A DNA stretch of 64,000 nt, taken from the NCBI RefSeq assembly GCF_017356035.1, contig NZ_JAFIQX010000002.1, positions 372,001 to 436,000 of the forward strand. Direction: 5' to 3'. The stretch's first letter is position 1, and each line of letters begins with the position of its first letter. The stretch is from Longitalea luteola (lineage in GTDB: Bacteria; Bacteroidota; Bacteroidia; Chitinophagales; Chitinophagaceae). The notes under the pieces were generated by a model. The model worked only from the letters and a program-made list of their open reading frames with translations, had not been told where the DNA came from and did no database searches. Of this stretch, positions 1 through 64,000 are shown in pieces. The position numbers and the translations under genes are program-made.

Positions 1-144
1 CACTATGTGAAATCTAAACAGGGTGGTGGCAAACAGCAACCCGCAGCTAAGGCAGCACCTGCCGATTCAGCAGCCGCTGTAAAGGATCCGGGTACTGGCC
101 CCGGCACAGGCCCTCAATCAACTGCAGATACAACTAAAAAATAA
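1..144 (+). CDS. actE: C-terminal end of ActE-like cytochrome c subunit of alternative complex III (partial)
   Basis: The window opens inside a coding frame that runs 47 codons to a TAA at 142-144. The visible tail is rich in Ala, Pro, Lys, Gly and Thr, a low-complexity ending with no recognisable domain or heme motif. It is assigned only by position: it ends 34 bases before actF, and in Bacteroidota the mono-heme subunit ActE usually precedes ActF. The tail would lie on the periplasmic side. A different small Act subunit with an Ala/Pro-rich tail cannot be excluded, because the diagnostic part is outside the window. Confidence 0.6.
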   Translation, partial: HYVKSKQGGGKQQPAAKAAPADSAAAVKDPGTGPGTGPQSTADTTKK

Positions 145-178
145 CTGACACGAACACAGAACATATAAATTACTGATA

Positions 179-1402
179 ATGGCTATTAAAGAAGTTTTCG
201 CCATCCCCGCACGATACAGAACCTGGTCTTTGGCTTTGATGGGAGTCGGCATTTTATCTGTTATCATCGGTTTTTTCTTATATGGAACCGGTGAGCATCC
301 GGCAAGATTTTGGGCTACCATGTTACAGAACAGCGTTTTCTTTTTGCTGGTAACCAACGCTGCCATGTTTTTCCTTTGCGCCACTACCCTGGCTATGGGC
401 GGCTGGCAACTGACTTTCGGACGCGTTACAGAAGCCATTTCTGTTGCAGTTATTCCCTTAGGTATAATAGCCTTTATAGTATTAATATGCCTGGTGACCG
501 TTGACCCCCATATTTATCACTGGCTGCACCCGCACGGTGACAAGATACTGGAAGGCAAATCAGCCTTTTTGAATAAAGGATTTTACATCACCTGGACCCT
601 GCTCACCATTGGTTTGTGGATTGTGCTGGGTTACAAAATGCGCCAGTTATCACGTGAAACTGATAATGCGCCCCTGGGCGATCCCGAAGCTGGCCGCAGA
701 TACATCTTTAAAAATACCGTTTGGGCTGCCATCTTCATCGTATGGTTTGCATTGACAGTAATGTCCGTTACCCCCTGGTTCTGGTTAATGAGTATCGATG
801 CACACTGGTATTCTACCATGTACAGCTGGTACACTTTCGCCAGTACGTTCGTAAGCGGTATGTCGCTGATCACCCTGTTCGTGGTGTTCCTGAAAAATCA
901 GGGTTACCTCGAGTATGCCAACGAAGAGCATATCCATGACCTGGGTAAGTTCATGTTTGCCTTCTCTATCTTCTGGACATACCTGTGGTTTGCACAGTAC
1001 ATGCTTATCTGGTATGCAAACATTCCTGAAGAAACTGTTTACTTCAAATCACGTGTAACCAGCAAAAACCACAGCGGTCCGTACACTGGCCTCTACTGGT
1101 TGATGTTCTGTATAAACTTCCTGGCTCCTATATTGATATTAATGCGCCGGGGATCTAAAAGAAACTATACTACGGTTACGTTTATGGCAATCCTGATCAT
1201 ATTCGGTCACTGGTTGGATTTCTATCAAATGATCCATGCCAGCCTGTTCCCTGATCATGTTACCCTTAACCTGTTTGACTTTGGTGTGGCTGCCGGGTTT
1301 GTAGGTTTGATAATGTATGCAGTAGCAAACGCGTTAACAAAAGCGCCTTTGGTGCCCAAAAACCATCCGTTCATCAAAGAAAGTATTATCCATCATACCT
1401 AA
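179..1402 (+). CDS. actF: Alternative complex III quinol:cytochrome c oxidoreductase, membrane subunit ActF
   Basis: This is an integral membrane protein of 407 residues with about ten hydrophobic segments and short loops. The hydrophobic pattern, an early GTGEHPARFWATML stretch, a central HWYSTMYSWYTFAS segment and a late FGHWLDFYQMI segment fit ActF, the NrfD-like quinol-side subunit of alternative complex III that replaces the bc1 complex in many Bacteroidota. It binds menaquinol in the inner membrane and passes electrons through the Act complex to a cytochrome c or directly to the oxidase. It is followed within 75 bases by cytochrome oxidase subunit II, the usual ACIII-aa3 supercomplex gene order. 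The start at 179 is the first ATG after the upstream stop. Length is normal for the family. Confidence 0.9.
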   Translation: MAIKEVFAIPARYRTWSLALMGVGILSVIIGFFLYGTGEHPARFWATMLQNSVFFLLVTNAAMFFLCATTLAMGGWQLTFGRVTEAISVAVIPLGIIAFIVLICLVTVDPHIYHWLHPHGDKILEGKSAFLNKGFYITWTLLTIGLWIVLGYKMRQLSRETDNAPLGDPEAGRRYIFKNTVWAAIFIVWFALTVMSVTPWFWLMSIDAHWYSTMYSWYTFASTFVSGMSLITLFVVFLKNQGYLEYANEEHIHDLGKFMFAFSIFWTYLWFAQYMLIWYANIPEETVYFKSRVTSKNHSGPYTGLYWLMFCINFLAPILILMRRGSKRNYTTVTFMAILIIFGHWLDFYQMIHASLFPDHVTLNLFDFGVAAGFVGLIMYAVANALTKAPLVPKNHPFIKESIIHHT

Positions 1403-1474
1403 CAGGCAACTCGGGTATGATACTAAATAAAACAACGAACTTAGTTTCGATAGTATAAAAATTATTGAAAGATC

Positions 1475-2632
1475 ATGACAACTACCGGATTATTTTTGTT
1501 AGCTATTCTGGCGCTTGGGTTTCTGATTACATTTCAGATAGCCAAGGCGAGTGAGTATGTCTCTGTATTAAAAGGAGAAAAAAAGTCCTTCGAACAAAAT
1601 AACAAGATCAATGGATTCCTGATGGTAGTGTTCCTGGTGCTGGGTCTGATCGGGGTATGGTGGTGCAACAAAGCGTTGTATCATAAAACATTGATGCCCT
1701 ACCCATCAGCTTCCGAGCACGGTGAGAACATCGATACCATGCTGAAGATTACATTGCTCATTACCGGTATTGTGTTTTTCATTACGCAGATCTTATTGTT
1801 CTGGTTCGCTTATAAATACCAGTATAGCGATAAAAGAAGAGCATTCTATTATCCCCACAACAACAAACTCGAAGTTTTGTGGACAACCGTTCCTGCTATT
1901 GCACTGTGTACCCTGGTAGGTTTTGGTTTGTATTACTGGTTCAAAATAACCGGCGATGCGCCTGCTAACGCTATGCAGGTGGAAATTACCGGTCGTCAGT
2001 TCGGATGGATCTATCGCTACCCGGGCAAAGACAATGTATTTGGAAAGAAATATTTCCGGATGATCGATGAGGCTGATGGCAACATGCTGGGTCTTTTATG
2101 GAAGGATTCTACCATGCAAACACCCAATGGTGTTCAGAACCTGAAAGCCGACCCCACCGGTTTTGATGATATCATTCAAACATCGGCTATGTACCTGATC
2201 AAGGATCAGCCGGTGAAACTGATCATCAATTCACGCGATGTGATCCATGACGTGGGTCTGCCTCACTTCCGGATGAAAATGGATGCCGTTCCCGGTACGC
2301 CAACTACAATGTGGTTTACGCCTAAGTACACTACAGAGGAAATGAAAAAAATTACCAATAATCCCAATTTTGAATATGAAATTGCCTGCGATCAGATGTG
2401 TGGTAACGGTCACTATTCAATGAAGGGGCTTATTAAAGTAGTAACCCGCGATGAGTTTGTTTTATGGCGGGCCAAACAACAACCTGGTTACAAAGCGCCC
2501 ACAAAAGCGGGTGACCCTGCCCTCAATGCACCTGGTGCGCAACCTGCACCTGCTGCACAGCCGGCAGACACTACAGCAGCAGGCGCTGGTGTGGTAGTAC
2601 CCAAAGGAAATTTGGTAGCAGCACACAAATAG
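1475..2632 (+). CDS. coxB: Cytochrome c oxidase subunit II (CuA protein)
   Basis: The protein has 385 residues with an N-terminal hydrophobic segment and two further transmembrane helices near residues 45-65 and 90-115, followed by a periplasmic cupredoxin domain. The dinuclear CuA ligands are visible: His258 in RDVIHDVG, then Cys305, Cys309, His313 and Met316 in CDQMCGNGHYSM. It takes electrons from the ACIII/cytochrome c side and delivers them to subunit I. The last 45 residues are Ala/Pro-rich and hold no CxxCH motif, so this is not a heme-c-fused caa3 subunit. It lies between actF and subunit I in one operon. Confidence 0.95.
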   Translation: MTTTGLFLLAILALGFLITFQIAKASEYVSVLKGEKKSFEQNNKINGFLMVVFLVLGLIGVWWCNKALYHKTLMPYPSASEHGENIDTMLKITLLITGIVFFITQILLFWFAYKYQYSDKRRAFYYPHNNKLEVLWTTVPAIALCTLVGFGLYYWFKITGDAPANAMQVEITGRQFGWIYRYPGKDNVFGKKYFRMIDEADGNMLGLLWKDSTMQTPNGVQNLKADPTGFDDIIQTSAMYLIKDQPVKLIINSRDVIHDVGLPHFRMKMDAVPGTPTTMWFTPKYTTEEMKKITNNPNFEYEIACDQMCGNGHYSMKGLIKVVTRDEFVLWRAKQQPGYKAPTKAGDPALNAPGAQPAPAAQPADTTAAGAGVVVPKGNLVAAHK

Positions 2633-2678
2633 GTCAAATTCCGAAACAGATTAATTACGACTTACAAAAAAAGATACA

Positions 2679-4487
2679 ATGAGCCACGGTCACGCAGAAG
2701 TAATAACAACGCATGAAGTGCATCACGATGAGCATGGCGCGCATCATCACCATCAGTCGTTCATAACAAAATATATATTCAGCCAGGATCACAAGATCAT
2801 TGCAAAGCAATTTCTGATCACTGGTATGATCTGGGCGATCATCGGTGGTTTGATGTCGGTGCTGTTCCGCTTGCAATTAGGATATCCCGACCAGACTTTC
2901 CCCTGGCTGGAAGATATTCTGGGTAATTGGGCAAGAGGTGGTAAGATCACCCCTGAAAGTTATTATGCCCTGGTTACCATGCACGGTACCATCCTGGTGT
3001 TCTTCGTATTAACGGGTGGTTTGAGCGGTACTTTCGCCAACTTCCTCATTCCCCTGCAGTGCGGCGCCCGTGATATGGCTTCTCCCATGATGAACATGCT
3101 GTCGTACTGGTTCTTCTTCGGCGGTAGCATCGTCATGTTATCTTCCCTGTTCATTCAAACCGGTCCGTTCAGCGGTGGTTGGACTGCCTATCCGCCATTG
3201 AGCGCCCTGGGTGATGCTTCACCCGGTTCCAAAACCGGTATGGACCTGTGGATCACGGCTATGGCCATGTTCGTGGTATCTTCATTACTCGGTGGTTTGA
3301 ACTATGTTTCTACCGTATTGAACCTGCGTACCAAAGGTATGAGCATGACCCGTTTGCCTTTGACCATCTGGGCCCTGTTCTTTACCGCGGTGTTAGGTAT
3401 CTTATCTTTTCCTGTATTATTATCAGGTTTTATCCTGTTGCTGTTCGATCGTCACGCCGGCACCAGCTTCTACCTGTCAGATATTTATATTGCCGCTACC
3501 AACCAGGCATTACCTAATGAGGGCGGTAGCGCTATCCTGTACCAGCACTTGTTCTGGTTCCTGGGTCACCCCGAGGTGTACATCATCCTGTTGCCTGCGA
3601 TGGGTATGGCCTCTGAGATCTTATCAGTTAACGCGCGCAAACCGATCTTTGGTTATATGGCCATGGTGGGCTCCCTGTTCGCCATCACCATTCTTGCCTT
3701 CCTGGTTTGGGCGCACCACATGTTCGTAACCGGTTTGAACCCGTTCCTGGGCTCTGTATTCGTACTGCTGACCCTGCTGATCGCGGTACCTTCCGCCATC
3801 AAAGTGTTCAACTGGTTAACTACCATCTGGAAATCAAATATCAAGTTTACCCCGGGTATGCTGTTCGCGTTAGGTTTCGTGAGCCTGTTCATCTCTGGTG
3901 GTTTAACTGGTATCTTCCTCGGTAACTCAACACTGGATATTCACCTGCACGATACCTATTTCGTGATCGCGCACTTTCACATAGTAATGGGTGTGTCGGC
4001 CTTCTTCGGAATGTTCGCCGGTATTTACCACTGGTTCCCCAAAATGTATGGCCGTTTCATGAACAACACCATGGCCTACATCCACTTCTGGGGTACCCTG
4101 ATCGGCGCTTACCTGATCTTCTGGCCAATGCACTACGAAGGTCTGGCTGGTATGCCCCGCCGTTACCTCGATTACAGCAACTGGTCATCATTCAACCAGT
4201 TCGGTGAGCTGAACAAGTTCATCTCTACGGTGGCAATGATCGTGTTCGCGTTGCAGTTGCTGTTCGTGTTCAACTTCTTCTACTCAATCTGGAAAGGTAG
4301 AAAAGTGACCACCCTGAATCCTTGGGATGCTACCACCCTGGAGTGGACTACACCAATTCACCCCGGCCACGGTAACTGGGAAGGTGAAATACCTGAAGTT
4401 CATCGCTGGGCTTATGACTACAGTAAGGATGGACGCGATTTCATTCCGCAAACCGAGCCGATCGGTCCGAATGAATCCAAGCACTAA
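2679..4487 (+). CDS. ctaD: Cytochrome c oxidase subunit I
   Basis: This is the catalytic heme-copper subunit, 602 residues with about twelve membrane helices. Family marks are visible: the low-spin heme region VTMHGTILVFFV, the CuB and cross-linked Tyr region WFLGHPEVYIILLP, the histidine pair in VWAHHMFVTG, and HDTYFVIAHFHIVM carrying the heme a3 and heme a ligands. It reduces oxygen to water and pumps protons across the inner membrane. The His-rich N-terminus (residues 2-25) precedes the first helix and is probably cytoplasmic. It starts 46 bases after subunit II and is followed by cyoE. Confidence 0.96.
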   Translation: MSHGHAEVITTHEVHHDEHGAHHHHQSFITKYIFSQDHKIIAKQFLITGMIWAIIGGLMSVLFRLQLGYPDQTFPWLEDILGNWARGGKITPESYYALVTMHGTILVFFVLTGGLSGTFANFLIPLQCGARDMASPMMNMLSYWFFFGGSIVMLSSLFIQTGPFSGGWTAYPPLSALGDASPGSKTGMDLWITAMAMFVVSSLLGGLNYVSTVLNLRTKGMSMTRLPLTIWALFFTAVLGILSFPVLLSGFILLLFDRHAGTSFYLSDIYIAATNQALPNEGGSAILYQHLFWFLGHPEVYIILLPAMGMASEILSVNARKPIFGYMAMVGSLFAITILAFLVWAHHMFVTGLNPFLGSVFVLLTLLIAVPSAIKVFNWLTTIWKSNIKFTPGMLFALGFVSLFISGGLTGIFLGNSTLDIHLHDTYFVIAHFHIVMGVSAFFGMFAGIYHWFPKMYGRFMNNTMAYIHFWGTLIGAYLIFWPMHYEGLAGMPRRYLDYSNWSSFNQFGELNKFISTVAMIVFALQLLFVFNFFYSIWKGRKVTTLNPWDATTLEWTTPIHPGHGNWEGEIPEVHRWAYDYSKDGRDFIPQTEPIGPNESKH

Positions 4488-4525
4488 AGCGTGCTATGGA
4501 CGGACAGTGGTTTTGAATATCCGTT

Positions 4526-4553
4526 ATTGACCATTGACCAGTCACCATTGACC
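4526..4553. repeat. Heptad-phased array, 4 units (ATTSACC)
   Basis: Four units of seven bases sit back to back between ctaD and cyoE: ATTGACC, ATTGACC, AGTCACC, ATTGACC. The same words recur near 9.15 and 9.9 kb. No coding or promoter role is visible. Confidence 0.75.
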
Positions 4554-4573
4554 ACTTAAATTATTAACAATAG

Positions 4574-5476
4574 ATGCAGCAGATAACCGTGAAGCAACAG
4601 AGTTCTTTAAATATCGCCGGTAAGGTAAAGGATTATATGATGCTGATTAAGTTCAGCCTCAGCTTCATGGTCGTGTTCTCTGCTGTTATCAGTTACCTGC
4701 TGGCGCCGAAAATCGTAGAATACGACTGGCTGCACATCTGCCTGTTATTTATAGGCGGCCTGCTGGTTACCGGCAGTGCCAATGCCGTAAACCAGATCGT
4801 GGAGAAAGATACCGATGCCATGATGATGCGCACTTCCAAACGACCTGTGGCCGCCGGAAGAATGCAACCGGCTGAAGCCTGGGCATTTGCCGTTATCGCC
4901 GTTGCCGCCGGACTATTCATCCTGGGTTATTTCTTTAACTGGCTTTCTGCCGGGCTGGCCCTCTTCAGCTGGTTTGTGTATGCTTATATGTATACGCCGT
5001 TAAAGAAAGTAAGCGCAGTATCAGTACTGTTAGGTGCTGTACCAGGTGCTTTGCCCTGTTTAATTGGCTGGGCAGCAGGCCAGGATGAGTTAAGTGCAGG
5101 CGGTTGGGTGCTCTTTGCCATCCAGTTTTTCTGGCAATTCCCGCACTTCTGGGCAATAGCCTGGATTGCGCACAAAGATTACTCGAATGCCGGCTTTAAG
5201 CTGATGCCGTCTGTTGAAGGGCCCACAAAGTATTCGGCCATTCAATCGATCATTTACTCACTGGTATTGATACCGGTTGGTACATTGCCTTACCTGGTTG
5301 GTATGAGCGGCATGATCAGCTTCTGGATCGTATTGGCAGCTAACCTGCTGATGCTTTGGCAAAGTATCCGGTTGTATCGCGAAATGGAGAAAAAAGCGGC
5401 CCGCCGGGTAATGTTCACCAGCTATATTTATCTGCCGGTGGTTTTACTGGCGCTGTTGGCAGATAAACTGGGATAG
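4574..5476 (+). CDS. cyoE: Protoheme IX farnesyltransferase (heme O synthase)
   Basis: This is a UbiA-superfamily prenyltransferase of 300 residues with about eight membrane helices. The first Asp-rich prenyl-diphosphate/Mg site is visible as NQIVEKDTDAMMMRTSKRP around residues 75-93, the signature of the CyoE/CtaB/COX10 branch; a later loop has WIAHKDYSNAGFKLMP. It farnesylates heme B to heme O in the inner membrane, the first step towards heme A for the oxidase encoded on both sides of it. The second step, heme A synthase, is encoded about 48 kb away at 52566. Its location between subunits I and III is common in Bacteroidota. Confidence 0.95.
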   Translation: MQQITVKQQSSLNIAGKVKDYMMLIKFSLSFMVVFSAVISYLLAPKIVEYDWLHICLLFIGGLLVTGSANAVNQIVEKDTDAMMMRTSKRPVAAGRMQPAEAWAFAVIAVAAGLFILGYFFNWLSAGLALFSWFVYAYMYTPLKKVSAVSVLLGAVPGALPCLIGWAAGQDELSAGGWVLFAIQFFWQFPHFWAIAWIAHKDYSNAGFKLMPSVEGPTKYSAIQSIIYSLVLIPVGTLPYLVGMSGMISFWIVLAANLLMLWQSIRLYREMEKKAARRVMFTSYIYLPVVLLALLADKLG

Positions 5477-5481
5477 TTCTT

Positions 5482-5618
5482 AAGTTATTTGGTTATTAAG
5501 TTAATAAGTTAGAACAGGCGAGTTGAAGGCAGGAGGTGAGCGAAATGTAGTGAAGCACGAAGCAGGAGCGTTTGCCGTTTCACGTCTGCCGTTTGCCGGT
5601 CTGCGATTGCCGATTAAC
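5482..5618. repeat. Octad array followed by heptad array
   Basis: Positions 5482-5513 hold four 8-base units (AAGTTATT, TGGTTATT, AAGTTAAT, AAGTTAGA). After an unstructured stretch, 5570-5618 holds seven 7-base units (GTTTGCC, GTTTCAC, GTCTGCC, GTTTGCC, GGTCTGC, GATTGCC, GATTAAC). Both lie between cyoE and the first subunit III gene, within a cotranscribed region. Confidence 0.75.
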
Positions 5619-5648
5619 AATGACGAAACATAAAATTAAAAAACCGTG

Positions 5649-6218
5649 ATGACCGAAGCAGTGAGTACGCAACGAAAAAAAATACATCCCCACAAGTTCA
5701 CATTGTGGATAGGCATAGGCAGCATCATCATGATGTTTGCCGGTTTAACCAGTGCCTATATCGTAAAAGGTAGCATGGCAGGTTTCACCACCGTGCAAAT
5801 GCCGCAGATCTTTTATTATTCAACAGCTGTAATGTTGATCAGCAGCTTTACCATGCAATGGGCACTGAAATCGTTCAAAGAACGCGGTATGCAACAATAT
5901 CGCCGCCTGTTAACGGTGACCATGATCCTGGGATTGGCCTTTATCTGCATGCAGCTGATTGGGTTTTCGCAGTTGTGGGAAGCGGGCACCAAAATGAAAG
6001 GATCAACCGGCGCAGGCCAGTTCTTATATGTTATTTTCGGCTTGCACGCGGTGCACGTGTTGGGTGGCATCATTGCATTGATCGTGATGTTCATCAAAGC
6101 ATTCAGCGCGCGCATCAGGAATTACAATTCAATACCGGTAGAAGTAATGAGCACCTACTGGCATTTTGTTGACCTGTTATGGGTTTATTTGTTTGTGTTC
6201 TTTTTGTTTAAATTATAA
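5649..6218 (+). CDS. Cytochrome c oxidase subunit III-type protein, first copy
   Basis: This 189-residue membrane protein has about five helices and the COX3 C-terminal signature STYWHFVDLLWVYLF, preceded by FGLHAVHVLGG. It belongs to the heme-copper oxidase subunit III family, which stabilises subunit I and its proton uptake. At about 190 residues it is the short five-helix form. A GTG at 5646 is in frame one codon upstream; the ATG at 5649 is preferred. A second, clearly different subunit III follows 30 bases later. Having two is typical of Bacteroidota oxidase operons, where one copy may associate with the ACIII-oxidase supercomplex. Confidence 0.9.
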   Translation: MTEAVSTQRKKIHPHKFTLWIGIGSIIMMFAGLTSAYIVKGSMAGFTTVQMPQIFYYSTAVMLISSFTMQWALKSFKERGMQQYRRLLTVTMILGLAFICMQLIGFSQLWEAGTKMKGSTGAGQFLYVIFGLHAVHVLGGIIALIVMFIKAFSARIRNYNSIPVEVMSTYWHFVDLLWVYLFVFFLFKL

Positions 6219-6248
6219 TTGCAGAACTACTAATATTAAAATAGCAAC

Positions 6249-6923
6249 ATGGCACAAGTAGCAACGGCTAATCAAAGCATGTGGTCAGGAGGAAAGAGCC
6301 CATTTAAAGTGGAGTATGGAAAGCTGATGATGTGGTATTTTTTGATGAGTGATGCTTTTACTTTTGGCGCATTCTTGATTTCGTACGGTACCATCCGGTT
6401 TTCAGCCAACTCATGGCCCGACCCCAACCACGTGTTCAGGTCTTTCCCGATCATTGGCGAAATGAATATTCCGCTGGCTTTCGTAAGCTTGATGACCTTT
6501 ATTCTGATCATGAGTTCGGTAACCATGGTACTGGCTGTAGGCGCTGGCCATGAAATGGATAGAAAAGGCGTATTGAAATGGTTAGGCTGGACGATCCTCG
6601 GTGGTGCTGCTTTCCTGGGCTGTCAGGCATGGGAGTGGACGCACCTCTATCACCAGGGCGCCTGGTGGGGTTCTAATCCGTTCGTGAACATCGACGGTAC
6701 ACAAGCTTCTACCAACTTTACCAACTTCTTCTTTACCATCACCGGTTTCCACGGTTTCCACGTATTGTCTGGCGTAGTGATAAACATCATTATGTTCATC
6801 ATGACCTGGAAAGGGGTGTTCGACAGAAGAGGCCACTACCTGATGATCGAAAAGGCCGGTTTGTACTGGCACTTCGTTGACCTGGTATGGGTATTCGTAT
6901 TCACCTGTTTTTACCTGTTCTAG
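6249..6923 (+). CDS. ctaE: Cytochrome c oxidase subunit III, second copy
   Basis: This 224-residue protein is a fuller subunit III. It has an N-terminal soluble segment, about five helices, the ITGFHGFHVLSGV helix and the C-terminal LYWHFVDLVWVFVFTCFYLF signature. The GCQAWEWTHLYHQG segment is typical of the family. It differs widely from the preceding 189-residue copy outside the WHFVDL motif, so this is not a recent duplication. It is cotranscribed with the oxidase operon and is followed by subunit IV. Confidence 0.92.
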   Translation: MAQVATANQSMWSGGKSPFKVEYGKLMMWYFLMSDAFTFGAFLISYGTIRFSANSWPDPNHVFRSFPIIGEMNIPLAFVSLMTFILIMSSVTMVLAVGAGHEMDRKGVLKWLGWTILGGAAFLGCQAWEWTHLYHQGAWWGSNPFVNIDGTQASTNFTNFFFTITGFHGFHVLSGVVINIIMFIMTWKGVFDRRGHYLMIEKAGLYWHFVDLVWVFVFTCFYLF

Positions 6924-6988
6924 TTGATCGACTCAACTGCAGGACCGACATTGTAGATAGATTATTGATTTATATATAAATTGTGATT

Positions 6989-7456
6989 ATGGCAAACGCA
7001 CATTCAGCAGAACATCATCATGCTCACGACGAGCAGCATACTTTCGACAGAAAAGCCATCTGGAGAACCTTTCGCATACTTCTGTACATTACTATATTCG
7101 AGCTGATCCTGGCTATCGGATATTATTCAATGACTTTCTCAAATCCTGAGCTGGTAAAGTATTTACTGAATGGCGTATTTATCATACTTACACTGGCTAA
7201 GGCATTTTTCATCATTGCTGAGTTCATGCACTTACGTCATGAGATCAGGAATATGATCCTGACGATCTCTATTCCTGCCCTGCTGTTCATCTGGTTCATT
7301 ACCGCCTTTTTGTGGGATGGAAATTCATACAAAAACCTGCGTAATACCTACGACAGGCATTATTTGGATCACAGCAAAGAGAAAGCGCCTGCACCTAAAC
7401 CACACGGCCATGGTGAAGAGCATAAAGAAGCCCAGGAGCCTGGCAAATTGCATTAA
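6989..7456 (+). CDS. Cytochrome c oxidase subunit IV family protein (CtaF-like)
   Basis: This 155-residue protein has three hydrophobic helices in the middle, flanked by histidine-rich ends: HSAEHHHAHDEQH near the N-terminus and HGHGEEHKEAQE near the C-terminus. The helix pattern and the motif FFIIAEFMHLRHE fit the prokaryotic cytochrome C oxidase subunit IV family. The ATG at 6989 (MANAHSAEHH) is preferred to the in-frame GTG at 6983. It is the last gene of the operon: a strong terminator follows 28 bases later. The His clusters could bind metal, but that is inference. Confidence 0.88.
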   Translation: MANAHSAEHHHAHDEQHTFDRKAIWRTFRILLYITIFELILAIGYYSMTFSNPELVKYLLNGVFIILTLAKAFFIIAEFMHLRHEIRNMILTISIPALLFIWFITAFLWDGNSYKNLRNTYDRHYLDHSKEKAPAPKPHGHGEEHKEAQEPGKLH

Positions 7457-7484
7457 TCGACCTTACTGCTAAATGTGATATAAA

Positions 7485-7518
7485 AAAGAACCATCCCGGC
7501 GAGCCGGGATGGTTCTTT
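7485..7518 (+). terminator. Intrinsic terminator of the ACIII/oxidase operon
   Basis: A perfect 16-bp inverted repeat, AAAGAACCATCCCGGC at 7485-7500 and its complement at 7503-7518, has a T-rich end. It lies 28 bases after subunit IV and before the SCO1 gene, and marks the end of the respiratory operon. Confidence 0.92.
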
Positions 7519-7676
7519 GCTTTTTGCAAACCGGTTAATTGACAGGGTGTTATAAACCATCAGGCAAGACGGTTTGAGAAGCCTCAGATGGAAAATACAT
7601 AAATGTGTTATATTCAAATAAAAAGCTGCATGGCATTGCATCGTGCGGTAACTTTGCGCAGCAAAAGAAAAAGATC

Positions 7677-8489
7677 GTGAGTCAGAAAGCATTATTAGCC
7701 CTGTGTATAGCAATAATATTACCACTCCTCAGCTACTTTATTGTAAAAGGAGTAAGCCGCGACGCCATTCATATGCCGCCGCGGTATTACCCCGATGAGG
7801 TAATTGAAACGGTTAAGAACGGAAAAAAAGTAAGCGATACCATCTGGCACCAGGTGGCAGATATCAAATTGACAAACCAGTTGGGGCAATCCGTATCATT
7901 ACACGACCTGCGAGGTAAGATCGTGGTAGCCGACTACTTTTTCACCCATTGTCCTTCCATTTGTCCCTTTCTTACAAAAAATATGAAGGGCCTGCAAGAC
8001 GCCCTGAAAATGAAGGATGTTACCAAAAGAGTAGACACTTCATTCGTTCATTTTGTATCGTTCAGCGTGGATCCTGAACGGGATTCAGTAGCTGCACTGA
8101 AAAGATATGCCGATCATTTTGGCGTAAACCCTGATGTATGGTGGATGCTCACGGGTCCCAAAAAAGCCATCTACGACTTTGCGCTGAACGAGGTAAAGCT
8201 CGGTCTGCAGGATGGAGAAGGGGTTGATTCAAATTTTATTCATACCTCAAAATTTGTGGTGCTTGATAGAAAAGGCATTGTGAGAGGTTATTACGATGGA
8301 CTGGATACAGCTGCCTTATCACGGCTTGCAGAAGATATCACCCTGCTGATGCTGGAAAAAGACAAGACCGAATCTTCGCCGGTTTTGGCGCAGTTAAAAG
8401 GCCTGTGGCCTATTTATATTGCCGTGATTGTGGCTGTAGTATTGTTTGTATGGATCACCCGAAGACCTGCAAAAGAACCCAAATTATAA
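7677..8489 (+). CDS. SCO1/SenC family copper chaperone for cytochrome oxidase
   Basis: This protein inserts or reduces copper for the CuA site of subunit II. It has an N-terminal membrane anchor and a thioredoxin-like periplasmic domain with the copper ligands Cys92 and Cys96 in CPSIC and His189 in FIHTSKF. An extra C-terminal helix (WPIYIAVIVAVVLFVW) is typical of Bacteroidota members. The chosen start is the GTG at 7677, which gives MSQKALLALCIAII and 270 residues. A GTG at 7605 would add 24 residues, but the element TAACTTTG at 7649-7656 looks like a -7 box and would fall inside that longer frame. Downstream DUF420 follows 4 bases later. Confidence 0.9.
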   Translation: MSQKALLALCIAIILPLLSYFIVKGVSRDAIHMPPRYYPDEVIETVKNGKKVSDTIWHQVADIKLTNQLGQSVSLHDLRGKIVVADYFFTHCPSICPFLTKNMKGLQDALKMKDVTKRVDTSFVHFVSFSVDPERDSVAALKRYADHFGVNPDVWWMLTGPKKAIYDFALNEVKLGLQDGEGVDSNFIHTSKFVVLDRKGIVRGYYDGLDTAALSRLAEDITLLMLEKDKTESSPVLAQLKGLWPIYIAVIVAVVLFVWITRRPAKEPKL

Positions 8490-8493
8490 TAGT

Positions 8494-9075
8494 ATGCTTC
8501 CTCCTGTTCTGGCAAAAAACGATAAACAGGCCAACTGGCTGATCCTCGTATTTTCATTTGTGGTATTTGCTGCTGTGGTGCTGTTGAGCCGCATCAAGCT
8601 CGAAGTTGACCTGGGTTTCGATGTGCATGTGTTTGCGAAACTGAATGCGATCATCAATTCGCTCGTAAGCCTGTTGTTACTGGCGGGCTTAGTGGTGGTA
8701 AGGCAGAGAAAATACCTGCTGCATAAGCGCATTATGGTCTCAGCGTTGGTATTATCGGTTATTTTCCTGGTGTCCTACATCTGCCATCACTTACTGGCTG
8801 GTGATACCAGGTTTGGTGATATTGACCAGAATGGTGTGGTAACCGAAGCAGAAAAAGCATTGACCGGTGGTAAAAGAACGTTCTATTATATCATTCTTGG
8901 CACCCATATTCCTTTAGCGGGTATTATTCTTCCTTTCATATTATATACTGCTTACAGAGCGTTAACAGGCGAGTGGACGAAACACGTTAAACTGGCCCGT
9001 ATTACCTGGCCGGTTTGGTTATATGTTTCAGTAACCGGCGTGCTGGTGTATTTGATGATCAGTCCTTACTATTAA
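8494..9075 (+). CDS. DUF420 membrane protein with an inserted EF-hand-like loop
   Basis: This 193-residue protein has five membrane helices and the histidine-bearing segments SYICHHLLAG and ILGTHIPLAGIILPF typical of DUF420 (YozB-like) proteins, which sit next to SCO1 or oxidase genes and are thought to serve oxidase assembly. The loop between helices 3 and 4 holds GDIDQNGVVTEAEK, which matches the calcium-loop pattern DxDxNGxxxxxE (residues roughly 109-120). The start at 8494 is 4 bases after the SCO1 stop; an upstream in-frame ATG at 8446 would overlap SCO1 by 44 bases and is less likely. Confidence 0.85.
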   Translation: MLPPVLAKNDKQANWLILVFSFVVFAAVVLLSRIKLEVDLGFDVHVFAKLNAIINSLVSLLLLAGLVVVRQRKYLLHKRIMVSALVLSVIFLVSYICHHLLAGDTRFGDIDQNGVVTEAEKALTGGKRTFYYIILGTHIPLAGIILPFILYTAYRALTGEWTKHVKLARITWPVWLYVSVTGVLVYLMISPYY

Positions 9076-9135
9076 TGAACGGATTGTACCGGCAACCTGT
9101 TACTGAACCAGCAGCAGGCTGCATCCGTATTAGCC

Positions 9136-9184
9136 ATTCACCATTCACCATTGACCATTGACCATTCACTATTGACCATTCACC
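9136..9184. repeat. Heptad-phased array, 7 units, ending exactly at a start codon
   Basis: Seven consecutive 7-base units (ATTCACC, ATTCACC, ATTGACC, ATTGACC, ATTCACT, ATTGACC, ATTCACC) end at 9184. The ATG of the next gene begins at 9185. The array therefore forms the entire translation-initiation region of that gene. Confidence 0.85.
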
Positions 9185-9649
9185 ATGCAAAACGCCTTTA
9201 CTACCTTAAGGATCATTCATATTGCCTTACTCAGTGGAATGCTTGCATTTAATATCGTTTCACTGATCATGGTAAGCGAAGGGTTTCCTGCTTTTGACGA
9301 ATCGGAGCAAAGGACCCTGCAGGCCGTTTGTATTTTGCTGTCGACGGTGTGCCTCGTAGCGGGTTTTCAGATCTTCAAGAAAAAGATGCTGGCGGCAAGG
9401 AACAGTCCTGAACCAGGAGAGAAAAGGATGGCCTTATACCGCACTGCCTGTATTTTGTGGTGGGCAATGATAGAAGCGCCAGGTATAATGGCGGGCATCG
9501 GTTTTATACTGACCAGCAATTATGCATTTTTTGCGTTGGCCGTCTTTCATTTGTTGATCATGCTGATCTTCACGCCGCGCAAGGCGAATATTATTGTGTT
9601 GCTGAATCTTAATAGTGAAGAGGTGACTATGTTGGAAGGGAGGCGTTGA
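9185..9649 (+). CDS. Small four-helix membrane protein of unknown function
   Basis: This 154-residue protein is not recognised as a named family. It has four hydrophobic segments (about residues 10-30, 45-65, 88-108, 112-132), a basic loop KKKMLAARNSPEPGEKR between helices 2 and 3, and a conserved-looking ILWWAMIEAPGIMAG motif at the start of helix 3. It follows DUF420 by 109 bases on the same strand and may be a late part of that unit. The ATG at 9185 directly abuts a heptad array. An inner-membrane location is inferred from composition. Confidence 0.7.
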   Translation: MQNAFTTLRIIHIALLSGMLAFNIVSLIMVSEGFPAFDESEQRTLQAVCILLSTVCLVAGFQIFKKKMLAARNSPEPGEKRMALYRTACILWWAMIEAPGIMAGIGFILTSNYAFFALAVFHLLIMLIFTPRKANIIVLLNLNSEEVTMLEGRR

Positions 9650-9653
9650 CATT

Positions 9654-9701
9654 AAGTTTCTTAGTTATTCAGTTCATAAGTTATTCAGTTCATAAGTTGA
9701 A
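9654..9701. repeat. Octad-phased array, 6 units (NAGTTNNT)
   Basis: Six 8-base units run in phase from 9654: AAGTTTCT, TAGTTATT, CAGTTCAT, AAGTTATT, CAGTTCAT, AAGTTGAA. They directly follow the stop codon of the membrane protein gene. Confidence 0.8.
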
Positions 9702-9831
9702 AAGGAAGAGTTGGAAGGTGTGGGAGTGGGGAAGCAGGATGTAAGAAATTGGCCATAAAGAGCAGTGACGCACGGAATATCAGCGTTTTCCGTTTCCCGT
9801 CTGCCGATTTATCCGCGGCCTTGCGAAGACG

Positions 9832-9939
9832 GATTGACGATTGACGATTGATGATTGACGATTGCCCCCGCCTTCGCTTACGCTTCGGACGGGCAAGGAT
9901 TGACGGTTCACGGTTGACTATTCACCATTGACCATTCAC
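9832..9939. repeat. Two heptad-phased blocks (GATTGAC / NNTTSAC)
   Basis: Positions 9832-9866 hold five 7-base units (GATTGAC, GATTGAC, GATTGAT, GATTGAC, GATTGCC). After a GC-rich spacer, 9898-9939 holds six more (GATTGAC, GGTTCAC, GGTTGAC, TATTCAC, CATTGAC, CATTCAC). The whole 9650-9968 gap has no gene. Confidence 0.8.
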
Positions 9940-9968
9940 AACATTGACTACGATAAGAAATTCGAAAT

Positions 9969-10979
9969 ATGAAGCAATTAGTTTGTATCACGCCGGGCCA
10001 GTTGGAATATCAAAATGGCCAGCAACCCGTTGTAAAGGAAAATCAATCGCTGCTTAAAATAAAACGTATAGGTATTTGCGGCACCGATCTGCACGCGTAT
10101 GAAGGTACCCAGCCGTTCTTCAATTATCCCCGCATCCTGGGGCATGAACTGGCCGCAGAATATGTATCGGGCGATGCACCCGGCTTTACGCCCGGCGAAG
10201 CCGTTACCATCATTCCCTATTTTAACTGCGGAAAATGTATTGCCTGCCGCAGTGGTAAACCCAATTGCTGCACCAGCATCAATGTATGCGGTGTGCATGT
10301 TGATGGCGGCATGCGTGAATACCTGGTAGTTCCATCTTACTCTTTATTGCATGGCGACGGATTGAGCTTTGATGAACTGGCGCTGGTAGAACCATTGGCC
10401 ATCGGCGCCCATGGTGTACGCCGCGCAGGTGTACAACCTGGTGAATTTGTACTGGTGATCGGGGCCGGACCGATCGGTCTGGGTATAATGGAATTTGCCC
10501 GCATCGCCGGTGGACAGGTAATTGCCATGGATATTAATGAGCAACGTCTGAATTTCTGCCGTGAAAAACTGCAGGTAGCCCATACTATCAATGCCGCTGC
10601 AGATGATGTGATGAAACGTTTGCAGGAGATCACCAGTAACGACATGCCAACCGTAGTCATTGATGCCACCGGAAGTTTAAAAGCCATTAACAATGCTTTT
10701 CAGTATATGGCGCATGGCGCCCGCTATGTGCTGGTCGGATTGCAAAAGAACGAGATCAGCTTTTCACATCCTGAATTTCATAAGCGCGAAGCCACATTGA
10801 TGAGCAGCCGGAATGCCACAAAAGAAGATTTTGACCTGGTGATCCAGAGCATGAAGAAGGGATTGGTAAATCCTGCCACTTATATTACCCACCGCGTATT
10901 GTTCGACAATGTAAAAAATGAATTTGCCAGCTGGCTGAAACCGGAGACGGGCGTTATTAAGGCGATGGTCGAGTTATAG
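9969..10979 (+). CDS. Zinc-dependent medium-chain alcohol/polyol dehydrogenase
   Basis: This 336-residue member of the MDR superfamily (COG1063, sorbitol/threonine dehydrogenase-like) has the catalytic zinc ligands Cys37, His59 and Glu60 (GICGTD, ILGHE) and the structural zinc cysteines Cys87, Cys90, Cys93 and Cys101. A Rossmann motif GAGPIGLG around residues 165-172 followed by an acidic AMDIN suggests NAD binding. It oxidises an alcohol or sugar alcohol; the substrate cannot be told from sequence. It stands alone, flanked by repeat arrays, so context gives no help. Start ATG at 9969. Confidence 0.88.
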   Translation: MKQLVCITPGQLEYQNGQQPVVKENQSLLKIKRIGICGTDLHAYEGTQPFFNYPRILGHELAAEYVSGDAPGFTPGEAVTIIPYFNCGKCIACRSGKPNCCTSINVCGVHVDGGMREYLVVPSYSLLHGDGLSFDELALVEPLAIGAHGVRRAGVQPGEFVLVIGAGPIGLGIMEFARIAGGQVIAMDINEQRLNFCREKLQVAHTINAAADDVMKRLQEITSNDMPTVVIDATGSLKAINNAFQYMAHGARYVLVGLQKNEISFSHPEFHKREATLMSSRNATKEDFDLVIQSMKKGLVNPATYITHRVLFDNVKNEFASWLKPETGVIKAMVEL

Positions 10980-11020
10980 GTAATGGCAAAAAGGCTAATT
11001 AGTAAATGTGAAAATGGAGC

Positions 11021-11111
11021 GTTTGTAATTTGTGGTTTGTGGTTTGTGGTTTGTAGTTTGCCGTTTCACGATTGTCGACTGATGATTGACGATTGACGAC
11101 TGCCGTTTCCC
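11021..11111. repeat. Heptad-phased array, 13 units (GNTTGNN)
   Basis: Thirteen 7-base units run without a phase break: GTTTGTA, ATTTGTG, GTTTGTG, GTTTGTG, GTTTGTA, GTTTGCC, GTTTCAC, GATTGTC, GACTGAT, GATTGAC, GATTGAC, GACTGCC, GTTTCCC. The words drift from GTTTG-type to GATTG-type while the period is kept. The array lies between convergent genes. Confidence 0.85.
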
Positions 11112-11116
11112 AATTA

Positions 11117-11512
11117 TCACAATTCCGTCGACGGATCCCAGAACAGTTTCTTAAAATCGACAACGACATCGTTTTTAACCTTCACGCCTTCTTTCTTCAA
11201 CTGCGCTTCCATTTTCGAAGGCGGGTTAAAATGATGTTTGCCGGTGAGCATGCCATTACGGTTAACTACGCGGTGGGCGGGCACTTTGGGTTTGGCCGCA
11301 TCAGCCGCATGCATGGCCCAGCCTACCATCCGTGCCGATAGTTTGGTGCCGAGGCAGGAAGCAATGGCCCCATAAGAAGTAACGCGTCCTTTCGGGATCT
11401 GCCGGGCCACTTCAAACACCAGTTCAAAGAACGAATGGTCTTTCTGGCCCGAAGGATTTACGGTGGTGAGCTTTTCCCTGGCAGGTTTACTGTTTTTTTT
11501 GCGAGGTGCCAT
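11117..11512 (-). CDS. Alkyltransferase-like protein (MGMT family, active-site Cys replaced by Ala)
   Basis: This 131-residue protein has the DNA-binding domain of O6-alkylguanine-DNA alkyltransferase: RQIPKGRVTSYGAIA helix-turn-helix, then ARMVGWAMHAA. The alkyl-acceptor motif PCHRV reads PAHRV, with Ala79 in place of the reactive Cys. It therefore belongs to the alkyltransferase-like (ATL) group, which binds O6-alkylguanine and recruits nucleotide excision repair instead of repairing directly. The start at 11512 (MAPRKKNSK) lies inside the 3' end of the DUF5522 gene, overlapping by 26 bases, so the two are probably translationally coupled. A longer frame to 11560 is less likely. Confidence 0.88.
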   Translation of the reverse strand: MAPRKKNSKPAREKLTTVNPSGQKDHSFFELVFEVARQIPKGRVTSYGAIASCLGTKLSARMVGWAMHAADAAKPKVPAHRVVNRNGMLTGKHHFNPPSKMEAQLKKEGVKVKNDVVVDFKKLFWDPSTEL

Positions 11513-11696
11513 CTTGTTTATGTTGATTGAGCAACTGGGTTTTACGCGGCTCAGGAACATTTACATATTCAAACGGGCAGTGCCGGCATCCATTTCCGCA
11601 GCAATAGCCTCTTTCGAGGTGATATTCGGCTGTAAGCACAATGTATCCCTGTTCGTTATAATAGAAATCAACTCCTTCGGTCAGCTTCTTCTTCAA
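11487..11696 (-). CDS. DUF5522 cysteine-rich small protein
   Basis: This 69-residue protein matches the DUF5522 pattern: FYYNEQGYIVLTAEYHLERG followed by CCGNGCRHCPFEY. The four cysteines suggest a zinc or iron-sulfur site; the function is not known. It overlaps trmB by 29 bases upstream and the alkyltransferase-like gene by 26 bases downstream, so three genes form one tight operon. The C-terminal tail is basic and Gln-rich. Confidence 0.85.
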   Translation of the reverse strand: MKKKLTEGVDFYYNEQGYIVLTAEYHLERGYCCGNGCRHCPFEYVNVPEPRKTQLLNQHKQDGTSQKKQ

Positions 11697-12381
11697 GCAA
11701 TAAAAGTTTTAAAGCACTTTCTTTATCGGGCAACGGCGTTGCCGGCAGCACGAACTGTAAATAATGCACTCTGTTGCTTTGCGCAATGTCGAGGCTTTCG
11801 TAATGCGTTTTTATTTGCAATACTTCGCTTACCGGTCCTTCGGCATATACGTCATCAATATCCTGGATCAGCGGCAGATCATACAGGTCGATCACCCATT
11901 TGGTGAACCGGTACAGGCTCGGCGAATCGGTTTTCAGGTGTACATAACCACCCGGCTTCATTATTTGTTGATACAGGCGCAGGAATTTGGGGTGGGTGAG
12001 TCTTTTCCGGGCTTTAGAGGTCCTTAGCTGCGGATCCGGGAACGTAAGCCAGATCTCCGATACTTCACCAGGTTCGAAATAAGTGCCGATACGATCGATC
12101 TGGGTGCGCAGGAAGCCAACATTGCTCAGGTTTTCCTGCAGGGCTTTTTTGGCGCCTACCCAAATGCGGTTCCCTTTCAGGTCAACACCCAGAAAATTGC
12201 GTTGAGGGAACAGCCGGCCCAAACCTACGGCGTACTCTCCTTTGCCACAGGCCAGTTCGAGCGTGATGGGATTGTTGTTATGGAAAAAGTTTTTCCAGTT
12301 GCCCGGCATATTTTCGGGGTACTGCAGCACATTGGAGAACGTGCTTACTTCTGCAAAGCGTTGTAATTTTTTCTGACCCAT
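11668..12381 (-). CDS. trmB: tRNA (guanine-N7-)-methyltransferase TrmB
   Basis: This 237-residue class I SAM methyltransferase makes m7G46 in the variable loop of tRNAs. The SAM motif LELACGKGEY is near residue 42, and the TrmB signature IWLTFPDPQLRTSKARKRLTHP follows in the middle; the catalytic Asp is in the FPDP motif. It is the first gene of an overlapping operon with DUF5522 and the alkyltransferase-like protein. It lies just downstream, on the same strand, of two tRNA-like RNA genes, but a terminator hairpin at 12459-12501 separates them. Length is normal. Confidence 0.93.
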   Translation of the reverse strand: MGQKKLQRFAEVSTFSNVLQYPENMPGNWKNFFHNNNPITLELACGKGEYAVGLGRLFPQRNFLGVDLKGNRIWVGAKKALQENLSNVGFLRTQIDRIGTYFEPGEVSEIWLTFPDPQLRTSKARKRLTHPKFLRLYQQIMKPGGYVHLKTDSPSLYRFTKWVIDLYDLPLIQDIDDVYAEGPVSEVLQIKTHYESLDIAQSNRVHYLQFVLPATPLPDKESALKLLLLEEEADRRS

Positions 12382-12458
12382 GAAGCGGCAAAAATAGGCG
12401 AGAAAAATGAATGGAAAAAAGGCGGCAACAGAAGTTGATCAGAAAGCCATTTAAACTA

Positions 12459-12501
12459 AAATGCCGCCTCTGTATTGGCTGTCAATACAAAGACGGCATT
12501 T
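12459..12501 (-). terminator. Terminator hairpin downstream of the tRNA-like genes
   Basis: A 19-bp inverted repeat (12459-12477 and 12483-12501, 17 of 19 pairs matched, 5-base loop) is followed on the minus strand by a T-rich stretch. It begins 5 bases after the 3' end of the nearer tRNA-like element, so it likely ends that transcript before trmB. Confidence 0.8.
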
Positions 12502-12506
12502 GAAGC

Positions 12507-12673
12507 TGTAGAGGGAGGATTCGAACCTCCACGGGGCAGTTAGCCATGGCGCAATTCTGTGGTGGTCAACCCCAGTCGGCTTAATTGCTTAAACCGGCAT
12601 TACACCACGTTTATCCCGAACTCCCCACCCCCGAGACAAGAGGGCATGTCTGCCAAAGTTCCATCACTCCACA
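12507..12673 (-). ncRNA. tRNA-like RNA 1 with a large structured variable region
   Basis: Read on the minus strand, this has a full tRNA core. The acceptor stem TGTGGAG (12673-12667) pairs with CTCTACA (12513-12507). A class II D-arm runs ATG-GAACTTTGGCAGA-CAT. The anticodon arm CCCTC-TTGTCTC-GGGGG gives a formal GUC triplet at 12637-12635. The T-arm is GGAGG-TTCGAAT-CCTCC at 12530-12514. CCA is not encoded; base 73 would be G. Between anticodon and T-arm lies a 97-base insertion instead of a 4-20 base variable arm. It closes with GGGGAGTT/AACTGCCCC and holds an inner stem (12559-12563 with 12604-12608) and a hairpin at 12577-12596 with a GCAA tetraloop. Residue 37 is T, unusual for decoding. 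Function unknown. Confidence 0.7.
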
Positions 12674-12700
12674 AGATAAAACGTGTAAAAAAAAAGCTGC

Positions 12701-12831
12701 TGTAGGAGGAGGATTCGAACCTCCACGGGGTTGTTAGCCACGCTAAAAGCGCAATTTGTCCTTCCTGGCGAACCAGTACTCCCCACCCTCGAGACAAGAG
12801 GGCATGTCTGCCAAAGTTCCATCACCCCACA
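12701..12831 (-). ncRNA. tRNA-like RNA 2 with a large structured variable region
   Basis: This is a tandem relative of the element 27 bases away. Acceptor stem TGTGGGG (12831-12825) pairs with TCCTACA (12707-12701); relative to copy 1, positions 6-67 change from A-U to G-C and 7-66 from G-C to G-U, so pairing is kept. The D-arm, 7-base loop TTGTCTC and T-arm are identical to copy 1. The insertion is 61 bases and folds differently: an outer GGGG/CCCC, a CTGG-TTCG-CCAG hairpin (12765-12776) and a CGC-TTTTA-GCG hairpin (12741-12751). The blocks complementary to GTTAGCCA (12733-12740) and GCGCAATT (12749-12756) are shared with copy 1. After the 3' end comes a T9 run (12686-12695 region), so it may end separately. 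Confidence 0.7.
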
Positions 12832-12913
12832 GTATATTTCGCTGTTTAAAGAACTATTTCATAGCAATATTAAAGAAATTGCCAGTATTGTTGTAAATTA
12901 TTCAAGAAAAATT

Positions 12914-12943
12914 TTGAAAGTTTCGACAATATATAAATATTTG
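12914..12943 (+). promoter_or_regulatory. Probable promoter of the Lrp-type regulator
   Basis: TTG at 12914-12916 and AATATTTG at 12936-12943 (one base off TAnnTTTG) are 19 bases apart, fitting the Bacteroidota primary sigma consensus. They lie 38 bases upstream of the regulator start. The tRNA-like pair diverges from the same spacer. Confidence 0.5.
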
Positions 12944-12981
12944 CACACTTAGTTGAAATTTGTAAAAAAACGATTGCAAAA

Positions 12982-13452
12982 ATGGCAGCTAAATTGAATT
13001 TGGATAAACTGGACCTGCAGATAATCCACGAGATGATGGACAATGCAGAAATCTCCTATGCAGATCTGGGTAAGAAGCTTTTTGTTTCCGGTGGTACTAT
13101 CCATGTACGCATAAAAAAATTGCAGGAAGCGGGTATTGTCAAAGGTACAAAATTAAATGTGGACCTTAAAGCGCTCGGATATGATGTCATTGCATTTATT
13201 GGCATATATCTTGAGAAAAGCTCCCTGTACGATTCAGTAGCCAAAGAACTGCAGCGCATCCCCGAAATTGTACGATTAAATTACACCACAGGAAATTACA
13301 GCATGTTTGCTGAAATAGTTTGTAAAGACATTAATCAATTACGCTTTGTGTTGCACGATGAGTTACAGAAGATAAAAGGAATTGAACGCACCGAAACGTT
13401 TATTTCCCTTGAAGAAAGCTTCAGCCGTAATGTTCAGGTCTTTACCCAGTAG
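12982..13452 (+). CDS. Lrp/AsnC family transcriptional regulator
   Basis: This 156-residue regulator has an N-terminal winged helix-turn-helix (LDLQIIHEMMDNAEISYADL...VSGGTIHVRIKKLQEAGIV) and a C-terminal RAM/AsnC ligand domain from about residue 65. Lrp-type proteins form octamers and bind amino acids or related metabolites. Its effector and targets cannot be told; it is transcribed away from the tRNA-like genes and sits next to no amino-acid gene. Length and domain order are normal. The start ATG at 12982 follows an A-rich leader. Confidence 0.93.
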   Translation: MAAKLNLDKLDLQIIHEMMDNAEISYADLGKKLFVSGGTIHVRIKKLQEAGIVKGTKLNVDLKALGYDVIAFIGIYLEKSSLYDSVAKELQRIPEIVRLNYTTGNYSMFAEIVCKDINQLRFVLHDELQKIKGIERTETFISLEESFSRNVQVFTQ

Positions 13453-13537
13453 CCACTATCTTTAGCGGTACCTGTATACCAACCATTTGCCTGTAGCGTT
13501 AGTAAAATGTATTTTTTATCAAATATCTATACCTCTT

Positions 13538-13951
13538 ATGAAAAAAATTATCCTGTTTGGTTTGGCCTCCGTACTCGCGCTTACGGTAACAGTTGGTTGT
13601 AAAAAGAAAAAAGATGGTGGAAATGACAGATGTGGAGAATCAGAAATAAAAGTAATAACTATTCCTGCTAACGGAACTATAGATCCTCCAGCCCCCGGTA
13701 CTTCCTTTCCTTTAGTCGTAAATATCGAAGCCATGCCAGGCACAGGCGCTTCCATAACAGTTACTGCCAGAACGGAAGGTGGCAGTTCAACCACTTATTT
13801 TACGACAACACTCGAGAATGCGTTATCTTCTAACAATTTTACGATCACGAATACTCCGGCAGGTACAAGCTGCGTGGTAGATGTTACAGTAACATCCAAA
13901 ACCTGCAATACCAATCAGTGGAAAGGCAGCTACCGTTATTCGGCAAAATAA
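13538..13951 (+). CDS. Secreted lipoprotein of unknown function
   Basis: This 137-residue protein begins MKKIILFGLASVLALTVTVGC, a signal peptide ending in a lipobox with Cys21 and followed by a KKKK run. The rest is Thr/Ser-rich, likely beta-structured, with three further cysteines that could form disulfides. No family recognised. The ATG at 13538 is chosen because it gives a proper signal peptide; a longer frame from 13487 would bury it. It is monocistronic and faces the converging permease gene across an inverted repeat. Confidence 0.75.
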   Translation: MKKIILFGLASVLALTVTVGCKKKKDGGNDRCGESEIKVITIPANGTIDPPAPGTSFPLVVNIEAMPGTGASITVTARTEGGSSTTYFTTTLENALSSNNFTITNTPAGTSCVVDVTVTSKTCNTNQWKGSYRYSAK

Positions 13952-13954
13952 AAA

Positions 13955-14076
13955 CAGTTACCGGTTACCGGGTACCTGTTGCCGGGAATTACAGTTGCAG
14001 TGCAAACCGCAGTCGTACAAAGCTTACAACTGTAGCGAGCCAAGCGAAAAGGGTTCGGAAACTGGTACCCGGTAAC
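13955..14076. repeat. Heptad-phased inverted repeat between convergent genes
   Basis: The left arm holds 7-base units CAGTTAC, CGGTTAC, CGGGTAC, CTGTTGC, CGGGAAT from 13955. A right arm near 14061-14085 contains the complement: 13 bases at 13964-13976 match 14064-14076 exactly in reverse complement. It could fold as a long hairpin and end both convergent transcripts. Confidence 0.7.
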
Positions 14077-14085
14077 TGGCAGGTT

Positions 14086-15183
14086 TTATTCCTTCACCTG
14101 CAAGGCATCCCGCAAGCCATTACCGAGCATATTGAATGCAAGTACCAGTAACATGATGGCAAATCCGGGCGCAAGGGCCAGCATAGGATTATGCGTAATA
14201 ATAAAATTGTAGTTTTCCTTGATCATTAATCCCCAGCTTGGCTGCGGGGGTTGAACGCCAACGCCCAAAAAGCTTAAACCCGCTTCGATCACAATTGCCG
14301 ACGCAAAATTAGAAGCTGCTACTACCATAACCGGCCCCATTACATTGGGCAGCACATGGCGTATAATGATGCGGGTATGTGAAAAACCCAGTGCTTTGGC
14401 CGCTTCCACATATTCCAGCTCACGCACACTTAAGACCTGGCCGCGAATGATGCGCGCCACACTCACCCACATGGTGAGGCCGATGGCTACAAACACCTGC
14501 CAAAAACCTTTGCCCAATATTAATGTGATGGCAAAAACAAGCAGGAGGGTAGGTATGCTCCAGATCACATTGATGAACCACATAATGGCATCATCGGTCC
14601 GGCCCCTGAAATAACCTGCCAGCGCACCCAGTAACACACCTATACTCAATGAAATAAGTACGGTTACCAAACCAACGCCCAGACTTACCCGAACGCCTAC
14701 CAGCAGCCGGCTTAAAATATCACGGCCGTACTTATCGGTTCCCAGCCGGAACTTTTTGCTGATGACTTTGAACGTACCGGAATCTGTCCCTTCCTGCCAG
14801 CGGGTTCTGGAAACAGGGAAGGCCACCCTTTCGGTAATACCTTCGTCGATGTATTGCTGAATGATGATACTATCCTTTTGTTGTTGATAGCTTTGAATGG
14901 GGATGTACTGGTATTTGTCTTCCTCACCAAAGAAAAGCCGCTCAAAAAAAGAGGCAGCGCCAATTTTTCTTTCCCGGGGTAATTGAAGGAATAACTGCCT
15001 ATAGCCAGGTTGCTGACCGCCTATTTCCACCACCATTCTGTTGGCATTGGGCGAACCATCGGGCGCCAGCAGGTAAGCAAATACAGCTACCAGTATAGCC
15101 AGAACGATAATAGTAATACCGATCAGTGCGCCTTTGTTTCGTTTAAGTCGCCGCCAGGTTGTTCTTGTGGTGGCAGAATTCAT
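14086..15183 (-). CDS. OppC/DppC-type ABC transporter permease
   Basis: This 365-residue inner-membrane permease of the oligopeptide/nickel family (BPD_transp_1 domain in the C-terminal 200 residues) has the coupling EAA-type loop EAAKALGFSHTRIIIRHVLPN and about six helices. The first helix is followed by a periplasmic region of some 120 residues, longer than usual. It would move peptides with a partner OppB permease, two ATPases and a binding protein, none of which are encoded nearby, so the system is split. The start at 15183 (MNSATTRTTWRRLKRNKG) is preferred over an extension into the repeat array. Confidence 0.88.
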   Translation of the reverse strand: MNSATTRTTWRRLKRNKGALIGITIIVLAILVAVFAYLLAPDGSPNANRMVVEIGGQQPGYRQLFLQLPRERKIGAASFFERLFFGEEDKYQYIPIQSYQQQKDSIIIQQYIDEGITERVAFPVSRTRWQEGTDSGTFKVISKKFRLGTDKYGRDILSRLLVGVRVSLGVGLVTVLISLSIGVLLGALAGYFRGRTDDAIMWFINVIWSIPTLLLVFAITLILGKGFWQVFVAIGLTMWVSVARIIRGQVLSVRELEYVEAAKALGFSHTRIIIRHVLPNVMGPVMVVAASNFASAIVIEAGLSFLGVGVQPPQPSWGLMIKENYNFIITHNPMLALAPGFAIMLLVLAFNMLGNGLRDALQVKE

Positions 15184-15186
15184 ATT

Positions 15187-15256
15187 GTTACATGTTACAG
15201 GTTGCAGGTTACAAGTTTCAAAAGCTCCCTGTAACATGAAGCTTGTAACCTGTAAC
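15187..15256. repeat. Heptad-phased array, 10 units, with self-complementary halves
   Basis: Ten units of exactly 7 bases fill the 75-base gap between the permease and glycosyltransferase genes: GTTACAT, GTTACAG, GTTGCAG, GTTACAA, GTTTCAA, AAGCTCC, CTGTAAC, ATGAAGC, TTGTAAC, CTGTAAC. The second half is complementary to the first. Confidence 0.85.
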
Positions 15257-15258
15257 GG

Positions 15259-16410
15259 TTATTTTTTTATGCGTCTTCCCTTCCAGTCATAATGCCCGAA
15301 TTTGCCCAGCCAGCCTGCAATGATCGTATAACCAATATGCAGGGGTTGTAAAAAAGGAAAGTACTTCATTAACTTTTGCTGACCAAAAAAGATGGCGACC
15401 GAATTTACAAACGGGAATTCGATCAACACTTTGGCCAGTAACAGCAGCAGCACCAGAAACCCCCAGATGCTTTTCCAGAAGGCTGCAATGGCGCCCACCA
15501 GAAAACATACATTCAACAGGTATACGAGCAGTAATACCCAGAAGATGCGTTTATCGTCATACTTGTCGGCTTTGCTGGCCCAGCGAATGCGCTGGTGAAA
15601 GAACTGCTTCCAACTGGCAGCCGGCTCCGTAGTGACGATGGCGTGGCGGTTCTTCAGGTAGTAGACCTTATCCGGATATTGTTTGAAGATCTTATGCATT
15701 AACAGCATATCGTCGCCGGAAGCAATGGCATCTATGTCGTTAAAGCCGTTTACTTCATAAAATGCCGCTTTCTCATAAGCGAGGTTGGCGCCATTGCACA
15801 TACTGTGGAACCGCTTGTATACCGATGCGGCTGTGATGCCCTGCAGCGTTAGAAAATCCAGGCTTTGAAAAACAGATAATAAAGAAGACTGGTTATAAAA
15901 GGTTACGGGAGCTGCTATGAATTTGGCTTCATGGCTTTGGTAGAACGCTGCAATGGTTTGCAGCCAGCGGGGATCAAAACGGCAATCTGCATCGGTGGTT
16001 ACGATCAATTGTCCGGCTGCAGCATGAATGCCGGTCTCGATGGCCTTTTTCTTATAAGAAGCTATCACCCTATTTTCCTCAATGTGATCCTGTAATTGAA
16101 GCGATTTAAGCGGAAGGTCTGCAAAGCTATGCTCCTGTAATAATGTCCAGGTACTATCGGTGGAATGATCGTCGATAATAATCACTTCGTATAATGATTT
16201 GGGATATTGCTGATCCTGTAAGGACTGTAACAACTGGGGAATGTTCTTTTCCTCGTTGCGGGCTGCAATGATGACCGAGATGAGAACTGATGCCTCCTTT
16301 TCTGATAAAGCAAATTGCGGCAGCTTATTCCATGCACTATGATAATAGGCTATCAGTACTGCATATACCACCATTAGCAAAAAGAACAGGAAGAAGAAAA
16401 GCGGCATCAT
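15259..16410 (-). CDS. Membrane-anchored family 2 glycosyltransferase
   Basis: This 383-residue COG1215-type enzyme has one N-terminal helix, a GT-A domain and two or three C-terminal helices. Visible motifs are VSVIIAARNEEKNI (nucleotide binding), IIIDDHSTD, TTDADCRF (DxD metal site) and QRIRWASK (the QxxRW-like acceptor motif). It transfers a sugar from a nucleotide donor at the inner membrane; the product is unknown. The alpha/beta hydrolase gene lies 24 bases upstream on the same strand, so they are probably cotranscribed. Start ATG at 16410. Confidence 0.9.
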   Translation of the reverse strand: MMPLFFFLFFLLMVVYAVLIAYYHSAWNKLPQFALSEKEASVLISVIIAARNEEKNIPQLLQSLQDQQYPKSLYEVIIIDDHSTDSTWTLLQEHSFADLPLKSLQLQDHIEENRVIASYKKKAIETGIHAAAGQLIVTTDADCRFDPRWLQTIAAFYQSHEAKFIAAPVTFYNQSSLLSVFQSLDFLTLQGITAASVYKRFHSMCNGANLAYEKAAFYEVNGFNDIDAIASGDDMLLMHKIFKQYPDKVYYLKNRHAIVTTEPAASWKQFFHQRIRWASKADKYDDKRIFWVLLLVYLLNVCFLVGAIAAFWKSIWGFLVLLLLLAKVLIEFPFVNSVAIFFGQQKLMKYFPFLQPLHIGYTIIAGWLGKFGHYDWKGRRIKK

Positions 16411-16433
16411 TCAATTGGATTTGGAAATAGATT

Positions 16434-17249
16434 TTACGATTGAATTAGTTGTATTATCTGATCAGCATGTTTTTCCTGTAACACCTGGTGGCCGGTCTGA
16501 ATTAAATGCAACGTACAGAAAGATTCAATACCCTTTCGAAATTTTTCTCCCCGTTCGTGCCTGATGATGCGGTCATATTGCCCATACAATAAACGAACGG
16601 GCAGCCGGTGTGCATGAATTAGTTTTTTTATCAATGTCAGCTGGGGTTTAATAGCGCGCATGCCCGTCCAGCGTTCATATAACAACCTGCGCACGGTGAT
16701 ATCATGAATATAGTAGCGCGTAAACTTTAGCACACTTTGATTGATCAATTGTAACCGGTTGCCGGCCTGTAACAGCGAAAAGAACCAGGCGGGATGTTTC
16801 ATGGTATAGGCAAACAGGCGGTTGCCGATATAGGTTTGTGTGGCCAGCCAGTACCAGAAATTTACTTTCAATCCATCGGGAGCCAGTAATACCAGTTTTT
16901 CAATTTTTGTGGGAACAAGCTGCAGCAGTTGCAATGCAACCCGTCCGCCCATGCTATAACCAAGCAGGGTTAGGCGGGTGTTTGCCGTACTGTGTTTCGC
17001 ATGTAATGCTTCCGTAATAGCCAACAGATCATTTGTAGAAAATTGAAACCCCTCCTGCCATCGGGTTTCTCCATGGAAGGGCAGGTCAACAGCGATCACG
17101 GTGTACGCAGGGGGCAGTGCTTTTTCCAATACCCCGAACGATTCTTTGGATTCACCATAACCATGCAGGCAAAAGATTATTTTTTGCCCGCTGCCAAACC
17201 AGCAGTAATGTATTTGCGATGAGCGGTATGGTAGAAAGGCCTTTTGCAT
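16434..17249 (-). CDS. Alpha/beta hydrolase
   Basis: This 271-residue alpha/beta-hydrolase fold protein has the oxyanion motif FCLHGYGES, the DLPFHGET loop, the nucleophile elbow GYSMGG (Ser near residue 107), an Asp in YGQYDRII and the catalytic His in TGHQVLQE. No signal peptide is apparent, so it is probably cytoplasmic. The substrate is unknown; MenH-like or lipase-like esterases share this layout. It leads a two-gene unit with the glycosyltransferase. Its upstream spacer of nearly 800 bases carries the 21-bp array. Confidence 0.87.
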   Translation of the reverse strand: MQKAFLPYRSSQIHYCWFGSGQKIIFCLHGYGESKESFGVLEKALPPAYTVIAVDLPFHGETRWQEGFQFSTNDLLAITEALHAKHSTANTRLTLLGYSMGGRVALQLLQLVPTKIEKLVLLAPDGLKVNFWYWLATQTYIGNRLFAYTMKHPAWFFSLLQAGNRLQLINQSVLKFTRYYIHDITVRRLLYERWTGMRAIKPQLTLIKKLIHAHRLPVRLLYGQYDRIIRHERGEKFRKGIESFCTLHLIQTGHQVLQEKHADQIIQLIQS

Positions 17250-17537
17250 GCGGCTCCAAATTGGCTACAAGATAATTATTAACCAACACATTGGTTTATG
17301 AAAGAAAGGGCCGGTACAGGCATGATTATCGTATAGACAGGATGGATATACAAAACGAAGCGTCATCCGCGACAGAAATGACACAAGGCGCTTGTGAGCG
17401 GCGTTATACCAACAAGCAGTTGCACCGCCTTTGTTCCGGTGAAGCGTTTCTAATGGCATTACCTGTTTGCCCACCTATGAGACAAACGACACCTATTCAC
17501 GGGAGCAAGATGGATCAATTAGCGGGAATGAAAATTT

Positions 17538-17873
17538 GCCCCGAAGAATGAACTCGTTTTTACGGAATAAAAACTTTTTACGGTACAGGCGATATGTATT
17601 TCATGAACTAAGAAGTTCTTTCGCGAAGAATGTTCCTGTTTTCGTGAAACAATACCGGTTTTCATAAGAAAAGGTCTCGTTTTCACGAAAAAGGTATGGA
17701 TTTGCACGAAAAGTTGGTTGAATTGCACGAAAAAGATGTGGAATTGCATGCAAACAGCCATGTTTTCGTGAAAAAAGGGTGGAATTGCATAAAAAATGAC
17801 CTTGTTTTCGTGAAAATGGTGGGGTAATTCATGAAAAATGCGCTGATTTTCGCGAAGAATTCATCCTAACTCT
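17538..17873. repeat. 21-bp-period iteron-like array, about 16 degenerate units
   Basis: Cores resembling TTTTCGTGAAAA or AATTGCACGAAAA recur at about 17541, 17562, 17580, 17601, 17622, 17643, 17664, 17685, 17706, 17727, 17748, 17769, 17790, 17811, 17832 and 17853. The spacing is 21 bases with one early slip. The core is nearly palindromic, and every copy faces the same side of the helix. The array occupies the centre of the otherwise gene-free 17250-18045 interval. The remaining parts (17250-17537 and 17874-17990) show nothing recognisable. Confidence 0.85.
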
Positions 17874-17993
17874 TTGGTCCTCAACAACCCTCATCTTCCG
17901 AACACAGTTTTTCAATGTTTTTACAAGGGGGTTACTGTCTGTAACAGGACTTTCCCATAAGTCGTTTCGGACAAAAAATTACCCGCGCAAAAC

Positions 17994-18024
17994 TTGTCAA
18001 AATCGCCGGAAAATCCTAGATTTG
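17994..18024 (+). promoter_or_regulatory. marR promoter (TTG-N20-TAGATTTG)
   Basis: TTG at 17994-17996 and TAGATTTG at 18017-18024 are 20 bases apart and match the Bacteroidota consensus exactly. Transcription should start close to 18030, inside the palindromic operator that follows. Confidence 0.8.
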
Positions 18025-18025
18025 G

Positions 18026-18045
18026 ATAGTTGTATAAACAACTAT
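18026..18045. promoter_or_regulatory. Perfect palindromic operator overlapping the marR start site
   Basis: ATAGTTGT-ATAA-ACAACTAT is a perfect 8-bp inverted repeat with a 4-base centre. It lies between the -7 element and the marR start codon at 18046. Its size and dyad fit a MarR dimer site, so autorepression is likely. Confidence 0.8.
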
Positions 18046-18486
18046 ATGTCAAACAACCAATTCAAGAGAGGCGAATTATACAGTTTTATCACAGGAAAGG
18101 CATCGACAGCCATAGCCCGGCGTTTGCAAAAAAAGTTCAATGCGGCCAATCTTAATTTAACTATTGAACAATGGAGCGTGTTATATCATTTGTGGAAACA
18201 GGATGGTATCAGCCAGCAGGAATTATGCAACGCTTCGTTTCGCGATAAACCCAGTATTACGCGGCTGGTCGACAACCTGGAGAAACTGCAGCTGGTGAAA
18301 CGGGTATCGTCAGAATCGGACCGCAGAATGAACCTGATCTATTTGACCAAACAAGCGCTCAAGCTGCAGGACCAAACCATGGAACTGGCCAACGAAACGC
18401 TGAATGAAGCCCTGGAAGGAGTGTCGCCCGATCGCATAGATGTGTGCCGCGAAGTTTTGCAGATCGTGTACGATAATCTGAAATAA
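18046..18486 (+). CDS. MarR family transcriptional regulator
   Basis: This 146-residue winged-helix dimer has the recognition region QQELCNASFRDKPSITRLVDNLEKLQLVKR followed by the wing RVSSESDRRMNLIYLT, typical of MarR. The start ATG at 18046 immediately follows a perfect palindrome and promoter; an in-frame TTG at 18022 lies inside the promoter and is rejected. The acyl-CoA dehydrogenase gene follows 87 bases later on the same strand, so a role in controlling fatty-acid or aromatic acyl-CoA breakdown is plausible. The ligand is unknown. Confidence 0.92.
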   Translation: MSNNQFKRGELYSFITGKASTAIARRLQKKFNAANLNLTIEQWSVLYHLWKQDGISQQELCNASFRDKPSITRLVDNLEKLQLVKRVSSESDRRMNLIYLTKQALKLQDQTMELANETLNEALEGVSPDRIDVCREVLQIVYDNLK

Positions 18487-18528
18487 GTTATAAGTTCTAT
18501 GTTCTAAGTAATACGATTCACGATTCGC
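18487..18528. repeat. Heptad-phased array, 6 units, abutting the marR stop codon
   Basis: Units GTTATAA, GTTCTAT, GTTCTAA, GTAATAC, GATTCAC and GATTCGC start at the first base after the marR stop codon and keep 7-base phase. They lie between marR and the acyl-CoA dehydrogenase gene. Confidence 0.75.
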
Positions 18529-18573
18529 CAAATAACGATTGCAACAATATTTACCCAACATAAACACAGTTAT

Positions 18574-20370
18574 ATGAGCACCACCACACAACAAAATAAT
18601 ATACTCAAAGGTGGCGAATGGCTGATAAAAGAAAGCTCTCCCTTTGAGACCTTCATCCCTGAAGATTTTTCCGAAGAACAACAGATGGTAAAAGACATGT
18701 GCGCTTCGTTCCTCGACGCAGAAGTGTTACCTATTCTCGAACGCATCGATAAACTGGAACCCGGCCTCATGCCCTCGCTGGTAACAAAAGCCGGTGAACA
18801 GGGATTGCTGGGCGCGTCCATTCCCGAACAATATGGTGGCTTGGGTAAAGATTTTATCACTTCTAACCTGGTAAGTGAAGCACTGGGGGGTGGTTTTTCT
18901 TTTTCGGTAGCCGTTTCTGCCCATATGGGTATCGGTACATTGCCAATTCTGTATTTCGGCAATGAACAGCAAAAAGCGAAATACATTCCCAAACTGGCTA
19001 CCGGTGAATGGAAAGGCGCATACGGCCTAACGGAACCGAACAGTGGCAGTGATGCGCTGGGCGCCAAAACAACGGCAAAACTCAGTGACGATGGAAAATA
19101 TTATCTCCTGAACGGACAAAAATGCTGGATCACCAACGGGGGATTTGCCGATGTATACACTGTATTCGCAAAAATCGACGGCGATAAATTTTCTGCTTTT
19201 ATCGTGGAAAGAGGATTCGAAGGCTTTACCCAGGGAGCAGAAGAACATAAAATGGGCATCAAGGGCTCTTCTACCGTTCAGCTCTATTTCCAGGATTGTA
19301 AAGTGCCCATTGAGAACCTGCTGGGCGAAGTTGGCAGAGGCCATGTGATTGCCTTTAATATCCTGAACATCGGCCGCCTGAAATTAGCGGCGGCCGCGTT
19401 GGGCGGCGCCAAACGGGCAACGTCTACCACTATTCAATACGCTAATACCCGCGAACAATTTAAAACAGCCATTGCTTCCTTTGGGGCTATTAAAAATAAA
19501 CTGGCCGAAATGGCCATCTCAATGTGGGTATGCGAAAGCGCCCTGTATCGCACGGCCAAATGGATCGACGATAAGGAGCATGAATTGCTGTCGGCCGGTA
19601 AACCATTCAGTGAAGCCGTGTTGGGCGGTGCTGAAGAGTATGCCATTGAATGTGCGATGTTGAAAGTATTTGGCAGCGAAATGCTCGACCTGATAGTAGA
19701 TGAAGGCGTACAAATCCATGGGGGTAATGGTTACAGCGATGAGTACGTGATCTCCAAAGCCTATCGCGACAGCCGCATTAACAGGATCTATGAAGGTACT
19801 AACGAGATCAACCGCCTGCTGACCGTTGATATGGTGTTGAAACGCGCCATGAAAGGCCGTCTTGACCTCATGACCGCTGCCATGAACGTGCAGAAAGAAT
19901 TAATGAGCATTCCTGATTTTGGCAGTGGTGACGATGAAGAAGCATTCGCCAAAGAGAAAAAACTGATCGCCAATTTTAAAAAGGCCATTTTGTTAACAGC
20001 CGGTGCTGCGGTACAAAAGCTGATGATGAAGATCGAGCAGGAACAGGAGATCCTGATGCATATTGCCGATATGGCCATTCAAACCTTCGTGGCTGAAAGC
20101 GCCCTGTTACGGGTAATGAAACTGGCTGAACGCAAAGGCGAAGCCGCTGTTGCCTACGAACTGGATATAACCAGGACCTGGTTATACGATGCCGCCGACA
20201 TCATTAACAAACACGGTAAAGACGCTATTAACGCCTTCGCCGATGGCGATGAACAACGGATGATGTTACTCGGTTTAAAACGCTTTACAAAGGTTGAACC
20301 TTTTAACAGCAAGGAAGCCAAACGCCGCATTGCTGCAAAGCTCATTGGCGATAACAGGTATCCGCTTTAG
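18574..20370 (+). CDS. Acyl-CoA dehydrogenase, very-long-chain type
   Basis: This 598-residue flavoprotein has the three acyl-CoA dehydrogenase domains (N-terminal helical, middle beta with YGLTEPNSGSDALGA, C-terminal helical) plus an extra C-terminal helical extension of about 170 residues, as in VLCAD/ACAD9-like enzymes. The catalytic base Glu407 is present in RIYEGTNEINRLL. It oxidises acyl-CoA to 2-enoyl-CoA with FAD, passing electrons to ETF. It lies directly downstream of marR and is probably under its control. No thiolase or hydratase gene is adjacent. Confidence 0.93.
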   Translation: MSTTTQQNNILKGGEWLIKESSPFETFIPEDFSEEQQMVKDMCASFLDAEVLPILERIDKLEPGLMPSLVTKAGEQGLLGASIPEQYGGLGKDFITSNLVSEALGGGFSFSVAVSAHMGIGTLPILYFGNEQQKAKYIPKLATGEWKGAYGLTEPNSGSDALGAKTTAKLSDDGKYYLLNGQKCWITNGGFADVYTVFAKIDGDKFSAFIVERGFEGFTQGAEEHKMGIKGSSTVQLYFQDCKVPIENLLGEVGRGHVIAFNILNIGRLKLAAAALGGAKRATSTTIQYANTREQFKTAIASFGAIKNKLAEMAISMWVCESALYRTAKWIDDKEHELLSAGKPFSEAVLGGAEEYAIECAMLKVFGSEMLDLIVDEGVQIHGGNGYSDEYVISKAYRDSRINRIYEGTNEINRLLTVDMVLKRAMKGRLDLMTAAMNVQKELMSIPDFGSGDDEEAFAKEKKLIANFKKAILLTAGAAVQKLMMKIEQEQEILMHIADMAIQTFVAESALLRVMKLAERKGEAAVAYELDITRTWLYDAADIINKHGKDAINAFADGDEQRMMLLGLKRFTKVEPFNSKEAKRRIAAKLIGDNRYPL

Positions 20371-20373
20371 CAG

Positions 20374-20443
20374 AGATACAAGGCACAGGTTGCAGGAGGT
20401 AAGGTGCAAGATTGCTTGTGCCTTGTTTCCTGGAGCTTGTGTC
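20374..20443. repeat. Heptad-phased array, 10 units, with inverted halves
   Basis: Units AGATACA, AGGCACA, GGTTGCA, GGAGGTA, AGGTGCA, AGATTGC, TTGTGCC, TTGTTTC, CTGGAGC, TTGTGTC run in phase. The first half is purine-rich and the second is roughly its complement. The array fills the gap between two convergent genes and may act as their terminator. Confidence 0.75.
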
Positions 20444-20447
20444 CTTT

Positions 20448-20648
20448 TTATTTTGCTTTTCCGCCCTCTTCGTCTGATTGAAAGGCAGCACGCGCCAGCA
20501 ATAAGAAACCGGCGGCAGACATAAGTATAAAACAGGTGTGCGATACTTTATCATTGTAGCCTGTCCGGGTCATCATAATAACCAGAGCGGTAATTACTGC
20601 CAGGAGACATACGGTAAATAAGCTGTTAACGAGGGGTACGATACGCAT
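20448..20648 (-). CDS. Small two-helix membrane protein, hypothetical
   Basis: This 66-residue protein has two hydrophobic segments (residues 4-24 and 36-54) joined by a short charged loop and ending in SDEEGGKAK. Starting at 20648 (MRIVPLVNSLF) gives a compact membrane protein; a longer frame to 20783 adds 45 residues with no hydrophobic or familiar pattern. No family is recognised. It converges with the acyl-CoA dehydrogenase gene and diverges from dgt. Confidence 0.55.
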   Translation of the reverse strand: MRIVPLVNSLFTVCLLAVITALVIMMTRTGYNDKVSHTCFILMSAAGFLLLARAAFQSDEEGGKAK

Positions 20649-20859
20649 AGGTTTAAATTTGATGCAATATTCAGATTGAATATAATATCTGCCATGCAAT
20701 TTTTCCAGCTTTTGCCGAAAATCAGTTCCGTTTTGTAAAAATTCTAAGGGTTTGCCCCGATTATTACAGGTTTTTAAAACCAAAATTTGGCGGGTTCAGC
20801 TTCAGCCCCAGTCCTTTGCAAAAGACTCCCGGTAATCAAATTGCTCGCTGTTTTTCGGT

Positions 20860-20867
20860 TATTTTTG
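20860..20867 (+). promoter_or_regulatory. -7 element of a near-leaderless dgt promoter
   Basis: TATTTTTG matches TAnnTTTG and ends 6 bases before the ATG at 20873. A TTG at 20841-20843 gives a 16-base spacer, slightly short. If used, the transcript would begin at or next to the start codon. Confidence 0.45.
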
Positions 20868-20872
20868 TCGCC

Positions 20873-22255
20873 ATGAAATGGCAACAACTCTACAGTACCA
20901 AAAGAAGCGGTTCTGAACATAAAAAGGCTTATAGCGATGCCATCCGTACCTCTTTCCTGCGCGATTATGACCGGCTGATCTTTTCCTCTGCCTTCAGGCG
21001 GCTGCAAAACAAGACCCAGGTGTTTCCTTTGCCGGGGCCCGTGTTTGTACATAACCGGCTAACGCATAGCCTGGAAGTGGCTTCTGTTGGCCGTTCGCTG
21101 GGAAAGGCCGTAGGCGATGCCATTGCTCAAAAATATCCCCATGAAAATGATGATTTCAGGGAGTTTTACAAATACGAGCTGCCTTCCGTAATTGCAGCCG
21201 GCTGCCTGGCGCACGACATCGGCAATCCGCCGTTCGGACATTCCGGCGAAGATGCCATTCGAACTTTTTTCCGGAATCTTGAAGGAGCGGCAAAGCGGCA
21301 GTTTTCCGACTTACTAAGCGAGAACCAGCAACGCGATTTTTTGTTTTTCGAGGGAAATGCCAATGCGTTCAGGACCCTTACCCACAGCTTCAATGAAAAA
21401 ACGCCGGGTGGCTTCCGCTTAACTTATACCACGCTGGCATCCATAATAAAATATCCCGCTGATTCGCTGAACGGCTTTAATAAACAGCAGCTGGTAACCA
21501 AAAAATCAGGCTTCTTTGATTCGGAGATTGAGACGTACCGGCATATTGCCAAAGAGCTGGGCATACCCCAACTGGACGATTCAAAAAATATCTTTGCCCG
21601 CCATCCTTTTGTATACCTGGTAGAAGCGGCTGATGATATCTGTTACCGCATCATTGATTTTGAGGACGCCCACCGGTTGAATATTATTTCTATCGATACC
21701 ATAAAAGAGCTGTTCCTTGAATTTTTCAATAATGAAGAAGGATATGATGCCAGAGACCGCGTGGAGCAGGTGTTCAATGATATCAATGATGATAACCAAC
21801 GGGTACAGTTCTTACGTGCCAAACTGATCAACCTGCTGTTGAACCGGGTTACCACCGTGTTCATGCAAAATGAAGAAGCATTATTGCAGGGAACTTTACA
21901 AAGATCGCTGATCGATTATTTGCCTGAAACGGAAAAGCAACTGATCAGGACCATTGATGCGTTCTCTATTGAGCATATTTATAATCACCGGTCGGTGGTG
22001 GAAATAGAAATTGCCGGTTATAATGTAATAGGCGGTTTGTTGCAGGAATTCTTTGCAGCGGTCATCGATCCGGGATCGGCAAAATCGCAAAAACTGCTTC
22101 AACTCATATCACAGCAATTTGTAATTACAGGCGATCCCAAAAAGCTGTACAACGATATTCAGTCAGTGGTTGATTTCATAGCCGGCATGACCGATCTGTA
22201 TGCCGTAGATGTATACCGTAAGATCACCGGTATAGCCTTTCCGCAGATCCGGTGA
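20873..22255 (+). CDS. dgt: Deoxyguanosinetriphosphate triphosphohydrolase
   Basis: This 460-residue HD-domain enzyme hydrolyses dGTP (and probably other dNTPs) to nucleoside and tripolyphosphate. The HD metal site is visible as VHNRLTHSLEVA and CLAHDIGNPPFGHSGE, with a second Asp-rich region EAADDICYRIIDFEDA. Length fits the Bacteroidota dGTPase group, similar to SAMHD1-like tetramers. The ATG at 20873 (MKWQQLYSTKRSGSE) matches the family N-terminus. The longer frame from 20816 crosses the putative promoter. Confidence 0.93.
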   Translation: MKWQQLYSTKRSGSEHKKAYSDAIRTSFLRDYDRLIFSSAFRRLQNKTQVFPLPGPVFVHNRLTHSLEVASVGRSLGKAVGDAIAQKYPHENDDFREFYKYELPSVIAAGCLAHDIGNPPFGHSGEDAIRTFFRNLEGAAKRQFSDLLSENQQRDFLFFEGNANAFRTLTHSFNEKTPGGFRLTYTTLASIIKYPADSLNGFNKQQLVTKKSGFFDSEIETYRHIAKELGIPQLDDSKNIFARHPFVYLVEAADDICYRIIDFEDAHRLNIISIDTIKELFLEFFNNEEGYDARDRVEQVFNDINDDNQRVQFLRAKLINLLLNRVTTVFMQNEEALLQGTLQRSLIDYLPETEKQLIRTIDAFSIEHIYNHRSVVEIEIAGYNVIGGLLQEFFAAVIDPGSAKSQKLLQLISQQFVITGDPKKLYNDIQSVVDFIAGMTDLYAVDVYRKITGIAFPQIR

Positions 22256-22306
22256 ACGGCTGACGGCGGAGCCGAAACTTTCATTAGCTTTACCAAAACC
22301 AATTAT

Positions 22307-22714
22307 ATGTCAACAAGACGTGAATTTATCAGCAATACCGGAAAAGCGATGGTTGCCGGCGGATTGGTTACCTTAGCAGAAAAAGGGGATTCCGCTATGA
22401 TCGAAAACAAGTTCATACATCACGTTTATTTCTGGTTGAAGAATGCCGGCAGCAAGGAAGATCGCGCCAAACTCATTGAAGGCCTGCAGAAATTATCGAA
22501 AGTAAAGACCATTAAAACGTTTCATATTGGTCAACCCGCAGATACCAACCGCGAAGTAATTGACCGTTCATATGCTATTTCCTGGTTTACCATGTTCGAT
22601 AATGCCGCCGATCAGCAAAGCTACCAGGTAGATCCTATCCATCTAAAATTTGTTGAAGATTACTCACATTTATGGAGCAAGGTGATCGTATATGATTCTG
22701 TAGATGCGAAATGA
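22307..22714 (+). CDS. Exported Dabb (stress-responsive alpha/beta barrel) protein
   Basis: This 135-residue protein begins with a twin-arginine-like signal (STRREFISNTGKAMVAGG), followed by a Dabb domain: FIHHVYFWLKNAGS..., KTFHIGQPADTNREVID, AISWFTMFDNAADQQSYQVDP, DYSHLWSKVIVYDS. Dabb domains form dimeric ferredoxin-like barrels; some degrade small ligands, but the role of exported Bacteroidota members is unknown. It follows dgt by 51 bases and precedes another small gene by 29 bases. Confidence 0.85.
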   Translation: MSTRREFISNTGKAMVAGGLVTLAEKGDSAMIENKFIHHVYFWLKNAGSKEDRAKLIEGLQKLSKVKTIKTFHIGQPADTNREVIDRSYAISWFTMFDNAADQQSYQVDPIHLKFVEDYSHLWSKVIVYDSVDAK

Positions 22715-22743
22715 TAAATCCTTTTGCTGCTTAATTTTCTTAC

Positions 22744-23154
22744 ATGAACGGATACTTATTGAGGGAGCAGGCTTTTACTGCGGGTGAAGATACATTCGTG
22801 GAATGTATGATCGATGAAAGCAATTATGGGGTCGTGTTTGAAGACGATACCGATACCGGGTATTTTTATGCGGTTGAAGTGGAGCCGGGTACAGGAAAAT
22901 TAAATATCCTCGATGCCCTGCATATTTATAATGCTGAGGAAGTACCCGACGATCAGCGGAAGGGAACGATCAGGATCATCTGGTCGAGGGACTGGCAACG
23001 GTGCGCGCTTATCATTGATAGCTATTGCCATGCCGTGTTTGATTTCAAAAATCATGGCGGCTATTGCCGCAACGAATTTCCACCGCCAAATGCTATATGG
23101 ACAAAAGGTGAAAGAACGCTCACCAATGAAATGGTAACCGCTTTTTTCAGTTGA
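22744..23154 (+). CDS. DUF2251-like hypothetical protein
   Basis: This 136-residue cytoplasmic protein has a recognisable pattern: VVFEDDTDTGYFYAVEV, ILDALHIYN, IIWSRDWQRCALIIDSYCHAVFDF and GYCRNEFPPP. This resembles DUF2251 family members, whose function is unknown. It follows the Dabb protein gene on the same strand. The family call is from memory of the pattern and should be checked by profile search. Confidence 0.65.
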   Translation: MNGYLLREQAFTAGEDTFVECMIDESNYGVVFEDDTDTGYFYAVEVEPGTGKLNILDALHIYNAEEVPDDQRKGTIRIIWSRDWQRCALIIDSYCHAVFDFKNHGGYCRNEFPPPNAIWTKGERTLTNEMVTAFFS

Positions 23155-23171
23155 TAGCAGCCACAATGCCA

Positions 23172-24020
23172 TTATTTAGCTAAAGGCGTTTTCTTAAAAC
23201 TGTTAGATGCGTGTTCAGCCTGGTTCAGGGGCCGGGATGGCAATGATCTTGTTTCGGCCACCATTTGCCACATAGTGGTGAAATCGCCTTCTGTTTTCAG
23301 GTCTTTAATGAGGCGGTATAAACGTTGCTGCAATTTTTCGCCCGACCATCTTTTTGCATAACCCGGTATTTGAAATTCCCAGATATCGGTGAACTCCCAG
23401 GGGTGAAAATACAGGCACAGGTAACCGTCTTTGCGCAGCGACTGAACCGCCAGGTATTTAAATACGCTATAAGGCATATTTTTAAAAGCCAGCCAGAACA
23501 GGGGAATGCGCAGCCGCGGACTCACAGTGGCCGGTACGCGCAGCATGTTATTATCATAATAAACCGTTCGGGGAAGTGACAGGTCGTTGTATCGCCCGGG
23601 TATCCAGGTTGGGTTTACCGATGAGTCGTAGCTATACCCCGCCGCAACAACATCCTGCATGGGCACTTTTTTCAGCCGCGGCATTCTTAGTCCATATATG
23701 GGTTCACCGGTAATTTCTTCCAGCGTGAGCCTGCTGTGTAACAGGTCTTCCGTTTTGTATTGGGAATGATAGAAAGTATGTGATGCCACTTCATGTTTGC
23801 GCACCATTTGCCGGATGCTGTCGGGATACCAGTTGGCAAAATTGGCTGTTGTAAAGAACGTACAGGATACGTCTGCACTACTGATTACCGGCATGGTAGC
23901 CTGCAGCCCCTTAAAGCCTGTTTCCATTTGTTCTTCGATGGACAGGTTTTGATCATACTCCAAAGGCATATCAAATTCCTCTACATCAAAACTCATCAAT
24001 ATGTATCTCTGACGGCTCAT
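23172..24020 (-). CDS. Polysaccharide deacetylase family protein (NodB homology)
   Basis: This 282-residue carbohydrate esterase 4-like protein has the catalytic and metal region SFDVEEFD near the N-terminus, the His pair in VASHTFYHSQ, GLRMPRLKKV, and a late FHPWEF motif. It resembles the deacetylases linked to exopolysaccharide loci (DUF3473-like ending). There is no signal peptide, so it is probably cytoplasmic. Its start overlaps the end of the upstream GT2 gene by 35 bases, so the two are coupled and likely act on one lipid-linked sugar. An internal Met9 (MSFDVEEFD) is an alternative start. Confidence 0.88.
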   Translation of the reverse strand: MSRQRYILMSFDVEEFDMPLEYDQNLSIEEQMETGFKGLQATMPVISSADVSCTFFTTANFANWYPDSIRQMVRKHEVASHTFYHSQYKTEDLLHSRLTLEEITGEPIYGLRMPRLKKVPMQDVVAAGYSYDSSVNPTWIPGRYNDLSLPRTVYYDNNMLRVPATVSPRLRIPLFWLAFKNMPYSVFKYLAVQSLRKDGYLCLYFHPWEFTDIWEFQIPGYAKRWSGEKLQQRLYRLIKDLKTEGDFTTMWQMVAETRSLPSRPLNQAEHASNSFKKTPLAK

Positions 24021-24942
24021 GGATATTAGATTCTTTTACAATGTAAACAGGTCGATGTTTGTTTTGCATGAACAGCTTGCCCAGGTAAATACCAATGATG
24101 CCCAGGATCATTAGTTGCAGGCCGCCGAAAAAGACGATGGTGACTATCACCGATGTCCAACCGGAAATAGTATAACCAAAATAATAGCTATACAGCGCAT
24201 ACGGGATATACAGCGTTGATAAAGCGGCAAATGTAAAGCCGATATAGGTAGCTGCATACAATGGCCGTATGCTGAATGAGGTTATGCCCTGCAGGGCAAA
24301 CCGGATCATTTTTTTGGAAGTATATTTTGAAGCGCCCGATTTACGCTGGTCGGGCTGGTATTCGACAGGCAGTTGTTTAAACCCGGCCCATTTTACCAGG
24401 CCCCTGAAAAAGGGTTCAAATTCCTGCAGGTTCTTCAGCACATTCACCACGTTGCGGTTCAATAATCTGAAATCGGCGGTCCCTTTTTCAAGATGTATGT
24501 CACTGAGCCAGTTGAGCACCCGGTAAAAAAGGTTCGACGTGGCTCTTTTAAGAAAAGGCAGTTTTTTATCTTCCTTTCGAACGGTGTATACCACATCATA
24601 ACCTTCTTCCCATTTTTTTAGCAATTGAGGAATCAGTTGCGGCGGATGTTGCATATCGCCATCCATGGTAATAACACAATCGCCTTCTGCTTTGTCTAAC
24701 CCCGCCTTGATAGCGGCCTGGTGACCGAAATTGCGGGAAAACGAAATGTACCGGAGGTTTTCATCGGCCGCAGCCAGCTTCTTGATCTCCTGCAAGGTGC
24801 TGTCGCTGCTTCCATCATCAACAAAAAGCAGGTTGTACCGGTAAGGCAGCTCTGAAAAGATCCGCTTTACGGTTTTGGCCATAATGGCCACATTATCCCT
24901 TTCATTATGTACCGGAACAATGATAGTTACGAGTTTCGTCAT
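23986..24942 (-). CDS. Polyprenyl-phosphate glycosyltransferase (DPM/GtrB-type GT2)
   Basis: This 318-residue enzyme has an N-terminal GT2 domain (VTIIVPVHNERDN, LFVDDGSSDST, ITMDGDMQHPP as metal-binding loop, GTADFRLLNRNV) and two C-terminal helices (about residues 230-255 and 265-295). This is the layout of dolichol-phosphate-mannose synthase-like proteins that load a sugar onto undecaprenyl phosphate. The start at 24942 (MTKLVTIIVPVHNE) follows the family; upstream codons are spacer. With the overlapping deacetylase it forms an operon reminiscent of ArnC/ArnD. Confidence 0.92.
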   Translation of the reverse strand: MTKLVTIIVPVHNERDNVAIMAKTVKRIFSELPYRYNLLFVDDGSSDSTLQEIKKLAAADENLRYISFSRNFGHQAAIKAGLDKAEGDCVITMDGDMQHPPQLIPQLLKKWEEGYDVVYTVRKEDKKLPFLKRATSNLFYRVLNWLSDIHLEKGTADFRLLNRNVVNVLKNLQEFEPFFRGLVKWAGFKQLPVEYQPDQRKSGASKYTSKKMIRFALQGITSFSIRPLYAATYIGFTFAALSTLYIPYALYSYYFGYTISGWTSVIVTIVFFGGLQLMILGIIGIYLGKLFMQNKHRPVYIVKESNIHEPSEIHIDEF

Positions 24943-25171
24943 GCTGTCATTGTTTTTTGTTGGTAAATAATGGGGCTGTAAAAGGAACAGTAGCTGCTGG
25001 CAGGGAATGGCAGGGGAATAGGATGGATGGCTTGCCAATTTATAGCCGGCAAGCGTTCGTCCATACACCTGGTATGTGCGTCAGTCATGGGTGTTAACAT
25101 CTCGATAACTAAAATTAAAACACTCTTTTGGCTTTTCCCCCTATGCAGTAAGGCAAAAATTTATCCAAACA

Positions 25172-25203
25172 CCGCAAAAAGAACATTAATTGTTCATTTG
25201 CGG
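25172..25203 (-). terminator. Terminator hairpin after the pentose phosphate operon
   Basis: CCGCAAAAAGAACA (25172-25185) faces TGTTCATTTGCGG (25191-25203), giving a stem with one small internal mismatch and a short AT loop. It lies 38 bases after the pgl stop and is followed on the minus strand by an AT-rich stretch. Confidence 0.65.
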
Positions 25204-25240
25204 CTCCAATTTCAACCATATTCAATTGATATTTATGCGG

Positions 25241-25966
25241 TTATGCCTGTTGTAACCGGCCGGCAGCGGCTTCATCAACAAACCAGTGTAATTCACCGCT
25301 GGCAGGCTGAATAATTTGAGACGGATATTGATCTATGTTGGGAGCTCCTTTTATTACTTCATAAAGCGCATTTGCTTTATTAGCGCCAAAAGTGAGGAAG
25401 GCCACTTTACGGGCCCTGTTTACAATGGGCGCCGTTAAAGTGATGCGGTACATTTGCTGAGCATCGAGGTAAAATGATTGAACCCAGGCTTGTTGTTCAT
25501 GGATGACGGGTGTGTGCGGGAAGAGCGATAAAGTATGGCCGTCATCGCCCATGCCATTCAATACCAGGTCGAAGCTGGCGCCAGCTTCCGGGAAATAATT
25601 ATGCAGGATGGCTTCGTAGGCTTTCGCAGATTCGGCAGGCGGCAATTCCGTGTTCATAATATGCACCTGCTCGCGCACAATGGGCACTTTCTCGAGCAAA
25701 TGTTCGAAGGTCATTTTTGCATTGTTGCGGTTATCCGCAAGGGGCACGGCCCGTTCGTCGCCCCAGAAAATATGCATTTTGCTCCAGTCGATCCGTTCCC
25801 TGAAAGGAGAAGCCGCCAGTAATTCATACAGCTGTTTGGGCGAATTTCCACCGGTTACCACCCAGGTGAACCGGTCCTGCTGCTGCAGGGTGGTTTCAAT
25901 GGTTTCGGTGATCCAGGCTGCAAGGGCTTTGCTTACTTCTTCGGGAGACTTGTATATATGGAGCAT
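25241..25966 (-). CDS. pgl: 6-phosphogluconolactonase
   Basis: This 241-residue protein of the SOL/DevB type hydrolyses 6-phosphogluconolactone to 6-phosphogluconate. Visible signatures are FTWVVTGGNSPKQLYELL, HIFWGDERAVPLADNRNN and FDLVLNGMGDDGHTLSLFPHTP. It is the last gene of gnd-zwf-pgl and performs the middle step of the oxidative branch. A heptad array separates it from zwf by 138 bases. Length is normal. Confidence 0.95.
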   Translation of the reverse strand: MLHIYKSPEEVSKALAAWITETIETTLQQQDRFTWVVTGGNSPKQLYELLAASPFRERIDWSKMHIFWGDERAVPLADNRNNAKMTFEHLLEKVPIVREQVHIMNTELPPAESAKAYEAILHNYFPEAGASFDLVLNGMGDDGHTLSLFPHTPVIHEQQAWVQSFYLDAQQMYRITLTAPIVNRARKVAFLTFGANKANALYEVIKGAPNIDQYPSQIIQPASGELHWFVDEAAAGRLQQA

Positions 25967-26005
25967 GTTATCTTCTTAGTTCCAGGTTCGAAATAGTTTT
26001 TTTGC

Positions 26006-26099
26006 GTTACAAGTTACAGGTTCCAGGTTTCAGGGGCTTTCAATGCAGTTGAACCGCTGAAGTAAAGTTCCGTGTAACCTGCAACTTGGAACCTGTAAC
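26006..26099. repeat. Heptad-phased array, 13 units, self-complementary, within the zwf-pgl gap
   Basis: Units such as GTTACAA, GTTACAG, GTTCCAG, GTTTCAG at the left and AACCTGC, AACTTGG, AACCTGT at the right keep 7-base phase from 26006. The two ends are complementary. It shares words with the array at 15187-15256 and fills most of the gap between zwf and pgl. Confidence 0.8.
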
Positions 26100-26104
26100 T
26101 ATTC

Positions 26105-27634
26105 TCAGACACCTGCCTGAACACCCTGGTGGGCTATGGGTAAGGTGATCCAGTTGCGGCCATCGCGCGCAATGAGCGCTTCTGCATCTTCTGGTCCCCA
26201 GCTGTCGGGCGAATAGTTCGGGAAGTCTACCGGGACTCTGCTTTCCCAGGCTTCCTGTATGGGCATTACTACTTTCCACGCAGCTTCTACCTGGTCGCTG
26301 CGCATGAACAGGGTAGCGTTGCCTTCCATAACGTCGAGCAACAGGGTTTCATAGGCTTCGGGATCATCATCGCCGTATGTATCCTTGTAATTGAAGATCA
26401 TATCAACCGGGTTCAACGTCATTGTTTGTCCCGGCCGTTTTGCCTGGAAGCGTAAGCGAATATCCATTTGCGGTTGAATGCTGATGGTAAGCCGGTTGGG
26501 CCTCCAGGTCAATGCTGCTTCGGGCGGAAAAGCGAAGCTGGGCGCCTGTTTGAACTGAATGGTAATGATGGTTGATTTTTCATGTAACCGTTTGCCGGTG
26601 CGTACATAAAAAGGCACATCCTGCCAGCGCCAGTTATCAATATAGAATTTCACCGCAGCGAAAGTATCGGTAGGTGAATTGGGCTTTATTTTATCTTCAT
26701 TGCGGTAGCCTGGTACTTTTTTGCCCTGCATCCATCCGTCGGAATACTGACCTCTTACCGCATATTTATGCACTTCTTCCTTACTGTATTTGCGAATGGC
26801 GTTCAATACATCTACTTTTTTATTCCGGATTTCGTTGGCGTCGAACGATACCGGGGCTTCCATAGCGATCATGCACAACAGCTGTAAAATATGGTTCTGC
26901 ACCATATCGCGCAGGGCGCCGGAGCGTTCATAATAATCACCGCGGTTTTCAAGGCCAACGGTTTCGGCGGCGGTTATCTGAATGTGGTCGATATAATTCC
27001 TGTTCCAGATCGGTTCAAACAGGGCATTGGCAAAACGCAGCGCCAGGATGTTTTGAACGGTCTCTTTACCCAGGTAGTGATCGATGCGGTAGATCTGGGT
27101 CTCATCGAACATGGAGGTGAGCAGTTCGTTCAATTCGTGCGCGCTTTTCAGGTCATGGCCAAATGGTTTTTCAACCACGATACGCGTGCATTTGGTGTCA
27201 TGACAAATATTTAACGGTCCCAGTTTGCTGGCGATCTGTGGCACCAGATGCGGGGCTACCGACATATAGAAGATCACATTGGGATGCTCGCCGAACTCCT
27301 GTTCTTTTTGTTTTACGATGTCGGCAATTTTTTGGTAATCGGCTTCATTGCCTACGTCCATCGGCAGGTAGGAGATATGTTTTTGAAATTCCTGCCATTT
27401 GCCGTTTTGATCGCCTTTGCGGCGGGAGAACTGTTGAATGCCATCGAGCAGATGTTTCCTGAAGCTCTCGTCTGTATAGGCTGTTCTGCCGATACCAACG
27501 ATATGGAATTTTTCAGGCATCCAGTTATCGATGAACAGGTTATATAAAGCGGGAGAAAGTTTTCGCTGGTTTAAATCGCCACTGCCACCAAAGATGAATA
27601 GCAAAGAGGCAGGCGGACATTTATGGTTTGTCAT
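26105..27634 (-). CDS. zwf: Glucose-6-phosphate 1-dehydrogenase
   Basis: This 509-residue enzyme oxidises glucose 6-phosphate to 6-phosphogluconolactone with NADP. The coenzyme motif FGGSGDLNQRKLSPAL and the active-site signature IYRIDHYLGKETVQN are present; the EKPFGHDL motif is near residue 155. It is the middle gene of the oxidative pentose phosphate operon, 91 bases after gnd. No N- or C-terminal extension is present. Confidence 0.96.
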   Translation of the reverse strand: MTNHKCPPASLLFIFGGSGDLNQRKLSPALYNLFIDNWMPEKFHIVGIGRTAYTDESFRKHLLDGIQQFSRRKGDQNGKWQEFQKHISYLPMDVGNEADYQKIADIVKQKEQEFGEHPNVIFYMSVAPHLVPQIASKLGPLNICHDTKCTRIVVEKPFGHDLKSAHELNELLTSMFDETQIYRIDHYLGKETVQNILALRFANALFEPIWNRNYIDHIQITAAETVGLENRGDYYERSGALRDMVQNHILQLLCMIAMEAPVSFDANEIRNKKVDVLNAIRKYSKEEVHKYAVRGQYSDGWMQGKKVPGYRNEDKIKPNSPTDTFAAVKFYIDNWRWQDVPFYVRTGKRLHEKSTIITIQFKQAPSFAFPPEAALTWRPNRLTISIQPQMDIRLRFQAKRPGQTMTLNPVDMIFNYKDTYGDDDPEAYETLLLDVMEGNATLFMRSDQVEAAWKVVMPIQEAWESRVPVDFPNYSPDSWGPEDAEALIARDGRNWITLPIAHQGVQAGV

Positions 27635-27697
27635 AATCTGAATTGAAATAGCTTTTTACATTCTTTCAAATAACCCTTCGGTCATTTTGATGATTTA

Positions 27698-27725
27698 GGT
27701 TCCTGGGCCCTGAGCCTTGTACCTT
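27698..27725. repeat. Short heptad-phased array between gnd and zwf
   Basis: Four units, GGTTCCT, GGGCCCT, GAGCCTT and GTACCTT, directly abut the gnd stop codon and keep 7-base phase. Confidence 0.6.
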
Positions 27726-29147
27726 TTAGTTCTTTGCCCACTCGGTATGGAAACTTCCTTCCTGGTCCGTACGTTGGTACGTATGAGCGCCAAAATAATC
27801 ACGTTGCGCCTGCAGCAGGTTAATGGGCAATTGTTTGCTACGGTATGTATCGAAATAGCTTAATGCACTCATCAATGCCCCGGCCGGAATGCTGTGCTGA
27901 ACAGCCAGCGCTGCTACTGCACGGATACCTGCAGCTTTGGCCTGCAATATTTTGGCTACCTCAGCATCTAATAACAAATTCGACAGCTGAGGGTTCAGTT
28001 TATAGGCGTTTCCAAAAAGTTCGAGCAATACCGACCTGATGATACAGCCGCCGCGCCAAACGCTAACTACTTTCGGCATGGGAATTTGCATGTCAAGCTC
28101 TGTTCCTGCCTTGTGCAGCAAGGCTAAACCCTGCGCATAGCTGATGATGGTGGCAAATAACAGGGCATCGTGCACCTGCTGAATAAATTGTTCTTTGGGT
28201 AAACCAATTAAACCGGTTGATGCAGCAGGATAGAGTGCTGATGCCTGCACGCGTTCGGCTTTGATGGCCGACAAATTGCGCATGGTCACTGCCATATCGA
28301 TGGTAGGAATGGCAACCCCCAGATCCATAGCATCCTGGGAAGTCCATTTACCGGTTCCTTTTGCCCCTGCCTTATCCAGGATCATATCAACAAGGCGGTT
28401 GGGCGTTTTATCGTCGGGTTGTAAAAAGATGTCGGCGGTAATTTCAATGAGAAAAGAGCGCAGGTCGCCCTTGTTCCAGTTGTCGAAAATAGCGTGCAGT
28501 TCATCATTGGTCAAACCAATGCCGCGATGCAACAGATCGTAGCTTTCACTGATCAGCTGCATGATGGCATATTCAATACCATTGTGCACCATTTTAACAT
28601 AGTGACCGGCAGCGCCTTTACCGAGGTGAGCCACGCAGGGAATTGAATCCACTTTGGCGGCCACTGCTTCGAGCATGGGTTGAACATGCGGGTATGCTTC
28701 GGGATCGCCTCCGGGCATGATGCTGGGTCCGGTACGGGCGCCCTGTTCACCACCCGAAACGCCGATGCCCATGAAATGAATGCCTTTTTGCTGCAGATAA
28801 GCCACACGTCTTAAGGTATCGGTATAATGACTGTTTCCGCCGTCAATGATGATATCACCCTGCTGAACCAGCGGCAACAGGCTTTCAATAACATCATCAA
28901 CCGGTTTACCGGCGGGTACCAGCATCATGATCTTGCGGGGAACAGCCAGCTCGTTGATCATCTCCTGTAAAGAAACAACACCTTTTACCGTAGTACCTGC
29001 TGTAGCAGCTGATTCCAGGGCGGAGGTCTTCTGGTTGTCTTTGTCGAACCCGATTACTTTAAATCCGTGATCGGCCATGTTGAGCAGAAAATTTCTACCC
29101 ATAACGCCTAAGCCAATCATGCCAAAATCAAATTGTTGTGCACTCAT
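27726..29147 (-). CDS. gnd: 6-phosphogluconate dehydrogenase, decarboxylating
   Basis: This 473-residue enzyme converts 6-phosphogluconate to ribulose 5-phosphate, CO2 and NADPH. The Rossmann motif GLGVMGRNFLLNMADHG, the substrate signature GVSGGEQGARTGPSIMPGG and the catalytic Lys region HYVKMVHNGIEY are visible, followed by the helical C-terminal domain. The start at 29147 (MSAQQFDFGMIG) is preferred to an upstream Met at 29168. It heads gnd-zwf-pgl. On the minus strand TACTTTTG at 29173-29166 could be the -7 element. Confidence 0.96.
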   Translation of the reverse strand: MSAQQFDFGMIGLGVMGRNFLLNMADHGFKVIGFDKDNQKTSALESAATAGTTVKGVVSLQEMINELAVPRKIMMLVPAGKPVDDVIESLLPLVQQGDIIIDGGNSHYTDTLRRVAYLQQKGIHFMGIGVSGGEQGARTGPSIMPGGDPEAYPHVQPMLEAVAAKVDSIPCVAHLGKGAAGHYVKMVHNGIEYAIMQLISESYDLLHRGIGLTNDELHAIFDNWNKGDLRSFLIEITADIFLQPDDKTPNRLVDMILDKAGAKGTGKWTSQDAMDLGVAIPTIDMAVTMRNLSAIKAERVQASALYPAASTGLIGLPKEQFIQQVHDALLFATIISYAQGLALLHKAGTELDMQIPMPKVVSVWRGGCIIRSVLLELFGNAYKLNPQLSNLLLDAEVAKILQAKAAGIRAVAALAVQHSIPAGALMSALSYFDTYRSKQLPINLLQAQRDYFGAHTYQRTDQEGSFHTEWAKN

Positions 29148-29212
29148 ATCAGATAGATAAGGTTGCAAAAGTAGTCAAATTGCAAATAGGCGGGCGGGGA
29201 AAGTGCCCTGAT

Positions 29213-29674
29213 TTATTGGCCGCTGTTCTGCTGAGCAGCCGGCGCTGTTTTCTTCTCTTCTTTCTTTTCTTCCTTTGGCGCCATTGCTTCGGGATGCGGC
29301 GTTCCATTATGACAGGTCATGCAGCCTACCGGCGGAATGGCATGTTGGTCGCCTTTTTTGTAATTGAAGTATTTTCTGTTGATGCGGTCGGTCATCCGCA
29401 TCATATCGCGGGCTACGTTTTTTTCGCCTTTGTCATCGCTGGCGAAATCAAGCTTGCGCGGGTTGTCTTTTTTCGGGGCGTGGCAAAAACTGCATTTAAC
29501 ACCTAATGAACGATTGAACTGGTGCATTACGCTGTCCAGTTCCTCATGACTGATATTTTTGGGCAGGACCTTCAGGTTTTTGTACGTGGGTTCGGCGGGG
29601 GCGCTGGCTGCAATACCTAATACTACCAGCGCCGCCAGGGTGCCGGCAACCGTAATTTTCTTTCTAAAAAACAT
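29213..29674 (-). CDS. Exported diheme c-type cytochrome
   Basis: This 153-residue protein has an N-terminal membrane or signal segment (FFRKKITVAGTLAALVVLG) and two heme c motifs, CSFCH and CMTCH. The spacing and the phrase MHQFNRSLGVKCSFCHAP resemble the photosynthetic reaction centre cytochrome-like (PRC-type) family common in Bacteroidota. The C-terminal 30 residues are Lys/Glu/Ala-rich. It probably carries electrons in the periplasm. Start at 29674 is the Met that gives the signal segment. It is divergent from the RRM gene. Confidence 0.85.
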   Translation of the reverse strand: MFFRKKITVAGTLAALVVLGIAASAPAEPTYKNLKVLPKNISHEELDSVMHQFNRSLGVKCSFCHAPKKDNPRKLDFASDDKGEKNVARDMMRMTDRINRKYFNYKKGDQHAIPPVGCMTCHNGTPHPEAMAPKEEKKEEKKTAPAAQQNSGQ

Positions 29675-29810
29675 AGCAGATAGTGTTTTAGCTGGGTTAA
29701 ATTGTACATACAAGATAATGGATTCAGGTAATCTTACTTCAGCCGATGATATTTTTGTTCAATTAAACGTGCGTTAAAATAAATTAACGTGCGAATGGGC
29801 TGTTTAACCA

Positions 29811-29840
29811 TTGTAATTCAATGCGAATAAAGTATCTTTG
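29811..29840 (+). promoter_or_regulatory. Promoter of the RRM protein gene
   Basis: TTG at 29811-29813 and TATCTTTG at 29833-29840 are 19 bases apart, an exact consensus match. The start codon is at 29983, so the leader is about 135 bases. Just upstream, AATTAA(A)CGTGCG occurs twice (29761-29773 and 29782-29793). The 29675-29982 gap holds nothing else. Confidence 0.75.
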
Positions 29841-29982
29841 TATTCATATTTGAGTGATAATAGCATATGGTAAGTGAACGATATATCTCGCTACGCATTT
29901 CTGCTAATAGTTGTTAGTCTTCCTTTACTCCCTGCTTTACCTCAGATCCATTATTAATTTTTAACCAATTTTAGTTAGAAGT

Positions 29983-30291
29983 ATGAACATTTACGTGTCT
30001 AATTTAAGTTTCAACGTAACAGATGATGATTTGGAAGGCTTTTTTGCTGAATACGGCGAAGTAAGTTCTGCCCGCGTAATTACCGATAAGTTCACTGGCA
30101 AAAGCCGTGGATTTGGATTTGTTGAAATGCCTAACGATGAAGCTGCCAGAAAAGCAATCGCTGAACTGGATGGCGGAAGAGTAGAAGGCAGGGAGATCAA
30201 AGTTGCCGAAGCTCGTCCTCGTGAAGAGCGTGGTGGTGGTAACGAAAAACGTTCATTTAGCCGCAACAACAGCTACAATAATCGTTATTAA
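29983..30291 (+). CDS. RNA recognition motif (RRM) RNA-binding protein
   Basis: This 102-residue protein has one complete RRM: RNP2 is IYVSNL at residues 3-8 and RNP1 is RGFGFVEM near residue 42, followed by a 25-residue Arg/Gly/Asn-rich tail. Such glycine-rich RRM proteins bind single-stranded RNA and are widespread in Bacteroidota and cyanobacteria, often cold-induced; that is family knowledge. The long leader after the promoter could allow post-transcriptional control. A terminator follows 20 bases after the stop. Confidence 0.95.
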   Translation: MNIYVSNLSFNVTDDDLEGFFAEYGEVSSARVITDKFTGKSRGFGFVEMPNDEAARKAIAELDGGRVEGREIKVAEARPREERGGGNEKRSFSRNNSYNNRY

Positions 30292-30311
30292 TCCTGTTAG
30301 GTTTAAATACG

Positions 30312-30345
30312 AATCCCTCCCGATGCTTCGTGAGGGATTTTTTAT
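30312..30345 (+). terminator. Intrinsic terminator of the RRM gene
   Basis: AATCCCTC (30312-30319) pairs with GAGGGATT (30332-30339) across a 12-base loop and is followed by a T run. Confidence 0.88.
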
Positions 30346-30366
30346 TTTATTTACAACAATGCTTTT

Positions 30367-30822
30367 TTAGCAAAAGGTTTTAACCGGTGTGGCCATAGAG
30401 AAAGTAAGGGTGGTTCCCTCGTTGTGTTGATTGTAGATGCTGATATTGCCGCCTAGTTGCCGGGCAGCCTGTACAACATGCGAAAATCCGTTTGATACAG
30501 TACTGTAGAAATAAGTGCCATTATTACGAACCCGCACATGCACTCCTTCTTTGTTACAGACAGCCTCAACTCTTATACATACATTTTCAGTACCATTGAT
30601 GGCGCCGCTTAACAGGTTGCCCAGCACATAGGCCAGCAAATTTTCATCGGCTTGAACTTGGAATGTTTGGTCGACGTCATTAATAATAAAACTCTTTTTA
30701 CCGGTAACAAGTGGTAAAAGGCCTACCATTAGTTGATCAATCAGCCGGTGAAGAGGAACAGGTTCGGTTACTACAGTTTGAGTGGATGGTACGGGTTGAG
30801 GTAATTGTATCAGGCTTTTCAT
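30367..30822 (-). CDS. Stand-alone histidine kinase-type ATPase domain protein
   Basis: This 151-residue protein looks like the ATP-binding (HATPase_c) domain of a sensor kinase without sensor or phosphoacceptor domain. The N-box-like ENLLAYVLGNLLSGAING is near residue 75, and the C-terminal GHVVQAARQLGG-type G2 region appears as FSHVVQAARQLGGNISIYNQ, then EGTTLTFSMA. The N-box Asn is replaced (GNLLSGAI) and the G1 Asp is replaced by Asn (VRNNG), so ATP binding may be weak. The start is ambiguous between 30822 and 30855. It may be an anti-sigma-like or truncated kinase relic. Confidence 0.65.
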   Translation of the reverse strand: MKSLIQLPQPVPSTQTVVTEPVPLHRLIDQLMVGLLPLVTGKKSFIINDVDQTFQVQADENLLAYVLGNLLSGAINGTENVCIRVEAVCNKEGVHVRVRNNGTYFYSTVSNGFSHVVQAARQLGGNISIYNQHNEGTTLTFSMATPVKTFC

Positions 30823-31115
30823 ACAAAGGGATTTAATTTCACAATAATTATTCACAGGGTACCATTAAAATGAAAATAGCTGTACGGATTAAAATTTTCA
30901 GAACCTTAACCAAGACTTCGTATAAAAATGCGCAGCAAATTAACGACTAAAAATGTGAAAAAGACAATTCAGAAAATTCTTCTTGCAAATTTCTTAGCAT
31001 AAATCAAGTGACTTAGCTACATGGTTATATGTAGTGCGTTTTTTTACTGATCAAAAATTTATTACCGGGGGCTGCGTAAAAAACGTCAGGCAAATTGTTG
31101 CAAAAATGTATAGCA

Positions 31116-31847
31116 TCATTTTGATACCAGCTGCTGTACAAATCGTGCATTGTATATGGCTGAAGTGGCTGCCGTGTTATTGAAATAGACAAATGCCTGC
31201 TTCGCCTGTTTAGCAGTTTGTATAGCAGTGATCACCTGTTGCAGGAAACTTTCATCATAAGCAGAGTAATATAAATCCGGCACACCATGAAAGCGATAAT
31301 AGATAACATCTGTATTGTTAATTACTTCATCGGGTAGTGTGGGATGGCTGATGCTGCAAAAGCAAATGCGATGGCGCGACAGCGCTTCATATACCTGCGG
31401 TTGCCACCAGCTCACATGACGAAACTCAACTACGTTTATAAATGAAGGACTCAGTTGCTGTACGATCTTTTGTAACAGCTCTTCTGAATACGCCAACTGC
31501 GCCGGTAATTGAAAAAGAACACATCCCAGCTTTTCCTGCAACCCCTTTTGAATGGTGTTATAAAAATCGTCCAGTAGTAATTTACAGTCGTGGAATTTTT
31601 TATAATGTGTGATGAGGCGGGGCGCTTTTACGGCAAAAGAAAAATGGGCAGGTGTTTTTTGATACCAGTTAACTAAAAATGATAATTGCGGAAAGCGGTA
31701 AAAGGTAACATTCAACTCGATCGTATTAAAATGCTGGCAATAGTAATCGAGCCATAAACGCTGCGGTACTCCTTTGGGATAAAATACCTCTTTCCATTCT
31801 TTGTAATGGAAACCCGAACTTCCAATATGCCATTGCAGAACAGGCAT
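31116..31847 (-). CDS. DUF72 domain protein
   Basis: This 243-residue TIM-barrel-like protein has the DUF72 hallmarks: IGSSGFHYKEWKEVFYPKG, FNTIELNVTFYRFP, FAVKAPRLITH, LGCVLFQLPAQL, VVEFRHVSW, YYRFHG and AFVYFNNT near the end. The conserved polar residues suggest an enzyme, possibly nuclease or metal-dependent, but no reaction is established. It stands alone with about 250-base gaps on both sides in which no gene is visible. Confidence 0.92.
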   Translation of the reverse strand: MPVLQWHIGSSGFHYKEWKEVFYPKGVPQRLWLDYYCQHFNTIELNVTFYRFPQLSFLVNWYQKTPAHFSFAVKAPRLITHYKKFHDCKLLLDDFYNTIQKGLQEKLGCVLFQLPAQLAYSEELLQKIVQQLSPSFINVVEFRHVSWWQPQVYEALSRHRICFCSISHPTLPDEVINNTDVIYYRFHGVPDLYYSAYDESFLQQVITAIQTAKQAKQAFVYFNNTAATSAIYNARFVQQLVSK

Positions 31848-32099
31848 CTGTTACATCTTATATTTCGTAATACTAAAATTTTCATACCACAGCATTAACC
31901 GCTGCCATAAGAAAATAAAGCAACGCACGAATAATGGCAACCCTTTTAAACCATGTAAACACAAATGAGCAGGATAAATTCAGGGTATGCTTCCCGGTTA
32001 AATGCACTCAGGGGTACTACCTCCATTGATTTTGACAGATCTTTTTTCTTATTTTACCAAAAAATAGATTCCATTCATCCAACATAATAACTGCTTCTT

Positions 32100-32468
32100 A
32101 TGAATTTACTGGGTAATATCATTTGGCTCGTCTTTGGCGGGCTGGCAGCCGCCCTTGGTTATGTATTAGGGGGGTTCTTTTTATGTATAACAATTGTCGG
32201 TTTGCCCTGGGGTTTACAATGTTTTAAACTGGCAGGAGTGGTCTTATGGCCATTTGGCAAAAGCATTGTTCCCAAAGAAGGCGCAACCGGTTGCCTGTCG
32301 TTCTTTTGCAATCTTGTGTGGTTGTTATGTGGTGGATTATATACGTCGCTGGTTCACCTGTTCTTTGCGGCTATTTTTTTTATCACCATCATAGGAATTC
32401 CCTTTGCCCGTCAACATTTGAAATTGATGGAACTTTCCCTGTTGCCATTCAGCAGAAATGTGATCTAA
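32100..32468 (+). CDS. YccF family inner membrane protein
   Basis: This 122-residue membrane protein has two repeats of the YccF domain: LGNIIWLVFGGLAAALGYVLGG...ITIVGLPWGLQCFKL and FFCNLVWLLCGGLYTSL...FITIIGIPFARQHLKL. Each has two helices and a GLPWG/GIPFA loop. Its function is unknown. It is monocistronic. The region 32469-32753 downstream shows only an imperfect hairpin near 32530-32575. Confidence 0.92.
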   Translation: MNLLGNIIWLVFGGLAAALGYVLGGFFLCITIVGLPWGLQCFKLAGVVLWPFGKSIVPKEGATGCLSFFCNLVWLLCGGLYTSLVHLFFAAIFFITIIGIPFARQHLKLMELSLLPFSRNVI

Positions 32469-32753
32469 TGGTGCCATTGTTAATTCATTTTTAAAAACCG
32501 TAAACCGGTCAATAAGTAAGAAACTGAATACGTTCCCTGCTATTGTTGGGTAAGAGAACAGGCAGGGACGTAAACCGTATTTTTACGATCGTAGCCGGTC
32601 ACGTGCCAAAATACCGGTAAGGCATATATCGCGCTTAATTTGCGATTGTAACTGCCTGACAGTAAAATGAAATAAAAAAGTCATACGTTAAAACAGCGCC
32701 GGGCATTGTTTTTGCGCTAAAAAGCAGCTTGACAAAACCGGCATTAAACAGCT

Positions 32754-34028
32754 ATGTTTACACACAGAGATTGGGGCATTGCTTTTTCACTTATGGCCAT
32801 ATTGATTGTGGCGGTAATTGTATTGAGCAGTTTGAACCTTTCTTTACCCGGCGAAAAAGCACCGCAGGCAAAAAAAGACTCTGCTGTTATAGTTCCCCGC
32901 CGGTTTGGACTTGCCCTGGATTCTTTTAATGTAACCGAAAGTGTTATTCAGAAAAATGAATACCTGGCTTCTATCCTCGAATTATACAACATAGATACCA
33001 AGACTATTGCCAAACTGCAGGAGAAATCGAAATACGTATATGATGTACGTAAAATGAAAGCCGGCGCCCAGTACACTGTTTTCTCTACAAAAGATACTTC
33101 GCATAAGGTTTGTTATTTCGTGTATCAACCTAACGCTATTGACTATGTTATGTACGACCTGCGCGATTCCGTATCGGTAGTTACCGGTAAAAGGCAGGTT
33201 ACAGCCCGGCTCGAAACAGCTTCGGGCATCATCAACGGATCGTTGTATGAAACATTTCAAAAATCAGGAACCGATCCTGCCCTGGCTATGAAGCTGGCAG
33301 ATATGTATGCGTATACTGTAGATTTTTACAGCATTCACGACGGTGATTATTTCAAAGTACTCTACGAGCAGCGATATATAAAAGACGAGCCCGTTGAAAC
33401 AGGCGCTATTCAATCGGCCGTGTTCTCACACAACGGCCAGAAGTTCTATGCCTTTTATTATAAGCCCGATTCATCAGATGCCGGCGACTATTACGATGAA
33501 AAGGGAAAAAGTTTGCGTAAATCTTTTTTAAAAGCGCCTATTAAATTCAGCCATATCACATCCGGCTATTCATTGAGGCGTTTTCATCCGGTACAAAAAA
33601 GATGGAAGACCCATTTGGGTACTGATTATGCCGCACCGGAAGGAACACCCATCATAGCCACCGGCGATGGAATGGTCATTGAGTCGGAATTCACGCATAA
33701 CAATGGTAATTATGTAAAGATCAAACACGACGATACGTACATGACCCAATACCTGCACATGAGCAAACAGGCGGTGCGGGCAGGACAAACCGTTCGGCAG
33801 GGCCAGGTGATTGGCTATGTTGGCAGTACAGGATTGGCTACAGGTCCGCACGTATGTTATCGTTTCTGGAAGAACGGGAAACAGGTGAATCCGCTGCAAC
33901 AAACGTTTCCGCCATCAGTACCATTGCCTGATTCTGTAATGCCCAGGTTCAATGAGTATGTATTGAAGCAGCAGCAACAACTGAATACGGTGAATATGGG
34001 CGTTGTACAAAACCTGTCAATGAACTGA
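32754..34028 (+). CDS. M23 family peptidase with a variant zinc ligand
   Basis: This 424-residue cell-wall endopeptidase has an N-terminal membrane anchor (FSLMAILIVAVIVLSS), a long spacer domain with a region YLASILELYNIDTKTIAKLQ (LysM-like or OapA-like), and a C-terminal LytM domain. Zinc motifs: HLGTDYAAPEGTPI (H and D ligands), TQYLHMSK, then GPHVCYRFWKNGKQVNP in which the usual HxH reads His366-Val-Cys368, so the last ligand is Cys. This variant seems common among Bacteroidota M23 proteins. It acts in the periplasm on peptidoglycan. Confidence 0.9.
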   Translation: MFTHRDWGIAFSLMAILIVAVIVLSSLNLSLPGEKAPQAKKDSAVIVPRRFGLALDSFNVTESVIQKNEYLASILELYNIDTKTIAKLQEKSKYVYDVRKMKAGAQYTVFSTKDTSHKVCYFVYQPNAIDYVMYDLRDSVSVVTGKRQVTARLETASGIINGSLYETFQKSGTDPALAMKLADMYAYTVDFYSIHDGDYFKVLYEQRYIKDEPVETGAIQSAVFSHNGQKFYAFYYKPDSSDAGDYYDEKGKSLRKSFLKAPIKFSHITSGYSLRRFHPVQKRWKTHLGTDYAAPEGTPIIATGDGMVIESEFTHNNGNYVKIKHDDTYMTQYLHMSKQAVRAGQTVRQGQVIGYVGSTGLATGPHVCYRFWKNGKQVNPLQQTFPPSVPLPDSVMPRFNEYVLKQQQQLNTVNMGVVQNLSMN

Positions 34029-34141
34029 TCCGTTCACTTCTTTTTCTGTAATTTATTGAATTGATTAACAGGTCTGTCTCCGGGCAGGCAGTAACTTGGC
34101 ATACGCTTTGAAAACGGGAAGGGCAATAAATACCTTCAAAC

Positions 34142-34705
34142 ATGAAAAAGTATGTTTTGATCCTTGGTTTGCTTTGTACCCTGGCCGCCGGCGCCGGGGC
34201 ACAAAGGGTTACCCCAGGCATAAAAGGCGGATTGAATATTGCAGATATCTCCGGTTTTAATGGTGATAATCGATTGAGCGGCCACTTCGGTTTATTTATA
34301 AACAGCAGGTTCAATTCCCGGTGGGCTATTCAACCTGAATTACTTTATACTGGACAGGGTCAGCAGTACAGGGTTGGCAATGACGAGTTCACCCTTGCGC
34401 TTAGTTATATCCAGGTTCCCATTATGTTCCAGTTTTACCCGGTAAAAGATTTTTATTTGGAGTTTGGCCCGCATTTAGGCTTTTTATTATCAGCGAATGT
34501 TAAAGACGATGGTGATAAAACGGAAGTGGATGAACATTATAAAAAGGTAGATGCCGGTCTTTCATTTGGCGCCGGTATCCGCGTTACCAATATGCTTGGC
34601 TTTTATGGCCGCTACAATGCCGGCCTGGCTGATGTCACTAAAAATGATAACCGCGATTATTTTAACCGGGTTGGTCAATTAGGTGTTTATATTCTTCTTA
34701 AATAA
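34142..34705 (+). CDS. PorT-family outer membrane beta-barrel protein
   Basis: This 187-residue protein has a signal peptide (MKKYVLILGLLCTLAAGAGAQ) and a small eight-strand barrel with alternating hydrophobic residues: GIKGGLNIADISGF, HFGLFINSRFN, AIQPELLYTGQG, FYLEFGPHLGFLLSA, SFGAGIRVTNMLGFYGRYNAGL. It fits the outer membrane protein beta-barrel (PorT) family. The function is unknown; it lies 113 bases after the M23 peptidase gene. Confidence 0.9.
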   Translation: MKKYVLILGLLCTLAAGAGAQRVTPGIKGGLNIADISGFNGDNRLSGHFGLFINSRFNSRWAIQPELLYTGQGQQYRVGNDEFTLALSYIQVPIMFQFYPVKDFYLEFGPHLGFLLSANVKDDGDKTEVDEHYKKVDAGLSFGAGIRVTNMLGFYGRYNAGLADVTKNDNRDYFNRVGQLGVYILLK

Positions 34706-34715
34706 TATACTAAGC

Positions 34716-34754
34716 ACGGGGTGTGCCACACTTTCAAAGTGTCGCACACCCCGT
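34716..34754. terminator. Bidirectional terminator between convergent genes
   Basis: An 18-bp inverted repeat, ACGGGGTGTGCCACACTT at 34716-34733 and its complement at 34737-34754 with one mismatch, has a 3-base loop. It lies between the ends of the barrel gene and the membrane protein gene. Confidence 0.8.
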
Positions 34755-34757
34755 CAA

Positions 34758-36269
34758 CTAGTCGACTTGCCTTTCGCTTTCGAACAGCGCCGGCACATCG
34801 ATGGCCATTGTATTGGCTTCTTTTAATGCTACCTGCTTGTTGAAAGAGGTTGCATCGTCATAGTTAAACATAACCACTTCTGTTTTTTGCGCAATGCTTT
34901 TGTCATGCGTGATCTCATAGATGACCTGCTTTACAAAGGGTACAGGAACCCAGTCCTTGAAAGTTAAGGGCACACCAAACTCATCCCGGTAATAATGAAT
35001 GCCGTAATGGTCTTTGTATAATCTTTCAGGTGGCCGCAGAAAATACACTTTGGCAATTCCCGGGGTGTAATGTTTTTCAATATAGGTTCTTACCACCTGG
35101 TATTCCTTGAGTACGGGCTGTAAAAAATTATAGCGGAAATTATAAAATCCAACCCCGGCAAACAGGATCATGGCGCCAATGGCAAACCCGTTTTTCCCGG
35201 AACTGTTTTTGATCCATTCAATGATCATGTTGGTAAGCATTAACATCACGGCGAGGTTCAATGCCAGCATAGAACGGTAAGAAGAATAGTTTTCAACGGT
35301 TGCCATCACCGGCAGGTAGATGAGCATAAGTAAGGCAAATGTGCCCGCTATATAAATGATCTTGTTTATGACAGGCTTTTTACGTTGCGTGAGAAATGCA
35401 TGCAGTACCCATACTGCAATGGCCAGGATGTAAAACAGCTGTGAAATGATACTATGTAAATTGAACAGGAAATTAAAGCTGAAGGCCTGGGCAGTAGGTA
35501 CGCCAACGAAAAATGAAATTTTCTTCAGTATGTTGAACGTTAAATTTGCCCGCTCGGGTTCCTCAATACCTTCCATTTTTAAATGGAACTTATACAGCAG
35601 GTAATAAATGGCTATGATGGTAAGGAAACTAATTATACCGGTGAGCAGAATATGATCTGGCCGTTCAAATCTCCGGCTGTTAAAATGAAGAAAGAAAGGA
35701 ATTAAAAACATGCCGATGCCTATCTGGTAGGTAAACAGGGAGGTAACGCCTAGGAGCAATACCAGCAACTGCATGGGAATGGGAATGGCCAGGAAGCGAT
35801 GGTGCTTTTTCAATTGCGCGTATAACAGATGTCCGCTCAACAATCCCGCCATAAACGTCAGACAGATCTCAAAACAGGTTCCGCCCCATCCGTTGGCAAT
35901 GGCTACCGAAAGGCTGCAGGCAAGATATACAGCACTAACGAGCACCAGCCGGCTATCAATTAACTTATACCGCGCCCATTGAATGGCCACGCTTACATAA
36001 ACACAAATAGCGAGCGCCCATCCCAATACGGAAAAGATGCGGTAAAGTTTTACGGCATCAATGGTATTGATGGAGGTAAATGCTTTATCCATTAAAAGAC
36101 CGCCTAAAACCCGGCCGTGGATGAACCAGATATTATAGGTAGCGCCTTTTTCATTAAACCACAACTGGTGAAAATCGTCGAGGTAAGCATAATTGACCTG
36201 GAACAAAGGGAAAAAGATTACCAGTAGTACCAATACCGGTAACCCATAAAGTACTAGCTTATTATTCAC
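34758..36269 (-). CDS. Polytopic GT-C-like membrane protein
   Basis: This 503-residue protein has about eleven membrane helices and a C-terminal soluble region of about 100 residues. The first external loop carries VNYAYLDDFHQLW, an acidic pair typical of GT-C glycosyltransferases that use polyprenyl-phosphate sugars (GtrII, PMT and related families). It probably transfers a sugar in the periplasm, but no partner gene is present to name a substrate. The frame begins with GTG at 36269; no upstream ATG is in frame. It is monocistronic. Confidence 0.7.
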   Translation of the reverse strand: MNNKLVLYGLPVLVLLVIFFPLFQVNYAYLDDFHQLWFNEKGATYNIWFIHGRVLGGLLMDKAFTSINTIDAVKLYRIFSVLGWALAICVYVSVAIQWARYKLIDSRLVLVSAVYLACSLSVAIANGWGGTCFEICLTFMAGLLSGHLLYAQLKKHHRFLAIPIPMQLLVLLLGVTSLFTYQIGIGMFLIPFFLHFNSRRFERPDHILLTGIISFLTIIAIYYLLYKFHLKMEGIEEPERANLTFNILKKISFFVGVPTAQAFSFNFLFNLHSIISQLFYILAIAVWVLHAFLTQRKKPVINKIIYIAGTFALLMLIYLPVMATVENYSSYRSMLALNLAVMLMLTNMIIEWIKNSSGKNGFAIGAMILFAGVGFYNFRYNFLQPVLKEYQVVRTYIEKHYTPGIAKVYFLRPPERLYKDHYGIHYYRDEFGVPLTFKDWVPVPFVKQVIYEITHDKSIAQKTEVVMFNYDDATSFNKQVALKEANTMAIDVPALFESERQVD

Positions 36270-36341
36270 AATGAAATGTATTTATTAAGCAATGGCCCCA
36301 TGAAGGAGGGCTTCCATTACATCCCTGAAAAATAAGGCGTT

Positions 36342-38492
36342 TTATTTAATCCACCTTTCAAAAAATTCCCAGGTGCGCAACATTTGATCAATCCGTTGCC
36401 GGTTGTCGCCGCTACGCGTTATTTCATGTGAAGCATTGGGATGCCGTATATATTCCACCGGGCGGCCTAATACTTTCAGGCTGCGGTACATCATTTCGCT
36501 TTCTACGAAGCCGGTGCGCCGGTCATTATCGCCGTGGAATATAATATAGGGTGTGGTTATGTTGTGTACATAAGAAATAGGTGATTCCCGTTCGAGGTTG
36601 GCTTTGGCCGTTGGTTCCCAGGGATAGCCGCCAAAATAGTTAGGCACCAGCCGCCAGGCATTGCCTTCACCAAAGAACGTACTGAGATCATATACCCCGC
36701 GTTGTGAACAGGCTGCTTTAAAGCGGTGGTCATGGGCAATGATCCACGCCACCAGGTAGCCGGCATAAGAGCCACCGGTAACTGCGAGTTTCGATGTATC
36801 GGCCCAGCCTTCGGCCACTGTTTTGTCCAGGGCCGTTAACACATCGCTGCTGGGGCCTTTGCCCCAGTCGTTTATATTGGCGCGCAAAAAGGCTTCGCCA
36901 TAACCGCCACTGCCGCGGGGGTTGCAGTAAACCACGCCATAGCCCTTATTACAGAAGAACTGGTATTCATGCCACATACTGCTTTCACCTGGACCCCACA
37001 TGGCAGAAGGTCCGCCATGGATCTCTAGCAACAAGGGATATTTTTTGCCGGGCTGGTAATTGGCAGGTTTCATGACCCAGTACTCCACCGTCATTCCCTT
37101 ATCGTTCGTAAAGGTTTTCTTTTCGGGAAATGACAGCGTTCTGTTTTGCACCCAGTGATGGTTGAAGTCGCTGATGCGGCGTGCATTCCTGGCGTTGGCA
37201 TCGGCCAGGTACAGTTCAAAGGGATTGGCCACTTCGGTCTTTACATAAACCAGTTTATTATTGGCTACATCAAAGCTGCTGATGCCGGCATTATAATCAG
37301 TTAACTGTTCAACCTGTTTGGTCTTTATGTTAACCTGGTACAGGGGAATGCCGCCATTGCTGGGCGCTATGAAGTACAGGTATTTCTCATCAGCACTCCA
37401 GGTAAAATTTCCTTTTGAACGGTCGAAGGGAATAACGATCATATCTTTTTCTGAACCATTTAGTGGCATAATAGCCAGCTTGGGAACCGTTACCCATGAT
37501 TCGTCGGAGAACTGGAAGGCCAGCCATTTGCCCGATGGAGAAACTTTGGGTGAAGTGTACACCATTTTTTCTTTGCCCAGCAGCTTACGCAATCCGCTCC
37601 CATCGGCATTGGCTATGTAAATTTCATTTTCCTGCGACCGGTTGGGATGCTGCAATGAATCTATATGGGCTGAAAAAACCAGTTGTTTGCCATCGGGCGT
37701 AAACTCGGCGGAACCGTAAGAATAAAACCCGGGCGTCAGCGGTTTGGGCGCATCTCCGGAACCAATGCCGGTAATAAAGAAATGAATAAAGCCAAGATCG
37801 CCGTTGATGTTAAGCTCATCCTGGAAATTGAGCTTGTTAATGACCCGCGCTTTTTTATCATTCACATTGTTGTTGAGGTAAGCCCTTACTTCTTCCAGCG
37901 TGCCGTCGGGGTTGGCTTTGGCTGTTGTGGGTTTCAACTGTTCATTATTGTCGAAGCCTGGTTTTTCAATGGGCCAGTTGGGGATTTTTTTGGCAGGGTT
38001 CAGTATGGAATCTTTTAAAAGATCATTCAGCGGTATATAGCTGGCAAACAGGATCTGTTTCCCATCGGGGCTCCACCGGGGCGCAGTGGCGCCATATTTA
38101 TATTTGGTCAGCTGCATGGCTTCGCCGCCTTCGAGTGAAAGCAGGAATACCTGGTTTTTTCCATCTGTCATACGCGTAAAGGCCAGCTGTTTGCCGTCGG
38201 GGCTCCAGGCCGGCTGCGTAGCATTTTCTTTGGCGGTGGTCAATTGCCGGGGGGCCGTGTTGCCATCAGTGGGCGCCATCCAGATCTGCGTCACATATTT
38301 ATAATCCAGTTTGCTTTCGCCATCATTTTCAATGGTGGTAACTGTAAAGGCTGCTTTGCTGCCATCGGGCGAGAGGGTAACATTGCCGATGGATCTTATT
38401 TTCAGCATATCTGTAACAGTAACAGGCTGTTTGTTTTGTGCTGTTACCCGGATGGCAATGAACAGGCAAATACAAACCATAAGTCTTTGCAT
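36342..38492 (-). CDS. S9 family peptidase (acylaminoacyl/dipeptidyl peptidase-like)
   Basis: This 716-residue exported serine peptidase has a signal peptide (MQRLMVCICLFIAIRVTAQ), a beta-propeller of WD40-like PD40 repeats (several SPDGK and WSPDGKQ motifs to about residue 460) and a C-terminal alpha/beta-hydrolase domain. The catalytic triad is seen as Ser in GGSYAGYL, Asp in HGDNDRRTG and His in HPNASHEIT. It trims peptides in the periplasm. The start at 38492 gives the signal peptide; the longer frame does not. Confidence 0.93.
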   Translation of the reverse strand: MQRLMVCICLFIAIRVTAQNKQPVTVTDMLKIRSIGNVTLSPDGSKAAFTVTTIENDGESKLDYKYVTQIWMAPTDGNTAPRQLTTAKENATQPAWSPDGKQLAFTRMTDGKNQVFLLSLEGGEAMQLTKYKYGATAPRWSPDGKQILFASYIPLNDLLKDSILNPAKKIPNWPIEKPGFDNNEQLKPTTAKANPDGTLEEVRAYLNNNVNDKKARVINKLNFQDELNINGDLGFIHFFITGIGSGDAPKPLTPGFYSYGSAEFTPDGKQLVFSAHIDSLQHPNRSQENEIYIANADGSGLRKLLGKEKMVYTSPKVSPSGKWLAFQFSDESWVTVPKLAIMPLNGSEKDMIVIPFDRSKGNFTWSADEKYLYFIAPSNGGIPLYQVNIKTKQVEQLTDYNAGISSFDVANNKLVYVKTEVANPFELYLADANARNARRISDFNHHWVQNRTLSFPEKKTFTNDKGMTVEYWVMKPANYQPGKKYPLLLEIHGGPSAMWGPGESSMWHEYQFFCNKGYGVVYCNPRGSGGYGEAFLRANINDWGKGPSSDVLTALDKTVAEGWADTSKLAVTGGSYAGYLVAWIIAHDHRFKAACSQRGVYDLSTFFGEGNAWRLVPNYFGGYPWEPTAKANLERESPISYVHNITTPYIIFHGDNDRRTGFVESEMMYRSLKVLGRPVEYIRHPNASHEITRSGDNRQRIDQMLRTWEFFERWIK

Positions 38493-38611
38493 GTTAGGCG
38501 GTTTTAAGTGTTGAATGTACGAATTCAACAACATTTCTGCTCGTAAACCGGCTACTGTGTGATCAACGGTCAGCCCATTGTCATATTAACAATTCCCGCA
38601 ATCAATAAAGC

Positions 38612-38642
38612 TTGTTCCTTGTTGGTTATTCCGATAATTTTG
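38612..38642 (+). promoter_or_regulatory. Promoter of the KorB-type gene
   Basis: TTG at 38612-38614 and TAATTTTG at 38635-38642 are 20 bases apart, an exact consensus match. The start codon is at 38659, so the leader is about 10 bases. Confidence 0.75.
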
Positions 38643-38658
38643 CATTAATTCTATAACT

Positions 38659-39684
38659 ATGAGTGAAATTACAGCGCCAGCTCTGACACCAAAAGATTTT
38701 GCCACCGATCAGGAGGTACGTTGGTGTCCTGGCTGTGGGGATTATTCCATTTTGGCACAGGTGCAAAAGATCATGCCGGGTTTGGGAATTCCCAAAGAGA
38801 ATATTGTGATCATTTCAGGTATCGGCTGCAGCAGCCGCTTCCCTTATTATATGAATACCTATGGTATGCACTCGATCCATGGCCGCGCAACAGCGATTGC
38901 CAGCGGATTGAAGGCAACCCGCCCCGAACTGAGTGTCTGGATCGTTACCGGCGATGGCGATGGATTGAGTATTGGTGGTAACCATACCATTCACCTGCTG
39001 CGCCGCAATTTCGATGTGAATGTGATGTTGTTCAATAACCAGATCTATGGCTTAACGAAAGGACAGTATTCGCCCACATCAGAAGAAAATAAAGTAACCA
39101 AGTCGACCCCATACGGCAGCATTGACCATCCGTTCAACCCATTGGCATTGGCCATGGGGGCAGATGCGACCTTTATTGCCCGTACGATGGATCGTGATCC
39201 GAAACATTTACAGGAAGCATTGATCAGAAGCCACAGGCATAAAGGCGCTTCTTTCCTGGAGATCTATCAGAACTGTAACATCTTTAATGACGGCGCTTTT
39301 GAGATCTTTACAGAGAAAGCAAGCAAACCCGATAATACCCTCTTCCTGGAGCATGGCAAACCACTGGTCTTCGGCGCCAACAAGGATAAAGGTATCAAGC
39401 TCGATGGGTTTAAGCCGGTGATCGTTGATCTGAATGATGGTGCTTCCACTTCAGACCTGTGGGTGCATGATGAAAGAGATTTCTACAAAGCACAGATCCT
39501 GGTGCGCATGTTCGATGATCCGCGCGTTGAAGGACATTTACCACGTCCCTTTGGCGTGTTCTATGAAACAGACCGGGCGTGTTATGAAGATGTAATGCAA
39601 TTGCAAATCGAAGATGTGATGGCGAAGGGTAAAGGAAACCTTGACAAACTGTTAAGGGGTAAAGAAACCTGGACCATTGCTTAA
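38659..39684 (+). CDS. 2-oxoacid:ferredoxin oxidoreductase subunit beta (KorB/PorB type)
   Basis: This 341-residue thiamine-diphosphate subunit has the cysteine-containing VRWCPGCGDYSIL start, the GIGCSSRFPYYMNTYG motif and the TPP/Mg motif VTGDGDGLSIGGNHTIHLLRRN. It decarboxylates 2-oxoglutarate or pyruvate and passes electrons to ferredoxin. The alpha/gamma subunit gene normally sits directly upstream; here the neighbour upstream is a divergent S9 peptidase and this gene has its own promoter, so the partner must lie elsewhere. Substrate specificity is not decided by sequence alone. Confidence 0.92.
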   Translation: MSEITAPALTPKDFATDQEVRWCPGCGDYSILAQVQKIMPGLGIPKENIVIISGIGCSSRFPYYMNTYGMHSIHGRATAIASGLKATRPELSVWIVTGDGDGLSIGGNHTIHLLRRNFDVNVMLFNNQIYGLTKGQYSPTSEENKVTKSTPYGSIDHPFNPLALAMGADATFIARTMDRDPKHLQEALIRSHRHKGASFLEIYQNCNIFNDGAFEIFTEKASKPDNTLFLEHGKPLVFGANKDKGIKLDGFKPVIVDLNDGASTSDLWVHDERDFYKAQILVRMFDDPRVEGHLPRPFGVFYETDRACYEDVMQLQIEDVMAKGKGNLDKLLRGKETWTIA

Positions 39685-39700
39685 TCAATAACCTGTAATA

Positions 39701-39757
39701 CCAGCGCGAGCATTTATATTCAGCATGAATAAGATCGTTTTCGCGCTGGTTTCTTTT
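39701..39757 (+). terminator. Terminator after the KorB-type gene
   Basis: CCAGCGCGA (39701-39709) pairs perfectly with TCGCGCTGG (39741-39749); an inner TTATATTC/GAATAA stem shortens the loop. A T-rich tail follows. Confidence 0.75.
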
Positions 39758-39796
39758 TGTCCGCCGGAATAATACCAGTACCCTGACAAACCAACT

Positions 39797-40864
39797 ATGA
39801 AAGAAACAATAGCTCCGCAGCATTCCGGTTCCCGTAAGAATGATGCTAATATTGAGTCTGTTCAGATCCTGCGGGGCATTGCCGCGTTACTGGTAGTATT
39901 GTTGCATATCGCTATCAAAGGCGCGCAGTATGGGAATGACGCCCTGAAAGGTTTCACCATTGGCGAGGCGGGGGTAGACCTGTTCTTTATTATTTCCGGT
40001 TACATCATGTGTGTGTCAACCATCGGCCGCCAGTTGAATTTTGGGCAGTTCATGCTGCACCGGGTAAGAAGGATCATTCCGCTGTACTGGCTTACTACCA
40101 CCCTCGGATTACTAATATTTTTTTATAAACCGGAGATCATTAATACTTCAGGCGGCGAAACCAGCATCTGGGCATCCTACACATTAGTTCCCAACGGTAA
40201 AAGATACCTTAATTCGAACGGGTGGACACTCAGCTATGAGTTCCTGTACTATATACTGTTTGGCCTGTATATATACAGGGGCACCTACAAAGCGATGCAA
40301 TTGTCTTCGGTGCTGTTATTGGTATTGGTAATGGCCGGATTGCTGTTTTCTTATCCGGGTCCTACCTTTCAATTTTTTACTAGCAATTTATTCCTCGAGT
40401 TCATTTATGGTATGGGCGTCTTTTATTTGTTCCATAAAAAGCTCATCAGGCCCAATACAGCCCTCGGCGTAAGCTTGTGTATATCAGGAGCACTAGTGCT
40501 TGTGGCAGAAACGGTTTTTGAATTGCCCCGGCAGCAAGAGTACAGGGGCTGGTTATGGGGAGTTCCCATGCTGATGGTATTTACCGGTTTCTTACAGCTG
40601 GAAGGATTTATTAAAGGAAGCAGCGCCCGTTTGAAAACGGTATTGCTCGAAGTAGGGAATTCGTCTTACTCTTTATACCTGATCCATCCATTTACGTTAA
40701 GCGCAACGGCCATCTGCCTGAAATGGCTGAACCTGGCGGCCAATGCCTACCTGTTTGCCGTTATTTTGTTTTCAGTTACCGTGGTGGCAGGCTACCTGGT
40801 TTATATGTATATAGAAAGGCCATTGGTGGCAGTTAGTAAGCAGTTTCTTGCAAAAAGATCTTAG
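39797..40864 (+). CDS. Acyltransferase 3 (OafA/NolL-type) membrane protein
   Basis: This 355-residue protein has about ten membrane helices. The family marks are ILRGIAALLVVLLHIA, with the catalytic-type Arg and His in helix 1, VDLFFIISGYIM, and RRIIPLYWL. Such proteins O-acetylate or acylate surface polysaccharides using cytoplasmic acyl donors. No polysaccharide gene is adjacent. The preceding terminator isolates it from the KorB-type gene. Length is normal for members lacking the SGNH domain. Confidence 0.93.
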   Translation: MKETIAPQHSGSRKNDANIESVQILRGIAALLVVLLHIAIKGAQYGNDALKGFTIGEAGVDLFFIISGYIMCVSTIGRQLNFGQFMLHRVRRIIPLYWLTTTLGLLIFFYKPEIINTSGGETSIWASYTLVPNGKRYLNSNGWTLSYEFLYYILFGLYIYRGTYKAMQLSSVLLLVLVMAGLLFSYPGPTFQFFTSNLFLEFIYGMGVFYLFHKKLIRPNTALGVSLCISGALVLVAETVFELPRQQEYRGWLWGVPMLMVFTGFLQLEGFIKGSSARLKTVLLEVGNSSYSLYLIHPFTLSATAICLKWLNLAANAYLFAVILFSVTVVAGYLVYMYIERPLVAVSKQFLAKRS

Positions 40865-41604
40865 AAGCGGCAGTCTGAAAAAGGCATGGCTGTTATCGAA
40901 AGATGACTGTATTCCTTATGCTAAAATCTGCCACACTTTTAAGGCGTGGCACATTTAGCGTGGCGCCTTAAAAAAAAGGAGCCAGCGATGGATATCGCCG
41001 GCCTGTGCTTACCTCTGAAACCACAAAAAGAAAGAAGTTAAGCAATATGTTGTTCTATATATTTTATATATACTCTTAGTAAAAACGGTTCATGGATGAT
41101 GGACAAACCTGCTATATGGTTAGAAGGCAGTGCATCAGTGCATGCAGACCGGATGGCCTTTGCATACCAAGGATGATCCCCTTCCAGGAATAATGAATGT
41201 GATAACGGCTGCTAATACAGGAGTAAGAGCAGTTAGTTTCAGTTATTGGTACAATCTTTTCTTTTGCAGTTTCTGAACACAAATGGTCGGCAACACGGTA
41301 ACAGAGATAATTATAAAGGGTGGCGGACAATATATAGTACGAACAAATGAATATCCGTACGTGATTTATAGTTTCATTATTTATTTGGAAATTGGAGGGT
41401 TAACGGAAATTGGATGGTTGGAAATCGGGAGATTGGATTACGTATAGAGTGCGTGCCGGTGAGAATATTAATTCAGCACATAGCGCGGTAAAAATAAAGA
41501 CAGTTTTGTTAAAAATCAATAATTTTTTTAAAATTTTTTAATGTCTGAGCCACAACTTGAATTTCTTAAGTTGGATCAAACCGTAATTAAAAAATCCATC
41601 ATCA
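40865..41604. other. Gene-poor interval with one hairpin and a repetitive patch
   Basis: No convincing gene is seen in these 740 bases. TTTTAAGGCG (40937-40946) and CGCCTTAAAA (40964-40973) form a perfect 10-bp inverted repeat that could end the acyltransferase transcript. At 41388-41445 the motif GGAAATTGGA and variants recur about every seven bases. A 72-codon minus-strand frame at 41112-41330 has no family likeness and unusual composition. Confidence 0.6.
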
Positions 41605-42492
41605 TTATTTGAAGTCGGCTGACTCCATTTCTTTTTCGGCCGCTTTCAAAAGACTGGTCTTTTTATACTCATACCACCATTTGGGCGCGGTTTTCTTCAT
41701 GAGGGTATCAATATTCCGCATACCGAACAAGTTCCAGGCGCCTTTCAGCTTACCGCCGATGCTGGATTGCAAAGCTCTCAAACTCATGGCAAAGCCACTA
41801 TCCAGGTATTCCATGTGATGCCAGTAACCGGCAGGCATGAACAGTGTATCGCCATGGTTTAGGATCACTTCAAATCCTTTGGCCAGTTTCAATGCGGGGA
41901 ACTGGGTATAATCGGGCCGTCCATTCTGGTTATAGTTAGAAAAGTCGGCCAGGCTTAATACTTCAAATGGCTTTCTGTATAATTTATGCTGCTCTTCGAA
42001 CGGGAACAGCAACACTTTTTTGCGCCCGACGAACTGGGTATGCAGGATGTGCGACATGTCGATATCGAAGTGCATATGGGTGATGCTGGTAGCGCCGCCC
42101 ACAAATAACATGGGGTATTTTTTTACAAAGCCTTTCATTAAATGATCGGGCCAGGTAAAATCCTGCGTCAATTGCGGCGCATGGTCAAATATATTGAAGA
42201 GGAAGATCCGCCACCCGGCCGGGCCTTTACTGATCATATCAACGTATTCGCCAAATGTTTTGTAATCATCGGCGGTGTTGATGGGCGTATAGGCGTCGCT
42301 TTTGATATTATTGTACAGTCCTACTTTCTTACTACCCACTATTTCTTTAAAATAAGCCCAGTTCCACTTTGTATAGGCCGGCCATTCTTTGGCCAGGTTG
42401 GAAAGAACAACTGGTTTCAGTGGCAGATAGTAACGCTGCTGAAAATCTTCGGCGCTGATAGAGTCAACGCGGTCAACAGGTTGTAATTGCAT
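41605..42492 (-). CDS. Cupin-like JmjC-domain 2-oxoglutarate/Fe(II) oxygenase
   Basis: This 295-residue protein is of the Cupin_8/JmjC type. The iron site is visible as HxD in THMHFDIDMSHI and a distal His in FMPAGYWHHMEY; GRKKVLLFPFEEQHKLY and LNHGDTLFMPAG flank it, and a Lys before LLFP could hold 2-oxoglutarate. Such proteins hydroxylate amino acids in proteins or small molecules. The target is unknown. The start at 42492 (MQLQPVDRVDSISAEDF) is chosen; a longer frame to 42609 lacks family likeness. Confidence 0.88.
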   Translation of the reverse strand: MQLQPVDRVDSISAEDFQQRYYLPLKPVVLSNLAKEWPAYTKWNWAYFKEIVGSKKVGLYNNIKSDAYTPINTADDYKTFGEYVDMISKGPAGWRIFLFNIFDHAPQLTQDFTWPDHLMKGFVKKYPMLFVGGATSITHMHFDIDMSHILHTQFVGRKKVLLFPFEEQHKLYRKPFEVLSLADFSNYNQNGRPDYTQFPALKLAKGFEVILNHGDTLFMPAGYWHHMEYLDSGFAMSLRALQSSIGGKLKGAWNLFGMRNIDTLMKKTAPKWWYEYKKTSLLKAAEKEMESADFK

Positions 42493-42658
42493 GAAATAAG
42501 TTTGCGCAAATTTAATATTAAAATCATGTACACTGAATAAAGAAGTTCCTAATACACAAACGGCTTTAACATTTATATAAATAATGACATGTGTAACCGG
42601 GGCGCACATTTTGCCGTTATGGTTATGAGTCTTACCTTAAAAACTATAATTTGCCGTT

Positions 42659-43282
42659 ATGTTGTTACATCTTCATCCGGAAAATCCACAACCGCGAAAC
42701 ATTTTAACCATCAAAAATGTTTTGTCGAAAGGCGGAATAATTATATATCCCACCGATACCATTTATGGTTTGGGCTGCGATATTTTTCAGCATAAGGCCA
42801 TCGAGCGCATTTGTCGCATCAAGAACATTGATCCGCAAAAAGCGCAGCTTTCGTTTGTGTGTTACGATTTGAGTGACCTGAGCCGTTATACAAAAAGCAT
42901 CAGCACGCCCATGTACCGTATGTTAAAACATTATTTGCCGGGTCCCTATACGTTTATTTTGCCGGCCAGTAAGGAAGTGCCTAAAATATTGCAAAGCAAA
43001 AAAAATACGATCGGGTTGCGTATTCCCGATAATTTAATTGCACGCACCATTGTAAAAGAGCTCGGACATCCGATATTAAGTACTACTTTGCCTGGCACGA
43101 TGGTAGAAGAATACACCGATCCCGAACTGATGCACGACAATTTTGAAAAGCTGGTTGATGTGGTGGCTGATGGGGGCATTGGAGGCATGGTGCCCTCTAC
43201 CGTGATCGATTGCACCGGTGATGAACCTGTATTGATACGCCAGGGAGCAGGGGAGTGGGAAACTAATGTGACAATAAGCTAA
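42659..43282 (+). CDS. Sua5/YciO/YrdC family threonylcarbamoyl-AMP synthase-like protein
   Basis: This 207-residue protein has the YrdC fold: GGIIIYPTDTIYGLGCDIF, then LKHYLPGPYTFILPAS, IGLRIPDN and STVIDCTGDEPVLIRQGAG. TsaC/Sua5 enzymes make threonylcarbamoyl-AMP for t6A37 in tRNA. The phrase KNIDPQKAQLSFVC instead of the usual KxRP-type lysine segment suggests the YciO branch, whose role is less certain. It diverges from the cupin gene. Octads follow its stop codon. Confidence 0.88.
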   Translation: MLLHLHPENPQPRNILTIKNVLSKGGIIIYPTDTIYGLGCDIFQHKAIERICRIKNIDPQKAQLSFVCYDLSDLSRYTKSISTPMYRMLKHYLPGPYTFILPASKEVPKILQSKKNTIGLRIPDNLIARTIVKELGHPILSTTLPGTMVEEYTDPELMHDNFEKLVDVVADGGIGGMVPSTVIDCTGDEPVLIRQGAGEWETNVTIS

Positions 43283-43285
43283 TTG

Positions 43286-43361
43286 GCAAATTTGCAAATT
43301 AGCAAATGGGCAAATGAAATGCGCCGGAAATGAATGTGCTGATTAGCTAATTTGCTAATCC
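43286..43361. repeat. Octad-phased arrays (GCAAATTN and GCTAATTT)
   Basis: GCAAATTT, GCAAATTA, GCAAATGG and GCAAATGA run at 8-base steps from 43286. GCTGATTA, GCTAATTT and GCTAATCC run from 43338. The two blocks are partly complementary and are followed by a CCCGC/GCGGG hairpin. Confidence 0.75.
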
Positions 43362-43451
43362 CGCAAAGCGGGACAGGTTGTGCTGATGAATACACCGTAG
43401 CGCGCCGGTACATACACTTAAACGATACAAAAAGAAACGCTTGCAAATATT

Positions 43452-44063
43452 ATGACTGCTACCAAGACTGAATACCAGAAATTCTTTCCCGACCATTTTA
43501 CTTTGGAAACCCCGCGGGTGTTGTTACGATTGATGACGCAACAGGACTTTGACCTGCTGTTGCCCCTGACCAAAGACCAGTCGATATGGAAATATTTTAC
43601 CAATGACCTCAGCAAAGAGCAGGAGTTGAGCAACTGGATGCAGAAACTGCTGGCTGAACGGGCGCAGGAAGTAAGAATGCCTTTTGTCGTTATCGACAAA
43701 CATTCCAATGAAATATGCGGCTGCACCAGCTACCTGAACATTTCTTTTTACGACAAACGGCTCGAAATAGGAAGTACCTGGCTTGGCACTTCGTTTATGG
43801 GCACCGGCGTAAACCGCGAGGCAAAATTCGCCCTGCTTTCTTTTGCATTTGAAGTGATGAAAATGGAGCGGGTTGAAATAAAGACCGATAACCTGAATGA
43901 ACGGGCTAAAGCCGCCTTGTTAAAAGTAGGCATGAAGCCTGAAGGCGTTTTGCGCAGCCATATGCTCATGCATGATAACCGCCGGCGCGACAGCATTTAT
44001 TTCAGTATTTTAAAAAGCGAATGGGAAGAAAGGAAATTGCATTTTTTCCCGGAAATGCTTTGA
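43452..44063 (+). CDS. GNAT family N-acetyltransferase (RimJ/RimL type)
   Basis: This 203-residue protein has the GNAT fold: LETPRVLLRLMTQQDFDLLLP at the start, IEIGSTWLG-like strand (LEIGSTWLGTSFMGTGVNREAK) for acetyl-CoA binding, and VEIKTDNLNERAKAALLKVGMKPEGVL, which is typical of RimJ/RimL protein N-acetyltransferases. It may acetylate a ribosomal protein N-terminus or a small amine. The gene ends just before a large repeat array; codons beyond 44063 in other frames are repeat and not coding. Confidence 0.92.
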   Translation: MTATKTEYQKFFPDHFTLETPRVLLRLMTQQDFDLLLPLTKDQSIWKYFTNDLSKEQELSNWMQKLLAERAQEVRMPFVVIDKHSNEICGCTSYLNISFYDKRLEIGSTWLGTSFMGTGVNREAKFALLSFAFEVMKMERVEIKTDNLNERAKAALLKVGMKPEGVLRSHMLMHDNRRRDSIYFSILKSEWEERKLHFFPEML

Positions 44064-44068
44064 CATAC

Positions 44069-44555
44069 AAAACCCCTAGAACCAAACCCCAGGAACCAAA
44101 TTACAAGAACCAAAAAAGCACCAAAAGCCAAAAGCCCAATTCCGAAAGCGAAATTCCAGGAACCAAATTCCTAAAGCCAAACCCCAGGAACCAAATTACA
44201 AGAACCAAAAAAGCCCCAATTACGCAATTTCAAGGGCCAAAGAAGCAGCCAAAATGCAAATCTCAGGAGCCAGAGAAGCACCAAATTCAATTTAGAACCT
44301 TCAAAACGCAAAATCCGAAAAACCTCTATTATTGAGGCTTTTTTCTTGGAGCTTCATTTTGTGATTTATTTGGACCTTTGCGATTTGAGATTTCTTTGGG
44401 TCTTGCGATTTGTGATTTGAGATTTTCCCTTGGGTCTTGCGATTTGAGTTTTGAGATTTTCCTTGGGTCTTGCGATTTGTGATTTGAGATTTTCCCTTGG
44501 GCCTTGTGATTTGAGATTTGAGATTTCCTTGGGTCTTGCGATTTGAGATTTCTTC
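44069..44555. repeat. Large bipartite heptad-phased array (copy 1)
   Basis: Left part, 44069-44325: 7-base units such as AACCAAA, TTACAAG, AACCAAA, AAAGCAC, AGCCAAA, CCCCAGG repeat in phase. Right part, 44345-44555: units such as TTGGGTC, TTGCGAT, TTGTGAT, TTGAGAT, TTTCCCT repeat, forming a unit of about 34-35 bases three to four times. The right part resembles the reverse complement of the left. It fills the space between the GNAT gene and rnhB, whose ends converge here. The same composite occurs inverted at 62054-62860. Confidence 0.85.
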
Positions 44556-45155
44556 TTACATATCCAGTTGCAATTGGTTCGAAGTGCACTGGAATGAACG
44601 GCGGTGGTAGGGGGTTAAGCCAAACTCATCAATGGCCCTGCGGTGCTCGGGTGTGCCATAGCCCTTGTTGGTATTCCATTTATATTGCGGGAATTCGCTG
44701 TGGAGGTTCCGCATAAAATCATCGCGATAGGTTTTGGCCAGTATGCTGGCAGCTGCAATAGAGGCATATTCCCCATCGCCCTGCACGATACATTGATGCG
44801 GCACCCGCTTGTACTTGGTGAATCTGTTGCCGTCGATAATGAGGAACTGGGCTTTCTTTTGCAATTTGGCGATCGCCAGGTGCATAGCCTTGAAAGAAGC
44901 GTTCAGAATATTGATGCGGTCAATTTCTTCATGATCTACCATGGCCACCTGGTAACAAACGGCATTTTTTTCAATAAAACTTCTTAATTCATACCGGTCT
45001 TCCTCATTCACCTGTTTGGAATCATTCAGCTTTTCGTGAAAAAATCCTTCCGGCAGAATTACGGCGGCAGCGAATACCGGACCAGCCAAACAGCCGCGGC
45101 CAGCCTCATCGCAGCCAGCTTCAAGCAGTTCGGTTTGGTAGAATACTTTGAGCAA
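44556..45155 (-). CDS. rnhB: Ribonuclease HII
   Basis: This 199-residue enzyme cleaves RNA in RNA-DNA hybrids and removes single ribonucleotides from DNA. The acidic active site is visible: GCDEAGRGCLAGP (Asp and Glu), FLIIDGNRF (Asp) and a later ILAKTYRDDFM (Asp). Length is normal. Its stop codon overlaps the edge of the repeat array. It diverges from the Crp/Fnr regulator of the sulfur island. Confidence 0.95.
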   Translation of the reverse strand: MLKVFYQTELLEAGCDEAGRGCLAGPVFAAAVILPEGFFHEKLNDSKQVNEEDRYELRSFIEKNAVCYQVAMVDHEEIDRINILNASFKAMHLAIAKLQKKAQFLIIDGNRFTKYKRVPHQCIVQGDGEYASIAAASILAKTYRDDFMRNLHSEFPQYKWNTNKGYGTPEHRRAIDEFGLTPYHRRSFQCTSNQLQLDM

Positions 45156-45241
45156 TTGGTTTTATTTGGCTCAAAAATAAGGTATGGCTGTATTTAAATT
45201 TTATTTACCAACTTTGTTTTTTTACACATCACATTCCCAAT

Positions 45242-45874
45242 ATGGAAATAAGCGCAATACCCCGGCTATTCCCCGCTTTTGAAAAAGAACTGCAACGTGA
45301 AATCCAGGAGCAGGGCGAGATCCGCTTTTTTAAAACGGAGGAGCAACTGATGCGTACCGGGCAATATTTCCGGTCAACCATGTTGATCTTGAACGGACTG
45401 GTAAAAATTTACCGGGAAGACGACGATGGCAATGAGTTTTTCATGTACTATTTGCAACCAGGTCAGGCATGCGCATTATCCATGGTGTGTGCGGCAGAAC
45501 ATAAACGAAGTGCCATTATGGCAAAGGCCGTAAAGGAAACTGAAATAATTGCTATTCCATTACATTTTATGGAAGAGTGGATGGGTAAATACAAAAGCTG
45601 GAATCATTTTGTGATCGGAACCTATCGCGCACGGTTCGAAGAACTGTTAAGCACCATCGATCATATCGCCTTCCGCGGTATGGATGAGCGGCTGGAGTTC
45701 TACCTGAAAAAACACCAGGATACTATGGGTACCAATCTGATCGCCCTCAATCACCAGGAAATTGCCAATGAATTGAATTCTTCCCGGGAAGTAGTATCGA
45801 GGCTGCTTAAAAAAATGGAACAATTCGGCAAGGTGAAGCTGCACCGGAATGCCATTGAAATTATTCAATTGTAA
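45242..45874 (+). CDS. Crp/Fnr family regulator with a CxxxxxC pair, heading the sulfur island
   Basis: This 210-residue protein has an N-terminal cyclic-nucleotide-binding-like beta-barrel and a C-terminal winged helix (LNHQEIANELNSSREVVSRLLKKMEQFG). It lacks the FNR iron-sulfur cysteine cluster and an obvious cAMP pocket. In the sensor domain, QPGQACALSMVC holds Cys77 and Cys83. Paired cysteines at this place could sense persulfide or redox state; that is inference from the neighbours (CstB-like, TauE, YeeE, TsdA). It is the first gene of a same-strand series and its own unit may end near 45930. Confidence 0.88.
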   Translation: MEISAIPRLFPAFEKELQREIQEQGEIRFFKTEEQLMRTGQYFRSTMLILNGLVKIYREDDDGNEFFMYYLQPGQACALSMVCAAEHKRSAIMAKAVKETEIIAIPLHFMEEWMGKYKSWNHFVIGTYRARFEELLSTIDHIAFRGMDERLEFYLKKHQDTMGTNLIALNHQEIANELNSSREVVSRLLKKMEQFGKVKLHRNAIEIIQL

Positions 45875-45991
45875 CCGGTATGTATTAAAAGCTGTTGAAT
45901 CTTTATCCCGGTTATTTTAACATACCTTAATCGATAGAACGAAAACTTAGAAAATATTTCTCCGTTCGCAAAGGCCATTAGTCTATCCGTT

Positions 45992-46093
45992 ATGACTACA
46001 ATCATCCTTACTGTGACCTTCGTCACCTATGGCATTTTTATTTTAGCGCACCTTCATGAAATGATGCATGATCAGGATGCCATACCCGGTTAA
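45992..46093 (+). CDS. 33-residue single-helix membrane peptide
   Basis: This small frame starts at ATG 45992 and reads MTTIILTVTFVTYGIFILAH followed by a His/Met/Asp-rich tail with two HxxM-type groups (HLHEMMHDQD). It has one clear membrane helix and a metal-binding-like tail. It lies between the Crp/Fnr gene and the TauE gene with normal spacing (54 bases to the next start). It is judged likely real by composition and position, but no homologue is known to me. Confidence 0.5.
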   Translation: MTTIILTVTFVTYGIFILAHLHEMMHDQDAIPG

Positions 46094-46147
46094 CTGTGCA
46101 TGATCATTTAAAACCTTTGTGTTTTGCATTATTGAATTTTTACTTAC

Positions 46148-46939
46148 ATGGAAATAGCCGGTTATTTAGCAGCCGTATTAATTGGCGCATCGTTAGGCTT
46201 AATAGGTGGAGGGGGTTCCATACTCACCGTACCGGTATTTGTATACCTGTTGCATGTGCATCCGGTGTTGGCCACTACCTATTCATTATTTGTTGTAGGA
46301 AGCTGCAGCCTTGTTGGCGGCGCCCGGGCATATTCCAAAAAACTGATCGACTTTCATGTTGTGGTTTCTTTCGGTCTTCCCTCCCTGTTATCGGTATTTT
46401 TAGTACGGCGGTATATACTGCCAGCGATCCCCGATCGTTTATTTGCTATTGGTGACCTCGTGATAACAAAAGGTATTTTTTTAATGGTGCTGTTCGCCCT
46501 GCTCATGTTGGTTGCTGCGGTGTCAATGATCAGGTCGGCAGAGACGGCGCCTGCGCCTGCTATGTATAAAGAGCGAACTCGCGGCCTTTTGTTGCAGGGA
46601 TTGTTGATTGGCGCTATTACCGGTTTACTGGGCGCAGGTGGCGGATTTTTGATCATTCCGGCCCTGGTGCTGATCAGCCGGCTGCCCATGAAAATAGCCG
46701 TTGGCTCCTCATTGACGATCATGGCTATCAGTTCGTTCTTTGGATTTTTCAGTACGCTGTCGCATTATACCATAAACTGGGGGCAGTTACTGGTCTTTAC
46801 CGCTATTGCCGTAGGGGGCATTTTTATGGGCACAGCTTTAAGTGATAAAATTCCCGGGCAGCAATTGAAGAGAGGATTTGGCTGGTTTGTGCTGGCGACA
46901 GGATTGTTTATATTGGTACATGAACTATTATTTACATAA
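46148..46939 (+). CDS. TSUP/TauE/SafE sulfite or sulfur-compound exporter
   Basis: This 263-residue membrane protein has about eight helices and two homologous halves: GASLGLIGGGGSILTVPVFVY near residue 12 and GAITGLLGAGGGFLIIPALV near residue 158, the TauE signature. Family members move sulfite, sulfoacetate or other sulfur anions across the inner membrane. Next to a persulfide dioxygenase-type protein, export of sulfite is the natural role. It is followed by the CstB-like gene 95 bases later. Confidence 0.92.
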   Translation: MEIAGYLAAVLIGASLGLIGGGGSILTVPVFVYLLHVHPVLATTYSLFVVGSCSLVGGARAYSKKLIDFHVVVSFGLPSLLSVFLVRRYILPAIPDRLFAIGDLVITKGIFLMVLFALLMLVAAVSMIRSAETAPAPAMYKERTRGLLLQGLLIGAITGLLGAGGGFLIIPALVLISRLPMKIAVGSSLTIMAISSFFGFFSTLSHYTINWGQLLVFTAIAVGGIFMGTALSDKIPGQQLKRGFGWFVLATGLFILVHELLFT

Positions 46940-47034
46940 GGATCCTGTTTACTGTTAACAGGCTCTGTGATAAAAGTCATATTCTATTAAAACCATAAAA
47001 CAGAAATTGCGTTGATTATTTAAACAGCATTGTT

Positions 47035-48453
47035 ATGAAGATAGAACAAATTTATACGGGTTGCCTGGCACAAGGTGCGTATTATATAGAAAGTGAAGGC
47101 GAAGCTGTGGTGATTGACCCTTTGCGGGAAATTGATTCCTATATACAAAAAGCTGCACGCAATGGCGCGACTATAAAATATGTTTTTGAAACTCACTTTC
47201 ATGCTGATTTTGTATCGGGGCACCTCGATCTGGCAAAAGCTACAGGGGCAACCATTGTATATGGTCCAACAGCCACGCCGTCGTTCAATGCACATATCGC
47301 GCGCGATGGTGAAGTTTTTACAGTTGGCAGATTGACATTTACAGTTTTGCATACCCCTGGCCATACCATGGAAAGCAGCTGTTACCTGCTGAAAGACGAG
47401 CAGGGCAAAGAAGTGGCCCTGTTCAGCGGCGATACCTTGTTTATCGGAGATGTTGGCCGTCCTGATCTGGCGCAAAAAGCCGATCATATTACACAGGAAG
47501 ACCTGGCTGGTTTATTATACGATTCATTGCGGAGCAAGATCATGCCCCTGCCCGATACAGTCACCGTTTATCCGGCGCATGGCGCCGGCAGCGCCTGCGG
47601 TAAGAACATGAGTAAGGAAACTACCGATACATTGGGACATCAGAAAGAGACCAATTATGCATTGCGCGCTGATATGACCAAAGAACAATTCATTAAAGAA
47701 GTTACCACCGGCTTAACAGCGCCGCCACAATATTTTCCGCTGAATGTACAACTGAACAAACAGGGTTATGAGAGCATTACGGAAGTCATAAGAAAGGGTA
47801 CGCATCCGCTGGGCGTGGAAGCATTTGAAGCGGCTGCCAATGAGACCAATGCCCTGATGCTGGATACCCGCGATCCGCAGGTGTTTGCGAAAGGATTTAT
47901 TCCCAATTCGATCAATATTGGTATCGATGGCAATTTTGCGCCCTGGGTAGGAGCGCTTATTCCCGATATCAAACAAGCGATATTGATCATAGCCGAAGAA
48001 GGCCGCGAGGAAGAAGTGGTTACCCGCCTGGCCCGCGTTGGTTATGATAATGCCATTGGTTACCTGGCCGGAGGGCTGGAGGCATGGAAAAAAGCAGGTA
48101 AGGAAATTGATACCATTACTTCGGTCAGTGCCGAAGAGCTGGCTGCTATTTATGAAGCAAACCCCGATATAAATGTGTTGGATGTACGTAAAAACAGTGA
48201 GTACGATGCAGAGCATATTAAAGGGGCGGTAAATGCCAGTCTGGATTTTGTAAACGATAGCATGCAACAGGTGGATAAAGATAAGACCTGGTATGTGCAT
48301 TGTGCAGGCGGTTACCGGTCGATGATCTTTGCGTCTATCTTAAAAGCCAGGGGCTTCGACAATCTCATAGATGTAAAAGGCGGATTTAAGGCCATGAAAG
48401 AATCAGGTAAGTTCCCGGTAACCGACTATGTTTGTCCTACCACGATGTTGTAG
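47035..48453 (+). CDS. CstB-like persulfide dioxygenase-rhodanese fusion
   Basis: This 472-residue protein has an ETHE1-type metallo-beta-lactamase domain (residues 1-240: ETHFHADFVSGHLDL with His54, His56, Asp58; HTPGHTMESSCYLL; SGDTLFIGDVGRPDL). Next comes a rhodanese fold without active cysteine (residues about 265-360, LIIAEEGREEEV at the catalytic loop). The last domain is an active rhodanese with Cys423 in HCAGGYRS. This is the order of Staphylococcus CstB, which oxidises persulfides and makes thiosulfate. Likely substrates are glutathione-, CoA- or bacillithiol-type persulfides. A terminator follows at 48489. Confidence 0.93.
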   Translation: MKIEQIYTGCLAQGAYYIESEGEAVVIDPLREIDSYIQKAARNGATIKYVFETHFHADFVSGHLDLAKATGATIVYGPTATPSFNAHIARDGEVFTVGRLTFTVLHTPGHTMESSCYLLKDEQGKEVALFSGDTLFIGDVGRPDLAQKADHITQEDLAGLLYDSLRSKIMPLPDTVTVYPAHGAGSACGKNMSKETTDTLGHQKETNYALRADMTKEQFIKEVTTGLTAPPQYFPLNVQLNKQGYESITEVIRKGTHPLGVEAFEAAANETNALMLDTRDPQVFAKGFIPNSINIGIDGNFAPWVGALIPDIKQAILIIAEEGREEEVVTRLARVGYDNAIGYLAGGLEAWKKAGKEIDTITSVSAEELAAIYEANPDINVLDVRKNSEYDAEHIKGAVNASLDFVNDSMQQVDKDKTWYVHCAGGYRSMIFASILKARGFDNLIDVKGGFKAMKESGKFPVTDYVCPTTML

Positions 48454-48488
48454 GTTAAAAACCTGACCGGAAATTTTCATTAACTTAT

Positions 48489-48520
48489 AGCTGTGTGATT
48501 TATGTCGCACAGCTTTTTTT
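48489..48520 (+). terminator. Terminator after the CstB-like gene
   Basis: AGCTGTGTG (48489-48497) pairs with CGCACAGCT (48506-48514), including one G-U pair, followed by a run of T. Confidence 0.85.
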
Positions 48521-48554
48521 ATGAAACCACCATATTTACCAAAATTTAGTCAGT

Positions 48555-49124
48555 ATGCAAATTTGGGAATGGATAAAACAACCCTGGCCCTGGTATGTGG
48601 CGGGCCCGTTGATCGGACTGGTTGTTCCGCTTCTGTTGATCATGGGTAATAAAACATTTGGGGTGTCGTCTTCATTACGGCATCTTTGTGCAGCCTGTAT
48701 CCCGGCTAATATTCCTTTTTTTAAATACAACTGGCGAAAAGAAAGCTGGAACCTGTTTTTTGTGGCCGGCATTGTACTGGGCGCCATGCTTGCTGCCGGT
48801 TTGTTAAATAATGGAGAACCAATTGCCGTAAACCCGCAGCTAAAAGACGAATTGCAACAGTATAATATTCAAAACTATTCGTCGCTGGTGCCGCTCGATC
48901 TGTTTAACTGGCCTTCCCTCTTCACCATACGCGGTTTTATATTGATGGTAATAGGCGGTTTCCTGGTAGGCTTCGGAACCCGGTATGCCGGCGGCTGTAC
49001 GTCTGGTCATGCCATCATGGGACTGTCGAACCTGCAATGGCCATCTTTGGTGGCTACCTGTTGTTTTATGATCGGTGGTTTTGTTACTGCCAATCTGGTT
49101 ATTCCTGTTGTATTAAACCTGTAA
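48555..49124 (+). CDS. YeeE/YedE (TsuA-like) sulfur transporter, first half
   Basis: This 189-residue membrane protein has about five helices. It has the motif FGVSSSLRHLCAACIP near the N-terminus and GFGTRYAGGCTSGHAIMGLSNLQ, the conserved Cys loop of YeeE/YedE thiosulfate transporters. With the next gene it makes up a complete transporter in two parts. It probably imports thiosulfate or another sulfane compound. It starts 34 bases after the preceding terminator, so the pair has its own promoter. Confidence 0.92.
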   Translation: MQIWEWIKQPWPWYVAGPLIGLVVPLLLIMGNKTFGVSSSLRHLCAACIPANIPFFKYNWRKESWNLFFVAGIVLGAMLAAGLLNNGEPIAVNPQLKDELQQYNIQNYSSLVPLDLFNWPSLFTIRGFILMVIGGFLVGFGTRYAGGCTSGHAIMGLSNLQWPSLVATCCFMIGGFVTANLVIPVVLNL

Positions 49125-49134
49125 AGTTGAGCCC

Positions 49135-49662
49135 ATGCAAACAAGAGACATCATATCAAAACCTGTAACAGTCAAAGAGACCAATACTGATTTTGAAGTA
49201 CGTTCACTGGATACAATATGTATCAATGAATCGCGTATACAACATCCCTGGTGGCATTCGATAAAATACCTGGTGGCGGGATTCTTGTTTGGAATACTGT
49301 TGGTGAAAGCAGAAGTAGTGTCCTGGTTCCGCATCCAGGAAATGTTCCGCCTGCAAAATTTTCACATGTACGGGGTCATTGGAACCGCTGTGGTAACAGG
49401 CATTATTTCGGTATGGCTGATCAAAAAATTCAAAGTGAAAACAATATATGGCGAGCCTATTGAATTGCATCCAAAACAATTCAATAAGGGACAAATATAT
49501 GGCGGACTGTTATTTGGCGCGGGTTGGGCGTTAACCGGAGCATGCCCCGGGCCGCTGTATGCATTGATAGGTACAGGCGCCACGGTGATCATTGTTACCC
49601 TGTTAAGCGCCATTGCAGGCACCTGGGTTTATGGTCTGCTGCGTGAAAAATTGCCACATTAA
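49135..49662 (+). CDS. YeeE/YedE family protein (DUF6691-like), second half
   Basis: This 175-residue membrane protein complements the previous one. After a 35-residue N-terminal segment it has four helices, with GAGWALTGACPGPLYALIGTGA holding the second conserved Cys loop. It begins 10 bases after the first half stops, so they are cotranscribed and probably form one channel. The two-gene form is common in proteobacteria and Bacteroidota with thiosulfate or persulfide genes. Confidence 0.9.
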   Translation: MQTRDIISKPVTVKETNTDFEVRSLDTICINESRIQHPWWHSIKYLVAGFLFGILLVKAEVVSWFRIQEMFRLQNFHMYGVIGTAVVTGIISVWLIKKFKVKTIYGEPIELHPKQFNKGQIYGGLLFGAGWALTGACPGPLYALIGTGATVIIVTLLSAIAGTWVYGLLREKLPH

Positions 49663-50066
49663 TTTGGTGGCTTATATATAGAATAAGTATCTTTAATAAG
49701 GATTTAATGTACTTCTAATATACAGACCAGGCGAGCGGAGATCCCATCTTTTACGGCTTTGCATTAGTGAACCTCATCCACTCAATTATTATAACTGCAA
49801 GAACCCCTGCAGTACCCAGCCGTCTCCTACCTACTGAATAACCATAATCGGGGATTTTTACATCGAGGTTATCATTTGTACCAACGCAAGGGAATGTTGC
49901 GATGCATTGGGCTACTCCATGAATGCGTTGTCCATGTTCTGTGCCGGTAGGTTACCGGCCCTTACTTCCTTACCTGTACATACCGGTCTGCCCTATTAAC
50001 TACGATATGGGTTCAATATGTATTTGAGACTATTTCATCTTCTTCTTTCACTAAAATTGGCTGTAT
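49663..50066. other. 404-base gene-free leader with a start-less open frame and a hairpin
   Basis: No gene with a start is visible. A perfect hairpin, GCCGGTA-GGT-TACCGGC, lies at 49943-49959. On the minus strand a frame of 66 codons stays open from 49951 to the stop at 49751 but has no start codon; it may be a relic of a gene. TATCTTTA near 49690 resembles a -7 element and would give the next gene a leader of about 370 bases. Confidence 0.45.
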
Positions 50067-50759
50067 ATGCAAACCAACAATGTAAATGCTGAATCGCGCC
50101 GCGACTTTTTAGGTAAACTGGCCGCTGGTGCGGCTGCTTTAGGTACAGTTTCTTTAACTCCGTTCCAGATGCAGGCAGCGCCTGAACATCCCGACAATGA
50201 ATTTGCAGATGTGGAAGCCTGGTTCAATAAAATAAAAGGGAAACATCGCATCGTATTCGATGCTACACAACCTCATGAACTAATGCCCTTTGCATGGCCA
50301 AAAGTTTTTTTGCTTACGAATGCCGCCACCGGAACGCCTGAAAAGGATTGCAGTGTGGTCGTAGTGCTTCGGCACGATGCCATTCCTTATGCACTGCAGA
50401 GCGATCTGTGGTCGAAATACAAAATGGGTGAGTTGTTCAAGGCACATGATCCTGTTACGAAACAACCGGCTACCATGAATCCGTTCTGGAAACCCAAAGA
50501 AGATTATAAAATACCAGGCATTGGAAGTGTGCCCATTGCTATTAATCAATTGCAGGATAACGGCGTTATGTTCTGCGTGTGCAATATGGCGATAACCGTT
50601 TACAGTGCAGTGGCGGCAGAAGCAATGAATATGGATGCAGAAACCGTGAAGAAAGAATGGCTGGCCGGGGTGTTACCAAACATCCAGGTCGTTCCTTCCG
50701 GTGTATGGGCATTAGGCCGTGCACAGGAAAAAGGCTGTACTTACTGCTTTGCGGGTTAG
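50067..50759 (+). CDS. Tat-exported DsrE-like sulfur-relay protein
   Basis: This 230-residue protein has a twin-arginine signal (ESRRDFLGKLAAGAAALGTV) and a DsrE/DsrF-like domain: HRIVFDATQPHE, VVVVLRHDAIPYAL, a Cys pair in GVMFCVCNMAITVYS, VVPSGVWALGRAQEKGC and a C-terminal CTYC. Exported DsrE-like proteins with conserved cysteines may carry sulfane sulfur in the periplasm; that is inference. It stands between the transporter pair and the TsdA-like cytochrome in the sulfur island. Length is larger than simple DsrE. Confidence 0.8.
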   Translation: MQTNNVNAESRRDFLGKLAAGAAALGTVSLTPFQMQAAPEHPDNEFADVEAWFNKIKGKHRIVFDATQPHELMPFAWPKVFLLTNAATGTPEKDCSVVVVLRHDAIPYALQSDLWSKYKMGELFKAHDPVTKQPATMNPFWKPKEDYKIPGIGSVPIAINQLQDNGVMFCVCNMAITVYSAVAAEAMNMDAETVKKEWLAGVLPNIQVVPSGVWALGRAQEKGCTYCFAG

Positions 50760-50873
50760 TGTGGGCTGCCCTGAGAGGTTAAAACACATTCACTATGTGC
50801 AAGCTTAGATGAGCCGCCTTACAGGTCAACTGCCTTACCTTTCTTAAACCCCTTATTTACCGGGTTACACGTT

Positions 50874-50902
50874 GCATACCGGGTGTATTATATCCGGTAT
50901 GC
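50874..50902. promoter_or_regulatory. Inverted repeat upstream of the TsdA-like gene
   Basis: GCATACCGG (50874-50882) and CCGGTATGC (50894-50902) form a perfect 9-bp dyad with an 11-base centre, 27 bases before the start codon. It could be a regulator site or a leader hairpin. There is no T run, so it is not a terminator. Confidence 0.55.
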
Positions 50903-50929
50903 ACGCTAACCTGCATACTGCCTGCTGTT

Positions 50930-51919
50930 ATGAACCGTAAACTGGTAATTGGTATGTTGGCGATTGGTGCGCCTGTCGTCATTTGGCTGAACGTTTTTCA
51001 ACCTAAACCGGGTGGTATACAACAAAAAGCCACTCTGGTGGCGGCAAATGAACCGGAAATGCCGTGGCAGGCGCCCGATACGGCCGCTATTCCCCATACG
51101 GCTGCGGGTGATCAGATACGTTATGGCCGCGATCTTATTGCACGTACCTCTTTTTACCTGGGGCCGAAAGGAAAAGTAGCACACATTTCAAACGGGATGA
51201 ATTGCCAGAACTGTCACCTCGCTGCAGGCACTAAAGCGTGGGGAAATAATTATGGCGCTGTATCTTCTACCTATCCCAAATACCGCGACCGCAGCGGTAC
51301 CATTGAAACCATTGAAAAACGGATAAACGATTGCCTGGAACGAAGCCTTAATGGCAAGGCGCTGGATAGCAATAGCCGGGAAATGCGGGCCATTGTTGCG
51401 TATATGCACTGGTTAGGCACCAACGTGCCAAAAGGCAAAAAGCCACTGGGATCTGGTATTGCTGCTTTGAAATATATGGATCGCCCGGCTGATCCTGATA
51501 AAGGCAAAATAGTTTTTATCGAAAAATGCCAGCTTTGTCATGGCGCCAATGGCGCGGGTATGCCGGATACTGTTACTGGCAGCGGTTACCTGTACCCGCC
51601 GTTGTGGGGACCTGCCAGTTACAATATCGGCGCCGGGTTGTACCGGTTATCGCGAATGGCCGGTTATGTAAAGGACAATATGCCATACGGTGTTTCGCAC
51701 GGCAATTCGCAATTGACAGACGAACAGGCCTGGGATGTGGCGGCATTTATTAATGCGCAACCACATCCGTATAAAGACCTTTCAAAGGACTGGCCAAAGA
51801 AGAATACCAAACCCATTGATTATCCCTTCGGGCCATATGCTGATAGTTTTTCAGAACAGCAACATAAGTTTGGTCCGTTTGATCCCATTCAGCGGTCTGT
51901 GAAGACGAACAACAAATAA
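50930..51919 (+). CDS. TsdA-like diheme cytochrome, probable thiosulfate dehydrogenase
   Basis: This 329-residue exported protein has an N-terminal signal or anchor, two heme c motifs (CQNCH and CQLCH) and the TsdA marks: YRDRSGTIETIEKRINDCLE, whose Cys can be the axial ligand of the first heme, GYLYPPLWG, and the tail PIDYPFGPYADSFSEQQHKF. TsdA enzymes couple two thiosulfate molecules to tetrathionate in the periplasm and give electrons to cytochrome c, here plausibly to the oxidase at 1-7 kb. Some members act mainly as tetrathionate reductases. Confidence 0.9.
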   Translation: MNRKLVIGMLAIGAPVVIWLNVFQPKPGGIQQKATLVAANEPEMPWQAPDTAAIPHTAAGDQIRYGRDLIARTSFYLGPKGKVAHISNGMNCQNCHLAAGTKAWGNNYGAVSSTYPKYRDRSGTIETIEKRINDCLERSLNGKALDSNSREMRAIVAYMHWLGTNVPKGKKPLGSGIAALKYMDRPADPDKGKIVFIEKCQLCHGANGAGMPDTVTGSGYLYPPLWGPASYNIGAGLYRLSRMAGYVKDNMPYGVSHGNSQLTDEQAWDVAAFINAQPHPYKDLSKDWPKKNTKPIDYPFGPYADSFSEQQHKFGPFDPIQRSVKTNNK

Positions 51920-51937
51920 GAAACGGTTCTTTCCTTA

Positions 51938-52399
51938 ATGAATAAAAAATTTCTCTGTATGTACAAGGATCTCTTAATACTGTTTGTGATTGCTTTTTCA
52001 CCTGTGCTGGCTATGGCGCAAACTACCGGCAATAAAGCTGCGCAAACTGCTCCCTACAAAGTGATATTTGACATCACCAGCGGCGACACGGCTGCCCACA
52101 AAACAGTTATCAGGCAGCTGAAGGGTATATCGCAAACCCGCCCCGACGCCAAACTGGAAGTAGCTATTTACAGCGACGCCCTTGGTATGGTGTTGAAAGA
52201 CAAATCGATCATTGCAGATGCCATCCAGGAACTGAGCAGTAATAAAAAAGCCAGTTTCAAAGTCTGTGCGGCCACCATGAAACGGAACAATGTAGATAAA
52301 ACCCAGTTGATTGCCGGTGTAGACATTGTGCCAGACGCCATTTACGAAATTGTTTCCAGACAACAGGAAGGGTGGGGGTATATCAAGGTGGCGCAATGA
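51938..52399 (+). CDS. Exported DsrE-family protein
   Basis: This 153-residue protein has a signal peptide ending in PVLAMAQ and a DsrE-fold domain: YKVIFDITSGDTAAHKTVIR, KLEVAIYSDALGMVLKD, and KVCAATMKRNN with a single Cys, then IVPDAIYEIVSRQQEGWGYIKVA. The lone Cys at this site is typical of periplasmic DsrE proteins that may hold a persulfide. The first Met is at 51938; Met8 at 51959 (MYKDLLILF) would give a neater signal peptide. It follows the TsdA-like gene by 18 bases and ends the island. Confidence 0.85.
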   Translation: MNKKFLCMYKDLLILFVIAFSPVLAMAQTTGNKAAQTAPYKVIFDITSGDTAAHKTVIRQLKGISQTRPDAKLEVAIYSDALGMVLKDKSIIADAIQELSSNKKASFKVCAATMKRNNVDKTQLIAGVDIVPDAIYEIVSRQQEGWGYIKVAQ

Positions 52400-52404
52400 G
52401 TAAT

Positions 52405-52540
52405 GTGATGATTTGATAATGTGATGATGTGATGATGGAATACAGGGCGCCTTCGGCGCAATAAACAATGTGCTAATTAGCTAATGTGCTAATGGAATAC
52501 GGCATTTCATTATCAAATTATCGAATTATCACATTATCAC
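52405..52540. repeat. Octad-phased inverted-repeat array
   Basis: Left: GTGATGAT, TTGATAAT, GTGATGAT, GTGATGAT (52405-52436). Centre: GTGCTAAT, TAGCTAAT, GTGCTAAT (52470-52493). Right: ATTATCAA, ATTATCGA, ATTATCAC, ATTATCAC (52509-52540). The right block complements the left, so the whole can fold as a long hairpin at the end of the sulfur island. Confidence 0.85.
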
Positions 52541-52550
52541 ATTGTTGTTC

Positions 52551-52558
52551 TACCTTTG
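52551..52558 (+). promoter_or_regulatory. -7 element of a near-leaderless heme A synthase promoter
   Basis: TACCTTTG matches TAnnTTTG and ends 7 bases before the ATG at 52566. No TTG at the proper distance is seen, because the octad array occupies that place. Confidence 0.5.
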
Positions 52559-52565
52559 CGGCGCG

Positions 52566-53651
52566 ATGAATACCATATCTCTTGAACAACGTGCCAACAG
52601 GGCAGTCTCCAACTGGATATTTTTAGGGGTGATCATGTTATTGGTGCAGGTGGTCCTGGGCGGCGTGACCCGCCTCACCGGTTCGGGGCTTTCCATCACC
52701 GAATGGAATGTGGTTACCGGCGCATTGCCCCCCCTGAACGAGCAACAATGGCAGGTAGAATTCAATAAATACCAGCAAACACCTCAATACCGCTTACTCA
52801 ATACCGACTTTACCCTCACTGATTTTAAATTCATCTTTTTCTGGGAATGGTTTCACCGCCTGTGGGCCCGCCTGATCGCCGTGGCATTTGTAGTAGGTTT
52901 TGTATACCTGCTGGCAAAAAAATACATTAAAAAGGATATGGTGACCCCGCTGCTGATCCTTTTTCTGCTGGGTGCTTTACAGGGCGCCATCGGCTGGATC
53001 ATGGTAGCCAGCGGCCTTACTGGCGATGCCGTGTATGTTCGTCCCACCCGCCTTGCCATGCACTTTGTTTTCGCCCTGGCCCTCATCGCCTATGCTTTCT
53101 GGCTCGGCCTGCGCATAAAGATCCCTGCTCAAAAAACAGGTAATTATCCGTCGATCTACCGCTGGTCATGGGCACTCACCATTATTTTATTCGTGCAATT
53201 GGTCTTCGGCGCCCTGATGGCCGGACATAAAGCTGCCACGGCAGCGCCCACCTGGCCAACGATCAACAGCCACTGGATACCCGACGGATTACTCAAAGAA
53301 AAGCCCGTAACGCTTAATTTTTTTGAAAATAAGCTCACTATACATTTCGTTCACCGGGGACTCGCATATGCGTTATTGATCCTGATAATAATCTATTCTG
53401 TTAAAGTTTTTCGCATCAAACCTGCTAGCAGCCTGTTCCATCAGGCCCGGCGCTGGCCCCTCATCCTGGTGATCATACAGGTTTTATTGGGCATATTCTC
53501 CGTGTTAACCAGTACCGGCATAATTCCCAATCGCTGGGGAACGTTCGAGTGGATGGCGCAGTTGCACCAGATCACCGGAATGTTGTTGGTGCTGAGCCTG
53601 GTCGCTATGTTATTTCTCACCCGGCAGACATCTTTTAAGCAACCTTCATAA
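52566..53651 (+). CDS. ctaA: Heme A synthase (COX15/CtaA type)
   Basis: This 361-residue membrane enzyme has eight helices and oxidises the C8 methyl of heme O to the formyl group of heme A. The signature GGVTRLTGSGLSITEW and the histidine helices WEWFHRLWARL, RLAMHFVFAL, IHFVHRGLAY and QLHQITGM are present, matching the long type 2 (COX15-like) form. It completes the heme A pathway begun by cyoE at 4574. The start at 52566 is preferred: the longer frame from 52542 would include the probable -7 element. Confidence 0.94.
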   Translation: MNTISLEQRANRAVSNWIFLGVIMLLVQVVLGGVTRLTGSGLSITEWNVVTGALPPLNEQQWQVEFNKYQQTPQYRLLNTDFTLTDFKFIFFWEWFHRLWARLIAVAFVVGFVYLLAKKYIKKDMVTPLLILFLLGALQGAIGWIMVASGLTGDAVYVRPTRLAMHFVFALALIAYAFWLGLRIKIPAQKTGNYPSIYRWSWALTIILFVQLVFGALMAGHKAATAAPTWPTINSHWIPDGLLKEKPVTLNFFENKLTIHFVHRGLAYALLILIIIYSVKVFRIKPASSLFHQARRWPLILVIIQVLLGIFSVLTSTGIIPNRWGTFEWMAQLHQITGMLLVLSLVAMLFLTRQTSFKQPS

Positions 53652-53744
53652 TCTTGGCACTGTCTTTTCGTTTTATAGTAAATTGGGGATGAGACCGGTT
53701 TACCCGGTTCCTGCGTCCAACACTATTCTAATGCACTGGTTAGT

Positions 53745-55991
53745 ATGAAACTTTTTTTGATAGGATTATATCGTTCTTTTCCTGTTCAGCTGGTTATGCT
53801 GCACTTTAAGAAATTTCAGGTGCTGCTGATCTTCTGGTTCGTATTATTCAGTACGGTGAATGGTACTTTTATGAAGACGTTCGGCGCAGATTCCCTGTAC
53901 CTTGCCCCCGAATACCTGGGAAATGTGAGTATGCTGGCCGCGCTGTTTGTGGGCATGGCCATCGGCGTTTTTATCATGAGCTGGAACATTACCACCTTCA
54001 TTTTATTCAGCCGTCATTTCCGGTTCCTGGCCACAACTTCCAATCCATTCTTAAAATACTGCATCAATAACGGGGTCATTCCACTGGTTTTTTTAATATT
54101 TTATTTTATAAAGGCAGTGGCATTTGAGCGTTATAAAGAGCTGATGACCTTTGGTGAAATTGCCCTGCTCGTGGTGGGGTTTGTGATCGGATTGATCGTC
54201 ATCGTGGTCTTTTCCCTCTTCTATTTTTTCAAAGCCGATAAAAATATTATCCGCCGCCTTACGCCGGTGATCAGTAACCCCCAATTGTTTAAGGCCCAGT
54301 TCAAAAAAGACGAAACCAGGCTCAATCATAGCCGGCTTATAAAGGTAGAATGGTATCTGAGCGCCCTGTTCAAACTGAAAAAAGTGCGCGACGTATCGCA
54401 TTACAGCCGGGAATTCATAGAAACCATTTTCAGCCGCCATCACTTTGCTGCGGTGGTTTCCATTTTTCTTGCCTTTATCGGGCTTATCCTGTTGGGTTTC
54501 TGGCTCGATAATCCCTTGTTCCAGCTGCCCGCTGCGGCAGGCATTACCCTGTTTTTTGCCATCCTGATCGCCGTTTCCGGCGCCTTTTCTTACTTTCTGC
54601 AAAGCTGGAGCATTCCGTTCCTCATTCTATTGTTCCTTGTAACGAACCTGTTATACCGCTATGAAATAATCGATCCCAGTAATAAAGCCTACGGGCTGAA
54701 CTATAAGAACAAAGAGCAACGCCCATTATATACCGCAGAAACCTTGTTGTCGCTTTGTTCGCCTGAACGCATCCGGCACGACAAACAACAAATGATCTCC
54801 ATCCTGGAGAACTGGAAAAAGAAACAAACCGAAGCAAAGCCATTGATGTTTGTAATAACTACCAGTGGCGGCGGCAACCGCAGCGCAACTTTTACCATGA
54901 ACGTGCTGCAACACCTCGACAGTTTGACCAATGGCGAGCTAATGGATAAAACGGTGCTCATTACCGGGGCTTCGGGTGGTATGCTGGGGGCTTCCTATTT
55001 CCGTGAGCTGAGCAGGGCCAGGGCGGCAGGCAAACCTATCAATGTGCAGCATAAACAGTATCTCAACGATATTTCAAATGATCTGCTCAACCCCTTGTTT
55101 ACCTCATTTGTAGCCCGCGACCTGGCGGCGCCGGCACAGCGGTTCAAAGTAGGACCGTACGAATATATAAAAGACCGCGGTTATGCATTTGAGCAGAAGC
55201 TGAATGCCAATACGCGCGGCATGCTGAACAAACAATTGAAGGACTGGTATGATGATGAAAAAAATGCACGCATACCCCTGATGCTGTTTAATTCGGTGGT
55301 TACCCGCGATGGGCGTAAAATGATTGTTAGCACCCAACCCATGAGCTTTCTAATGCGGCCGGCCTACGACAGCAATCATATAACAGAAGCCGAGCCGGAT
55401 GCAGTGGATTACCAGGCCCTGTTCGCCAAACAGGATCCGCTGAACCTTCGTATGCTCACTGCCCTGCGAATGAATGCCACTTTTCCTTACGTATTGCCCA
55501 ATGTATGGCTACCCAGTGACCCGGTGATAGATGTAATGGATGCAGGCATTCGCGATAACTATGGCCAGGAAACAGCGCTTCGGTTCATACAGGTGTTTCA
55601 GCAATGGATCCGGGAAAACACAGCCGGCGTGGTGCTGATCACTATCCGTGACCGTAAGACCGGCGGCTGGGAACATCCTTATGAGTCAACGAATATTACC
55701 GAGCTTGCCACCAAACCCATGTTGTTACTTGAATACAACTGGTACAAAATGCAGGAGTATAATCAGAATGATCTCATGGGGCTGGCTCATTCCATGATGG
55801 GCAATTACTTTTACAATCTTTGCTTTCAATACGTTCCTGAAAAACAGGAAGCCCGGGCCGCTTTGAATTTTCATTTGACCAAAAGTGAAAAGAAGGATAT
55901 CGCCAATGCCCTGGGCAGTTCGGGCAACCAGCGCACATTTACGTTTTTTAAACAGCTGATCAGGAATTCACATCCGCTCACGATACGTTAG
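53745..55991 (+). CDS. Membrane-embedded patatin-like phospholipase
   Basis: This 748-residue protein has an N-terminal half with about eight helices (to about residue 310) and a C-terminal patatin-like domain. The oxyanion motif SGGGNRSA, the nucleophile elbow ITGASGGMLGAS (Ser in GASGG) and the Asp motif DAGIRDNYG give the Ser-Asp dyad. It probably hydrolyses membrane lipids at the cytoplasmic face. Its last 14 bases overlap the end of the convergent lipid kinase gene, suggesting a long-kept pairing. The membrane half is not recognised as a separate family. Confidence 0.82.
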   Translation: MKLFLIGLYRSFPVQLVMLHFKKFQVLLIFWFVLFSTVNGTFMKTFGADSLYLAPEYLGNVSMLAALFVGMAIGVFIMSWNITTFILFSRHFRFLATTSNPFLKYCINNGVIPLVFLIFYFIKAVAFERYKELMTFGEIALLVVGFVIGLIVIVVFSLFYFFKADKNIIRRLTPVISNPQLFKAQFKKDETRLNHSRLIKVEWYLSALFKLKKVRDVSHYSREFIETIFSRHHFAAVVSIFLAFIGLILLGFWLDNPLFQLPAAAGITLFFAILIAVSGAFSYFLQSWSIPFLILLFLVTNLLYRYEIIDPSNKAYGLNYKNKEQRPLYTAETLLSLCSPERIRHDKQQMISILENWKKKQTEAKPLMFVITTSGGGNRSATFTMNVLQHLDSLTNGELMDKTVLITGASGGMLGASYFRELSRARAAGKPINVQHKQYLNDISNDLLNPLFTSFVARDLAAPAQRFKVGPYEYIKDRGYAFEQKLNANTRGMLNKQLKDWYDDEKNARIPLMLFNSVVTRDGRKMIVSTQPMSFLMRPAYDSNHITEAEPDAVDYQALFAKQDPLNLRMLTALRMNATFPYVLPNVWLPSDPVIDVMDAGIRDNYGQETALRFIQVFQQWIRENTAGVVLITIRDRKTGGWEHPYESTNITELATKPMLLLEYNWYKMQEYNQNDLMGLAHSMMGNYFYNLCFQYVPEKQEARAALNFHLTKSEKKDIANALGSSGNQRTFTFFKQLIRNSHPLTIR

Positions 55992-56883
55992 CAGCGTGTA
56001 TCAGTTTAAAAAAGCGCGGTAATACTTTTATGTGTAATTGCCGTTGGCACACCCAGGGTTCTCCATCAATATGAATGGGCGCTTCTGCCGGGTTGCTGAT
56101 AAACAATTCATCGGTTTGAAAATAAATGACGGGCGAATTCATGGAGTTCTCTATCCGCCTTATGCGGCCTGCCAGTACCTGGCGCATTACCGTTAACAGC
56201 AAGAGGGGTTTGGCGATCTTTTTTACAATTACAACATCCAGCAAGCCATCACTCAAAATGGCCTGCGGAGCAATAGTGAAATTATTGCCGAACTGGTTGC
56301 TGTTGGCTATGCTGAGGAAAAAAGCTTCTGTACTGAACTCCATTTTATTGGCAGTAATACGAAAGGGGTAGGGCCTGGCGCTAAAAAAATGGCGGGCAGT
56401 AAGCGAGGCATAGGTGCCAAGACCTCTTTTAGGCTGATCGGCAAATTGATGAGCCACCTGCGCATCAAAACCCAGTCCGCACAGCATACAGGCAAAATCA
56501 TCATTCACCATAAAACCGTCGGTCAATATGGCCTTCCCGGTAAAAACAACTTCCAGGGCTTTTGCACTGGCTTTTGGAATACCGGCAGCCAGCGCCAGTC
56601 CATTGCCTGAGCCCATAGGAATTATACCGAACTGTACGTCTGTGGCAGCCAGATCGCGAACCACCTGGTTTACGGTACCATCGCCACCACAGATCACCAC
56701 ATCTGTTACCTGTTCTGCTGCTATTTTGTCTTTAACGAAATCGTAATTACCATCAGCGGTTGTGGGCAGGATCTCAAAGGGTAGCTGGCGTTTAGTGGTT
56801 TCACGGGCAATCAACTCTTTCAAAGAAGATTTTCCTTTGGTACCGGAAATAGGATTAATAAGATATATGATCTTTCGCTGCAT
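55978..56883 (-). CDS. Diacylglycerol/sphingoid lipid kinase family protein (YegS/BmrU type)
   Basis: This 301-residue enzyme has the DAGK catalytic motif VVICGGDGTVNQVV around residue 60, then GIIPMGSGNGLALAAGIP and a C-terminal beta domain with ILSDGLLDVVIV and HIDGEPW. It phosphorylates a diacylglycerol or sphingoid base with ATP. Bacteroidota contain sphingolipids, so a sphingoid substrate is possible. Its 3' end overlaps the patatin gene tail to tail. Confidence 0.93.
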   Translation of the reverse strand: MQRKIIYLINPISGTKGKSSLKELIARETTKRQLPFEILPTTADGNYDFVKDKIAAEQVTDVVICGGDGTVNQVVRDLAATDVQFGIIPMGSGNGLALAAGIPKASAKALEVVFTGKAILTDGFMVNDDFACMLCGLGFDAQVAHQFADQPKRGLGTYASLTARHFFSARPYPFRITANKMEFSTEAFFLSIANSNQFGNNFTIAPQAILSDGLLDVVIVKKIAKPLLLLTVMRQVLAGRIRRIENSMNSPVIYFQTDELFISNPAEAPIHIDGEPWVCQRQLHIKVLPRFFKLIHAANVS

Positions 56884-57181
56884 GTTACTAGGTTACAAAA
56901 GGCAAAGATAATAGCCCCGGTGATCATGAAAGGTTTTTGTATGATAAAACCAGTCAGTTCCTGGTTTATGTTTTTATTGTTACCCACGCACGGCGTTTTT
57001 TCTTTTCCTGATAGCACCGCATTTCGACAAACAACCATTTTACAAGCCGAACGCCACAATTGCCATTTTTTAAACGATTGCCGAAAAGCTGCTGGGTTTA
57101 TCTAATTTAAAAAAACACCAGAGCAATAATTAAGTTGCTTTGTCTTTATAAGTCCAATTGCATATTTAAAAAAATACAGCC

Positions 57182-57691
57182 ATGAAAAAGTTACTGATAG
57201 CAACCTGCCTGGCGTTTGCAGCAACAGCCGGGCCCACCACTGCCCAACAGGCCAGCCGTCCCATTGTAGCGGATAATATGAGTTCGTTACACATGAATGC
57301 ACGCAATATCAACCGGGTGCCTATTAAAGTAATGCGTGATTTTTTGAAGCGAAGCCCATCAGCTAATGATGCCAATTGGATGGAAGTTGAGACCGGCTTT
57401 GTAGCGAAGTATATTGATAAAAAGAACAATTTTTGCCGTACTGTATACAATAGCCGTGGCAGCTATGTTTATACCGTAAAGCAGTATGCCGAAAGGAATC
57501 TACCGCGCGAGGTAAGGGGAATCGTAAAAAGCCAGTATTATGATTATACCATTACGCTGGTTGAAGAGGTTCACCAGCCCTTGAAGCCTCTGGTGTACAT
57601 CGTGCACCTGGAAGATGCAACCAGTTTTAAACATGTACAGGTGAGCGAGGGCGAAATGGAAGTGACGAAGGAATATAAAAAGACGTTTTAA
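57182..57691 (+). CDS. Exported hypothetical protein, paralogue A
   Basis: This 169-residue protein has a signal peptide (MKKLLIATCLAFAATAGPTTAQ) and a mixed alpha/beta domain. It is clearly related to the protein at 58859: both share an MRDF(L/V) segment, a NSRGSYVYTVKQYAE / NNRGDLSFIMKYYEE strand-helix, PR.VR..VKS.YYDY and a final GEMEV. The layout resembles PepSY-like domains, but the likeness is weak. The role is unknown, presumably periplasmic. Confidence 0.75.
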   Translation: MKKLLIATCLAFAATAGPTTAQQASRPIVADNMSSLHMNARNINRVPIKVMRDFLKRSPSANDANWMEVETGFVAKYIDKKNNFCRTVYNSRGSYVYTVKQYAERNLPREVRGIVKSQYYDYTITLVEEVHQPLKPLVYIVHLEDATSFKHVQVSEGEMEVTKEYKKTF

Positions 57692-57735
57692 GAGCTGTTG
57701 TCAGAACAGGTTTAGGGTTATAACGATCAGCATGT

Positions 57736-57819
57736 AGCTGCAAGCTGCAGGCAATAAGCTTCAGGTAAATACAGACTTACTGTACGACTTGCGGCCTGTT
57801 GTCTGCAGCTTGTGGCATT
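57736..57819. repeat. Heptad-phased array, 12 units, with inverted ends
   Basis: Units AGCTGCA, AGCTGCA, GGCAATA, AGCTTCA, GGTAAAT at the left and CGACTTG, CGGCCTG, TTGTCTG, CAGCTTG at the right keep 7-base phase; the ends are complementary. It lies between convergent genes. Confidence 0.75.
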
Positions 57820-57842
57820 TTAATGAACCTTTGATGATATTT

Positions 57843-58352
57843 TTATTTTACGAATCCTACCTGCCAAACCGGCCATGATTCCTGTTGATGCCGCCAGGTA
57901 GTGCTTTTACCGGTGAACTGTAAAGCAGATAGTGCGCGGCCTTTTGGCAGTTGTTGCGAAATATAGACCAGGCTGATGCTGGTGTGCGCATAGCTTTTTT
58001 CAAGCTGTAATAACTCTCTTACAGGGATCTTCATGCCAGAACGGGGACCACTGGCATCACCAAATTTCCATTCTTTAATAATGGTTCCTTTAGTGTCCTT
58101 AACGGCAATGGACCTGGCTTTGCCTTTGTCGTGGCAGTGGTAATAATAGACCACCAGCTCATCGTTTATATTGGCTTTATCCAAAGGCAGACTTTGTAAA
58201 GTGAACTGGCTGCCCGACTGCTCGAGGATCAATTTATTATTAAGATAGATCTGAAAGCCCTCACCGCCTGCTTTTGCAGTGAATGCCTGTAAAAGGATCA
58301 TGGCGCCGGTAAGTAGCCCTGTACAGGCGGTTGTAAATAAGCTGCGTTGCAT
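57843..58352 (-). CDS. Exported hypothetical protein
   Basis: This 169-residue protein has a signal peptide (SLFTTACTGLLTGAMILLQA then TAKA) and a beta-rich domain with FQIYLNNKLILEQ, ELVVYYYHCHDKGKARSIAV, KEWKFGDASG and SISLVYISQQLPKGRALSAL. No family recognised. It is flanked by the two paralogues at 57182 and 58859, which are on the other strand. Its own promoter should be near 58360-58400 but no clear match is seen. Confidence 0.7.
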   Translation of the reverse strand: MQRSLFTTACTGLLTGAMILLQAFTAKAGGEGFQIYLNNKLILEQSGSQFTLQSLPLDKANINDELVVYYYHCHDKGKARSIAVKDTKGTIIKEWKFGDASGPRSGMKIPVRELLQLEKSYAHTSISLVYISQQLPKGRALSALQFTGKSTTWRHQQESWPVWQVGFVK

Positions 58353-58858
58353 AAATATGTGTTTTAGGTTAAAAAAATGGGTGACTTAATTCCTCATACA
58401 AAGCAAACCAATGTAGCCGGGCACACGGAATTTGTTTGACGAGTCGATGAAAATTCTTGATGTAGCGCAGCTTTCAGCCACGATGGCTTTGGGCGAACAA
58501 TGTTCAGCCACTTGTAGTAAAAAAATTTTCAGGCCCTTCCAATATAATTAATCATTATACGTTTGTGCAGCGAAAACAATAAGTGTTTTTTGTACGCCTT
58601 GTTATCCAGCTACGATAATGCTTTTCCATAGTTCCCAATTAACATAACCTTAACCGCAAATAAGTAACGTTGCGAAACATTTTGCAAATGCTGTACAGGA
58701 GCGGATCAGCCGCAAAAGAACGCAGCAGAACTACTTTCAACTATTCAAGCATGTAAACGAAGCTTATCATGTGAAAGGCAGCAATACCATTTTAATATAA
58801 ATGCCTCTGTAAGCAAATAAATTGCGGAGGATTGTTTAACCCATGTAAAAGTATAGCT
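58353..58858. other. Gene-free spacer
   Basis: No gene, strong hairpin or phased array is seen in these 506 bases. A GGAGG-like sequence (GCGGAGG near 58822) lies 30 bases upstream of the next start, too far for an ordinary ribosome binding site. Confidence 0.5.
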
Positions 58859-59377
58859 ATGAAAAAATTATTGATCGCCACAGGTATATCCTTTGTGGCA
58901 CTATCAGGGTGTGCCTACTCCCAACAAACAGGCCATGCGCTGGTTGCTGCTAATGTTACACCAGCCAAATCTTCTACGAAACCGAAAAGCGAGTATTTGA
59001 ATGACATTAACGTGAACGCTATGCGCGATTTTGTAAATCGCTTTGGCGATGTACCAGATGTTGTGTGGCACAAGAACAAAGATACCCGTGTGGCCGTGTT
59101 CACCCGCGACAGCGTGCAGCATCGCATTGTGTATAACAACCGCGGCGACCTCAGCTTTATTATGAAGTATTATGAGGAGAACCGGATGCCGCGTACTGTT
59201 CGTGCGCAGGTAAAAAGTGTTTACTACGACTACAAGATCTTTGTTATCCAGGAAATACTCGTAGAAGACAAGCCCGCCCTGTATATCGTGAATCTGCAGG
59301 ATGATAAAAAATGGATGAAAGTGAAGCTATTCCAGGGCGAAATGGAGGTCGTGGAAGAATTCGATAAAAGTAAGTGA
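58859..59377 (+). CDS. Exported hypothetical protein, paralogue B
   Basis: This 172-residue protein has a signal peptide with a possible lipobox (LIATGISFVALSGC, Cys20). It is related to the protein at 57182 by aligned motifs: MRDFVNRFGDVPDVVWHK, RIVYNNRGDLSFIMKYYEE, PRTVRAQVKSVYYDYKIFVIQE and the ending LFQGEMEV. Copy A lacks the lipobox Cys at that place. The start at 58859 is chosen for the signal peptide; a frame from 58832 adds nine residues. Function unknown. Confidence 0.75.
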   Translation: MKKLLIATGISFVALSGCAYSQQTGHALVAANVTPAKSSTKPKSEYLNDINVNAMRDFVNRFGDVPDVVWHKNKDTRVAVFTRDSVQHRIVYNNRGDLSFIMKYYEENRMPRTVRAQVKSVYYDYKIFVIQEILVEDKPALYIVNLQDDKKWMKVKLFQGEMEVVEEFDKSK

Positions 59378-59505
59378 TGAAGTATAAACGGGAAGGGGTT
59401 GTTAAGCTGCAGGATAACGATCGTTAGTTCTTTAACATACCGTTTGTAAACGACGAAAGCTGTTTCCTATCTATTACTGTATAAAACAAATGGAGGAAAC
59501 AGTAT

Positions 59506-59931
59506 ATGAAAAAGATCTTTACGCTTGCCGCTATCCTGTTCAGTGTAACAGTTTTTGCCGCCGATCCCTACCCTAATAATAGCAAAGTAACCATTCGCAG
59601 TAATAGCAATGAGTTCATTCAGGTCTTCATCGACGGTAAACAATATAACATCAACCGGAATGGTTTTGTAATGGATAATATCCGCGCTGGCCGTCACCGC
59701 ATCGAAGTATACAAAGTAGATAACTATGGAATGTTCAGGAAACGTCCACAAAGAGTTTACAGCAACACGATGATGGTTAAACCGTGGGAAATGGTGAATA
59801 TTAATATCAACCGCAATGAAAGGGTAAATGTTGATGTGCGTTTAGACCGGAATGACCGCCGGGACAGAGACTATGGACGCGACCGTGATTATGACCGTGG
59901 CTACGACCGCGATGGCAGATACAAACGCTAA
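59506..59931 (+). CDS. Exported basic Arg/Asp-rich protein, paralogue 1
   Basis: This 141-residue protein has a signal peptide (MKKIFTLAAILFSVTVFAAD), a PEGA-like beta domain (VFIDGKQYNINRNGFVMDNI then RAGRHRIEVYKV) and a C-terminal tail of alternating Arg and Asp (DRRDRDYGRDRDYDRGYDRD). The start is set by a strong GGAGG at 59492-59496, 9 bases before ATG, unusual for this phylum. The protein at 60169 has the same layout and the same leader. Function unknown; a surface or periplasmic binding role is possible. Confidence 0.82.
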   Translation: MKKIFTLAAILFSVTVFAADPYPNNSKVTIRSNSNEFIQVFIDGKQYNINRNGFVMDNIRAGRHRIEVYKVDNYGMFRKRPQRVYSNTMMVKPWEMVNININRNERVNVDVRLDRNDRRDRDYGRDRDYDRGYDRDGRYKR

Positions 59932-59948
59932 ACACTATACCATGTAAT

Positions 59949-59978
59949 AATGGCCCCAATCCCGGGGCCATTTTTTTT
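59949..59978 (+). terminator. Intrinsic terminator
   Basis: AATGGCCCC (59949-59957) pairs with GGGGCCATT (59964-59972) over a 6-base loop, followed by eight T. Confidence 0.95.
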
Positions 59979-60168
59979 GCCATGACTTCTACCCTTTTAC
60001 TGCTGCGGAACCTGCCTGCCCAATGGCGGCAGGCGCATTATACTGGAGCCGGCGCTCAGCATTAAGCGTTAGGCATTCAGCGCTCCGCGTTCCTTTAACA
60101 CTCCCTTAGTAAACAACCTGTATTTAAAACCATCTATTATACAAACAAAACAATGGAGGAAACAGTAT

Positions 60169-60603
60169 ATGAAAAAGATCTTTACACTTATCGCTGTATT
60201 GTTTAGTATAACCACTTTTGCTGCTCCCGGTCCCAAGGCCTCTAAAATAACCTTCTCCAATAATTATCGTGTTACGAAGGTTCAGATCAAGATCGATGGT
60301 ACGGTGTACAACCTGGATAATACGTTTGTTATGGACAATATTCGCCCGGGTAACCACACCATCACCATTTATAAAACAGAGCAATCAGGCTTTAGAAAAA
60401 GGACAGAAGTGATGTATAACAGTACCATGTATGTTTCACCTGCCCAGTTGATCAATGTGGATATCAACCGGAACGGTAAAGTAGTGGTTAAATCTTCTTC
60501 AACTGATAAATTCGACCGCAATGGCCGTAATAACAGAAACGAAAGGAGCGGCTACCTGTACGACAACGACAGGAACAACAATGGAAGAGATAACAGGTGG
60601 TAA
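60169..60603 (+). CDS. Exported PEGA-like protein with Asn/Arg-rich tail, paralogue 2
   Basis: This 144-residue protein is a paralogue of the one at 59506: signal peptide MKKIFTLIAVLFSITTFAA, core VQIKIDGTVYNLDNTFVMDNI and RPGNHTITIYKTEQSGFRKR, then a tail rich in Asn, Arg, Asp and Gly. The 25 bases before the start, including GGAGGAAACAGTAT, are the same as those of paralogue 1, so leader and gene were duplicated together. The core is more conserved than the tails. Confidence 0.82.
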   Translation: MKKIFTLIAVLFSITTFAAPGPKASKITFSNNYRVTKVQIKIDGTVYNLDNTFVMDNIRPGNHTITIYKTEQSGFRKRTEVMYNSTMYVSPAQLINVDINRNGKVVVKSSSTDKFDRNGRNNRNERSGYLYDNDRNNNGRDNRW

Positions 60604-60626
60604 ACAGAAATAAAATCGATCAAAGG

Positions 60627-60662
60627 AATGGCTGGTCACCAATTGGTAGCCAGCCATTTTGA
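60627..60662 (+). terminator. Intrinsic terminator
   Basis: AATGGCTGG (60627-60635) pairs with CCAGCCATT (60650-60658), with an inner CCAATTGG palindrome, followed by TTT. Confidence 0.85.
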
Positions 60663-60755
60663 TTTAAATATTGTTCGTATGAGAAACGATTTCTTCCGGG
60701 GTATTTCATTAGCACAACCTGTCCCGCTTTGCGGGATAGCAAATTAGCATATTGC

Positions 60756-61751
60756 CTATAGCGGTTTTAAACCCAGCACTTCAGTCATAAAACGTTCGGT
60801 TTCCCTTTTAACACCCGGTATATCATTAGACCTGATGGAGGAACCGATAACGTGGTCACCGGTATTGGGCATGGCTACTTCCCGCTTTTTATCAACCGGC
60901 GTTCCCAGCTGGGCGAACATTTCTTTAATAGCGCTCACTTTTACCGTACTATCCTGGTGTACCTGGTCTTTGTAGTAATATAAGGTCAGCGTAGGCTGCC
61001 TGACCCTTTCAAATGTTTTTTTATGCATGCTGGTTTCCAGCAATTCCTGCAGGTTAACGGCCGCCTCTATTCGATAATGATAGGTCCAGTATTTACGGTA
61101 AGCCTCCCGTTTATCTTCTGAATCCAGATATTTTGAACCGGTTACCAGTCTCGCTATCTGTAATCCCCAGGGGTTGTTCAAGACCCAGGCGGTAGGATCA
61201 TTGATGGCAATATTGGGCGACATTAAGATCAGCGCATGAATTTCAGGATACTCTGCTGCCAGCTTCAGCGCCAGCGTACCCCCGGTAGAAGTACCAACCA
61301 GGATGACTTTATTGCCTAACTGTTTTCCAATGGCATAAGCCTGCTTGGCCGATTCCCAGTATTTATCAGCGGTTAAATTAACCATGGGCTCAGTGGTATC
61401 TATGCCATGTTCAGCCAGGCGCGACAAGTATAAGTTGCAACCGAATTTTTTTGCGAGGTCGCGGTGTACCGGATCGCCTTCACCCTGCGAAGCTGTAAAG
61501 CCATGCAGGTATACCAACGCAAACTCGGTCTTGTTCTTTAATGAATCATTGGCCCATACAATGCGGGCTTCATTATCGGGTTTTATTTTGTGAGCCGCTT
61601 CCTGTTGCTGAATGTAATTTACCAGAGCTGTCGGTTCAGCCGGAACCGCCGGCATAGCGCTGGAGTAAACGGGAGTAGAGGGGTTTGGCCCCAGCAAATA
61701 GACAATGATCAAGATTGCCGGAATAAGCAGGGCCCATTTTATCTTACGCAT
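60756..61751 (-). CDS. Exported or anchored alpha/beta hydrolase
   Basis: This 331-residue protein has an N-terminal hydrophobic anchor (WALLIPAILIIVYLLG), then an alpha/beta-hydrolase domain: oxyanion YLHGFTASQGEG, nucleophile GTSTGGTLAL, and a His in NTGDHVIGS; an Asp in YYKDQVHQDS completes the triad. It resembles carboxylesterase/monoglyceride lipase-like proteins of the Hydrolase_4 type. It probably acts in the periplasm, on an unknown ester. It is monocistronic and converges with the PEGA-like gene. Confidence 0.86.
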   Translation of the reverse strand: MRKIKWALLIPAILIIVYLLGPNPSTPVYSSAMPAVPAEPTALVNYIQQQEAAHKIKPDNEARIVWANDSLKNKTEFALVYLHGFTASQGEGDPVHRDLAKKFGCNLYLSRLAEHGIDTTEPMVNLTADKYWESAKQAYAIGKQLGNKVILVGTSTGGTLALKLAAEYPEIHALILMSPNIAINDPTAWVLNNPWGLQIARLVTGSKYLDSEDKREAYRKYWTYHYRIEAAVNLQELLETSMHKKTFERVRQPTLTLYYYKDQVHQDSTVKVSAIKEMFAQLGTPVDKKREVAMPNTGDHVIGSSIRSNDIPGVKRETERFMTEVLGLKPL

Positions 61752-61828
61752 ACCGTAAATTTGGTGTTGAAATTAACAGCTTTTTATTACCTGTAAAAGC
61801 ATTGAGGGGTAATTAAATTTACTTTTTT

Positions 61829-62053
61829 ATGAATTCCGATACCGGCAAGTATATCATGCTCATTGGGGGCGCTGTGGTGGTAATAGGACTTATCATTTAT
61901 TTCTTCCACGACAAACTGCATTGGATCGGCCATCTGCCGGGCGATATCCGCATTGAAAAAGAGAATTTCCGCTTTTATTTTCCCATTACCACCATGATCG
62001 TGTTTAGTGTTCTGATAACGGTTATCCTCAGCATCATTCGCCGGTTCTTTTAA
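61829..62053 (+). CDS. DUF2905 small membrane protein
   Basis: This 74-residue protein has two helices (residues 7-27 and 50-70) joined by the conserved loop LHWIGHLPGDIRIEKENFRFYFPI, the DUF2905 signature. Function unknown, inner membrane. Its stop is followed directly by the large repeat array. Confidence 0.93.
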   Translation: MNSDTGKYIMLIGGAVVVIGLIIYFFHDKLHWIGHLPGDIRIEKENFRFYFPITTMIVFSVLITVILSIIRRFF

Positions 62054-62860
62054 AGAAATTTCAAATCACAAATCGCAAAGACCCAAGGGAAAATCACAAA
62101 TCACAAGACCCAAGGGAAAATCACAAATCACAAGACCCAGGGGAAAATCCCAAATCACAAATCACAAGACTCAAAGAAATCTCAAATCACAAATCGCAAG
62201 AGCCAAAGAAATCACAAATCACAAATGGCAGGACTCAAAGAAATCACAAAATCACAAGACCCAGGGGAAAATCCCAAATCACAAATCACAAGACTCAAAG
62301 AAATCACAAAATCACAAGACCCAGGGGAAAATCCCAAATCACAAATCGTAAGAGCCAAAGAAATCACAAAATTAAATTTGTTTGTGGTTTGGCCGCTTTT
62401 CGGTTCCGGAATTGGGCTTTTGGGAATTTGGCTTTTGGATTTTTGGAGCTTTTTTGGTTCTTGTAAATTGGTTCTTGCAATTTGGTTCCTGGGATTTTGC
62501 TTTGGAAATTGGGCTTTTGGCATTTGGAGCTTTTTTGGTTCTTGCAATTTGGTTCCTGGAATTTGGCTTTAGGAATTGGGCTTTTGGCTTTTGGAGCTTT
62601 TTTGGTTCTTGTAATTTGGTTCTTGTAATTTGGTCCCTGGAATTGGGCTTTTGGCTTTTTGAGCTTTTTTGGTTCTTGCAAATTGGTTCTTGCAATTTGG
62701 TCCCTGGGATTTGGTCCCTGGGATTTGGCTTTGGAAATTGGTCTTTTGGGTTTTGGAGCTTTTTTGGTTCTTGTAAATTGGTTCTTGCAATTTGGTCCCT
62801 GGGATTTGGCTTTAGTGGTTCCTGAATTTCGGTTCCTGGGGGCTGTAACCTCGAATATAT
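62054..62860. repeat. Large bipartite heptad-phased array (copy 2, inverted relative to copy 1)
   Basis: Left part, 62062-62365: 7-base units AAATCAC, AAATCGC, AAAGACC, CAAGGGA and variants, repeated in blocks of about 30-60 bases. Right part, 62390-62840: blocks of TTTTTTGGTTCTTGTAATTT type and GGGCTTTTGG type, also in 7-base phase. Reverse-complemented, the order and wording equal the array at 44069-44555. Open frames through it, including a 147-codon one, are by-products of a period with no stop word. Between 62861 and 62990 nothing is seen. Confidence 0.85.
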
Positions 62861-62996
62861 AATTCAGTGACTGCTATTCGGTTAGGTTTCAGTCATTTAC
62901 ATCAGTTTCAAGACATCAGGGTTTATAAGTGTTATAAAGCCCATATAAACCATTATAAACGTTAATTAATTATACATAAAGTTTCTCCTTTTGCTT

Positions 62997-63025
62997 GCCC
63001 CGCCCATTGATTTAGCGTACCTTTG
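62997..63025 (+). promoter_or_regulatory. Promoter of typA
   Basis: TTG at 62997-62999 (or 62993-62995) and TACCTTTG at 63018-63025 are 18 (or 22) bases apart, matching the consensus. The leader to the ATG at 63116 is about 84 bases. Confidence 0.7.
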
Positions 63026-63115
63026 CGCCTCGTTTGCCATTACTCTAAACAGAGCTTTTTAAGGCATTCATTATTAAGAATTTTAAAAACATTTCCTGTC
63101 AGGAAAAAGGAATTT

Positions 63116-64000
63116 ATGGATATCAGAAATATCGCCATTATTGCCCACGTAGACCACGGAAAAACTACCCTGGTAGACAAAATCTTACACGCTACCAAAG
63201 TGTTTCGTGACAACCAGGAAACTGGTGAGTTGATCATGGACAGTAATGACCTGGAAAGAGAGAGAGGTATCACCATATTCAGTAAGAACGCGGCAGTAAC
63301 GTACAAAGACGTAAAAATTAACGTAATTGATACGCCCGGCCACGCCGACTTTGGTGGTGAGGTAGAACGTGTATTGAAAATGGCGGATGGTGTGTGTTTG
63401 CTGGTTGACGCCTTTGAAGGGCCTATGCCACAAACCCGCTTTGTATTACAGAAGGCGCTGCAGTTAAACCTGCGCCCTATTGTGATCATCAACAAAGTTG
63501 ACAAACCCAACTGCCGTCCCGATGAAGTGCATGATGCTGTATTCGAATTATTCTTCAACCTCGATGCTACCGAAGAGCAGCTGAACTTCCCTACCTACTA
63601 CGGTAGCGGTAAGAACGGCTGGTTCAACGATTCATTAACTCCCTGCGAAGATATTACGCCATTGCTGGATGGTATCATTAAACACGTACCGCCACCAACC
63701 ACAAGCGAAGGTAACCTGCAAATGCAGATCACTTCCCTGGATTATTCCTCTTTCCTGGGGCGTATTGCCATTGGCAGAGTGTCACGCGGCATTATCAAAG
63801 AAAACCAGCCCATTTCATTGGTACAGGGCGATGGAAGCATAAAAAAGACACGTGTAAAGGAATTATATGTGTTTGAAGGTATGGGTAAGAAAAAGGTAAC
63901 GGAAGTAGTGGCCGGTGACCTGTGCGCTGTAGTAGGTATTGAAGGATTTAACATTGGCGATACCATTGCCGATTTCGATAATCCCGAAGCCTTACCGGTG
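63116..64000 (+). CDS. typA: Translational GTPase TypA/BipA (5' part)
   Basis: The frame begins MDIRNIAIIAHVDHGKTTLV and stays open to the window end (295 codons). G-motifs are present: AHVDHGKT (G1), RGITI (G2), DTPGHADFGG (G3) and NKVD (G4). The phrase MDSNDLERERGITIFSKNAA separates TypA from EF-G and LepA. The following domain II begins near residue 200 (LDYSSFLGRIAIGRVSRG). It binds the ribosome and supports assembly of the large subunit, chiefly under cold or stress. The rest of the gene lies outside the window. Confidence 0.96.
   Translation, partial: MDIRNIAIIAHVDHGKTTLVDKILHATKVFRDNQETGELIMDSNDLERERGITIFSKNAAVTYKDVKINVIDTPGHADFGGEVERVLKMADGVCLLVDAFEGPMPQTRFVLQKALQLNLRPIVIINKVDKPNCRPDEVHDAVFELFFNLDATEEQLNFPTYYGSGKNGWFNDSLTPCEDITPLLDGIIKHVPPPTTSEGNLQMQITSLDYSSFLGRIAIGRVSRGIIKENQPISLVQGDGSIKKTRVKELYVFEGMGKKKVTEVVAGDLCAVVGIEGFNIGDTIADFDNPEALPV

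Follow-up and report, generated by a model that had tools for sequence, protein, structure and literature searches.

What might a bacterium use an RNA for that keeps the complete core of a tRNA, carries the formal anticodon GUC and bears a multi-helix domain in place of the variable arm? The question is raised by a 64,000-nucleotide stretch of the 7.3-Mb genome of Longitalea luteola ("the window," meaning that whole stretch), in which an earlier note had described a tandem pair of such elements. The pair is present, with both copies on the minus strand (12831-12699 and 12673-12505), and the locus comprises the following features:

12699..12831, minus strand: tRNA-like RNA copy B (the upstream copy), from U1 to the encoded C74; covariance model R1, 109.3 bits, E = 1.8e-27, and sequence.
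12505..12673, minus strand: tRNA-like RNA copy A (the downstream copy), from U1 to the encoded C74; covariance model R1, 119.3 bits, E = 3.1e-30, and sequence.
12791..12797, minus strand: anticodon loop of copy B, UUGUCUC (positions 32-38), with G34, U35, C36, U37 and C38; sequence and family conservation.
12633..12639, minus strand: anticodon loop of copy A, UUGUCUC (positions 32-38); sequence and family conservation.
12727..12784, minus strand: extended variable-arm domain of copy B, closed by GGGG/CCCC; sequence and V-stem compensation in the family.
12533..12626, minus strand: extended variable-arm domain of copy A, closed by GGGG/CCCC, with a GAUAAA / GCUAAC internal loop; sequence, motif count and V-stem compensation.
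12455..12501, minus strand: long hairpin and then a T-rich tail directly 3' of copy A, which could terminate the RNA operon; judged by eye.
12982..13452, plus strand: divergent gene for an AsnC-like (Lrp/AsnC family) regulator, a frequent neighbour of the element; NCBIfam, PDB and synteny.

The two copies differ much as the earlier note had said. Their acceptor stems diverge at pairs 6-67 (A-U/G-C) and 7-66 (G-C/G-U) with pairing held, an anticodon-stem pair changes between U-G and U-A, and both insertions are closed by GGGG/CCCC. The loop UUGUCUC, with U at position 37, is the same in both copies, and the T-loop reads UUCGAAU. ARAGORN made no tRNA call over the window. Rfam 15 gave no match at its gathering score in the window and none at E ≤ 1 for 12400-12950. 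The tmRNA model (RF00023) scored over its cut-off elsewhere in the window genome and had no match at the element. A terminator scan and an inverted-repeat search 3' of copy A returned nothing matching the hairpin at 12455..12501. The lack of ARAGORN and Rfam calls would suit tRNA pseudogenes, or an intron or insertion in a tRNA gene, but we regard this explanation as almost certainly wrong, because compensatory covariation is strong throughout a class and the insert motif described below is conserved.

With copy B as the query, a DNA search had its best matches at E ≤ 1e-6 in 54 of the 99 relatives, a count that includes the window's own genome; at E ≤ 1 the same search reached 82 of the 99, chance matches included. 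We parsed 98 distinct copies by motif, and the search motifs are therefore constant by construction, within the allowed mismatches. The covariance model R1 was built from 42 diverse copies and run on 395 genomes of the phylum Bacteroidota, recovering the family in 40 of them. The separation was clean: elements scored at least 97.9 bits in these 40 genomes, followed by a single match at 70.7 bits and then by matches at ~63 bits and below. We called elements at 97.9 bits and above, so that genome G155, with the 70.7-bit match, was scored as lacking the element. The sub-threshold match in the one genome checked, the window's own, was tRNALeu(GAG).

The genomes with the element comprise 37 of 98 in the same class and 3 from one family (f123) of another class, so the RNA family is spread across class Bacteroidia and one family beyond it. 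By family within the class, the element occurs in 12 of 14 genomes of f1, 5/5 of f18, 8/8 of f36, 7/10 of f61, 2/3 of f70 and 3/3 of f87, and the R1 survey found none in f41, f43, f54, f73, f75 and f78. We recognised no described RNA of this kind in the one open-access library searched, most subscription papers lying outside the search. We rate the RNA family as categorically new, whereas its proposed enzymes are known ones.

The fold was assessed in 111 copies aligned with the covariance model (108 distinct rows, 80 loci), with 95 input sources picked by hand. In this alignment, which is biased towards structure because it was fitted to the model and 42 of its 111 copies built that model, 95.5% of paired cells hold, compared with 50 to 60% in controls with slid partners, and 22 of the 30 pairs show two-sided changes. 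The covariation score was reached by none of 500 shuffles, and the count of further pair types by 3 of 500, which places the pattern far outside chance. All four tRNA arms (acceptor, D, anticodon and T), with U8, A14, GG and UUCR, were found in 98 of the 98 parsed copies, by a parser that itself requires the D-arm, anticodon and T-loop motifs. Unconstrained folding of single sequences did not recover the cloverleaf in copies A and B; against shuffles, copy A reached a z score of -2.3, and copy B, at +0.12, folded no better than shuffles. The structural support is comparative, not drawn from single-sequence folding.

Within the variable arm, the V-stem that reads GGGG/CCCC in the window is GAAG/CUUC or GGAG/CUCC in other copies, and a second short helix likewise varies (CAG/CUG, CGG/CCG, UGG/CCA). 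An internal loop follows, in which a GAUAAA-like strand faces CUAA, with UAA present in 110 of 111 copies, and then come helices that vary; the weakest helix, with 67% of its cells paired, lies within the insert. The earlier note had singled out blocks shared by the two inserts. The blocks AATTGCGC and TGGCTAAC do occur in both inserts, but what is constant across the family is instead the internal loop just described. Nor is the family marked by loss of the insertion and decay of the core, which the earlier note would have read as signs of pseudogenes: the variable-arm insertion is present in 110 of 111 aligned copies, with its size and inner helices varying, and element length is 110-212 nt in the same proportion, the remaining form being 78 nt. 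This short homologue, in G155 (L231:738-815), keeps the core with no variable-arm insert, has the loop CUAUCUC (anticodon AUC) and retains U1-A72, G73 and C74; the G155 genome has AsnA and is without GlnRS. Two further pairings were considered and rejected. An eight-base-pair acceptor, with a pyrimidine at -1 pairing with G73, was suggested by a pyrimidine there in 97 of 98 copies of the first set, but position -1 is A in 10 of 111 in the wider set. A helix between AGAC of the D-arm and GUCU of the loop is broken, by eye, in copies with AGCC or GUCC.

The conserved residues point to what the RNA may be charged with. U1-A72, G2-C71, U35, C36, C38, G73 and C74 are invariant in all 111 copies, and G34 is found in 107, the exceptions being CUC in G282 and G645, UUC in G580 and AUC in the short G155 form. 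Published work gives G73, G34, U35, C36 and C38 as the aspartate identity set (PMC9976931); the tRNA-like RNA has this set in full apart from the exceptions at position 34. The same source attributes amidation of Asp-tRNAAsn to U1-A72 and its prevention in tRNAAsp to G1-C72 and U20a (PMC9976931). By this rule for GatCAB substrates, 111 of 111 copies qualify, with U1-A72, no G1-C72 and no U20a. Position 20a is A throughout (111/111), A20a being a published Leu feature (PMC9976931). When G10, G1-C72 and G2-C71 are taken as the AspRS set, G2-C71 alone is constant, and position 10 is G in only 15 of 111 copies (A in 83, U in 13). In its residues, the RNA unites the aspartate identity set with the amidation mark U1-A72, and has A at 20a.

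The window's own genome offers a reference for these residues. Its ordinary tRNAAsp(GUC) has the loop CUGUCAC, G73 and G1-C72; its tRNAAsn, like the element, has U1-A72. The AspRS inspected is of the bacterial type. C74 is encoded in 43 of its 43 tRNA genes and the full CCA in 2 of 43, and the element likewise encodes C74 without CCA. Its two tRNAGln genes (L151 and L156) both have A73, the published bacterial Gln identity set having G73 (PMC9976931).

U33, a purine at 37 and a variable region of the usual size, as expected of an elongator tRNA, are not kept together in the family. Position 33 is U in 90 copies, C in 9, A in 8 and G in 4, so that U33 is lost in 21; position 37 is U in 97, C in 8 and G in 6, giving a pyrimidine in 105 and a purine in 6. 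The RNA could still be a decoding tRNA for Asp codons, perhaps placing asparagine there under stress, a role that would make sense of the formal anticodon GUC, the complete tRNA core and the 90 copies with U33. However, the pyrimidine at 37, the copies without U33 and the length of 110-212 nt argue against it, as does the ordinary tRNAAsp(GUC) of the window genome, and we consider such decoding very improbable. Together, conservation, covariation and the residue pattern back the earlier suggestion of a structured RNA on a tRNA body that may be charged and may not decode.

Three of the copies that are exceptional at position 34 have anticodons for Glu (CUC in L192 and L246, UUC in L240), and could hint at a switch to Glu/Gln. 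Charging of the RNA with glutamate and amidation to glutamine, instead of or besides the aspartate route, would fit these copies; both CUC genomes are without GlnRS, and GatCAB also makes Gln-tRNA. Still, G34 is present in 107 of 111 copies, the neighbouring gene is AsnC-like, the UUC genome (G580) has GlnRS, and G2-C71 differs from the published Glu pair U2-A71 (PMC9976931). As an account of the family, we find a glutamate route hard to credit.

The neighbouring gene points towards asparagine. The top NCBIfam match of the AsnC-like protein in the window is AsnC (NF008384; 164 bits, under the cut-off of 227), and its best PDB match is E. coli AsnC (2cg4, E = 2e-33). All 7 of the 7 neighbours that we tested had AsnC as their highest-scoring NCBIfam family (150-180 bits); because these scores lie below the NF008384 cut-off of 227, we call the proteins AsnC-like, not proven AsnC. 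An AsnC-like gene lay in the element's locus in 74 of 81 first-set loci, some of which overlap, and was divergent beside the element in 30 of 40 genomes with it (11/12 in f1, 0/5 in f18, 4/8 in f36, 7/7 in f61, 2/2 in f70, 3/3 in f87 and 3/3 in f123). No such gene was found beside the element in f18, in 4 of the 8 genomes of f36 or in G043. In E. coli, asnA is switched on by AsnC, an effect that L-asparagine abolishes (PMC4482635). Control of the AsnC type suits a gene with a supply role. One genome without the element, G259, has an AsnC-like gene and an AsnB-like gene in divergent orientation. We set aside the AsnC-like gene of G203, which lies tail to tail with asnS and is not divergent. We also dropped trmB as a candidate partner, since it was not found beside the element in order-level loci, where an AsnC-like gene often was.

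The distribution of the RNA follows that of GatCAB, whose presence we judged by GatB, with GatB taken as absent where a genome was not on the list of positives. GatB was found in 37 of 37 class genomes with the element and in 4 of 61 without it (Fisher p = 7.5e-23, with kinship ignored), and the element in 37 of 41 class genomes with GatB. The 3 genomes with the element in the other class also have GatB, for 40 of 40 overall; beyond the class, genomes commonly have GatB and not the element. Element and GatB are also jointly absent inside families, in f1 (G040, G385) and f61 (G137, G239, G617). GlnRS and AsnRS were both over cut-off in 34 of the 37, so that these genomes would not need GatCAB for their normal Gln- and Asn-tRNA. 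Among class genomes lacking the element, by comparison, GatB occurs together with GlnRS in only 2 of 61. The four with GatB are G117 and G155, which are without GlnRS, so that glutamine explains their GatCAB, and G421 and G468, which have GlnRS and weaker GatB matches (E ~1e-105, vs 5e-143 or better in class genomes with the element).

GatCAB could, however, be working on ordinary tRNAAsn. Asparagine would then be made there by a non-discriminating AspRS together with GatCAB, and the tRNA-like RNA would be an accessory, such as one that scaffolds or regulates the AspRS-GatCAB complex. The same enzyme set (AsnRS, GlnRS and GatCAB without AsnA or AsnB) has been reported in 18 genera, which include Bacteroidetes, and the same source describes the tRNAAsn route as shown in Bdellovibrio and proposes a non-discriminating AspRS for such sets (PMC4206432). 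The U1-A72 pair of tRNAAsn in the window genome is also in line with this route. It leaves unexplained why the RNA has U35, C36, C38, G73 and near-constant G34, an Asp and not an Asn anticodon, and why RNA and GatB pair as they do (37/41 GatB-positive genomes with the RNA; GatB in 4/61 without it). We consider it unlikely.

Another possibility is a tRNA mimic with a regulatory role, bound but not amidated, which might titrate AspRS or report Asp/Asn charging and be co-regulated with asparagine metabolism. The conserved AspRS determinants and the AsnC-like neighbour are compatible with this, and synthetase-binding tRNA mimics are known, as in the thrS operator (PMC9976931). A pure mimic would have no need of the acceptor stem, G73 and C74 seen in every aligned copy, and neither U1-A72 nor the link to GatB would be predicted, making a mimic distinctly unlikely in our judgement.

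To see which asparagine synthetases accompany the RNA, we compared 80 hand-picked genomes: the 41 GatB-positive genomes of the class, 36 of its 57 GatB-negative genomes and 3 of the other class. AsnRS was over cut-off in 80 of the 80 and GlnRS in 72. E. coli-type AsnB was found in none of 40 genomes with the element and in 31 of 40 without it, 36 of the latter 40 being picked by hand, and AsnA in 3/40 and 9/40, respectively. Either enzyme was thus present in 3 of 40 genomes with the element and in 34 of 40 without (p = 9e-13, again with 36 of the latter hand-picked). In the 31 genomes, "E. coli-type" was assigned by how the match to TIGR01536 was shaped; the AsnB equivalog was tested in 4 of them, of which 3 were over its cut-off and G259 reached 491.8 against 499. 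The AsnB-family proteins examined from genomes with the element (8 from 7 genomes) scored 244-338 bits against the same cut-off of 499, and those of G385 and G159, which lack the element, were also under it.

In five genomes with the element (G031, G417, G456, G513 and G580), neither AsnA nor an AsnB-family match over cut-off was found, and AsnRS was present; in G417 and G580, AsnB-family matches were no better than E = 1e-12. Many others, the window's own included, keep putative AsnB-family paralogues, and we do not claim that asparagine synthetase is absent from the window's own genome. It has one AsnB-family protein in a lanthipeptide-like cluster and one that stands alone. The former (L267, G000:C38:215000-230000) sits amid LanC-like and dehydratase-like proteins, judged by eye to be a lanthipeptide cluster. 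Conversely, six genomes without the element also lack AsnA and E. coli-type AsnB (G040, G117, G159, G385, G421 and G468), and three of these, G040, G159 and G385, are without GatB as well. G040, listed as 100% complete, has AsnRS and none of the element, GatB, AsnA or AsnB over cut-off, and is predicted to be an asparagine auxotroph or to have another route to asparagine.

What was computed is the RNA family with its fold and constant residues, its AsnC-like neighbour, its association with GatB, and how seldom AsnA and E. coli-type AsnB accompany it. From these results we infer a route that runs from transcription through charging, amidation, exclusion from the ribosome and release to AsnC-type control. 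The RNA would be transcribed divergently from the AsnC-like regulator and matured like a tRNA, with C74 encoded and CA added. AspRS would load aspartate through G34-U35-C36, C38 and G73, and GatCAB, for which U1-A72 would be the mark for amidation, would turn the loaded aspartate into asparagine. An RNA with a GUC anticodon that carried asparagine would misread codons for Asp, so it must not decode; the pyrimidine at 37, the absence of U33 from some copies and the large domain in the variable arm may serve to keep it off the ribosome. Asparagine would be freed from the RNA for general use, AsnRS included, so that the RNA would stand in for asparagine synthetase (AsnA/AsnB), and the AsnC-like protein would tune the RNA level to asparagine. 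That the RNA is a stand-alone, tRNA-derived, non-decoding carrier, aspartylated and then amidated, which supplies asparagine under AsnC-type control, seems to us somewhat more probable than the contrary. The fuller claim, that it is a dedicated RNA cofactor for free asparagine which is controlled by an AsnC-type regulator and takes the place of asparagine synthetase in some Bacteroidota, we judge to be evenly balanced.

Several observations weigh against the carrier reading. G34 is not universal, and G580, whose copy reads UUC, lacks AsnA and AsnB over cut-off, which is where charging with aspartate matters most. G10 is rare, U1-A72 replaces the G1-C72 of tRNAAsp, and A20a is Leu-like. AspRS belongs to the class II synthetases, for which an approach from the side of the variable loop is expected, so that the insert could be in its way. 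AsnB-family paralogues persist in many genomes with the element, and AsnA in 3. The six genomes that lack both the element and the usual synthetases also slightly lower our confidence.

Comparison with known systems helps to place the carrier reading. Bacterial class II tRNALeu resembles the element in its D-arm style (GAUGRAA..GGCAGACAUG, compared with GGUGGAAC..GGUAGACAC in the tRNALeu of the window genome), A20a and long variable region, but the element has G73 instead of A73, a GUC loop, a pyrimidine at 37 and U1-A72, and its variable arm is a multi-helix domain in an RNA of 110-212 nt in 110 of 111 copies. With tRNAAsp(GUC) it shares G34, U35, C36, C38, G73 and G2-C71, and it differs in U1-A72 in place of G1-C72, in G10 (15/111), in the long variable-arm domain and in the pyrimidine at 37. 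The route by non-discriminating AspRS and GatCAB on tRNAAsn (Deinococcus, Thermus, Bdellovibrio) involves the same two enzymes as proposed here and, in part of the genomes, the same combination of AsnRS, GlnRS and GatCAB without asparagine synthetase (PMC4206432). The difference is that the carrier here would be a dedicated, non-decoding RNA with an Asp anticodon, for which a discriminating AspRS would suffice.

Staphylococcal tRNAGly for peptidoglycan provides a case of non-proteinogenic tRNAs of normal size; like the proposed carrier they donate an amino acid outside translation, and unlike it they are not known to have an extra domain or to undergo amidation. E. coli asnC-asnA is a divergent arrangement. 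It parallels the present locus in having an AsnC-type regulator of an asparagine-supply gene (PMC4482635), whereas here the regulator lies beside a gene for an RNA instead of a synthetase, and its score is below the AsnC cut-off.

We know of no RNA whose sole role is to carry an amino acid while it is made, with no part in translation. If the carrier reading is true, this would be the first such carrier-only RNA and a new biosynthetic route in a major phylum, and it would explain why many of these bacteria with AsnRS and GlnRS keep GatCAB. In delta-proteobacteria that also have asparagine synthetase, retention of GatCAB has been described as possibly vestigial (PMC4206432). Even on the weakest reading, the RNA family is widespread, covaries strongly and has no match in Rfam.

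Two smaller features of the elements were also seen. The D-loop is enlarged by a small hairpin (e.g., UGCGAAAGCA) in L049, L062, L073, L078, L123 and L124. A boxA-like GTTCTTW motif lies within the 80 nt upstream of elements, for example near 12855 on the minus strand of the window, and occurs upstream of 37 of 110 copies, compared with a mean of 1.7 for base-shuffled and 3 for reversed sequence; such a motif is what a stable untranslated RNA might be expected to have.
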